A DNA stretch of 33,176 bases from a virus. This document shows positions 1 to 33,176 of the stretch, in pieces. Each line of letters opens with the position of its first letter. Position 1 is the first letter of the stretch. Both the position numbers and the translations under genes were made by a program. Where the stretch lies: IMG/VR virus record IMGVR_UViG_3300027969_000272, positions 1 through 33,176 of that record, one strand, 5' to 3'. The notes beneath the pieces are model-generated. The model was not told the origin of the DNA and did not search any database. It saw nothing but the letters and a program-made list of their open reading frames with translations.

Positions 1-285
1 ACTACAGGAGCAAGCTCAAAGACTACGGTAATTGGTCTTAGTTTGTCTAATCTAACTAACTCTATTTTGTTAGCAAGTATTAAACTAACTGATCCTAACG
101 GCGCAGGTGCAGGACAATCAGTCACTGCTTATTTTATAAAAGATGTTCTTGTTCCACCAAATCAAAGTTTACGAGTAGTTAACGGCGGCGAGAAATTAGT
201 ATTAGGCGGTGGCACTACAATTGCAATCTCATCAAGTATCGATGACAGCTTAGATCTTGTAATGAGCTACGTTGAGATTATTTAA
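1..285 (+). CDS. Small beta-rich virion protein, C-terminal part (5' truncated)
   Basis: The reading frame is open from base 1 and stops at 283-285, so the true start lies upstream; an internal TTG at 43 is not needed as a start. About 94 residues are visible. They are rich in Ser, Thr, Gly, Val and Ile, with alternating hydrophobic residues and a VPPNQSLRV turn before the end, and no transmembrane segment. The layout resembles the 117-aa protein at 20383-20736 (VPPKGVFER at the equivalent place), suggesting the same small beta-sandwich family. It is the first of a + strand run of virion genes, 11 bases before the next start. The family relationship is inferred from pattern, not from strong identity, and the function is unknown beyond likely virion or fibre association. 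Confidence 0.6.
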   Translation, partial: TTGASSKTTVIGLSLSNLTNSILLASIKLTDPNGAGAGQSVTAYFIKDVLVPPNQSLRVVNGGEKLVLGGGTTIAISSSIDDSLDLVMSYVEII

Positions 286-296
286 AGGAATATATT

Positions 297-683
297 ATGA
301 CTTACTATGTTGGCGGTGAAATTAGTTTAAATGAAGTATTAGGCGAAGGCAATCCTAGATTTTTTTACGCATTGCGTAGAACTGATGGCGGGCCTAATGA
401 CGGTACTTTATACTTTAGTAAAATTGATCAAATAAAAGATGTCGATACTATTACAATAAACAAGCCTGGATCAGCAGCCGAAAACTTTGAAAGTTTTGAA
501 TATGGTATTGATTTTTTTGATGGAAGATTAGCCGCAGATCATAGTCGTCCATACGATAATTTAGCATTTGATCAATATCGATGGGACGGCAAAGATTGTT
601 ACTACTATATTAACGCTCAAGGCGAACTAGTAGTAAGAATTAATAAATCTTACCCATATACGCAAGATCAAATAATAAGCTAA
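297..683 (+). CDS. Hypothetical protein, probably virion-associated (128 aa)
   Basis: The ATG at 297 follows an AAAGGAA ribosome binding site in the 11-base gap. The protein is acidic and aromatic-rich, with many Tyr and Phe residues. Its C-terminal half has a compact beta-like stretch (QYRWDGKDCYYYINAQGELV) resembling short proteins placed beside fibre genes in T4-type marine phages. There is no signal peptide or membrane segment. It lies between a small beta virion protein and the first giant fibre gene, with 41 bases before the latter, so a structural or assembly role is likely. No catalytic motif was recognised. The placement is seen in the sequence; the role is inferred. Confidence 0.6.
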   Translation: MTYYVGGEISLNEVLGEGNPRFFYALRRTDGGPNDGTLYFSKIDQIKDVDTITINKPGSAAENFESFEYGIDFFDGRLAADHSRPYDNLAFDQYRWDGKDCYYYINAQGELVVRINKSYPYTQDQIIS

Positions 684-724
684 AACAAACAGATAAGTAA
701 TAGAGAGATAAGGAAAAAATAAAA

Positions 725-3700
725 ATGGCAGCAGAATTTAAACTAGGTAGACTACGATATAACTGGGCAGGTACCTGGGCCTCAGGCACGGTGTATGGAC
801 GAGACGATGTTGTACTTAATGACGGAAAAGCATATTCTTGCCTAGTACCAAATACAGCCAGTGCAAATTTTTACACAGATTTGTATGCAACGTTTCCTTG
901 CTGGCAGTTAATACTTGATGGTAAAACCTGGGTTGGCCCTTGGCAATCAAATTATTCATACGGTGTCGGCCATATTGTTATATTTGGAGGTAAAGCCTAT
1001 ACTTCTACAGTAGCACACCTTAGCTCTACATTTGCCGCAGATGTGGCCAATTGGACTGTCTATACAGAATTCACTGCGTGGAGACCAACGTGGTCTCCAA
1101 ATTACATCTACGGTATTAATGATGTTGTTCGTTGGGGCGGTATTGTTTACAAATGTATTGCCAATCATACAAGTGCCGCAACATCTGAGTTAGGACTTGA
1201 GGCCAATCAAGCTAGTTGGCAAGTTTATTATTCTGGTGTTGAGTATAAAGGTATTTGGGCATCAAGTTTTAGATACAAACTTAACGACCTAGTAAAAATA
1301 AATGCAAATATATATATTTGTACACAATATCATACATCTACTATTACTTTTGATGATAGCAGATTTAGCATGTGGATCCCTGGACAACTATCAAACGTTG
1401 TTTGGAATCCATCTACAGTTTATCAAATTGGTGATGCAGTTATTCACGGCGGCGATGCTTATATTTCTAAAACAGCAAATAATCAAAATAACTATCCAGA
1501 TGCCGATGATGTAAGATGGGGCTTCTTCAACGTTGGTTATACTGTTCGAAATACATGGTCCGCAGGCCCGAGTTCATACGCACCTGGGGATTTAGTAACA
1601 CGCAACGGTCAACTTTATGAAGCCGTTGCAAGAAGTACAGGCCAAGATCCAAACACTAGTACACGTACATCAAATTATGTAGCATTGGGTAGTTCCTCAA
1701 CTGAATTAAATCTTACATCGATTACTGGAATTATTCCAGGCATGACATTATCAGGCAGCGGATTTGTTAGCGGACAACGTGTTGCTACAGTTGTAAATGC
1801 AACTGCTAGTGCAGAAACTTCTACCCTTGCAAATAACCTAATAACTATAAGTTCCTTTACATCAAAAACAGGAACAGGCCCGTACTTGGTAACTTATGCT
1901 ATTCCTCTTCAAACTATTACACCGTCGGCAACTTCTCAATATATAGTTGCAGGTAATAGCAATGCAGCCTATAACGGAACATTTGCTGTCACTAGTACTA
2001 CAACTACAAGTATTACTTTAAGTTATGTAAACGATCCTGGAGTTTACGGATCTGGAGTTACAACAATTGCTGACATATCAAGTAAACTTTTAACATTGGG
2101 TGGTACTATTACTGGAACTTTTAGAATAGGCATGAGACTTCCTCAAGTTAATAATGCTTATATAGTAGCAGGATCTGGTACTTCTTGGATTGTAGCTACT
2201 AATCAATCTTTAACGTCTCAAACAATCAATGCAACGTTTAAAGGCGTAACTTTATCAGATGTACCTGATCAAGATTTGGTTGATGCTCAGACAATTAATT
2301 TTGTTGGAATTAATTCACAATATTGGTCTTTATTAATTCCTGGTAAGAAATGGTCCAATCGTTGGGCTACTAATGTTTCATATGCAGTAGGAGATGTGGT
2401 TTCGTACGCAACTGGAACTTATGTATGTATAAACTCACATTCACAGGCAAATCGACCCGATGTTGATATCTCATCTACATATTGGATATTGCTCATTAAA
2501 CATGATCCGAACAACGCCTTAAATAATCAAGGTGATTTAAGAACGTTCTCAGGGACTCGTCCTCAATCTGTTGCTATAGGAACTGATACATATTTGTTAA
2601 GTGTAAATTCAGACTTACCAAATTGGCGTAAAATTAATGTTGTTCCGGCAGTATATTATGTTGATGCCTACTCGGGAATAGACACACCCGGATATGGAGT
2701 TACTTGGGACCAACCATGGAAAACTATTAAGTATGCCTGTGACACAATTACTACAGGATTTTATTTTCCCAACGCTGTAGCACTTGTAAAAGCAAATAAA
2801 GCATTTATTATTGCAGAAATGTACCAATGGATGCTGTATCAAATGGCAAATAACATTGCGCCATTTAGTTCAGACAGTTTATGGAATCCGTATAAAGCAC
2901 AACGAGATGCTGAACTAATTGTAGACGCATTACTTTATGATCTAAAACGTGGCGGAAATAGTCAATCTGTTGCCGCCGCATTATCATTCTTTTACTTTGG
3001 AAGTAAAACACAATTATATAATAGCATAACAAAAGCTACATTGCCATACTATGTTCCTTCATTAAATTATTTGTTAAGTTTAATGCAAAGTGTTGTTGTT
3101 AATTCTGCCGTACCTGTAAGTTATCAAACATTAAACAATGTAACACCGGTTAGCGTAGTAAATCAAATAATTATTAATAATTTAACAGCAGAAGCAAATG
3201 TTGCAAATAATATATCAAGTTTAATGGGTATCATTACAACCGCATTAACAAACGAAAATACTTATCTTGTACCGTCTGCAAATACAGGCACAACTGCAAG
3301 TATCTATGTAAAAACAGGTACTTATAATGAAATATTACCTATATCTATTCCTGAAAATGTATCAATCATAGGAGATGAATTACGTAGCGCCGTAGTGCAA
3401 CCCGCGTCAAGCTACACTTTTTATTGCACACAAACAATAGCACCTAATAATAGTCCAACAACTTCAAATACCATAGTTGTTAATACTACTACTGGACTAA
3501 CAAATAATATGCCTATCCAGTTTATTAGTCCATATATTAATAATGCTAGTACAACATTTGGAGGAGTAATCTCTGGTAAAACATATTATATTGATGGAAA
3601 CTCTATAACTAGTACCAGCTTACGATTAAAAGACTCTCCAACTTTTACATTTATTGCTACCACAGTAGTTAGCAGTAACATACTAACTAACGTTTCAAAC

Positions 3701-6700
3701 ATTACTAATCTTGCAGTAGGTATGCAATTATCAGGACCTGGTATTCCGTTTGATGCTTATGTTTATTCATTTAATCAAGAAATAAACACTATCTCAACTA
3801 TCACCATGTGTACAGGAAACCCGTTAACTGAAAACTTTGTGTTTGTTGAGGCGTATGCTACAGAGTCTGGTATTTTAAGGACTTTAACATCTACTGGAAA
3901 TTTTGTACAATTAACTAACGGTAACGGCAAAATGACTGTTGTCGGCGGCGATTGTTTAAAAGACATGTTCTATATGCGAAATGGTACAACTATTCGTAAT
4001 ATGTCTCTCTTCGGACTTAAAGGAACTATAACAGCCAACAATCAATATCAAACAGCTCGACCAACAGGCGGAGCATATACTAGTCTGGACCCGGGAACTG
4101 GGCCAAAAGATACTAGCGCATGGATTATCCGCAAGAGTCCGTACGCACAAAACTTAACGGTATTTGGTGAAGGCGCAACAGGTATTAAAATTGATGGATC
4201 ACTACACAACGGCGGCAGTAAGTCAATAGTTTCCAACGACTACACTATGGTGATAAGTGATGGTATTGGTATATGGTGTACCGGACCTGGTGCAATTACT
4301 GAAGCTATTTCAGTATTCTCTTACTATGCTTATGCCGGATACTTTGCAGAAGCAGGCGGCAGGATCCGAGCAGCCAACGGTAACAGCTCTTATGGAACAT
4401 TTGGCGTAATCAGCGAAGGTTATGATTTGTCAGAAGTACCACTAGTAGGCACAGTTAATAATCAATCACAGCAAGTTCAGGCAGGAGTTACTAGTGCGTT
4501 TGGTACAGTAGATCAGTTACTAAAATTAAATTATAGCAATGCTGGTTCTAATTATTTTTATCCAGCAACTAACATGTTAAAAAGAAGTAACGAATTTTTA
4601 ACTAATTGGACTAACGATTCTTATTTGTCATTTACTAAAAATAACACTGCTCCTACAGGATATACTGAAGCATGGTTACTATCCGGATCGACGAATACAC
4701 CCGGAACTGGATATGTCCAGCAAAGTATTACAGTAAACCCGGCAGGGTATACATATACTAATGTTAGTGGAACTACCCAAGACGGCGCCCCTGGTAACGG
4801 AGCAACATTTGACATTACGGTTACACCAGCAGGATATGTAGCAACAGTAAATGTTGCTGGCACTTTATATCAAACTGGTAACAACATTTTAATCAAAGGA
4901 TCGGTACTTGGCGGGTTAGATACTACCAACGACCTAACTATTGTAGTAGGTAACTTATCAGGAACTGGTATTTCTACTATTTCTGCATCTTCTGGAACAG
5001 CCCCAGCCGGCAGCAATCAAAATTATACATTCAGTATGTATGTATATGACGGTGGAACATCTGCTACCTTAGATATGCAAGCTGTATTTTCTGGTACAAC
5101 AACAGTTACTAGCGGCATTAGTTACAATATCTCAAGTAAAACTATTACTCCGTATTCAGGTACTAGTATTTTGAGTAATGCAAACGGTGGCACTTTGCCT
5201 GTAAACTTTAAAGCACAGAAAACTTTAGTTGCTGGGTGGTATAGAGTTTGGTTTGCTGTTAATGATAGTACAGGTGTTAACAATACACTAACCTTTAAAT
5301 TCTTCCCACAAGGTGCAAATGCACCAATAACTAACACATATTCAATTATATATGGCGCACAACTTGAAATATCTGATACAGATTATACACCTAGAGTATA
5401 CTTAGAAACAACAACTAATCAGTTTACTGCTTATGCAAATTATCAAGTTGTTGGAGCAGGCGCGGGCGCATTATTATCCGGAGATGAAATAAGAAGTCGA
5501 TCAGTTTTTAACGTTCGAGTTACTACAGATTCTAACGGATTTACAGGTGGCGCTGGATATGGTAGTAGTTTAAATACTGCGGCTGACGGCTCTTTAAATA
5601 CAATACGTCTTGCGGCTACTGATCAAGGAATTTTCAACTATTTAGGTATGCGAGTTTTCATTGGCGGCGGAACCGGTGCAGGACAGTACGGATTTGTTAC
5701 ATATTATAACAATTCTTCTGGAGTTGACGCTAATGGAATTACTACAAAAACAGCCTTAATAGCCAAGGAGACAATTGATCCGGTCGGAGTAATTTCTACA
5801 ACTTATAATGCTACTCCTGCCAACAACTTAATTACACTAACCGGGCAAATTGATATTAGTCAATGGTATATTAACCAAGCAGTTCAATTTATACCTACTT
5901 ACTATACAACAACAGTAACAGCTACATCTGTTGACACAGTAATTGCCACTGGATCTCTTGGAGGCACTGTAAATACCATAAGTGTTCCTACAGCTAGCCT
6001 TGCTCTTAACATGCCAATTACATTTGGAACAGGCGATCTTAATGTAAGTCCGGGCTTTTTATACTATATTACACAAATTGACTATATTGCTGAAACAATT
6101 CAAATTGCAACTAGTATAGCAGGAACTGCTATACAACTAACTCCGGTTGCATCAACATCTCAGGTAATAACATTTCCACGATACTCAGGACATATTAAGG
6201 CTCCAACGGCTAATATGGTCCCAAACATTAATATACAATTCACTGGTGTAGCTCTTGGTGGTGTAGCTCTTGGCTCAACTTATTACATAAGTGATATTAT
6301 AGATGCAGATAATTTTACAGTATCAGCAAATAGAACAACACTAACATCTACAACAACCATCGGTGGTACTACTAATACTGTTGCGGCAACTACAACTTCT
6401 CTAGTTCCTTGTAATACCGTAGTATTTTCAGGAATAATTTTTGATGCGGCCATACAACCGGGAACAACTTATTATATTAGTAATATTGTTGACGCAGGTA
6501 GTTTTAATCTTACTACAAGTATTATACGAGTCGATGCCACATCAACTACGTTTAGTACAAACTTAATTCAAATTTCTGATACATCTGGATTTGTAGTTGG
6601 TCAACCTATAATTTTTAGTGGCATTTTAGCAGGAACAACATTTGGTAATATTCAACCTGAGACTGTTTATTATATTCTAACTATTAATGCGCTCAATGAT

Positions 6701-9700
6701 ACCATTACAATCAGTACAGATAAAATAAACACATTTACACTAACTACACGAGCAGGATTAATACAAGCTAGAACATGTCCTACTCCTATTGCACTAGGTG
6801 GTGGTACTGGATCAATGACATTAACATCAACAGGTACACGAGTGGTAGTTACGCACAGTGTAGGAAATATTAGTACAATGAACGGAACATTCTCTACAAG
6901 CCTGTACGGAGGTTTAAATTCATATACTGTATATTATCTTACATCTATTTCAACTGCAGGGGCAAACCCAACTATCTCAGTGAGTACTGCGCTAGGAGGT
7001 ACTCCTATCACACTTACGACCGGCGTGGGAAATATGCAACTAGTAGCCAGCGGATGGGATAATGTAAACCCGGGAACGAATGCAGTTGCACCAGATTCTA
7101 CAAGTTCTTATATTATTGAACCAAAGGTAACTTTTACTAATCCAGGCTGGGGTCAAACATTAGGAACAGTTGATACTCCTATTACAGGCGGCCCTACATT
7201 TGCAAGTGTAGCCGCAGGAAATAATAGATGGTTAGCTCTACCAACAGCAGGTACTGTTGGGGCGACATCAACCAATGGAACAAGTTGGTCAGTATTAACA
7301 CTACCAACCGGGATACCTTCATGGAGTGATATTACCTACGGTAATAATTACTGGGTAGCATTAGGTAAACGAACTGGTGGTGGCTTAACTTCAATAGTTG
7401 CCTACTCTAATTCTAATGGATTAGGTTGGAGAACCGTTGCTCTTCCTACTGACGGCAATTACAGTAAAGTAGTCTACGGTAACGGAACATTTGTCGCTAT
7501 AAGTTCTGATAGCCATAGAGCAGCCTACTCAACAAATAACGGACTTCTGTGGACTCAGAGTTATCTACCAAGTAGCACAGCAATTACAGTTTCAGGCGAT
7601 GCAAAACACAGCACCGCGCAGTCCAAATTTGGTATGTCAAGCCTTGCTTTAGACGGCACCGGTGATTTTATTAGCATTGCATCCGATGATAAATTTGCCT
7701 ACGGCTTTGAAGATTTTACTGTTGAATTTTTCTGGAGACCAACAGCAATTGGTACTCAGCAAATATTAGTTGACCAGCGTAGTGCAGGGAATGATGCGGC
7801 AGTATATTTAGAAATGAACGCTTCGGGGAACATACGATTATTTGTTAACAATGCTTATCAAATTACATCTAGCGTAGCTTGCTCAGCAGGTTCTTGGAAT
7901 CATGTAGCTTTATCAAGAGCAAGCGGAACAACTAGATTATTTGTTAACGGCACGTTAACTCCTACAACTTATACAGATGCTAACGTTTATGCGGCAAGAC
8001 CTATAAGAATAGGAGCATCGTGGACTGGAGGAACTCTTGCTACTGGTTATATCGACGAAGTGCGTGTCAGCAGAGGCATAAGTAGATATTCTTCTACATT
8101 TACCCCAACATCGCAAGAGTTTGTGTCAGACGAAAACACAATGTTGTTAATGCATTTTAATGGTCTAAACAATTCTACAAATATTGCTAGCACTATAGGA
8201 ACTTGGACATCAGTTGCCTACGGCAACGGTGTATTTGTTGCTATCAATAGCAATGGACACACAGGCTGGAGTACTGATGGCGCAACATGGAACTCTGCAA
8301 CTGCCCCAAAAAACAACGCAACATTAAGTGGAGTTACTATTTTAGGTGGCGGCGGAACATTCCAGTGTACTACTACATCAACACGACTTGTAGTTGGACA
8401 AAGTGTAAGAATTTCTGGAATCCTATCCGGTGACGGAACAGTGAAGAACGGCATTTACTACATAAGTTCAACTGATGGTAAATCATCGTTTACATTATCT
8501 GCTAATCTTGCAAATGCTCTAAGCGGAACAAACCCAATCACTACAGGAGCTGGTTCAACTACCGGACTTACTTTTGAAGTTGGTGTATCATCTTATACAG
8601 ATATAGCATACGGAAACAATAAGTTTGTAGCAGTACAAACTGGATACGGTCTAGAAAGTGCAGTCAGCTTTAACGGCGTAAATTGGATTCAGTCAGAAAA
8701 CTATATGTCCGCTACATCAGTAAAATATGGCCAGGGCATATTTTTAGCACTATCCAATAACGGTAATATTGCATACGCTAGCGAACATGGATTAATTTGG
8801 AGAACACGAAGTTTAACATATGGAAGCATAAATGCAAGTACATTTGGTTATAATTCGTCAAATATAGGATGCTTTGTAACATTAACAGGAACTGGATCTT
8901 CCGACGGAAATGCAACAGTTATAAGTGAAGGCGCAAGAGCACAAGGAAGGCCGAGCATAAATTCTGGCGTAGTTAACGGAGTTACTCTATGGGAAACTGG
9001 ATCTAATTATACAAATGCCCCAACAATGTCATTAACAGACTATAACGTGTCAGTAACTGCCACTGTTGATCCGCGTATAAGTAACGGTGTCTTGTCTAAT
9101 CCAACATTCGTAAACAGAGGAACTGGATACAATACAGCATCGACTGTAGTTTCAGTAACTGGCGACGGGTTTGCAGACACATTCCAAGTTGGCTTACAAT
9201 TGATTGTTAATAATTTGTCAACTATTCCAGTAGTGGGTAGCAATATACAAATTGCAAACAATTCTCAAGTATACAAAGTTACAAGTGCAACAGCAGTGTT
9301 TGGAACTAGCGCACCGTTTATCCAGGCCAACATACAAGTGGCGCCGGAAATTACAAATGCATTAAGTCCCGCGCATAATACTCCGGTATACTTCCGTCAG
9401 TTATACAGTCAGTGTAGACTAACCAATCACGACTTCTTGTTAATTGGTACCGGTAATAAAGCCGAGACAAATTATCCGTACACTGATCCAACAACGGCAA
9501 AAATTGAAAACCAAGCCGTAGAAACCAATCAAGGACATGTGTTCTATACAAGCACAGACGAAAATGGTAACTTCCAAGTTGGTTCATTATTTGGTGTACA
9601 ACAGGCGACCGGTACAGTCACGTTAAGTGCTACACAGTTTGGTCTAACAGGACTTGAAACACTGAGCTTGGGCGGAATTGCAGTCGGCAGCTCGAGTACA

Positions 9701-10021
9701 GTTGTTACTCAATTTTCTACAGACCCTACATTTGCAGGAAACTCGGATGCAATTATTCCAACTCAGAGAGCAATTAGATCTTACTTAACAGGACGACTAA
9801 GTCAAGGTGGTGCTAATACATTTACTGGAAATTTAATTGCTGGTACTGTTTCAGTTGGAGGTCCTAACTTTATTAAATCAACAATTGCAAACGGCGCGGT
9901 TGGCTCAAGCATTAACATGAAAAATAAAGTATACTTTCCAGGAAATACAGTAGACGGTAATATGCCTGCCCTTAACATGTTTATCCGTAGCGGAACAAAG
10001 CGCGGAAACACGTCAAGGTAA
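725..10021 (+). CDS. Giant modular tail-fibre-like virion protein A (3098 aa)
   Basis: This is a very large Thr/Ser/Gly/Asn-rich protein, probably a host-recognition fibre or other exposed virion protein. The ATG at 725 follows AAGGA, and the N-terminus (EFKLGR) matches that of the next gene. Visible parts: W-x-x-x-W / GDVV / Y-x-C modules at about residues 12-305 and again near 542-590; a helical segment at 689-749 with RDAELIVDALLYDL; a pectin-lyase-like part at about 863-1240 (GTYNE, IIGDELRS, then RNGTTIRNMSLFG and GGRIRAANGNSSYG); a jelly-roll-like module at 1283-1566 split by another module; repeated YYI-type beta modules at about 1640-2130; propeller-like YGNGxFVA repeats at 2159-2280 and 2494-2680; a LamG-like module at 2286-2486; and a conserved C-terminal domain at about 2890-3025 (HDFLLIGTG, STDENGNFQVG, PTQRAI). 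It is paralogous to the following gene. No receptor or enzymatic activity can be assigned. Confidence 0.8.
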   Translation: MAAEFKLGRLRYNWAGTWASGTVYGRDDVVLNDGKAYSCLVPNTASANFYTDLYATFPCWQLILDGKTWVGPWQSNYSYGVGHIVIFGGKAYTSTVAHLSSTFAADVANWTVYTEFTAWRPTWSPNYIYGINDVVRWGGIVYKCIANHTSAATSELGLEANQASWQVYYSGVEYKGIWASSFRYKLNDLVKINANIYICTQYHTSTITFDDSRFSMWIPGQLSNVVWNPSTVYQIGDAVIHGGDAYISKTANNQNNYPDADDVRWGFFNVGYTVRNTWSAGPSSYAPGDLVTRNGQLYEAVARSTGQDPNTSTRTSNYVALGSSSTELNLTSITGIIPGMTLSGSGFVSGQRVATVVNATASAETSTLANNLITISSFTSKTGTGPYLVTYAIPLQTITPSATSQYIVAGNSNAAYNGTFAVTSTTTTSITLSYVNDPGVYGSGVTTIADISSKLLTLGGTITGTFRIGMRLPQVNNAYIVAGSGTSWIVATNQSLTSQTINATFKGVTLSDVPDQDLVDAQTINFVGINSQYWSLLIPGKKWSNRWATNVSYAVGDVVSYATGTYVCINSHSQANRPDVDISSTYWILLIKHDPNNALNNQGDLRTFSGTRPQSVAIGTDTYLLSVNSDLPNWRKINVVPAVYYVDAYSGIDTPGYGVTWDQPWKTIKYACDTITTGFYFPNAVALVKANKAFIIAEMYQWMLYQMANNIAPFSSDSLWNPYKAQRDAELIVDALLYDLKRGGNSQSVAAALSFFYFGSKTQLYNSITKATLPYYVPSLNYLLSLMQSVVVNSAVPVSYQTLNNVTPVSVVNQIIINNLTAEANVANNISSLMGIITTALTNENTYLVPSANTGTTASIYVKTGTYNEILPISIPENVSIIGDELRSAVVQPASSYTFYCTQTIAPNNSPTTSNTIVVNTTTGLTNNMPIQFISPYINNASTTFGGVISGKTYYIDGNSITSTSLRLKDSPTFTFIATTVVSSNILTNVSNITNLAVGMQLSGPGIPFDAYVYSFNQEINTISTITMCTGNPLTENFVFVEAYATESGILRTLTSTGNFVQLTNGNGKMTVVGGDCLKDMFYMRNGTTIRNMSLFGLKGTITANNQYQTARPTGGAYTSLDPGTGPKDTSAWIIRKSPYAQNLTVFGEGATGIKIDGSLHNGGSKSIVSNDYTMVISDGIGIWCTGPGAITEAISVFSYYAYAGYFAEAGGRIRAANGNSSYGTFGVISEGYDLSEVPLVGTVNNQSQQVQAGVTSAFGTVDQLLKLNYSNAGSNYFYPATNMLKRSNEFLTNWTNDSYLSFTKNNTAPTGYTEAWLLSGSTNTPGTGYVQQSITVNPAGYTYTNVSGTTQDGAPGNGATFDITVTPAGYVATVNVAGTLYQTGNNILIKGSVLGGLDTTNDLTIVVGNLSGTGISTISASSGTAPAGSNQNYTFSMYVYDGGTSATLDMQAVFSGTTTVTSGISYNISSKTITPYSGTSILSNANGGTLPVNFKAQKTLVAGWYRVWFAVNDSTGVNNTLTFKFFPQGANAPITNTYSIIYGAQLEISDTDYTPRVYLETTTNQFTAYANYQVVGAGAGALLSGDEIRSRSVFNVRVTTDSNGFTGGAGYGSSLNTAADGSLNTIRLAATDQGIFNYLGMRVFIGGGTGAGQYGFVTYYNNSSGVDANGITTKTALIAKETIDPVGVISTTYNATPANNLITLTGQIDISQWYINQAVQFIPTYYTTTVTATSVDTVIATGSLGGTVNTISVPTASLALNMPITFGTGDLNVSPGFLYYITQIDYIAETIQIATSIAGTAIQLTPVASTSQVITFPRYSGHIKAPTANMVPNINIQFTGVALGGVALGSTYYISDIIDADNFTVSANRTTLTSTTTIGGTTNTVAATTTSLVPCNTVVFSGIIFDAAIQPGTTYYISNIVDAGSFNLTTSIIRVDATSTTFSTNLIQISDTSGFVVGQPIIFSGILAGTTFGNIQPETVYYILTINALNDTITISTDKINTFTLTTRAGLIQARTCPTPIALGGGTGSMTLTSTGTRVVVTHSVGNISTMNGTFSTSLYGGLNSYTVYYLTSISTAGANPTISVSTALGGTPITLTTGVGNMQLVASGWDNVNPGTNAVAPDSTSSYIIEPKVTFTNPGWGQTLGTVDTPITGGPTFASVAAGNNRWLALPTAGTVGATSTNGTSWSVLTLPTGIPSWSDITYGNNYWVALGKRTGGGLTSIVAYSNSNGLGWRTVALPTDGNYSKVVYGNGTFVAISSDSHRAAYSTNNGLLWTQSYLPSSTAITVSGDAKHSTAQSKFGMSSLALDGTGDFISIASDDKFAYGFEDFTVEFFWRPTAIGTQQILVDQRSAGNDAAVYLEMNASGNIRLFVNNAYQITSSVACSAGSWNHVALSRASGTTRLFVNGTLTPTTYTDANVYAARPIRIGASWTGGTLATGYIDEVRVSRGISRYSSTFTPTSQEFVSDENTMLLMHFNGLNNSTNIASTIGTWTSVAYGNGVFVAINSNGHTGWSTDGATWNSATAPKNNATLSGVTILGGGGTFQCTTTSTRLVVGQSVRISGILSGDGTVKNGIYYISSTDGKSSFTLSANLANALSGTNPITTGAGSTTGLTFEVGVSSYTDIAYGNNKFVAVQTGYGLESAVSFNGVNWIQSENYMSATSVKYGQGIFLALSNNGNIAYASEHGLIWRTRSLTYGSINASTFGYNSSNIGCFVTLTGTGSSDGNATVISEGARAQGRPSINSGVVNGVTLWETGSNYTNAPTMSLTDYNVSVTATVDPRISNGVLSNPTFVNRGTGYNTASTVVSVTGDGFADTFQVGLQLIVNNLSTIPVVGSNIQIANNSQVYKVTSATAVFGTSAPFIQANIQVAPEITNALSPAHNTPVYFRQLYSQCRLTNHDFLLIGTGNKAETNYPYTDPTTAKIENQAVETNQGHVFYTSTDENGNFQVGSLFGVQQATGTVTLSATQFGLTGLETLSLGGIAVGSSSTVVTQFSTDPTFAGNSDAIIPTQRAIRSYLTGRLSQGGANTFTGNLIAGTVSVGGPNFIKSTIANGAVGSSINMKNKVYFPGNTVDGNMPALNMFIRSGTKRGNTSR
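758..1660 (+). repeat. Six tandem W-x-x-x-W carbohydrate-binding-like modules in fibre A
   Basis: Six imperfect units of about 50 residues start near residues 13, 68, 117, 174, 225 and 276. Each has a W-x-x-x-W or W-x-P start, a Y(x)4-5 D/GD-VV core, a short Gly turn, then Y-x-C and often HTSA. A seventh unit stands alone near residue 542. The spacing of Trp and Tyr resembles small chitin-binding (CBM5/12-type) modules. The repeat is seen directly; sugar binding is inferred from this resemblance. Confidence 0.7.
4571..5422 (+). other. Jelly-roll-like module in fibre A interrupted by a second module
   Basis: The outer module starts near residue 1283 (NMLKRSNEFLTNWTN) and ends near 1566 (YGAQLEISDTDYTPRVY), a pattern common in phage-fibre carbohydrate-binding-like jelly rolls. 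Between YVQQSITV and NYTFSMYVY, strands that normally follow one another, about 90 residues are inserted (about 1340-1430). The insert has the pattern GNGATFDITVT ... LGGLDTTNDLTIVV, which is also present as a free-standing module in fibre B at about residues 415-497 (LGGASPGNDLVVKV). Confidence 0.6.
7580..8182 (+). other. LamG / concanavalin-like domain in fibre A
   Basis: Residues about 2286-2486 show the usual LamG order: SLALDGTGDFISI, then FTVEFFWRP, WNHVALSRASGTTRLFVNG, a GYIDEVRVSRGISRY strand, and a closing MLLMHFNG. This fold commonly binds glycans or proteins. It lies between propeller-like repeats and is absent from the paralogous fibre B. Confidence 0.8.
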
Positions 10022-10054
10022 TATGTAAGAATGCAAAAAGATAGAAGATAAAAA

Positions 10055-10062
10055 GATAAATA
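10055..10062 (+). promoter_or_regulatory. Possible T4-type late promoter (GATAAATA)
   Basis: GATAAATA differs at one position from the T4 late promoter consensus TATAAATA. It sits in the longest intergenic gap of the window, 20 bases before the ATG of fibre B, and is followed by GAGGAT as ribosome binding site. AT-rich DNA gives such matches by chance, so this is only a candidate. Confidence 0.3.
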
Positions 10063-10082
10063 TTATCAGAGGATGACAAAAA

Positions 10083-13000
10083 ATGGCAGAATTTAAATTA
10101 GGTAGAATTAAGTTTGTGTACCAAGGTACATGGACAGCAAACACCAGCTATACCGTAGATGATGTGGTCACAAATAGCGGAAAAACTTATATTTGTGTAG
10201 TTGGTCATACTGCAAGTGCATTATTTGCTACCGACTTAGCAGGCGGAGTTGGGGTGACTAAATGGAACCTTATAGCCGACGGCCAAACGTGGCGCGGAGA
10301 TTGGGCCGCAACTACTTACTATAGTTTAGGCAACTTGGTGCTATGGGGCGGAATAGTTTATATTTGTAAAACTGCACATACTAGTGCTACCTATACCAGT
10401 CCAACATTCTTAGGTCTTGAAAACGATCAAAATAAATGGGACGCCTTTGCCGCAAATTTCAAATGGATAGGCGCTTGGTCTACCAGTACACGCTACAAAG
10501 TAAGAGATTTAATATACTACGGTGGTAGTACTTATGTTTGTAACACAGCACACATTTCTGCTTCAACAGCCTCATCAGGTTTAGAAAATGATATTGGCAA
10601 ATGGGATACCTTTAATCAAGGTATTACATATTTAGGTAACTGGAGTGGTAGCAGTGTACGATATAAATTAAATGATGTTGTAAAATTTGGTCCAGACCTT
10701 TGGATCTGTACAACATACCATACCTCAACTGGTACTGCAATCAACACCAGCAACTTTGCTGTGTTTGTTAATGGATTTACTTTTGAGGGATCGTGGTCGG
10801 CTGCTTCAGAATATCAACAAGGCGACATTGTAACATATGGCGGATATACCTATACCGCTATTCAAAATAACGGATCTGCAAGCCCACAAACCCCAAGTAC
10901 AGCTACCTCTTACTGGAAAGTGTTTACGTCCGGTCTAGTTTATTCAGGCAATTGGGACGCAGGCACAAGTTATAAAATTGGTAACGTAGTAATATTAGGT
11001 GGATTTACCTATGTAGCAACCGCAGACAACTCTGCATCAAAGCCACCTACACTGACAGCTACATTCACAGGTACTATTAGCGGAACTGCATTAACAACTT
11101 CAGCACCAACTGGTACTATTACAATTGGAATGACAATAACTGGCGGTACAGTTTCCGCAGGAACTACTATTGTTTCAGGCAGTGGAAGTAGCTGGGTAGT
11201 TAACAATAGTCAAGCAGTAGCAAGTGCTTCTCTAACAGGCACAATTACAAATCCAAATTGGGGACAATTAAGTTCCGGTATTCGTTGGGCTACAGCACCA
11301 AACACTGTATATTCAAACATTGCAAGCACAAATATTTCAGCTACTGGTAGTGGAAGCCCTACTTTTACTGTAACGCGAGCTGGAACAAACTACACTGTAG
11401 TAATAGGCAATGCGGCAGGTACTGGTTATACAGTCAATGATACATTAAAGATTTTAGGTAGTAACTTAGGCGGCGCAAGCCCTGGTAACGATTTAGTTGT
11501 TAAGGTAGCAACAATTACCGGCGGAGGCGGAACCGGTCCAATCGGTACAGCCACTGTAGTTACTGGATACGCATCAACATGGAAGACCGGCATTACTTAT
11601 GTCGCTGGAGATGCAGTTTATTACAACAACAGCAGTTATATTTGTATTAACGCACACGTTGCGTCTGCTAGTGTTAACGATCCGTTAAGCGATACAGGTG
11701 TATACTGGAATATTTTAGCCAGTGGCGCCGATAGCGGTGCATTAACCACACAAGGTGACATGGTCTATTATGGACTGAATGGCCCAACACGTTTGCCAGT
11801 TGGTACAGATGGACAAGTATTGCGTGTTGACGGTAATAAACCAGCTTGGAAATATTACGGAGAGTTACAAAATATTGTATATGTTGCTCCTAGTGGCGCA
11901 GACGTTATTGGTAGCGGACAGGGATTAACATTAGACAAACCATGGAAAACTTTAAGTTTTGCTTCTAAACAAGTTGAAGACGGTTATCAAAATACAAATG
12001 CTGGATTGATCCTCCAAGTTAACAAACAATTCATGATGAAAGAAGTTAATAACTATATATTAACTCAATATTCTTTCAACATAACTGGAACAGCCGGATC
12101 TGGAAACACTTTTGTTGTTGGCGGGACAAGCACCACTAGTCAAACAACTACTGCTAATATGTATTACGGAATGCCTATTACATTTAGTGCGGCAACGGGC
12201 GGCGTAACAGCAGGCACAACTTATTATGTTAACACTATAGCTAGTAGCACTAATTTTACAATTAGTGATGCATATCAAAGTGGCATAACTAAAACAGTTG
12301 GCGCAAGTAGCGCAGTTGCTTCTACAGTAAGTTTTGTTTACAATCAGAGCAAGGCAGAAAGGGACACCGGTACTGTAATTGATGGAATTATATTTGACCT
12401 AACTCACGGTGGCAACTTATATACAATTACAGCTACTAAAGCATACTTTAGCACTCTTACTTCTTACATAACAACTGGTACAAAACAACAAGCTCCTGTT
12501 TTTGCAGGCGCATTGGGATATCTTAAAGATACATTATTTCCTGCTGTAATGACAAATTCTGCACCAGCTAATAATTATCAAACTATAAGAAGTATTAGCA
12601 CAAAAGCTATTCAAAACACAACAGGGATTGCATCATCAGCAGTAGAGTCAGGTAGTGTTTCTACAATACAGACACTATTAGGAGTTATAACATCTGCATT
12701 GGCTGCAGGTACCTACGGCAATGCTCCGTTACTTAACAGACCAAATACAACTGTTTATGTAAAAACTGGTACATACAACGAATACGGTCCTATTGTAGTT
12801 CCTCAAGACACTGCAATTGTGGGCGATGAGTTGCGTAGTACAATTGTACAAGTAGCAGGACCTGCAACATATTTAGGTACCGATAAACCAAAAACTGTTA
12901 CGGCATTAAATCGAATCCAAGCTCTACTGCCTAATTTAATTGCAAACACACCAATTACACCAACTACTACAAGCACTCTGTTTCCTAATACAAAAACACA

Positions 13001-16000
13001 AGTGACTAACTTACCTGTAGGAGATACAGGTAACGCATCGGCAGTTAGCTTAGTTGTTGATAATACTAGACTCATTCAGGATATGTTTGCCGGTGGCGGT
13101 GTCATCACAGGACCAACTAATGCAAATTACCCTAACGGATTAATTCTTCAACCGGCAATTAATATGCCAACAGTTACTGGATATAACTCATCATATCTAG
13201 CAAACTACGGTGATGCTGTAACTTTAATCCAATCTAACTATCAATTTATCAAAGATGAAATTGTAAGATTTTTAGCTACTAACGCTAACCTAACCGGCGC
13301 CGCGCAATGGAGTTCTTATAGCTCAACATATCAAGCAGAAACTTTACGTGATTTAACTTTTATACTTGACGCAATCTGCTATGATATGACTTACGGTTGT
13401 AACAGCCAGTCAGTGATTACTGGCAGTTCATACTATAGTTTAAATACTCCACAACTATTTGCACCTTACATAATTGGTGTAACTGAATCGTTAGCTAGAC
13501 TATCAACGATTCTTGGACAGATTGTTCAGAAGGCAAACGTTACTGCTAGTTCAGGAAATACAACTACCCAATACACAACAGGCACCGCAGGATCTGCGGC
13601 AGCAGCCGCATTTGCACAAGCTCGTGTTGCTGACATCCTATATTGGATTAATAATGGCGCGGCTGACACTTCAGCGGCCACATTCACTGGAACAACTAGC
13701 GGAACAACACTAACTGTTAGTAGTGTAAGCGGAACAATCAACATTGGACAACTTGTTACAGGCGGAACAATCGCCGCAGGTACATACATTACAGCGGGTT
13801 CTGGATCAAGCTGGACCATCAGCGTAAGCCAAACAGCTACAGCTACTGGTTCTACATTGGTTATTACCCCAGTAACTTCCGGAGCATACGCACTAGCAAC
13901 TACAGCAAATAAAGCATCTTTTGATGCTGTACAGGCACGTGCCGAAGAAATTGCCGCAGATGCTACATCATGGGTTACTAAATTCTTCCAGAATGAAAGT
14001 CCGATATTGACTCTAACCACAAGAGATGCTGGATATGTTACATCAGCATTGGCTTATGATTTATTGTTTGGCGGCAACTTCCAAAGTATTCAGTGTGGTC
14101 GTTCATACAATAGATTAGTCGCATCAGTTGTTAGTTTACAAACTAGCCTTGCAGACTCAACATACGGAGCACTTGGATTTATTGGTGAGCGTGTTAAACT
14201 ACTAGCCGCAAATGGAGCAGTGGTACAAACATCAGCAGTTATCGATGAAATGGTTGCACAAATTTATGGACAACCTACAACAACAGCAACATTCAACGGT
14301 ACAATTACTGGTACACAGCTAGTTGTTAACAGTGCAGTAACAGGTACAATTGCCATAGGCATGCAATTAACAGGCACTGGCATTGCAACTGGAACAAGTA
14401 TTGTTTCAGGTAGTGGCACAACATGGTTGTTAAACTATAATCAATCTGTAAGTTCTACTACAACTACAATTGTTAATGTTAGTACAACAGTTACTCTAAA
14501 CAGTCAAACATTCTCAAACATTCTTACCGCAGGTACAACAAGCGGATTTGTGCCAGGATTGGTAATTACACTCACTGGAGCATCAATTAGTAACTTAACT
14601 GCCGGCACATACTATATTAAACAAGTATTAAGCTCAACTCAGTTTACAGTTAGCCAAGCGTACCTTGGATCTGCATTTACTATTAATAGTGGTGCTACCG
14701 GTGCTATGACAGCAGTTGTTTACGGTATATACGGCGGCCTTGCCCTAACAACTGATATTACAGCAAGCGGAACAGCTATTCCTGTAAGTGCTGTAACTAC
14801 AAGTACAAATTTAATTACTGTTCCAAGTAATGCAGGTATGATAGTCAACATGCCAATAGTGTTTACTGGCCTGCCTGCAAATATTACTACAATAGCAACT
14901 ACTATTTCAAGTAGTAGTATTACATTAGGCGCAACAGTAGCGTCACTTGGTGTAGTAGTCGGACAGAAAGTTTGGTTTACTGGCTTTACTCCGCAAGCTA
15001 CAGGCACACAATCAAGTATTGTAGCTAATCAGGTTTACTATGTTAAGACCGCAATTTCAAGTGCAATTACAATTAGTGCTACTTTAAACGGAACAGCAAT
15101 AGTATTAACTGATGCTACTGGTTTAACACTAACAGCAACATTTAATGCCGCAGGAGGCATAATTCCCGGAAATATCTATTGGATTAATAGTGTAACTGCT
15201 GGAACATACCCAGCGGCTGGAACAACCATTACAGTTACTAATAGATATAAGAGTGGCACAGCATTTACAATTACCAATACCGTAACTGGACTGTCAGCAC
15301 TAGCACAAGTAGGAATGGAAACTATTCAAGGTATTAATCAAAAAATTACTAATGGTACCATTGCTCCTTGGAACAATCCAACTGGCAGCTATCAATCAGC
15401 TAACGGTTATAACAATACGTTAAGCACAATTAACGGCGCTGAAATTATTCGTGCTAATAAAGATTTCTTAGCTAACGAATTAGTGGCCTATATATCATCT
15501 CAATATATTTCTACAGTGACCACAACAGCCCAAGGCGGAACTATTACATGCAGTAGTGCCCACAATCTAACTGTAGGCGACCCAGTTGTGTTTTCAGGAA
15601 CAATATTTGACAATCAAATTTTTGCAACAACAGTGTATTGGGTACTAACAACGCCATCAACTACTACTTTCACTATCTCAATCACGCAACCTGGAAAAGG
15701 AGTACAAGTTGTAAAAACTTTAACAGGCGGCAGCGGATCAATGACTGTAAGCTACTACATGACTCAAACTAAGTGTATACGCGATGCTGAAGCATACATT
15801 GATTCGTTAGTTTACGATTTAAGAATTACAGGCAACTATAAATCAACACGTTCTGTACAGTTGTATCTATCAGCACAAGCTGGTTCAATAACAAATAACT
15901 TATTCCAATTGAGAAATGGTACTGGTTTAAGAAACATGACATTAAATGGCATGACTGGTGCGTTGACTTTACCAAATGCATTAGGCACACGTAGACCTAC

Positions 16001-19000
16001 TGCTGGCGCATACTCTAGTTTAGATTTAGGGTTTGGTCCAACAGACTCAAGTGTATGGATTAGTGTAAGATCACCTTATGCACAAAACTTAACATTATTT
16101 GGTAGTGGATGTACTGGATTAAAAATTGATGCGGCATTACACAGCGGAGGCAATAAATCTATTGTTTCCAACGACTATACAACAGTCATTAGTGATGGTA
16201 TTGGTATATGGTGTACTGGTTCAAATGCATTAACTGAAGCAGTTTCTGTGTTTGCCTACTACTCATATGCAGGTTATCTAGCAGAATACGGTGGACGTAT
16301 CCGCGCTACTAACGGTAACAGCTCATACGGATCATACGGTGTTATTGCTGAAGGTATTGACAGTTATGAAACTCCAATTTATGGCAGACTAAACAACCGT
16401 GCTAATCCAGCATACGTTACAAACGTTGTAACAGATGGCACTGACAAAATTCTTCGTTTAGAATTTGAAAATGCCGGTAGTGCATATTCTAATGCAATTC
16501 CAAGCGTTAACGGTGCTGGATATAATATTGTCACAATACAAGACGAATTCCGAGACTCTGCAGTCTTTGAAACACGTCTAGTGGATTTAAACAATGGACA
16601 AGGTGTCGGCGGCCGCAATTACCTAACAGCAAGTAACGTAGCTCAAACAGGAGCAGTTGGGTCTGTAACTATTGCTAACTCTGATATTCAACTAAGTTCA
16701 GCTTATATAGGAATGAGAATACAGATTATAGCAGGTACAGGTGTTGGACAGTACGCTAATATTATTGGATACTCGCAAGGTAGCAAGCAGGCCAATGTAA
16801 TTCGTCCAAATTTTGCTACACTAACTATTACAACAAATAACACTACAGTATTCACAGTAGCTAGCACAGCAACTATGTATGTTGGAATGCCAATATATCT
16901 AGGCGCGGCAGTTGCTGGATTGAGTACAGGCACAGTTTATTATGTAAGCACAACTAGTTTTTCTAGCACACAGTTTAGACTAAGCACAACAGCCGCAGGA
17001 GCGTCTGCAGGTACAGGCAACGTATCACTAACAGCAACTAGTGCAACCCCAACAACAATGGCATCATCAATTATTGTTGGAACTACATTAACTGTAAGTA
17101 ACACCACTGCTACAATCTATCCAGGCATGTTGTTAACAGGCGGAACAATATTGGCTAACACATTCATTGTTAGTCAGCTAACTGGTACTACTGGTAGTAC
17201 TGGTACATATACAGTAAGCGTAAGTCAAAACTTGTCAAGTACATCATTAACTGGTACAATTGCTGTTCCAGTATATGAAGCAGGATGGGAGCATATTGTT
17301 CCTGGCTCAACAATACAGCCACTCTTAGACGCTACATCTGGTTACATTATTGAGCCAGCATTGTCGTACACTGGACCAGGATATGATAAAACTGCAATCA
17401 CTATGACTGCGGCCGTTACAACAACCTGGTCAAGTGTAGCTTACGGCCAAGGAAAGTTTGTTGCTATTTCAAATGCAACCGGAGTTGCTAGCACAGCAAA
17501 CACAGCAGATGGCACAACTTGGGCCGCAGGCGGAGCATTACCAACCGATGCTAGTTCTCAGTGGGGAAGCATTGTTTACGGTGGTGGACAAAATGCTATA
17601 GCTACAGCAATAGTCGGCGGTGTTGGCGGTTCTGGCGCAGTACTAAAGGCAGTATTAGGTACTGGCAATACTGTTGGACAAATTATTAGTATTACTGTAG
17701 TAAATGGAGGGTACAACTATACGACACCTCCAACTATTGTAATCACCGACAGTGCAGGAGCAGGTGCTACAGCAACCGCTCGTGTATTAAACGGTTCTAT
17801 ACAAGCAGTAGACATGATCATAACTGGTAGCTTGTACTCAAACCCTACTATCACAGCAGTTACAAGTAGCTTGTCAAGCGTTACAGCTACAACATGGGGC
17901 AGCGGATATTATGCGGCACCGCAAGTAGTTATTGCAACTCCGTTTACCGCTACAGGTTGGAGTTCAGGCGGCGCGGCAACTGTCGGGTCTTATTACTCAG
18001 CAGTTGATACAACAGTATCACCTAACGTAACTAACTATTACCTAGCAGGAGCAAGTGGAAACTTTAGCTCTACTAAGCCAGATTTTACTAATAGACTATA
18101 TGGTAAGTCTGGATACAATGCAACAGGCATTGGCGCAAGTGGTACATATGGTGTTACATTAACATATGTTGGTACACTTGCAGTAGCTAGTGCCAATACA
18201 AATACTAACGCTGCCGGATATGGAGTAATAAGTTATACATTATCACAAACAGGTTATGGTTACACAACAACTCCTACAGTGACAGTAACAGATCCAAGCG
18301 CGGCATTTGTGGCTATTAGTCAAGCCACTGCGTCAGCCGCATATAGTACTGATCAAGGAACAACATGGTCAGCAACCGGCGGAACTACTGGCAAGACAAA
18401 TCTTAAATCTTTAGCATACGGTAATAATTTATACATTGCAGTGGGCGGAACAAGTTCAGCCTCAGCAGTATCATTAAGCGGTAGCCCAACAAGCACATGG
18501 TCTGATCGATCAGCTGATATCACAGCAAACTCATCGGGCTATACTAATATTGCCTATGGTGCAGGTGTATTTTGTGCAATTGGCGGAACAGTAAGTTCGT
18601 TTACTGCCGCAGATCCAACAAAGTGGTACGTAGGTGCTAGTTTAACAAGTAAGACTTGGACAAGCATTACCTATGGTAATGGACGATTTGTTGCATTAGC
18701 TAGTGATGGTACTTTACAATATACCATCAACTGGCAGACAAACAACTGGACTACTGGACCGTTTGCAGCCAACAATACATGGAATACAGTTAAAAACAAT
18801 CCGTTGTTTGCTAACGGTGTAACAACATGGAGTAGAATTAGATACGGTCAGGGATTGTTTGTAGCTATAGCAACATCAAGCCAAGCAGTAGCAACTAGCC
18901 CAGACGGAATTATCTGGACTTGGCATGCATCAGGCATGCCAAGTTCAAGCAACTGGTTAGGTCTAGCATTTGGTAATCCTGTAAATGCTACACTAGGTCG

Positions 19001-20357
19001 TGTCCCAACTTGGGTAAGCGTATCCAATACCAGCGGAAAAATTGCCGCTAGAATATCAACTGGCGCACCTGCATCGGGTCGTGCAAAAGTTATTAACAAT
19101 CAGATTAGTGAAATTAGAATGATTGAACCAGGTAGTGGTTACCCGCGTGGTATAGTTACTGCTACAAGCACAACAAGTACTGGTACTATCACACTTGATA
19201 ACATTACAAACTTGATAGCAAATCAACCAATTGTATTTGGTGCAAGCTCTGGCAATATTGTTGCAGGAACTTACTATTTTGTTAAAGGCACCCCAACAAG
19301 TACAAGCGGTCTAGCAGGTACAATACAGATATCTACTACAGCTGACGGAAGTATATTTGCCCTAACAGCATCAACGCCAACTAGTATGACATATTTTGCA
19401 GGTCCAATTATTACACAAACTGATCCTAACAAGATTAATACTGCGCCGCTAGTGGCACGTATTGGCAACGGAGCACTAGGTAATCCAAGTTTTGCTCATC
19501 GCGGTACTGCTAATACAACGGCTACTGCTAGTTACCTAGGTGACGGATATGCTGACTTGTATCAAACAGGGTCGTATGTCAACGTAAGCGGATTATTCCA
19601 AATACCAAAACCTGGATGTAACGTTGTATTCAGTAGTATCCTTGGAACAAGTCGTTGGTATAAACTAGTTAGTGTAACTAATATATTAGGTGTACCTGGC
19701 AACTATACTGCTACATTCCAGATTAATCCTGGACTATCGACACTATTAGCACCGGCACATAATGATTTGATTACAACAAACTTACAATACAGTAATGTTC
19801 GTTTAACTGGACATGACTTCTTGTACATTGGTACTGGCGGATTTACAGCAACAAACTATCCGTATGTTGATGCTACTAGAGCTGTTCAAGATTATCAACA
19901 GTTTGCTACTGGCGGAGGTCGTGTGTTCTTTACAAGTACTGACCAAGACGGTAACTTTAACGTTGGTAACTTGTTCGGAGTTCAACAGTCAACTGGTACT
20001 GCTACATTGAACGCTAGTGCATTTAACTTGTCAGGACTACAAAGTTTGACACTTGGATCAGTTAGTTTAGGAGTTGGATCAGCAACAATTTTCCAATTCT
20101 CAACAGATCCGTACTTTACAGCTAACAGCGACGGTGTAGTACCTACGCAGAAGGCTATTAAAGCATATATTACCGCGCAAATTGGTGGCGGACAAAGCTC
20201 GTTGAACGTAAATACTATTACATCAGGACAGATATACATTGCTGGAAATCAGATAAGTAATACAAACAATGTTCAAATTTACGTAGCAAGTAAAATGCTA
20301 TTTACAGGCGGAATTGATGGGGCACCTGTTGCTCTTGCATTCTTTGGACAGAAGTAA
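10083..20357 (+). CDS. Giant modular tail-fibre-like virion protein B (3424 aa), paralogue of A
   Basis: This is a second very large Thr/Ser/Gly-rich fibre-like virion protein. The ATG at 10083 follows GAGGAT. Order of parts: a shared N-terminus (AEFKLGR); W-x-x-x-W modules at about residues 12-319 and 498-540; GDMVYYG and LPVGTDGQVL near 550-580; the start of a pectin-lyase-like part near 600-925 (PWKTLSFASK, GTYNE, IVGDELRS); a long expansion to about 1930 with four RD...YDL...GN helical segments (Arg760, 1089, 1314, 1900) and GSGSxW modules; return to the lyase-like part at 1937-2094 (RNGTGLRNMTLNG, GGRIRATNGNSSYG); propeller-like YGxGxFVA repeats at 2449-2960, one split by a 238-residue insert; and the conserved C-terminal domain at about 3230-3363 (HDFLYIGTG, STDQDGNFNVG, PTQKAI). 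It is a diverged duplicate of A with more modules. Host binding is inferred. Confidence 0.8.
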   Translation: MAEFKLGRIKFVYQGTWTANTSYTVDDVVTNSGKTYICVVGHTASALFATDLAGGVGVTKWNLIADGQTWRGDWAATTYYSLGNLVLWGGIVYICKTAHTSATYTSPTFLGLENDQNKWDAFAANFKWIGAWSTSTRYKVRDLIYYGGSTYVCNTAHISASTASSGLENDIGKWDTFNQGITYLGNWSGSSVRYKLNDVVKFGPDLWICTTYHTSTGTAINTSNFAVFVNGFTFEGSWSAASEYQQGDIVTYGGYTYTAIQNNGSASPQTPSTATSYWKVFTSGLVYSGNWDAGTSYKIGNVVILGGFTYVATADNSASKPPTLTATFTGTISGTALTTSAPTGTITIGMTITGGTVSAGTTIVSGSGSSWVVNNSQAVASASLTGTITNPNWGQLSSGIRWATAPNTVYSNIASTNISATGSGSPTFTVTRAGTNYTVVIGNAAGTGYTVNDTLKILGSNLGGASPGNDLVVKVATITGGGGTGPIGTATVVTGYASTWKTGITYVAGDAVYYNNSSYICINAHVASASVNDPLSDTGVYWNILASGADSGALTTQGDMVYYGLNGPTRLPVGTDGQVLRVDGNKPAWKYYGELQNIVYVAPSGADVIGSGQGLTLDKPWKTLSFASKQVEDGYQNTNAGLILQVNKQFMMKEVNNYILTQYSFNITGTAGSGNTFVVGGTSTTSQTTTANMYYGMPITFSAATGGVTAGTTYYVNTIASSTNFTISDAYQSGITKTVGASSAVASTVSFVYNQSKAERDTGTVIDGIIFDLTHGGNLYTITATKAYFSTLTSYITTGTKQQAPVFAGALGYLKDTLFPAVMTNSAPANNYQTIRSISTKAIQNTTGIASSAVESGSVSTIQTLLGVITSALAAGTYGNAPLLNRPNTTVYVKTGTYNEYGPIVVPQDTAIVGDELRSTIVQVAGPATYLGTDKPKTVTALNRIQALLPNLIANTPITPTTTSTLFPNTKTQVTNLPVGDTGNASAVSLVVDNTRLIQDMFAGGGVITGPTNANYPNGLILQPAINMPTVTGYNSSYLANYGDAVTLIQSNYQFIKDEIVRFLATNANLTGAAQWSSYSSTYQAETLRDLTFILDAICYDMTYGCNSQSVITGSSYYSLNTPQLFAPYIIGVTESLARLSTILGQIVQKANVTASSGNTTTQYTTGTAGSAAAAAFAQARVADILYWINNGAADTSAATFTGTTSGTTLTVSSVSGTINIGQLVTGGTIAAGTYITAGSGSSWTISVSQTATATGSTLVITPVTSGAYALATTANKASFDAVQARAEEIAADATSWVTKFFQNESPILTLTTRDAGYVTSALAYDLLFGGNFQSIQCGRSYNRLVASVVSLQTSLADSTYGALGFIGERVKLLAANGAVVQTSAVIDEMVAQIYGQPTTTATFNGTITGTQLVVNSAVTGTIAIGMQLTGTGIATGTSIVSGSGTTWLLNYNQSVSSTTTTIVNVSTTVTLNSQTFSNILTAGTTSGFVPGLVITLTGASISNLTAGTYYIKQVLSSTQFTVSQAYLGSAFTINSGATGAMTAVVYGIYGGLALTTDITASGTAIPVSAVTTSTNLITVPSNAGMIVNMPIVFTGLPANITTIATTISSSSITLGATVASLGVVVGQKVWFTGFTPQATGTQSSIVANQVYYVKTAISSAITISATLNGTAIVLTDATGLTLTATFNAAGGIIPGNIYWINSVTAGTYPAAGTTITVTNRYKSGTAFTITNTVTGLSALAQVGMETIQGINQKITNGTIAPWNNPTGSYQSANGYNNTLSTINGAEIIRANKDFLANELVAYISSQYISTVTTTAQGGTITCSSAHNLTVGDPVVFSGTIFDNQIFATTVYWVLTTPSTTTFTISITQPGKGVQVVKTLTGGSGSMTVSYYMTQTKCIRDAEAYIDSLVYDLRITGNYKSTRSVQLYLSAQAGSITNNLFQLRNGTGLRNMTLNGMTGALTLPNALGTRRPTAGAYSSLDLGFGPTDSSVWISVRSPYAQNLTLFGSGCTGLKIDAALHSGGNKSIVSNDYTTVISDGIGIWCTGSNALTEAVSVFAYYSYAGYLAEYGGRIRATNGNSSYGSYGVIAEGIDSYETPIYGRLNNRANPAYVTNVVTDGTDKILRLEFENAGSAYSNAIPSVNGAGYNIVTIQDEFRDSAVFETRLVDLNNGQGVGGRNYLTASNVAQTGAVGSVTIANSDIQLSSAYIGMRIQIIAGTGVGQYANIIGYSQGSKQANVIRPNFATLTITTNNTTVFTVASTATMYVGMPIYLGAAVAGLSTGTVYYVSTTSFSSTQFRLSTTAAGASAGTGNVSLTATSATPTTMASSIIVGTTLTVSNTTATIYPGMLLTGGTILANTFIVSQLTGTTGSTGTYTVSVSQNLSSTSLTGTIAVPVYEAGWEHIVPGSTIQPLLDATSGYIIEPALSYTGPGYDKTAITMTAAVTTTWSSVAYGQGKFVAISNATGVASTANTADGTTWAAGGALPTDASSQWGSIVYGGGQNAIATAIVGGVGGSGAVLKAVLGTGNTVGQIISITVVNGGYNYTTPPTIVITDSAGAGATATARVLNGSIQAVDMIITGSLYSNPTITAVTSSLSSVTATTWGSGYYAAPQVVIATPFTATGWSSGGAATVGSYYSAVDTTVSPNVTNYYLAGASGNFSSTKPDFTNRLYGKSGYNATGIGASGTYGVTLTYVGTLAVASANTNTNAAGYGVISYTLSQTGYGYTTTPTVTVTDPSAAFVAISQATASAAYSTDQGTTWSATGGTTGKTNLKSLAYGNNLYIAVGGTSSASAVSLSGSPTSTWSDRSADITANSSGYTNIAYGAGVFCAIGGTVSSFTAADPTKWYVGASLTSKTWTSITYGNGRFVALASDGTLQYTINWQTNNWTTGPFAANNTWNTVKNNPLFANGVTTWSRIRYGQGLFVAIATSSQAVATSPDGIIWTWHASGMPSSSNWLGLAFGNPVNATLGRVPTWVSVSNTSGKIAARISTGAPASGRAKVINNQISEIRMIEPGSGYPRGIVTATSTTSTGTITLDNITNLIANQPIVFGASSGNIVAGTYYFVKGTPTSTSGLAGTIQISTTADGSIFALTASTPTSMTYFAGPIITQTDPNKINTAPLVARIGNGALGNPSFAHRGTANTTATASYLGDGYADLYQTGSYVNVSGLFQIPKPGCNVVFSSILGTSRWYKLVSVTNILGVPGNYTATFQINPGLSTLLAPAHNDLITTNLQYSNVRLTGHDFLYIGTGGFTATNYPYVDATRAVQDYQQFATGGGRVFFTSTDQDGNFNVGNLFGVQQSTGTATLNASAFNLSGLQSLTLGSVSLGVGSATIFQFSTDPYFTANSDGVVPTQKAIKAYITAQIGGGQSSLNVNTITSGQIYIAGNQISNTNNVQIYVASKMLFTGGIDGAPVALAFFGQK
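10116..11039 (+). repeat. Six tandem W-x-x-x-W carbohydrate-binding-like modules in fibre B
   Basis: Units start near residues 13, 70, 128, 182, 234 and 286, with a seventh near 498. Shared features are G-x-W near the start, Y-x-(V/L)-x-D-(V/L)(V/I), a Gly-rich turn, then TY-x-C and HTSA in the first four units. The 6 + 1 arrangement equals that of fibre A, so it predates the duplication of the two genes. Confidence 0.7.
11058..11249 (+). repeat. GSGSxW module, copy 1 of 4 (fibre B)
   Basis: Residues 326-389: ATFTGTISGT, then TITIGMTITGG, an AGTTIVSGSGSSWVV core and an SQxVxSxSLTGTI end. It lies between the N-terminal W modules and the next W module. The module is recognised by its repetition within this gene. 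Confidence 0.6.
13677..13874 (+). repeat. GSGSxW module, copy 2 of 4 (fibre B)
   Basis: Residues 1199-1262: ATFTGTTSGT, INIGQLVTGG, ITAGSGSSWTISVSQ. It is inserted in the expansion of the lyase-like region, between two RD...YDL helical segments. Confidence 0.6.
14286..14480 (+). repeat. GSGSxW module, copy 3 of 4 (fibre B)
   Basis: Residues 1402-1466: ATFNGTITGT, IAIGMQLTGTGIATG, SIVSGSGTTWLLNYNQ. It follows a helical stretch and precedes a YYI-type beta module. Confidence 0.6.
17064..17265 (+). repeat. GSGSxW-type module, copy 4 of 4, diverged (fibre B)
   Basis: Residues 2328-2394: IIVGTTLTVSNTTATIYPGM, then LTGGTILANTFIVSQ and a TYTVSVSQNLSSTSLTGTI end. The central GSGSxW is replaced by a TGTTGSTGTY stretch, but the start, spacing and end match the other copies. 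Confidence 0.5.
17592..18305 (+). other. 238-residue insert inside one propeller-like repeat of fibre B
   Basis: The standard repeat reads W-x-S-I-x-YGxGxFVAIS. Here WGSIVYGGGQ (ending at residue 2503) is separated from FVAISQ (starting at residue 2742) by residues 2504-2741. The insert carries GYNYTTPPTIVITD near its start and GYGYTTTPTVTVTD at its end, two related motifs at its borders, with a YYLAG/LTYVGT beta module between them. The split is seen directly in the reading frame. Confidence 0.65.
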
Positions 20358-20382
20358 TTTAACACATATTGGAGAAATATAA

Positions 20383-20736
20383 ATGGCAACAGGAATTTTA
20401 TATACAGGTACACTAACATCATCGACAGCAACAACTGCCTATGTAGTACCAAGCACGACTTACAGTGTAGTTAACGTAAGTTTTACAAATACGGGAGCGT
20501 CAGCTACAACAATTCGATTGTACATTGGCGCAAGTTTAGGAACAGCCGGAGTACAGACGGGCAGTCTTGTACCAAGCGAAGCAATTGAATATGATACTAT
20601 TGTTCCTCCTAAAGGTGTTTTTGAAAGAACAGGTTTGGTTTTAAGTAGTGTTTCGGGCGCAAAATATATCACAGTTTATGCGTCAACCGGCAACGTAAAC
20701 GTAAACATCTACGGCATTGAAACATCAACCGTTTAA
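20383..20736 (+). CDS. Small beta-sandwich virion protein (117 aa)
   Basis: The ATG at 20383 follows GGAGAA in a 25-base gap after fibre B. The protein is rich in Thr, Val and Ser, with regular beta-strand-like alternation and the order VVNVSFTNTGAS, TIRLYIG, YDTIVPPKGVFER, GLVLSS, YITVYAS, VNVNIYGIE. This is the pattern of small accessory proteins often found among fibre genes of tailed phages, and it resembles the truncated protein at the left edge of the window. There is no enzyme motif or signal peptide. It is probably a fibre-attached or capsid-exposed structural protein; the family call is by pattern only. Confidence 0.65.
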   Translation: MATGILYTGTLTSSTATTAYVVPSTTYSVVNVSFTNTGASATTIRLYIGASLGTAGVQTGSLVPSEAIEYDTIVPPKGVFERTGLVLSSVSGAKYITVYASTGNVNVNIYGIETSTV

Positions 20737-20754
20737 CATATAAGAGAGATAAAA

Positions 20755-21876
20755 ATGGCACGTTATAATTCAGTTATCCCAACAGCGACGGCAGCATCAG
20801 CAACGTCTATTACTTCGCCAAGTTCAGGATCTTTAGTTACATTCACAGGAACTACCTATTCTGTAAGCATTGGCGATCCTATTTATTATGCTGGCCTATC
20901 GCAGATTTTTTATAATTCGGCTAGCGGAATAATAACTTTAACTTTTTCTAGTTTAGGTGCCGGGGTATTTGTTGGCCCTGGTGCTAGCGGTACTACAAGC
21001 CAAACAGTAACACCTGGAGCTACAGTTACACTTTATTCAGACGGAACTAATTGGGTAGTACTTGGTGCCAGCGGCGGCCCAATATCAGGAAGTACAGGAA
21101 CGTTTAGCGGTAACGTTACACTTACCGGAGCAACACCGACACTTAACTTCAACAATACAGCACCGACTATTGCAACTAATAACTCCGGGAGCACTGCAAG
21201 TGTATTTGACAGCAATGCTACTACAGTAAATGCATTTGGTGCAGGAACATCTGTTACAATAGGTGCCACTACTGGTACATTAAATCTACGTAACACTACA
21301 ATTACAGCAGCCAATGCTACTACACTTAATTTAAACGGTACTAGTCCTAGCATTGCTACATCAAGTACTGGAACCGGCAGTGTGTTTAATACTAATATCG
21401 GTACAGGAAACTTATTTGGATCTGCTACAACAGTTAACCTTGGTGCAGGAGCCTCAACTATTACAATAGGTGCTAGCAGTAGCGGTACAGCTACAATAAG
21501 ACTAACAACTGCTAGTACAACAACTAGTACTGGTGCGTTAGTAGTAGCAGGCGGCCTTGGTGTTGCAGGGCAAGTTACCGCGGCAACACTAGTTGAAACG
21601 TCAAGTATTGCGTTTAAGCAAAATGTAAATCCAATTACCGATGCGCTAGATTCTGTACTACAGTTAGTTGGTGTTACATACGATCGTAAAGACGGCTCAC
21701 GTACAAATGAAGCAGGTTTAATTGCAGAAGAAGTTAATAAGATACTTCCAGATTTGGTAAGTAAAGATAAAGACGGAAATGCATATGGTATTCAATATAC
21801 CAAACTAACTGCATACTTGATTGAAGCTGTTAAGACATTGAAACAAGAAGTTGATTTTTTAAAGAATAGAGGATAA
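20755..21876 (+). CDS. Tail-fibre protein with C-terminal S74 intramolecular chaperone (373 aa)
   Basis: The ATG at 20755 follows an AGAGAG ribosome binding site. Residues 1-120 form a beta-rich head. Residues 128-252 contain two tandem repeats with short TLNL/TIGA strands, typical of trimeric beta-helical fibre shafts, and a VVAGGLGVAG linker follows near 262-273. From residue 283 there is a peptidase S74 (endosialidase-type) chaperone: SSIAFKQNV, then GLIAEEVNKILPDLV, GIQYTKLTAYLIEAV and a final LKQEVDFL helix. In this family the domain helps the trimer fold and is normally cut off just before the conserved Ser; this is established for the family but not shown here. The protein is probably a short receptor-binding fibre. 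Confidence 0.85.
   Translation: MARYNSVIPTATAASATSITSPSSGSLVTFTGTTYSVSIGDPIYYAGLSQIFYNSASGIITLTFSSLGAGVFVGPGASGTTSQTVTPGATVTLYSDGTNWVVLGASGGPISGSTGTFSGNVTLTGATPTLNFNNTAPTIATNNSGSTASVFDSNATTVNAFGAGTSVTIGATTGTLNLRNTTITAANATTLNLNGTSPSIATSSTGTGSVFNTNIGTGNLFGSATTVNLGAGASTITIGASSSGTATIRLTTASTTTSTGALVVAGGLGVAGQVTAATLVETSSIAFKQNVNPITDALDSVLQLVGVTYDRKDGSRTNEAGLIAEEVNKILPDLVSKDKDGNAYGIQYTKLTAYLIEAVKTLKQEVDFLKNRG
21136..21510 (+). repeat. Two tandem shaft repeats in the S74 fibre
   Basis: Residues 128-180 (PTLNFNNTAPTIATNNSGS ... SVFDSN ... TIGATTGTLNLRN) and 189-252 (TTLNLNGTSPSIATSSTGT ... SVFNTN ... TIGASSSGTATIRL) align along their length, with one spacer between them. This is an intragenic duplication of a shaft unit. 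Confidence 0.7.
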
Positions 21877-21880
21877 AAAC

Positions 21881-22312
21881 ATGGCAAATTTACAAGCATC
21901 AGACGTTGGCGGTACACTAACTTCGTTAAGGTTAGAAAATACAACTACCGTTAGTAAAACTCTACAATTAGCCGATCGAGATCGAGTGGTATCATGTAAT
22001 AATACATCAAATATTACAATTACTATACCTGCAGACGGAACAGTAGCGTTTCCAGTAGGATCTGTAGTATATATTAATAAGGTAAACACAGGTGCTGTAC
22101 AACTAGCGGCAGAGGGCGGCGTGACTATAAGTCGAACCGGTACTCTTGCTTTTAATGAAGAAATGTTTGTAAGGAAAAGAGCCGCCAATAATTGGATAGT
22201 AATCGATGCCGCAACTACACTTACCTATACCGGTGGAACAGTTTCGCAATCAGGAGCGTTTACTATAAGAACATTTAGCTCTACAGGTGCTAGTACACTT
22301 AGCATATCATAA
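21881..22312 (+). CDS. Small beta-rich fibre-associated protein (143 aa)
   Basis: The ATG at 21881 lies 4 bases after the S74 fibre stop; the ribosome binding site (GAGG) is inside the end of that gene, suggesting coupled translation. The core, residues about 28-108, has the order TLQLADRDRVVSCNNTS, ITITIPADGTVAFPVGS, VYINKVNTGAVQLAAEGGVT, EEMFVRKRAANNWIVID. This resembles a beta-sandwich domain often repeated in phage tail fibres, where a terminal LIKR-x-x-xW strand closes the fold. The last 30 residues are Ser/Thr-rich. It has no catalytic signature and is probably a virion protein working with the neighbouring fibre. Confidence 0.65.
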   Translation: MANLQASDVGGTLTSLRLENTTTVSKTLQLADRDRVVSCNNTSNITITIPADGTVAFPVGSVVYINKVNTGAVQLAAEGGVTISRTGTLAFNEEMFVRKRAANNWIVIDAATTLTYTGGTVSQSGAFTIRTFSSTGASTLSIS

Positions 22313-22332
22313 TTATTTTACGAGGTTAAAAA

Positions 22333-23331
22333 ATGCCAATAATTAAAAGTTTAAGAAAAAGACACGATCAAAAAGAAACTGAAAAAGTTTCTTATGCACC
22401 CCCATTAAAAATAACCGGTGGTGATAAAGTTTATACCGCAGGCGGATATACAGTACATTTATTTTTAACGCCAGGCGAGCACCAATTTAAAATTGAACCA
22501 ATTCAACCACTTGCAAAAGAAGCGATGGGACTAATTGTAGATAGAACTATGGAAATGTTAGTAGTTGGCGGTGGCGGCGCAGGCGGACAATATTCAGGCG
22601 GCGCAGGTGGTGGTGAAGTATTATATATTAGTCGAAATCTTGGAACTGGAACATTTCCGCTAAACGTCGCGGCGGCAGTAGCTGGCGACAATGGTTATTG
22701 GTCTTCGGCAAAATGCGGAAATGTTACAACTGCATTTGGCGAAACTGCTAAAGGTGGCGGCTCAGGTCGCGGATCAGATGATACAATTCCTGCTAACCCA
22801 TACACACCTGTTGCTAACGGTGGCGCAGGATCTTCAAGAACACCTGGTTACGGTGGTCAACAAGGTACATCAGTGGGAACTGGAGTTACTAGACACGGCG
22901 GCTTCCGTGGTGGTCAAGAAAACAACCCAGTTAACGATTCTCCTAACTATCCAGGAAATGGTGGTGGTGGTGCTGGACAAAGTATTACTGGTAATACCGG
23001 CGGTGGCGGTAATGGCGGCCCTGGTGGTTCTGGGGTTGCATACAGTCTAACCGGAACTTCGTTCTATTGGGGAGGAGGAGGCGGCGGCCAAACATACTAC
23101 GGCGGCCAAGGCGGAGCAGGCGGCCTAGGTGGCGGAGCGGCTGGGTCAGGTGGTAACGGTGGGAACACCGGCGGCACTGGATTTAATCCGGGCGGTAACA
23201 CTAGCGGCTCGAGCGTCGGAGCAGCCGCCGGTGCAAATACTGGCGGGGGTGGCGGAAGCGGCAACGGACAAAACGGCAGTGCTGGCGGCGCAGGCGGAAG
23301 CGGCATTGTTGTAGTAAGATATTCAACATAA
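22333..23331 (+). CDS. Glycine-rich adhesin-type virion protein (332 aa)
   Basis: The ATG at 22333 follows CGAGG. Residues 1-40 are basic, residues 38-57 form a beta segment (YTAGGYTVHLFLTPGEHQF), and from MEMLVVGGGGAGG (residue 73 on) the chain is largely Gly with Ser, Asn, Ala and Thr up to a closing GIVVVRYST strand. This matches the general layout of glycine-rich domain proteins in marine phages and recalls the polyglycine-helix sandwich known in gp38-type tail-tip adhesins of T-even phages. The Gly turns (GGGGAGG, GGGGGGQ, GGGGGSGNG) would form exposed loops that vary with receptor. It is the last gene of the fibre block, 6 bases before the next start. The adhesin role is inferred from composition and position. 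Confidence 0.7.
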   Translation: MPIIKSLRKRHDQKETEKVSYAPPLKITGGDKVYTAGGYTVHLFLTPGEHQFKIEPIQPLAKEAMGLIVDRTMEMLVVGGGGAGGQYSGGAGGGEVLYISRNLGTGTFPLNVAAAVAGDNGYWSSAKCGNVTTAFGETAKGGGSGRGSDDTIPANPYTPVANGGAGSSRTPGYGGQQGTSVGTGVTRHGGFRGGQENNPVNDSPNYPGNGGGGAGQSITGNTGGGGNGGPGGSGVAYSLTGTSFYWGGGGGGQTYYGGQGGAGGLGGGAAGSGGNGGNTGGTGFNPGGNTSGSSVGAAAGANTGGGGGSGNGQNGSAGGAGGSGIVVVRYST

Positions 23332-23337
23332 ACTCAT

Positions 23338-23745
23338 ATGCCTCTTTATAAGACGAATAAAGATATTTTCAAAGACTTCGGAGAAGAAGTCTTTGATTAT
23401 CGATTTAATACCGAAACCCGATATAAGCTAAAAACTAAAGATTGGGATTATAAAAGAGAATTAACAGTTGATGATGTTGAAATATGGGAAACATTATACG
23501 AGGACAGTTGGGGATTGGGAGTGTATGCGGCTTATGAACCATTTGCTGAATTTTATATGATAAAATATGCAGACAGCATAGGTAATCATGTGTATGATAC
23601 TCACTACGGTGCAGGCGCACAAAATAAAATTATGCAATTTATGATAGCAAACAATATACCTTTCAATTTACATGATGTATATGTTGAAGAAGATAAAACT
23701 TGGTTGTACTTTTCAGAACCTGAAAAGAAAATCATTATTACTTAA
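23338..23745 (+). CDS. Conserved phage hypothetical protein, paralogue of the 24211-24555 gene (135 aa)
   Basis: The ATG at 23338 lies 6 bases after the adhesin stop, without a strong ribosome binding site. The protein is aromatic-rich and acidic. Its core at residues about 35-75 has DWDYKRELTVDDVEIWETLY, then GVYAAYEPFAEFYMIKY, followed by a Y-G motif (THYGAGAQ). The same core in the same order occurs in the minus-strand gene at 24211-24555. Similar small proteins occur in T4-type marine phages without known function. There is no membrane segment or catalytic motif. A 9-bp inverted repeat lies within codons 12-19. Confidence 0.75.
   Translation: MPLYKTNKDIFKDFGEEVFDYRFNTETRYKLKTKDWDYKRELTVDDVEIWETLYEDSWGLGVYAAYEPFAEFYMIKYADSIGNHVYDTHYGAGAQNKIMQFMIANNIPFNLHDVYVEEDKTWLYFSEPEKKIIIT
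23371..23394 (+). other. Perfect 9-bp inverted repeat with a 6-base loop
   Basis: AAAGACTTC (23371-23379) and GAAGTCTTT (23386-23394) are exact reverse complements separated by GGAGAA. The structure lies 34-57 bases into the coding region and no U-run follows it, so it is not a standard intrinsic terminator. It could form an RNA hairpin at the boundary between fibre genes and the next genes, or be a chance result of the codons. Confidence 0.4.
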
Positions 23746-23769
23746 AATAGAACTTATGGAGTTTATAAA

Positions 23770-23955
23770 ATGAACGAATCAGTATTAGATTTAAACGACA
23801 CAGACTTAGTCAGTGGCTATAGAGAAAACGTAGAAAAATTTTTAGCAGAACAATCTAAAGATCTATCAGAACAAAATATAGAAGAAAGAGACAGATTAAA
23901 CTTTTTGCTTAGTGAATTTATGGCTGAGATAGTTAAAAGAAATATTCAACTGTAA
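23770..23955 (+). CDS. Small acidic helical protein (61 aa), unknown function
   Basis: The ATG at 23770 follows TATGGAG, a good ribosome binding site 8-12 bases upstream. The 61 residues are highly charged and predicted to be mostly alpha-helical, with a possible coiled coil in the middle (YRENVEKFLAEQSK, then ERDRLNFLLSEFMAEIVK). There is no Cys, Trp or membrane segment. The stop TAA directly touches the ATG of the next gene with no spacing, so the two are likely translated together. Length, helix content and position suggest a small regulatory or inhibitory phage protein, but nothing in the sequence tells which. Confidence 0.6.
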   Translation: MNESVLDLNDTDLVSGYRENVEKFLAEQSKDLSEQNIEERDRLNFLLSEFMAEIVKRNIQL

Positions 23956-24216
23956 ATGACAGCAGATAATAATTTATCTATTCCGTTATTTGACAACAAA
24001 AACTTGTTAGTACCAATGTTTATTAAATCAAAAAGATGCATTGTGGATGCATTTAAAGAAGAAATAATAGAAAGTTCTAACAAGCAAATATGTTTTGAAA
24101 AACTTTTTCAGAAAAAGTTTAAAGCAGTACTAACACCAAGTTATCCCAACACCTGGCAACAAATAGAGTTCACAGACCAAAAAAACAAAACTATTTTTTT
24201 ATTAACCTGGTTATAA
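23956..24216 (+). CDS. Small hypothetical protein (86 aa)
   Basis: The ATG at 23956 immediately follows the TAA of the upstream gene. The protein is basic in its second half, with two Cys, a helical middle (CIVDAFKEEIIESSN) and a beta-like end (WQQIEFTDQKNKTIFLLTWL). No family was recognised and no signal peptide is present. Its final codons TTA TAA form the palindrome TTATAA, which also supplies the stop of the converging minus-strand gene, a 6-base tail-to-tail overlap. The direct coupling to the 61-aa gene is the only clue to function. Confidence 0.55.
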   Translation: MTADNNLSIPLFDNKNLLVPMFIKSKRCIVDAFKEEIIESSNKQICFEKLFQKKFKAVLTPSYPNTWQQIEFTDQKNKTIFLLTWL

Positions 24217-24555
24217 ATTTATAGAATTTATTGGTAAAATAATTCCACACTGATCCAAATAACTTTTTAAATCATAGTGTGACTGTGGTCCGTAAAATGT
24301 TTTAAATCTTCTAGAGTCTACAAAATCAAAGTAGACTAACAGGTAAAATTCAATATATGGATTCCAAGAAGAATAGACGCCAATATTATACGGCTCTGCA
24401 TATAACTCCTCCCATATTTTTACATCATCTACTGTAATCAGTTGAGAATAGTCCCAATCAACTGATATAATTGGCGACGAGTTATTTTGAATGCATACAT
24501 CACTTGCCGTTCCGTTATTTGAAAACAAATGATCTCTTAGCACTAGCTTATTCAT
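24211..24555 (-). CDS. Conserved phage hypothetical protein, minus-strand paralogue of the 23338-23745 gene (114 aa)
   Basis: The ATG is at 24555-24553, with GAGGG about 10 bases upstream on this strand. The core DWDYSQLITVDDVKIWEELY, followed by IGVYSSWNPYIEFYLLVY and TFYGPQSHYDL, aligns with the 135-aa protein encoded about 600 bases away on the other strand. It is the only minus-strand gene between base 1 and 30893, convergent with the 86-aa gene and divergent from the oxygenase array. It lacks the first ~20 residues of its paralogue and ends soon after the shared core. Function is unknown; an inverted gene duplication is the simplest origin. Confidence 0.75.
   Translation of the reverse strand: MNKLVLRDHLFSNNGTASDVCIQNNSSPIISVDWDYSQLITVDDVKIWEELYAEPYNIGVYSSWNPYIEFYLLVYFDFVDSRRFKTFYGPQSHYDLKSYLDQCGIILPINSINL
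24212..24223. other. 12-bp palindrome TATAAATTTATA at convergent gene ends
   Basis: The sequence equals its own reverse complement and overlaps the shared stop codons of the two converging genes. On each strand it reads TATAAATT, one base from the T4 late promoter consensus. It may only reflect AT-rich composition. Confidence 0.3.
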
Positions 24556-24581
24556 ATTTAAAGATACCCTCGAATGTATTT

Positions 24582-24589
24582 AATAAATA
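24582..24589 (+). promoter_or_regulatory. Possible T4-type late promoter for the oxygenase array (AATAAATA)
   Basis: AATAAATA differs at one position from TATAAATA. It lies in the 41-base gap between two divergent genes, 8 bases before the ATG of the first oxygenase, which lacks a clear ribosome binding site. If used, the transcript would be nearly leaderless. The position in the only divergent gap supports a promoter somewhere here; the exact motif is uncertain. Confidence 0.3.
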
Positions 24590-24596
24590 TTTTTGT

Positions 24597-25223
24597 ATGC
24601 AAACTCCAAACAGAATACAACCTTGGTTTCCAACTAACATATTCTACGAAGAGATTCCCAACGAGCTACTAATATCAAAATTAACTGATAAAGCCTTGGG
24701 GTTAAAAAGAATACATAACAGTAGTAGTGCTACCTCCTGGAGATGTAGCACATTTACAACTTTAGACTTGTACACTTGGGAGACAGATAACGATCCTAGT
24801 GTATTAAAACTAATAGAAATATGTGCTAGTCGTGTAGGAGATTTCGCTCAATCTTTTTCTACTAGTTTGTTAGATAGCTATAAGTTAACATGTACCGGAT
24901 TTTGGTTTAATGTTGCAGAGCCCGGTGCATATCAAGAATATCATCAACATGCTAGTAGTCATTTTAGTGTTTGCTACTACTTAAACGTTCCAAAAAATTC
25001 TGGGAATATTGTTTTTAAAAGTTTTGAATCGATGTTTGACATGTGTCCTTTACCTATACCGGATCAAAGTGTAAATGCAAATTCCTATAAAACTGTATCT
25101 TACACACCGTCGTTGGGATCACTTGTAATTTTTAGATCAAATGTCTTACATATGGTTGAACAAAATCTCAGCACTGAAAATAGAATTAGTATTTCGATGA
25201 ACTTTAATCTAATTAAAAAATGA
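24597..25223 (+). CDS. 2OG/Fe(II) oxygenase-like protein, HxH type, gene 1 of array (208 aa)
   Basis: The frame is open from 24471, but a start there would overlap the divergent gene. The ATG at 24597 gives the N-terminus IQPWFPTNIFYEE, matching the LFPTPI-type start of the TIGR02466 / 2OG-FeII_Oxy_5 family. Core: GFWFNVAEPGAYQEYHQHAS (His116, His118), a FSVCYYLNVP strand, GNIVFKS, then SLVIFRSNVLHMV (His185) and ENRISISMNF (Arg196, likely 2OG carboxylate contact). The usual Asp of HxD is His118. The family normally acts as an iron-dependent oxygenase using 2-oxoglutarate and O2; the substrate is unknown. The Ser-Asn-Val before His185 departs from the FPSW seen in its two relatives in the array. 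It overlaps the next gene by ATGA. Confidence 0.75.
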   Translation: MQTPNRIQPWFPTNIFYEEIPNELLISKLTDKALGLKRIHNSSSATSWRCSTFTTLDLYTWETDNDPSVLKLIEICASRVGDFAQSFSTSLLDSYKLTCTGFWFNVAEPGAYQEYHQHASSHFSVCYYLNVPKNSGNIVFKSFESMFDMCPLPIPDQSVNANSYKTVSYTPSLGSLVIFRSNVLHMVEQNLSTENRISISMNFNLIKK

Positions 25224-25888
25224 TACATTTTCCTGCAATTTGTATAGATAATTTTTATAGTGACCCAGACGGTATTAGAAACTGGGCACTGTCTCTTGAT
25301 TATAAACCAGCACCCGAAGGCCAATGGCCGGGACTTCGATCATCGCCTTTACATCTAGTTGATCCTAAATTTTTTCAAGATTTTTGTCATAAAATATTTT
25401 CCTTATACTTTGACACAGAAAATACTGATATAAAATGGGTAGTACATACACAATTTCAACTTATTGAGCCTTATGATGCAGACCCTAAATCAAAAAAAAA
25501 TACAGGATGGATACACTATGATGACGATACTATCTTTGGGGGACTTATATATTTAAATCCTGAGATAGATGTTGACTGTGGAACATCCGTATTTAGACAA
25601 GATAAAGAATCAATATCTAGTGCTGATTTTAAACAAGCAAAACAAACTTTTTATAGATCAAAAAGATTTTTAAACTACGATAATATTTTAAGTGAGCACA
25701 ACAGTAATTTCACAGAAACTATAGTTTATAAAAATTTGTACAATAGATTTATAAGTTTTGACGGTGAAACAGCACATAAAGCAAATAGTTTTTTTACAGA
25801 AATTCCTAGACTAACTCAAGTTTTCTTTGTTAATAAATGCGAAACTACATCATTGTGGCCTTTAGCTAGACATCAGAGGTATCTCTAG
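25220..25888 (+). CDS. DUF6445-like 2OG/Fe(II) oxygenase-fold protein, gene 2 of array (222 aa)
   Basis: It starts in the ATGA overlap with gene 1. The N-terminus (FPAICIDNFYSDPDGIRNWA) and the PGLRSSPLH segment resemble the DUF6445 type of the double-stranded beta-helix oxygenase group. Metal ligands: His99 and Asp101 in GWIHYDDD, a GGLIYLNP strand, GTSVF, and distal His186 in FDGETAHKANSFF; Arg197 in RLTQVFF would contact 2-oxoglutarate. All ligands are present, so an active enzyme is likely. Family members are often found in phages and marine bacteria with unknown substrates. The stop lies 1 base before the next ATG. Confidence 0.75.
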   Translation: MIHFPAICIDNFYSDPDGIRNWALSLDYKPAPEGQWPGLRSSPLHLVDPKFFQDFCHKIFSLYFDTENTDIKWVVHTQFQLIEPYDADPKSKKNTGWIHYDDDTIFGGLIYLNPEIDVDCGTSVFRQDKESISSADFKQAKQTFYRSKRFLNYDNILSEHNSNFTETIVYKNLYNRFISFDGETAHKANSFFTEIPRLTQVFFVNKCETTSLWPLARHQRYL

Positions 25889-25889
25889 T

Positions 25890-26513
25890 ATGGATGTAAT
25901 AATGGAATTTGCTACTCCTATAGGAATGTTTTATTCTGATGAAGATTTAGGTCTAAACACATACAATAATGTTTTGAAAATTATAGAAAATAAAGATGAA
26001 GATAATTTTTCTTACCATGATATTTCAAAAACTACACCAGACGATCTACATTTAAGATCAGAGTTTTTAGATTTTTTAAAATTTGTAGAAGATAAAACAA
26101 AAACATTTACTGAAGAAGTGTTAGGGGTTAAGAAGTCTGATTTAGCCATAAGCGGAATGTGGAGCAATGTACATTCGCCCGGATCAAAGCATCACACTCA
26201 TCAACATCCAAATTCTTTTATTTCGGGAGTTTTTTATCCGTTATGTCCAGATTGCGAGGACATTGGAAACATTATTTTTGTAGATCCAAGACAAGCAAAA
26301 AACATGGTCCATGCAGATTTTTTTAAGACATCGTGTATATCAAATAGAAATATCTGGGTAACTCCTAAGGCAGGATTGTTATTAATTTTTCCTAGTTGGC
26401 TTGAACACCGGACTGACCCTTTTATAGGTAACCCACAAGATAGACGAGTAGCTATAAGTTTCAACTATCAATTGAAAAAATGCGATCAAAAAACGATGAG
26501 AATTTATGAATAA
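25890..26513 (+). CDS. 2OG/Fe(II) oxygenase, TIGR02466/2OG-FeII_Oxy_5 type, HxH, gene 3 of array (207 aa)
   Basis: The ATG at 25890 follows AGAGG; a second ATG at 25902 is possible and would fit the FATPIGMFY start of the family equally well. Core: MWSNVHSPGSKHHTHQHPNS with His104 and His106, SGVFYPL, GNIIFVDP, then LLLIFPSWLEHRT (His173) and DRRVAISFNY (Arg186). This is the most typical member of its family in the array and is clearly paralogous to genes 1 and 7. The iron site would use HxH instead of HxD, as seen in all three relatives here. It overlaps the next gene by 8 bases, consistent with coupled translation. The substrate is unknown. Confidence 0.85.
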   Translation: MDVIMEFATPIGMFYSDEDLGLNTYNNVLKIIENKDEDNFSYHDISKTTPDDLHLRSEFLDFLKFVEDKTKTFTEEVLGVKKSDLAISGMWSNVHSPGSKHHTHQHPNSFISGVFYPLCPDCEDIGNIIFVDPRQAKNMVHADFFKTSCISNRNIWVTPKAGLLLIFPSWLEHRTDPFIGNPQDRRVAISFNYQLKKCDQKTMRIYE

Positions 26514-27132
26514 GCAATTGATTATACCGGCAGAAAAATCATTCATAGGTGCATGGTTTATGGAAGACATGTCCTTATGTGATGACATGATTTTTTATTT
26601 TGAAAATCATCCCGATAAACGCGATGGTGTAATGTTTAGACACGGATCTTTAATGGTGGATAAAGAAGAAAAAGATTCTAAAGATATTGTATTAGATGTT
26701 TCGGAGGAGATTACTAAGCGATACGTTAATGAACTACAAAAGATTTTAGATTTATACAAAATAAAATATGTTAGATCGGAAGTAACAGGAAAGTTTGGTA
26801 TAGAATCTATAAATGTACAAAAATATGATCCCAGAGGTGGTTATAAATTTTGGCATACTGAAAGATCCGACGGATACCCGCCAGGTGTATATAGGCATTT
26901 GGTCTTTATGACATATTTAAATGATGTAGAAGACGACGGTGAAACTGAATTTTATTACCAGCAAGTTAAAATAAAACCCCAAAAAGGACTAACACTAATT
27001 TGGCCATCCGATTGGACCCATACGCACAGGGGTATACCATCTATGACTCAAACCAAATATATCGCTACAGGTTGGTACACTTTCTTAAATAGAGAGCCGA
27101 GTAACAAAGTGCAAGAAAATAACAGTATTTAG
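26506..27132 (+). CDS. Prolyl-4-hydroxylase-like 2OG/Fe(II) oxygenase, HxE type, gene 4 of array (208 aa)
   Basis: The ATG at 26506 lies inside the end of gene 3. The C-terminal half is a P4H-type double-stranded beta-helix: FWHTERSDG (His117, Glu119), RHLVFMTYLND, GETEFYY, KGLTLIWPSDWTHTHRGIP (His174 distal) and TKYIATGW (Lys184). His174 to Lys184 spans ten residues, with Pro at +4, as in prolyl 4-hydroxylases. Glu119 replaces the usual Asp. It is closely related to gene 9 at 29693-30325 (shared WHxE and PSDWTHTHRG). The C-terminal 10 residues are polar. It is predicted to hydroxylate a protein or small molecule; the target is unknown. Confidence 0.85.
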   Translation: MNKQLIIPAEKSFIGAWFMEDMSLCDDMIFYFENHPDKRDGVMFRHGSLMVDKEEKDSKDIVLDVSEEITKRYVNELQKILDLYKIKYVRSEVTGKFGIESINVQKYDPRGGYKFWHTERSDGYPPGVYRHLVFMTYLNDVEDDGETEFYYQQVKIKPQKGLTLIWPSDWTHTHRGIPSMTQTKYIATGWYTFLNREPSNKVQENNSI

Positions 27133-27141
27133 AGGAAAAAA

Positions 27142-27771
27142 ATGGCAAGAATGGTTAATGGATTATTTACTGGGGACATTGCTCCCTCATCGGTAATCTG
27201 CGGATGTATAGCTATATACAAAAATTTGTGGCCTAACCCAGACGAAACTATCGATCTGATTAATTATCAATGCGACGGATTCAACGGTGAAGTCTTTTAC
27301 CAAAAAGCAGAAACGTTTGGCCGAGGTGACAATCAAACGCATAGAACCAACCGAGTATTATCTCTTACCAATCGAGCAGATGTTAGTGATAATAAAGCAT
27401 TGCAAAGCATTCATAATCAATTTTACATGATGTTGTTGGCCACAACTATTCCATATGCTAGAAAATTTAATATTGTTGAAGGGCTCTGGCACGAGGGATA
27501 TAACGTTTTGAGATATGATAAAGGTGAAGAATACAAAATCCATTATGATTCTCCGACTAGTATGGGGCGAGTGATGTCAGCAGTATGTTATCTCAATGAT
27601 GATTTTGAGGGTGGCGAATTAGAATTTCCCTACTTCGGCGTAAAAATTAAACCAGAAAAGGGAATGTTATTATTATTCCCATCTAACTTTGCCTATGCAC
27701 ATATATCACATCCGGTTACAAAGGGTTCTAAATATGCATTGGTTACATGGATTAGAGATAGAGAATTATAA
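27142..27771 (+). CDS. Prolyl-4-hydroxylase-like 2OG/Fe(II) oxygenase, HxD type, gene 5 of array (209 aa)
   Basis: The ATG at 27142 follows AGAGGA, the strongest ribosome binding site in the array. The C-terminal catalytic half has NVLRYDKGEEYKIHYDSP (His134, Asp136), SAVCYLNDDFEGGELEFP, KGMLLLFPSNFAYAHISHPV (His187) and GSKYALVTW (Lys197). The ten-residue His-to-Lys spacing and Pro at +4 are those of the P4H family, so all catalytic residues are present. The N-terminal half, with RVLSLTNRAD and a helical LQSIHNQFYMMLLATTIPYA segment, also follows the P4H layout. It has no signal peptide and so acts in the cytoplasm. It is one of the best candidates in the array for a true peptidyl hydroxylase. 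Confidence 0.85.
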   Translation: MARMVNGLFTGDIAPSSVICGCIAIYKNLWPNPDETIDLINYQCDGFNGEVFYQKAETFGRGDNQTHRTNRVLSLTNRADVSDNKALQSIHNQFYMMLLATTIPYARKFNIVEGLWHEGYNVLRYDKGEEYKIHYDSPTSMGRVMSAVCYLNDDFEGGELEFPYFGVKIKPEKGMLLLFPSNFAYAHISHPVTKGSKYALVTWIRDREL

Positions 27772-27789
27772 ACATACTGGGACTTGAAT

Positions 27790-28344
27790 ATGGAACATGA
27801 TTGGATAGTTTGTGATACTCTTTATAATTTGACCGATTGTATAGAAATAAAAAAAACTTGTATTAACAACATCGATGAAAACATCGTCGACGGGCCAGCA
27901 CATAAAATTGTTAAAACATCCGAAGTTAAATTATTAAATTATAGACATGTTAGTGATGCTTTAAAACCAGCTCACGAGTTTGCCTTACATATTAATAAGA
28001 ACTATTTTGGTTTAGATATTCATAATGTGTGTGACGGAGACGTAGTTTTACTCAATATCTATAATTCAAAAAATAAAGCGTCATATGAGTGGCACAAAGA
28101 TGTAGCATCTCCTACCCAATTATTTGATTTTAAACTGACAATGTTAATGAATTTGTCAGATGAATATTATGAAGGTGGTAATTTACAAATTTTTACCACT
28201 GGCGGAGAGCAAACAATTGATAGTTTTAAACAACCAGGAGCTATTTGTATCATTCCATCATGGGTTCCGCACAGGGTAACTAATGTTACCAGTGGAGTGA
28301 GAACTACCCTTTCTTATTTTTACACTGGGCCTAAGATCAGATGA
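27790..28344 (+). CDS. PKHD-type 2OG/Fe(II) oxygenase, HxD, gene 6 of array (184 aa)
   Basis: A TTG at 27784 is in frame, but the ATG at 27790 has CTGGGA about 7 bases upstream and is chosen. Core: LLNIYNSKNKASYEWHKD (His102, Asp104), FKLTMLMNLSDEYYEGGNLQ, then GAICIIPSWVPHRVTNVTSG (His161) and VRTTLSYFYTGP (Arg171). The PHRVTxVTSGxR pattern is that of PKHD-type hydroxylases, related to the PiuC/YbiX group. Length is slightly shorter than usual because the C-terminal extension is missing. The stop overlaps the next start (ATGA). The substrate is unknown; active-site residues are complete. Confidence 0.85.
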   Translation: MEHDWIVCDTLYNLTDCIEIKKTCINNIDENIVDGPAHKIVKTSEVKLLNYRHVSDALKPAHEFALHINKNYFGLDIHNVCDGDVVLLNIYNSKNKASYEWHKDVASPTQLFDFKLTMLMNLSDEYYEGGNLQIFTTGGEQTIDSFKQPGAICIIPSWVPHRVTNVTSGVRTTLSYFYTGPKIR

Positions 28345-28925
28345 TACAAGATAATAATCATTTACAACTTTTTTACAGTTTTCTTGACAACACTATTTTA
28401 GATATTGATGTAAAAGATCTAACAGATTATTGTTATTTTGTTAAGGACAACAATAAAGGTAATGTAATAAGCAACATAGGAGGGTGGCAAAGTAGTAATT
28501 TAGATCCCACTATACCAGAACTTAGATCGTTAGTCTCATGTATTCTAGAAAGAGCTGAAAAACTAATATTAGAATACGACCTTCCTAAAACTTTTAGAAT
28601 TAATCCTATCTGGATTAATATTAATAAGAAACATGACTACAATATGATGCATGAACACCCAAGGAGCCTAATATCCGGAGTATTTTATGTAAAAACACCT
28701 GAGGACTGCGGAGACATACTGTTTACAAATCCTAATACATCAATCCAACATTATATTGATCAGTCTAAGCTAGAAAAAAATAATCCATTTAATTCATATA
28801 GTTGGGCCATAACCCCAACTGAAAACACATTAATAATGTTTCCTTCTTGGCTACCACATCATACCCTCCCAAATTTGTCAGATGAAGATAGAATCTCAAT
28901 AGCATTTAATATAAGTGAAAACTAG
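28341..28925 (+). CDS. 2OG/Fe(II) oxygenase, TIGR02466/2OG-FeII_Oxy_5 type, HxH, gene 7 of array (194 aa)
   Basis: It starts in an ATGA overlap with gene 6. Core: IWININKKHDYNMMHEHPRS (His104, His106), LISGVFYVKTPEDCGDILF, NPNT, then LIMFPSWLPHHTL (His173) and EDRISIAFNIS (Arg184). It is clearly paralogous to gene 3 and gene 1, sharing HxH and the FPSW-L-x-H segment with gene 3. The N-terminal part has a GGWQSSNLD segment that also matches the family. The function in the cell is not known for any close phage relative. One base separates its stop from the ATG chosen for the next gene. Confidence 0.85.
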   Translation: MIQDNNHLQLFYSFLDNTILDIDVKDLTDYCYFVKDNNKGNVISNIGGWQSSNLDPTIPELRSLVSCILERAEKLILEYDLPKTFRINPIWININKKHDYNMMHEHPRSLISGVFYVKTPEDCGDILFTNPNTSIQHYIDQSKLEKNNPFNSYSWAITPTENTLIMFPSWLPHHTLPNLSDEDRISIAFNISEN

Positions 28926-28926
28926 C

Positions 28927-29691
28927 ATGTTTGATATTTTTATTAAAAAAAGAGAAGTTATTCTAGATTGTTTTACAAATTTAGGAACAGTTTATGATAC
29001 GGCTAAAATTAATAATGCCTCACGTTTTATACCAGGCTGGTGGAAAGACACACCTAAAATACAAGAAGGATGGCCTACAATTAAAAATTGCAGAGCTGTC
29101 AAAGATTATTATATACATGGGATAGTAATCCCTTCTTGGTTTGAAATGGAAATTAGTTTTTTTGGTGATAGCAGTGAAGACGGAAAAGAAATAAGCATTA
29201 AATATTCAAATGATAATGTAGATATAACTAAATCTCATACTCATTATCAGTTTGATAAATTTACGTTACATAACGGAAAAAATCTAAAGATACTATCACC
29301 GTGGGCTTTTAAAACTAAAGAAGATATAAAGTTTGTATGGAGCCACCCTACTTGGAATACTAGAGAGTCAATGCCTTATCTAGCAGTATTACCCGGAGTA
29401 ATAGATTTTAAATATCAACATAATGTTGCTATCAATTTCTTAATGATGAAGCCAATTGAACCGTTATCAGTAACGATTGAACCATTAGAACCATTAGTGA
29501 TGTTACATCCAATGACTGAAAAACGTGTTGTAGTAAAAAATCATTTAGTTTCTGATAATGAGTATAAGCGATTGTTTTCCATCCAAGATTTAGTTTTAAA
29601 TAAAGACGTTAACGATGAAATTAAAGAATACAATAAGAAAAAATCCCTTACAAAAAAAGTAGAAGCAATGTCTTGCCCTTTTAAACACTAA
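28927..29691 (+). CDS. Conserved phage protein of unknown function inside the oxygenase array (254 aa)
   Basis: The ATG at 28927, 1 base after the previous stop, is preferred; a GTG at 28915 is possible and would overlap gene 7. The N-terminal third has LDCFTNLGTVYDTAKI and SRFIPGWWKDTPK, the middle has a PSWFEMEISFFG strand and a LSPWAFKTKEDIKFVWSHPT segment, then VLPGVIDFKYQHNVAINFLM. The C-terminus is basic and ends CPFKH. Similar proteins occur in T4-type cyanophages and pelagiphages, from memory of their typical WWKDTPK/SPW/PTWN pattern. No His-x-Asp ligand set is seen, so it is not an oxygenase. The C-terminal PLTxK-like MTEKRVVVKNHL part may bind a partner. Confidence 0.75.
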   Translation: MFDIFIKKREVILDCFTNLGTVYDTAKINNASRFIPGWWKDTPKIQEGWPTIKNCRAVKDYYIHGIVIPSWFEMEISFFGDSSEDGKEISIKYSNDNVDITKSHTHYQFDKFTLHNGKNLKILSPWAFKTKEDIKFVWSHPTWNTRESMPYLAVLPGVIDFKYQHNVAINFLMMKPIEPLSVTIEPLEPLVMLHPMTEKRVVVKNHLVSDNEYKRLFSIQDLVLNKDVNDEIKEYNKKKSLTKKVEAMSCPFKH

Positions 29692-29692
29692 T

Positions 29693-30325
29693 ATGAATAT
29701 AATAGACAACTATCAATTTGAAAACTTTATCGGCATTTTTGACAATGTCATCGATGATCAAGATTGCCAGCGCATAATTAAACACTTTGAATTAGTACAA
29801 TCTTCAAAGTTAAGCATGTCTAGACAACAGATAAATCCTCAGATCAAAAAAAGTCAAAAAGACACAGACAACTATTTTTTATCTGGCACTTCTGGATTTG
29901 CTAATCCGCAAGTTGAAGATATAATTTCCTCGGCAGACAGTTGGATATTTGAAAATTTTAAAACAGCAGTTATGTCTTGTTATAATTTGTATGCAGATAA
30001 ATTTGGTGTATTTAACGATTTGGGGAAACATGCAATTTCAGGATCAATTAAAATACAAAAAAGTGAAAAAAGTCAAGGTTATCACATGTGGCATTGTGAA
30101 AACGACTGTATTAAAACTGGCAACAGGGTTGCTTTGATAATCTTATATCTTAATGATCTAGATGAAGGCGGTGAAACAGAATTTTTATATCAATCGCTGA
30201 GAATTGCTCCAAGTAAGGGTAGAATGATAATATGTCCTTCAGACTGGACTCATACCCATAGAGGAAATCCCCCTCTTAAAGACGAAAAATATATAATCAC
30301 TACATGGATTGAATTCATAGAATGA
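29693..30325 (+). CDS. Prolyl-4-hydroxylase-like 2OG/Fe(II) oxygenase, HxE type, gene 9 of array (210 aa)
   Basis: The ATG at 29693 lies 1 base after the upstream stop. The catalytic half shows YHMWHCENDC (His134, Glu136), ALIILYLNDLDEGGETEF, GRMIICPSDWTHTHRGNP (His189) and EKYIITTWIEF (Lys199), with the P4H spacing of ten residues from His to Lys and Pro at +4. Glu136 replaces Asp as in gene 4, and both share PSDWTHTHRG, so these two are duplicates now separated by four other genes. The N-terminal half differs from gene 4, with FIGIFDNVIDDQDCQRII being typical of phage P4H-like enzymes. The last bases overlap the next start (ATGA). Confidence 0.85.
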   Translation: MNIIDNYQFENFIGIFDNVIDDQDCQRIIKHFELVQSSKLSMSRQQINPQIKKSQKDTDNYFLSGTSGFANPQVEDIISSADSWIFENFKTAVMSCYNLYADKFGVFNDLGKHAISGSIKIQKSEKSQGYHMWHCENDCIKTGNRVALIILYLNDLDEGGETEFLYQSLRIAPSKGRMIICPSDWTHTHRGNPPLKDEKYIITTWIEFIE

Positions 30326-30897
30326 ACAATTTTTTAGAAATCAAAGAAGCAATTCCAAGAGATAAATTTAATAGAATACAAGATTTTATTTTATCAGATT
30401 CTTTTCCGTGGTTTTATACTGGTACAACCATAAACAACTCGTCTGCTGAAACTAACTTTAGCTTTTTTCATAGTGCATATCATTATGAAGATGACTATTC
30501 ATTTATAGGTAAAGACCTTGCAGACATAGTTACAGAATGTATGTCTGCAACCAATGCTAAAATTAACAATCTTTTAAGATTGAGGTTAGGCCTTATAACC
30601 AAAACCCCAACTAAGGTAGTGCATACTCCTCACATAGACTTTTCATTTCCTCATCACACCGGCTTACTATATTTTAATAACGCAGACGGTGAAACTTTTT
30701 TGTATGATGAAAAATACGATACTAGTATAGATAAAAAAGATTATGATAAGTTTGTAAGATCTAAAGAAAATACAATCTTAACAAAAGCAGTTCCGGAAGA
30801 AAATAAAGTATTTGTATTTGACGGATTGCATTATCATTCTAGTTCTAGCCCAACAATCTCTGATCGAAGAGTAGTTCTTACATTTAACTATATCTAA
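30322..30897 (+). CDS. 2OG/Fe(II) oxygenase-like protein, HxD type, last gene of array (191 aa)
   Basis: It starts in an ATGA overlap with the preceding oxygenase. Core: VVHTPHIDFSFPHHTG (His104, Asp106), LLYFNNADGETFLYDE, then a hydrophilic loop, NKVFVFDGLHYHSSSSP (distal His172, or His170) and DRRVVLTFNYI (Arg182 or Arg183). The double-stranded beta-helix order is complete. Similar proteins are common in marine T4-type phages and labelled 2OG oxygenase; the substrate is unknown. The gene ends tail-to-tail with the minus-strand NUDIX gene and shares 4 bases with it. No transcription terminator fits in between, so transcripts from both sides may overlap. Confidence 0.75.
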   Translation: MNNFLEIKEAIPRDKFNRIQDFILSDSFPWFYTGTTINNSSAETNFSFFHSAYHYEDDYSFIGKDLADIVTECMSATNAKINNLLRLRLGLITKTPTKVVHTPHIDFSFPHHTGLLYFNNADGETFLYDEKYDTSIDKKDYDKFVRSKENTILTKAVPEENKVFVFDGLHYHSSSSPTISDRRVVLTFNYI

Positions 30898-31328
30898 ATT
30901 AGTTCAATTAAGTCAAATACAGTTTGCAGTTTAGTACGAATGATCTTACTGCTGAAACTATTGCGTAGTCCTTGATGTAGAGGTTTAGGAGCATGGTCTA
31001 TAGTTGCCCAGGCCCAACCTGCGTGTTCATCACTTAATACAGGCACAAACTCCGAGTCAATAACACATAGATAAGTGTGAAAGTTGAAGACAGTATCGTT
31101 ACTTACAAATGTCTCAAGAGGAATTGTTTTAAGAATAGTGGGCATAAGACCTATTTCTTCAACTATTTCTCGTTGCAGTCCTTGCCAAGCTGACTCACCT
31201 TCTATATTAGTGCCGCCAACTAGACCCCATGTACCTGCGTGTTTACCTTCTGCTTTTTGTAGCAGTAGGAAACGTCGAGTTGATTTAGCGTAAAATAAGG
31301 CGCCACTGCATACAATCTGTTCTTTCAT
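30894..31328 (-). CDS. NUDIX hydrolase (144 aa)
   Basis: This is a MutT-like pyrophosphohydrolase that would cleave a nucleoside diphosphate linked to another group (NDP-X). The Nudix box G-x5-E-x7-REUxEExGU is perfect at residues 39-61: Gly39, Glu45, Arg53, Glu54, Glu57, Glu58, Gly60, so metal binding is intact. The strand before it (WGLVGG) and a final WATIDHAP segment fit the MutT/ADP-ribose group, but substrate cannot be told from sequence. Length is normal for a single-domain NUDIX protein. It begins 13 bases after the gp15 stop on the same strand, so it is probably co-transcribed with tail genes. In phages, such enzymes clean nucleotide pools or recycle NDP-sugars; either is possible here. 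Confidence 0.9.
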   Translation of the reverse strand: MKEQIVCSGALFYAKSTRRFLLLQKAEGKHAGTWGLVGGTNIEGESAWQGLQREIVEEIGLMPTILKTIPLETFVSNDTVFNFHTYLCVIDSEFVPVLSDEHAGWAWATIDHAPKPLHQGLRNSFSSKIIRTKLQTVFDLIELI

Positions 31329-31341
31329 GTATGTACTTATT

Positions 31342-32697
31342 TTAGATTACTAAGCGCCACTGTCCTTTTGAGTACTCACCTTCAAATGCACGAGTCCATT
31401 CCGTATCCTCGTACTTGTATTGTACACCAGTGCGAATGTTTGTAGTATAAACAACGCCTTCGGGCAATACCAATCTAGACCATACTGTGCCGTTAAATTC
31501 AACAATACTGTTAGCAGGTGCTGTAAAATTATTCCATGCTGGTGTATTTTCGGGTATTTCGTTTAGTAACAACACACGCTGACCTTCTAAGGGAGTTCCT
31601 GGATTGTAAGTTTCAGGATTAACAATGGCATCAACAGTGCCCCAGTTGTTGCTATTACGTGCAGGCCCAGCAATAACTGTATTTGTATTGTAAGTATCTC
31701 GATCAAATGTAATACTTAATCTAGTTTCATCTATGGGATTAAGTGCTACTGTGCCTATAACTTCGTTGCCGTTAGGTTGTATTAAAAACACCTGACTACT
31801 TCCTGCTTTAAAATTAGTATACTGATCTAATAATACACGCCAGTTAAGATCATTACCGTGTTTTTTCCACAGCGTATCGCCAATGTCCGGTAATGCTTCT
31901 ATAATTGCGCTGGGGTCTAATAATTCTGCGTAGTAGTTACCGCCTTCATTAAAGACAAAAATATTAAATCCGCCAATTGTAACAGTCTCTTGTGTTTCAA
32001 ATGTATATTCGTTATCGTGTATATTCATTACGATATCATGAATAACACCAAGACGTTTGACCTTACTAGGAGCACTGATCCAAATAGGAGTTTCTAACGT
32101 CAGTGTACCTACATCTATTTCGCTTTCTGTGCCCTGCGGAACTTGCCTACTGGTAAATGTAATGTCAGTTAGCTCAACTACGCTTAAACTAGTCCAGTCT
32201 ACAAAGTTGTCTGTGGTCTGTAATTCAAGACTGGGATTAAACATCATCATGATCTGTTCCATGATCTGTAGTTTCTGATCTGTATTAGTTGACCATATGT
32301 CAGCTTTGACTGTCAGCTTGTAGGGCGTAGGCATTAGGCGTTCTACTGTATAACCACTACCTTGATTTTGACTGTAACCTAAAAATACTGGAGGGTTTAC
32401 AGTATTATCATAGACTTTTTCACGCTCACGAATATGCACTTTGCTGATATGTGTGGCGTCAGCTAGTCGACTACGATCCAATTGCACGTTGCTGATATAA
32501 ACAGCAATACGTGGGGCACTTGGCATTTTATTTTCACTGTTGCCGTTTAGAATACTGGCAACTTGTCGACTCATATCGCCGTACAATACAGGTACAACTG
32601 TCTGCTTACCGCTACCGTCTTGGTATTTGTAACCGCTTAACATGCGGATTAGTTGACCAACATAGCGTCGAATCTGTCCATCGTAAAAATATTGCAT
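31342..32697 (-). CDS. 15: Tail sheath stabilizer and completion protein, gp15-like (451 aa)
   Basis: The product of this gene caps the contractile tail and joins it to the neck in T4. The N-terminus YFYDGQIRRYVGQLIRML and the following VVPVLYGDMSR match T4 gp15 (YFYNSSFRRY ... VPITYAS) in order. Later segments also fit: APRIAVYISNVQLDR, PTPYKLTVKADIW, QIMEQIMMMFNPSLEL and LETPIWISAPSK. The gp15-like part covers about residues 1-225. The C-terminal half (about 226-451) is extra compared with T4 gp15 (272 residues), beta-rich, with PNGNEVIG and VVEFNGTVWSRL-like strands. The ATG overlaps the upstream stop by one base (TAATG). Homology was recognised by eye; the extension may be typical for marine relatives. 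Confidence 0.8.
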   Translation of the reverse strand: MQYFYDGQIRRYVGQLIRMLSGYKYQDGSGKQTVVPVLYGDMSRQVASILNGNSENKMPSAPRIAVYISNVQLDRSRLADATHISKVHIREREKVYDNTVNPPVFLGYSQNQGSGYTVERLMPTPYKLTVKADIWSTNTDQKLQIMEQIMMMFNPSLELQTTDNFVDWTSLSVVELTDITFTSRQVPQGTESEIDVGTLTLETPIWISAPSKVKRLGVIHDIVMNIHDNEYTFETQETVTIGGFNIFVFNEGGNYYAELLDPSAIIEALPDIGDTLWKKHGNDLNWRVLLDQYTNFKAGSSQVFLIQPNGNEVIGTVALNPIDETRLSITFDRDTYNTNTVIAGPARNSNNWGTVDAIVNPETYNPGTPLEGQRVLLLNEIPENTPAWNNFTAPANSIVEFNGTVWSRLVLPEGVVYTTNIRTGVQYKYEDTEWTRAFEGEYSKGQWRLVI

Positions 32698-33176
32698 TAT
32701 TGATCTGCCTCTGGTCTAATTTTTCTTAGTGCTTTACTAACTGCTTGACGTTGTTCAACAAATTTGGCAAATACTGTGTAACGTATTCTTGTACCTGATA
32801 CTACTGTTTCAGGAATGGTAAATCCAAACTTTCCGCTGACATTCTGTTCGATAACATTCTGTGCTTGGCTAGATTCGTTAAGCCATACTTCAACTTTAAA
32901 ATTGGCATTGTAATCTAGACTAGTAACTATGATGACATTTGTTGGAGTAACTGTAAACACAGTGGTAATGCCAGCTGTATCAAATGGCTTGCCAACAATG
33001 ACAGTATCCCATCCTGCTTTATCAATGCCGCTGACAGCAGTATTGTTAATAAAGCTGGTCTTGAGAGTCTGACGTGAGTCAGTATTAGTCATTGTCATTC
33101 TCACATTATCTTCCTGTTTGACCCAACGAGCACCGTCCCATAAGAACAGGCGATTGGGCAAGTAGTCTGTACGTAG
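32697..33176 (-). CDS. Virion protein C-terminal part, 5' end outside window
   Basis: The frame is open to the window edge (about 159 residues visible, starting LRTDY before PNRLFLWDGARW), so the TTG at 33161 is not a real start. The chain is polar and beta-rich: RLFLWDGARWVKQED, a SFINNTAVSGIDKAG turn, VTPTNVIIVTSLDYN, and a basic helical end KALRKIRPEADQ. The end overlaps gp15 by one base, suggesting translational coupling and a role in the same structure (neck, tail completion or sheath end). In T4, gene 14 precedes gene 15, but no resemblance to gp14 was recognised, so the identity is open. Confidence 0.65.
   Translation of the reverse strand, partial: LRTDYLPNRLFLWDGARWVKQEDNVRMTMTNTDSRQTLKTSFINNTAVSGIDKAGWDTVIVGKPFDTAGITTVFTVTPTNVIIVTSLDYNANFKVEVWLNESSQAQNVIEQNVSGKFGFTIPETVVSGTRIRYTVFAKFVEQRQAVSKALRKIRPEADQ

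Follow-up and report, generated by a model that had tools for sequence, protein, structure and literature searches.

A run of nine 2OG/Fe(II) oxygenase-like genes beside tail-fibre genes, and its possible role in the modification of fibre-tip adhesins

What could be the role of nine 2OG/Fe(II) oxygenase-like genes standing together in one viral genome? The question is raised by IMG/VR record IMGVR_UViG_3300027969_000272, analysed here over its whole stretch of 33,176 nucleotides (the window), and it is part of a broader one, as the 2OG oxygenases and halogenases of cyanophages have been tallied since 2010 with no substrate known. Published counts of 2OG genes in cultured marine T4-like phages are 9, 10 and 24 (PMC9146016, PMC9964418, PMC9602691). 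In the window, ten tightly packed ORFs occupy positions 24597-30897: nine encode proteins of the 2OG-oxygenase fold and the other, p8, a protein of dUTPase-like fold. This island is flanked upstream by S74 and Gly-rich genes and downstream by NUDIX and gp15 genes:

20755..21876, + strand: tail fibre protein with S74 chaperone domain
22333..23331, + strand: Gly-rich (30% G) fibre-tip-like protein, phrog_2295, the proposed substrate class
24583..24589, + strand: ATAAATA, weak late-promoter-like motif, 7 bases before the p1 start codon
24597..25223, + strand: p1, 2OG-fold oxygenase, PF13759/TIGR02466, HxH motif
25220..25888, + strand: p2, DUF6445 (PHROG 'minor coat protein'), prolyl-hydroxylase-type 2OG fold, HxD...H...R
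25890..26513, + strand: p3, PF13759/TIGR02466, HxH motif
26506..27132, + strand: p4, PF13640 (P4H-like), HxE motif
27142..27771, + strand: p5, PF13640, HxD; nearest solved structures prolyl/lysyl hydroxylases
27790..28344, + strand: p6, PF13640, HxD; alternative TTG start possible 6 bases upstream
28341..28925, + strand: p7, PF13759/TIGR02466, HxH; nearest solved structures 2rg4 and 3bvc
28927..29691, + strand: p8, phrog_7084, dUTPase-like (beta-clip) fold, not an oxygenase
29693..30325, + strand: p9, PF13640 (P4H-like), HxE; nearest solved structures prolyl 4-hydroxylases
30322..30897, + strand: p10, phrog_274 (PHROG 'DNA endonuclease V'), HxD...H...R invariant
30894..31328, - strand: NUDIX hydrolase, separating gp15 from the island and likewise present in L006, L018, L022, L026 and L068
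31342..32697, - strand: gp15-like tail sheath stabiliser, anchoring the far side of the island

The ORF coordinates bear out the junctions described in the original prediction: ATGA overlaps of 4 bases join p1/p2, p6/p7 and p9/p10, p3 and p4 overlap by 8 bases, and short gaps separate the remaining genes. The ten-gene block is probably one operon, as had been proposed. ATAAATA occurs three times in the window against 17 expected, one copy preceding p1; full TATAAATA late promoters are absent from the window, and the promoter and terminator scans gave chance-level results. The block has a GC content of 0.31, compared with about 0.40 outside it, sequence identity among its members is low, and comparison with phages at the DNA level returned short pieces only. 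Assembly artefact, a possibility already considered in the original prediction, is ruled out, since a contig from another sample (L006) keeps the same gene order (74-94% amino-acid identity) with a single extra gene, and comparison with this second contig shows purifying selection on each of the ten genes (dN/dS 0.03-0.19). The run is thus conserved in a relative.

Profile searches confirmed the presence of nine oxygenase-like genes and assigned eight of them to the expected families. p1, p3 and p7 match PF13759/TIGR02466 (E-values 2e-20 to 4e-26), p4, p5, p6 and p9 match PF13640 (1e-9 to 2e-16) and p2 matches DUF6445 (8e-10); p1, p3-p7 and p9 exceed the Pfam cut-offs. The only match of p10 is PHROG_274 (3e-34), PF13640 being reached at 0.07, and its profile aligns with that of PF13640 at 96% probability. 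A direct comparison of the DUF6445 and PF13640 profiles revealed no link (1.3%), and the phrog_274 and DUF6445 profiles found chance matches only among PDB sequences; DUF6445 is tied to the 2OG families via phrog_274 (profile comparison, 89.5%) and by its fold. The AlphaFold2 model of p2 (pLDDT 86.7, pTM 0.85), built from an alignment of the window and IMG/VR rows only, matches prolyl hydroxylases (Z 13.6). By the Pfam matches, the p10 profile alignment and the fold of the p2 model, nine of the ten block proteins have the 2OG fold. Among solved structures, most of the nearest ones belong to protein hydroxylases (P4Hs, PHD2, LH3, OGFOD1, viral collagen P4H), and P4H/PHD enzymes are the closest structural relatives of p5 and p9 by sequence and of p2 by fold.

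The first metal motif, originally described as complete in all nine, is HxD in p2, p5, p6 and p10; the wording was loose for the other five, which have HxE (p4, p9) or HxH (p1, p3, p7). Six of the nine thus combine HxD or HxE with the distal H and a basic R/K, and three have HxH...H...R. The HxH of p1, p3 and p7 is invariant across 15 homologues and is also found in PDB 2rg4 and 3bvc; the chemistry of these three proteins is putative, which counts against the fibre-tip reading given below.

A survey of T4-type marine phages for long runs, as originally proposed, showed that the block is not exceptional. The cultured cyanophage syn9 carries nine consecutive 2OG genes (gp45-gp53, gp49 being a JmjC_2 protein), a run masked by record names, among them 'DNA endonuclease V' and 'minor coat protein', and published 2OG counts in such phages are high. 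Shorter or similar runs are found in S-RSM4, S-SM1, S-CREM1, S-RIM44, S-SSM7 and two pelagiphages, and viral scans based on p7 and p2 returned few loci. The runs adjoin tail-fibre or fibre-tip genes in syn9, S-RIM44, S-RSM4, S-SM1, S-PM2, S-SSM7 and S-CREM1, and such neighbours are also found in P-RSM6, S-WAM1, S-SZBM1, P-TIM40, HTVC008M and EXVC030M; several of the runs reach as far as the neck genes gp13-gp15 at their opposite end. Flavin-dependent halogenases often lie within related runs, and that of S-SRM01 has a fibre gene on one side and, on the other, one annotated as gp37-gp38 adhesin tip complex. No halogenase lies in the run of the window or of G001 (the 76.8-kb contig of L006), and the islands of S-RSM4, S-SM1 and EXVC030M are halogenase-free as well; that HTVC008M and EXVC030M have fibre-linked runs devoid of halogenase counts against the fibre-tip reading. 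P-SSM2 and P-HM1 have no large 2OG cluster, and those of S-SCSM1 stand among replication genes; that many 2OG genes are remote from fibres counts against this reading too. Since S-SCSM1 and P-SSM2 carry many scattered 2OG genes, fibre modification is not the sole role of this family. Within 8 kb of the p4 homologues in 80 bacterial loci, neither a halogenase nor an oxygenase of the PF13759 or DUF6445 families was found, so the clustering is a feature of phages.

The fibre linkage was quantified with phrog_2295 as an objective marker of the Gly-rich proteins, in a test spanning only 10 genomes: 47 of the 127 2OG genes are at most 12 kb away from it (20.0 +/- 6.7 expected, p=2e-4), and 6 of the 10 halogenases at most 6 kb (0.84 expected, p=6e-4). 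Halogenases are also close to 2OG clusters (12 of 20 within 6 kb, 2.4 expected, p<1e-4). The 18 isolates surveyed are mutually related and were reached via similarity matches, and a fibre test on blocks read by hand (68/140) is biased. Gly-rich proteins contain more Trp when their locus has a halogenase (16.7 against 7.0 per 1000, p=0.006) and less Pro (27 against 54 per 1000, p=0.007), in a post hoc contrast over 27 loci, some incomplete; the other proteins of the same loci show no such difference (p=0.25 for Trp, 0.11 for Pro). S-RIM44 has two halogenases, yet its Gly-rich proteins are Trp-poor, which again counts against the fibre-tip reading.

Several scenarios may explain these observations. 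We give about even chances to the one in which oxygenase/halogenase islands modify the side chains of fibre-tip adhesins. On this reading the block is a fibre-linked modification island of a marine T4-like phage; it agrees with the place of the runs beside fibre genes, the enrichment near the Gly-rich marker, the kinship with protein hydroxylases (including the JmjC_2 protein gp49 of syn9), the Trp/Pro contrast and the absence of such clustering from the bacterial loci. Most of the nine proteins come from the branch to which prolyl, lysyl and other protein hydroxylases belong. They would be produced late, together with the structural genes, and would hydroxylate, or oxidise in another way, side chains of the Gly-rich tip proteins whose genes lie immediately upstream; in related islands, flavin-dependent halogenases would act on their Trp residues. 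The modifications may diversify or stabilise the receptor-binding surface, to the benefit of adsorption. The dedicated modification system of the original prediction is thereby kept as the best reading; no evidence was found that its enzymes work in series, and action at several sites of the fibre-tip proteins is the better fit.

Alternatively, the enzymes could have small molecules or glycans as substrates, be it host surface polysaccharide, sugars added by the phage or host metabolites, the proximity to fibre genes reflecting a shared host-interaction region. S-SSM7 and S-SCSM1 indeed mix 2OG genes with sugar and LPS-type genes, the island lies by neck genes adjoining the g15-g18 region, which is hyper-variable in cyanomyoviruses (PMC2984593), and current papers assign 2OG genes to host reprogramming (PMC9602691, PMC9964418). 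Nevertheless, the runs of the window, syn9, S-RSM4, S-SM1 and S-RIM44 include no annotated sugar genes and protein hydroxylases predominate among the nearest solved structures, so this scenario seems rather unlikely. It is improbable that the run is an expanded, fast-exchanging pool of genes that differ in function and lack a shared target, located at a tolerant insertion site. The low GC of the block, the low identity between its members, the gene order and content that vary from island to island and the 2OG genes scattered elsewhere would be expected of such a pool; yet every gene is under purifying selection, halogenase, p8 family, DUF6445 and phrog_274 recur as partners in the same place, and the Trp correlation speaks against a mixed pool as well. 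A drawdown of host 2-oxoglutarate tuning NtcA nitrogen signalling, proposed for cyanophages (PMC3037559), is very improbable, as one metabolite does not need nine divergent enzymes and the fibre linkage and halogenase partners would be unexplained. DNA base modification or repair of TET/JBP or AlkB-like type is hardly credible: a role in DNA repair has been proposed in older work (PMC9146016) and S-SCSM1 has 2OG genes among replication genes, but the island of the window is in the tail region, 'endonuclease V' is a carried-over label and the weak Tet_JBP match of p5 falls under the cut-off, its PF13640/P4H match being far stronger.

The fibre-tip reading also has partial precedents. The collagen prolyl hydroxylase of PBCV-1 (vCPH, PDB 5c5t) and bacterial P4Hs acting on collagen-like proteins belong to the same fold family as the island, and the viral enzyme is a precedent for prolyl hydroxylation of Gly-rich or collagen-like viral proteins; it is a single enzyme, whereas the island runs reach nine, from several families and often with halogenases. 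One paper, which also notes collagen in tail fibres, describes the viral use of P4H as cryptic (PMC9301287). VirX1, the flavin-dependent halogenase of cyanophage Syn10, has an open active site (PMC8407142) and belongs to the Trp_halogenase family, which has relatives in the syn9 island, although the window has none. The cyanophage 2OG sets (Sullivan 2010, PMC3037559; S-SCSM1, PMC9602691; S-CREM1, PMC9964418; S-SZBM1, PMC9146016) comprise the same families, with at most 24 genes per genome, but were published as genes of host metabolism or DNA repair in dispersed positions; the literature found on them describes neither the fibre linkage nor the halogenase partnership nor the misnamed members. 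In T-even phages, gp38 adhesins of the S16/PP01 type (PMC12892980) are Gly-rich tip proteins encoded beside fibre genes, as in the window. The likeness of the Gly-rich protein of the window to gp38 is one of Gly richness and fibre-gene neighbourhood only. To our knowledge, neither hydroxylation nor halogenation is known for gp38 adhesins.

We suggest, more tentatively, that marine T4-like phages possess a combinatorial protein-modification system, made up of several hydroxylases plus halogenases and devoted to diversifying the chemistry of the Gly-rich receptor-binding tip of their own tail fibres; VirX1-type halogenases and many 2OG oxygenases of cyanophages would have this as their native function. 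If so, phages would tune host recognition through chemistry besides sequence, and a widely studied biocatalyst would gain an explanation of its native substrate. With the misnamed members restored and their common place beside fibre-tip genes recognised, the substrate question becomes directly testable in virion fibre proteins.

The remaining protein of the block, p8, was rejected as an oxygenase because of its fold: the structures matched by its model (pLDDT 74.5) are trimeric dUTPases (Z 10.2, 128 residues, 2.8 A), and its best 50 matches are dUTPases throughout. The position following G-[IV]-[IV] (motif 3) is occupied by D in some members of its family and by N or E/T in others; as this catalytic Asp is not conserved, p8 is not classed as a dUTPase. 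The fold of p8, like the HxH/HxE variants, the fibre-tip neighbourhood and the halogenase-bearing relatives, was absent from the original prediction. p8 would serve as an accessory protein of the island; its homologues come after the halogenase in syn9, S-CREM1 and P-TIM40. A tblastn search of phages with p8 gave no match, and its homologue from L007, used as query, reached haloviruses.

The window spans the whole of the IMG/VR virus entry (33,176 bases). It carries genes for giant structural proteins, an S74 fibre protein and a Gly-rich protein of 332 aa (22333-23331, +), the gene block at 24597-30897 (+), a NUDIX hydrolase gene and a gene for a tail sheath stabiliser resembling T4 gp15, and is thus a piece of a T4-like phage genome. 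The block contains ten overlapping or almost touching genes (p1-p10), as originally predicted. Profile searches assigned three of their products to PF13759/TIGR02466, four to PF13640, and one each to DUF6445 (p2), phrog_274 (p10) and phrog_7084 (p8). The two weakest oxygenase cases, p2 and p10, were checked separately. In the phrog_274 family, H, D, H and R residues are invariant, and its profile can be aligned to that of PF13640 with a probability of 96%; the predicted DUF6445 structure is confident (pLDDT = 86.7), and its top structural hits are a prolyl hydroxylase from Pseudomonas (Z = 13.6), OGFOD1 (Z = 13.2), PHD2 and a collagen prolyl hydroxylase of viral origin. Nine of the ten proteins thus have the 2-oxoglutarate (2OG) oxygenase fold, in agreement with the nine oxygenase-like genes first proposed. 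The complete first metal motif attributed to all nine was found as HxD in four and HxE in two, but the three PF13759 members carry HxH, a feature of their family that every one of the 15 homologues in the alignment shares, as do 2rg4/3bvc. Modelling predicts a dUTPase-like fold for p8, in whose family the motif-3 catalytic Asp of dUTPase is not conserved. This family (28927-29691 in the window, 8857-9693 in L094) also occurs in haloarchaeal tailed viruses, e.g. HRTV-8 gp36 and HF1.

A related contig from a different sample, L006, matches the block gene for gene and in order, with one extra phrog_274 gene, and dN/dS between the two is 0.03-0.19 across all ten block genes. The block is therefore real and under selection. 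Its GC is low, at 0.31 compared with about 0.40 outside it, which points to a separate origin.

The expectation that a nine-gene block would be exceptional did not survive a survey of cultured phages: syn9 gp45-gp53 are nine consecutive such genes (in order PF13759, DUF6445-like, PF13759-like, PF13759, JmjC_2, PF13640, phrog_274, DUF6445 and phrog_274), masked in the record by "minor coat protein", "DNA endonuclease V" and similar names. In RefSeq cyanophage records (syn9, S-WAM1, S-RSM4 and others), these labels designate the 2OG-fold families phrog_1644 and phrog_274, respectively, and "ferrochelatase" (phrog_3531) may be another misnamed case. S-CREM1 has an unbroken run of eight 2OG-annotated genes plus a JmjC, and profile counts give clusters of eight in S-RSM4 and six in S-SM1. 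Single phages with 9, 10 and 24 2OG genes have already been published (PMC9146016, PMC9964418, PMC9602691). Both the families and the large numbers of such genes are thus known, and it is their location that is new.

In thirteen isolates whose records were read by eye, the run adjoins fibre or fibre-tip genes. S-RIM44 runs from fibre through three Gly-rich proteins, two halogenases and oxygenases to gp13, gp14 and gp15; S-RSM4 has fibre, Gly-rich, oxygenases and gp13-gp15, in that order; and the window has fibre, Gly-rich, oxygenases, NUDIX and gp15. In the IMG/VR contigs L007, L026 and L068, two to four halogenases (four in L007, Pfam-confirmed) accompany oxygenase runs at this position or close to it, and in S-SRM01 a halogenase has a fibre gene on one side and, on the other, a gene whose annotation reads gp37-gp38 adhesin tip complex. 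The halogenase-rich island of L007 also encodes a 2OG-like domain fused to DUF6817 (3809-4861). No paper tying these 2OG genes to fibres was found in the open-licence PMC literature.

Within 12 kb of the fibre blocks read by eye, which were located partly via the enzymes themselves, 68 of 140 2OG genes were found versus 28.1 expected. With an independently chosen marker, phrog_2295 (to which the window's Gly-rich protein belongs), and a circular-shift null that preserves clustering within genomes and ignores kinship between them, the values were 47 of 127 versus 20.0 (p = 2e-4) for 2OG genes within 12 kb and 6 of 10 versus 0.84 (p = 6e-4) for halogenases within 6 kb. Halogenases were also enriched near 2OG clusters (12 of 20 versus 2.4 expected, p < 1e-4). 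Halogenase, PF13759 and DUF6445 genes are all absent within 8 kb of the p4 homologues in 80 bacterial loci, so the oxygenase/halogenase clustering is a phage feature.

On the preferred reading, the substrates of these enzymes would be the fibre-tip proteins of the phage itself, modified before or during assembly. Most of the solved structures closest to p2, p5 and p9 are protein-acting enzymes. The active site of the Syn10 halogenase VirX1 is open, and the enzyme's native substrate is not known (PMC8407142); the viral use of prolyl 4-hydroxylase has been called cryptic in a paper that also notes collagen in tail fibres (PMC9301287). A link to fibres cannot fully explain the 2OG oxygenases of phages, because many 2OG genes of S-SCSM1 (64000-112000) alternate with genes for clamp, DNA polymerase, recombinase and helicase, an arrangement which suggests that some members serve other roles, and because P-SSM2 and P-HM1 are without large 2OG clusters.

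The composition of the Gly-rich proteins was compared between loci with and without halogenases. In a post hoc contrast that ignores kinship, Trp reaches 16.7 versus 7.0 per 1000 residues (p = 0.006) and Pro 27 versus 54 (p = 0.007); when only loci with three or more oxygenases are kept, both contrasts have p = 0.025. There is no difference in Gly or Tyr, nor in the other proteins of the same loci, and S-RIM44 runs counter to the trend. The contrast matches, as a hint, the prediction of peptidyl-Trp halogenation and, in halogenase-free islands like that of the window, peptidyl-Pro hydroxylation.

The island is bordered by the following genes:
23338-23745 (+), small protein, first member of a paralogous pair just upstream of the island
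24211-24555 (-), small protein, second member, in opposite orientation
30894-31328, NUDIX hydrolase between the island and gp15, likewise in L006, L018, L022, L026 and L068

The small proteins share 37% identity over 70 aa, are separated by two tiny genes and contain an inverted repeat (35 nt, 80%); the pair is conserved in L006. ATAAATA is scarce in the window (3 found versus 17 expected in 1-33176), and two of the three copies, at 10056 and 24583, are on the coding strand a short way before a gene start.
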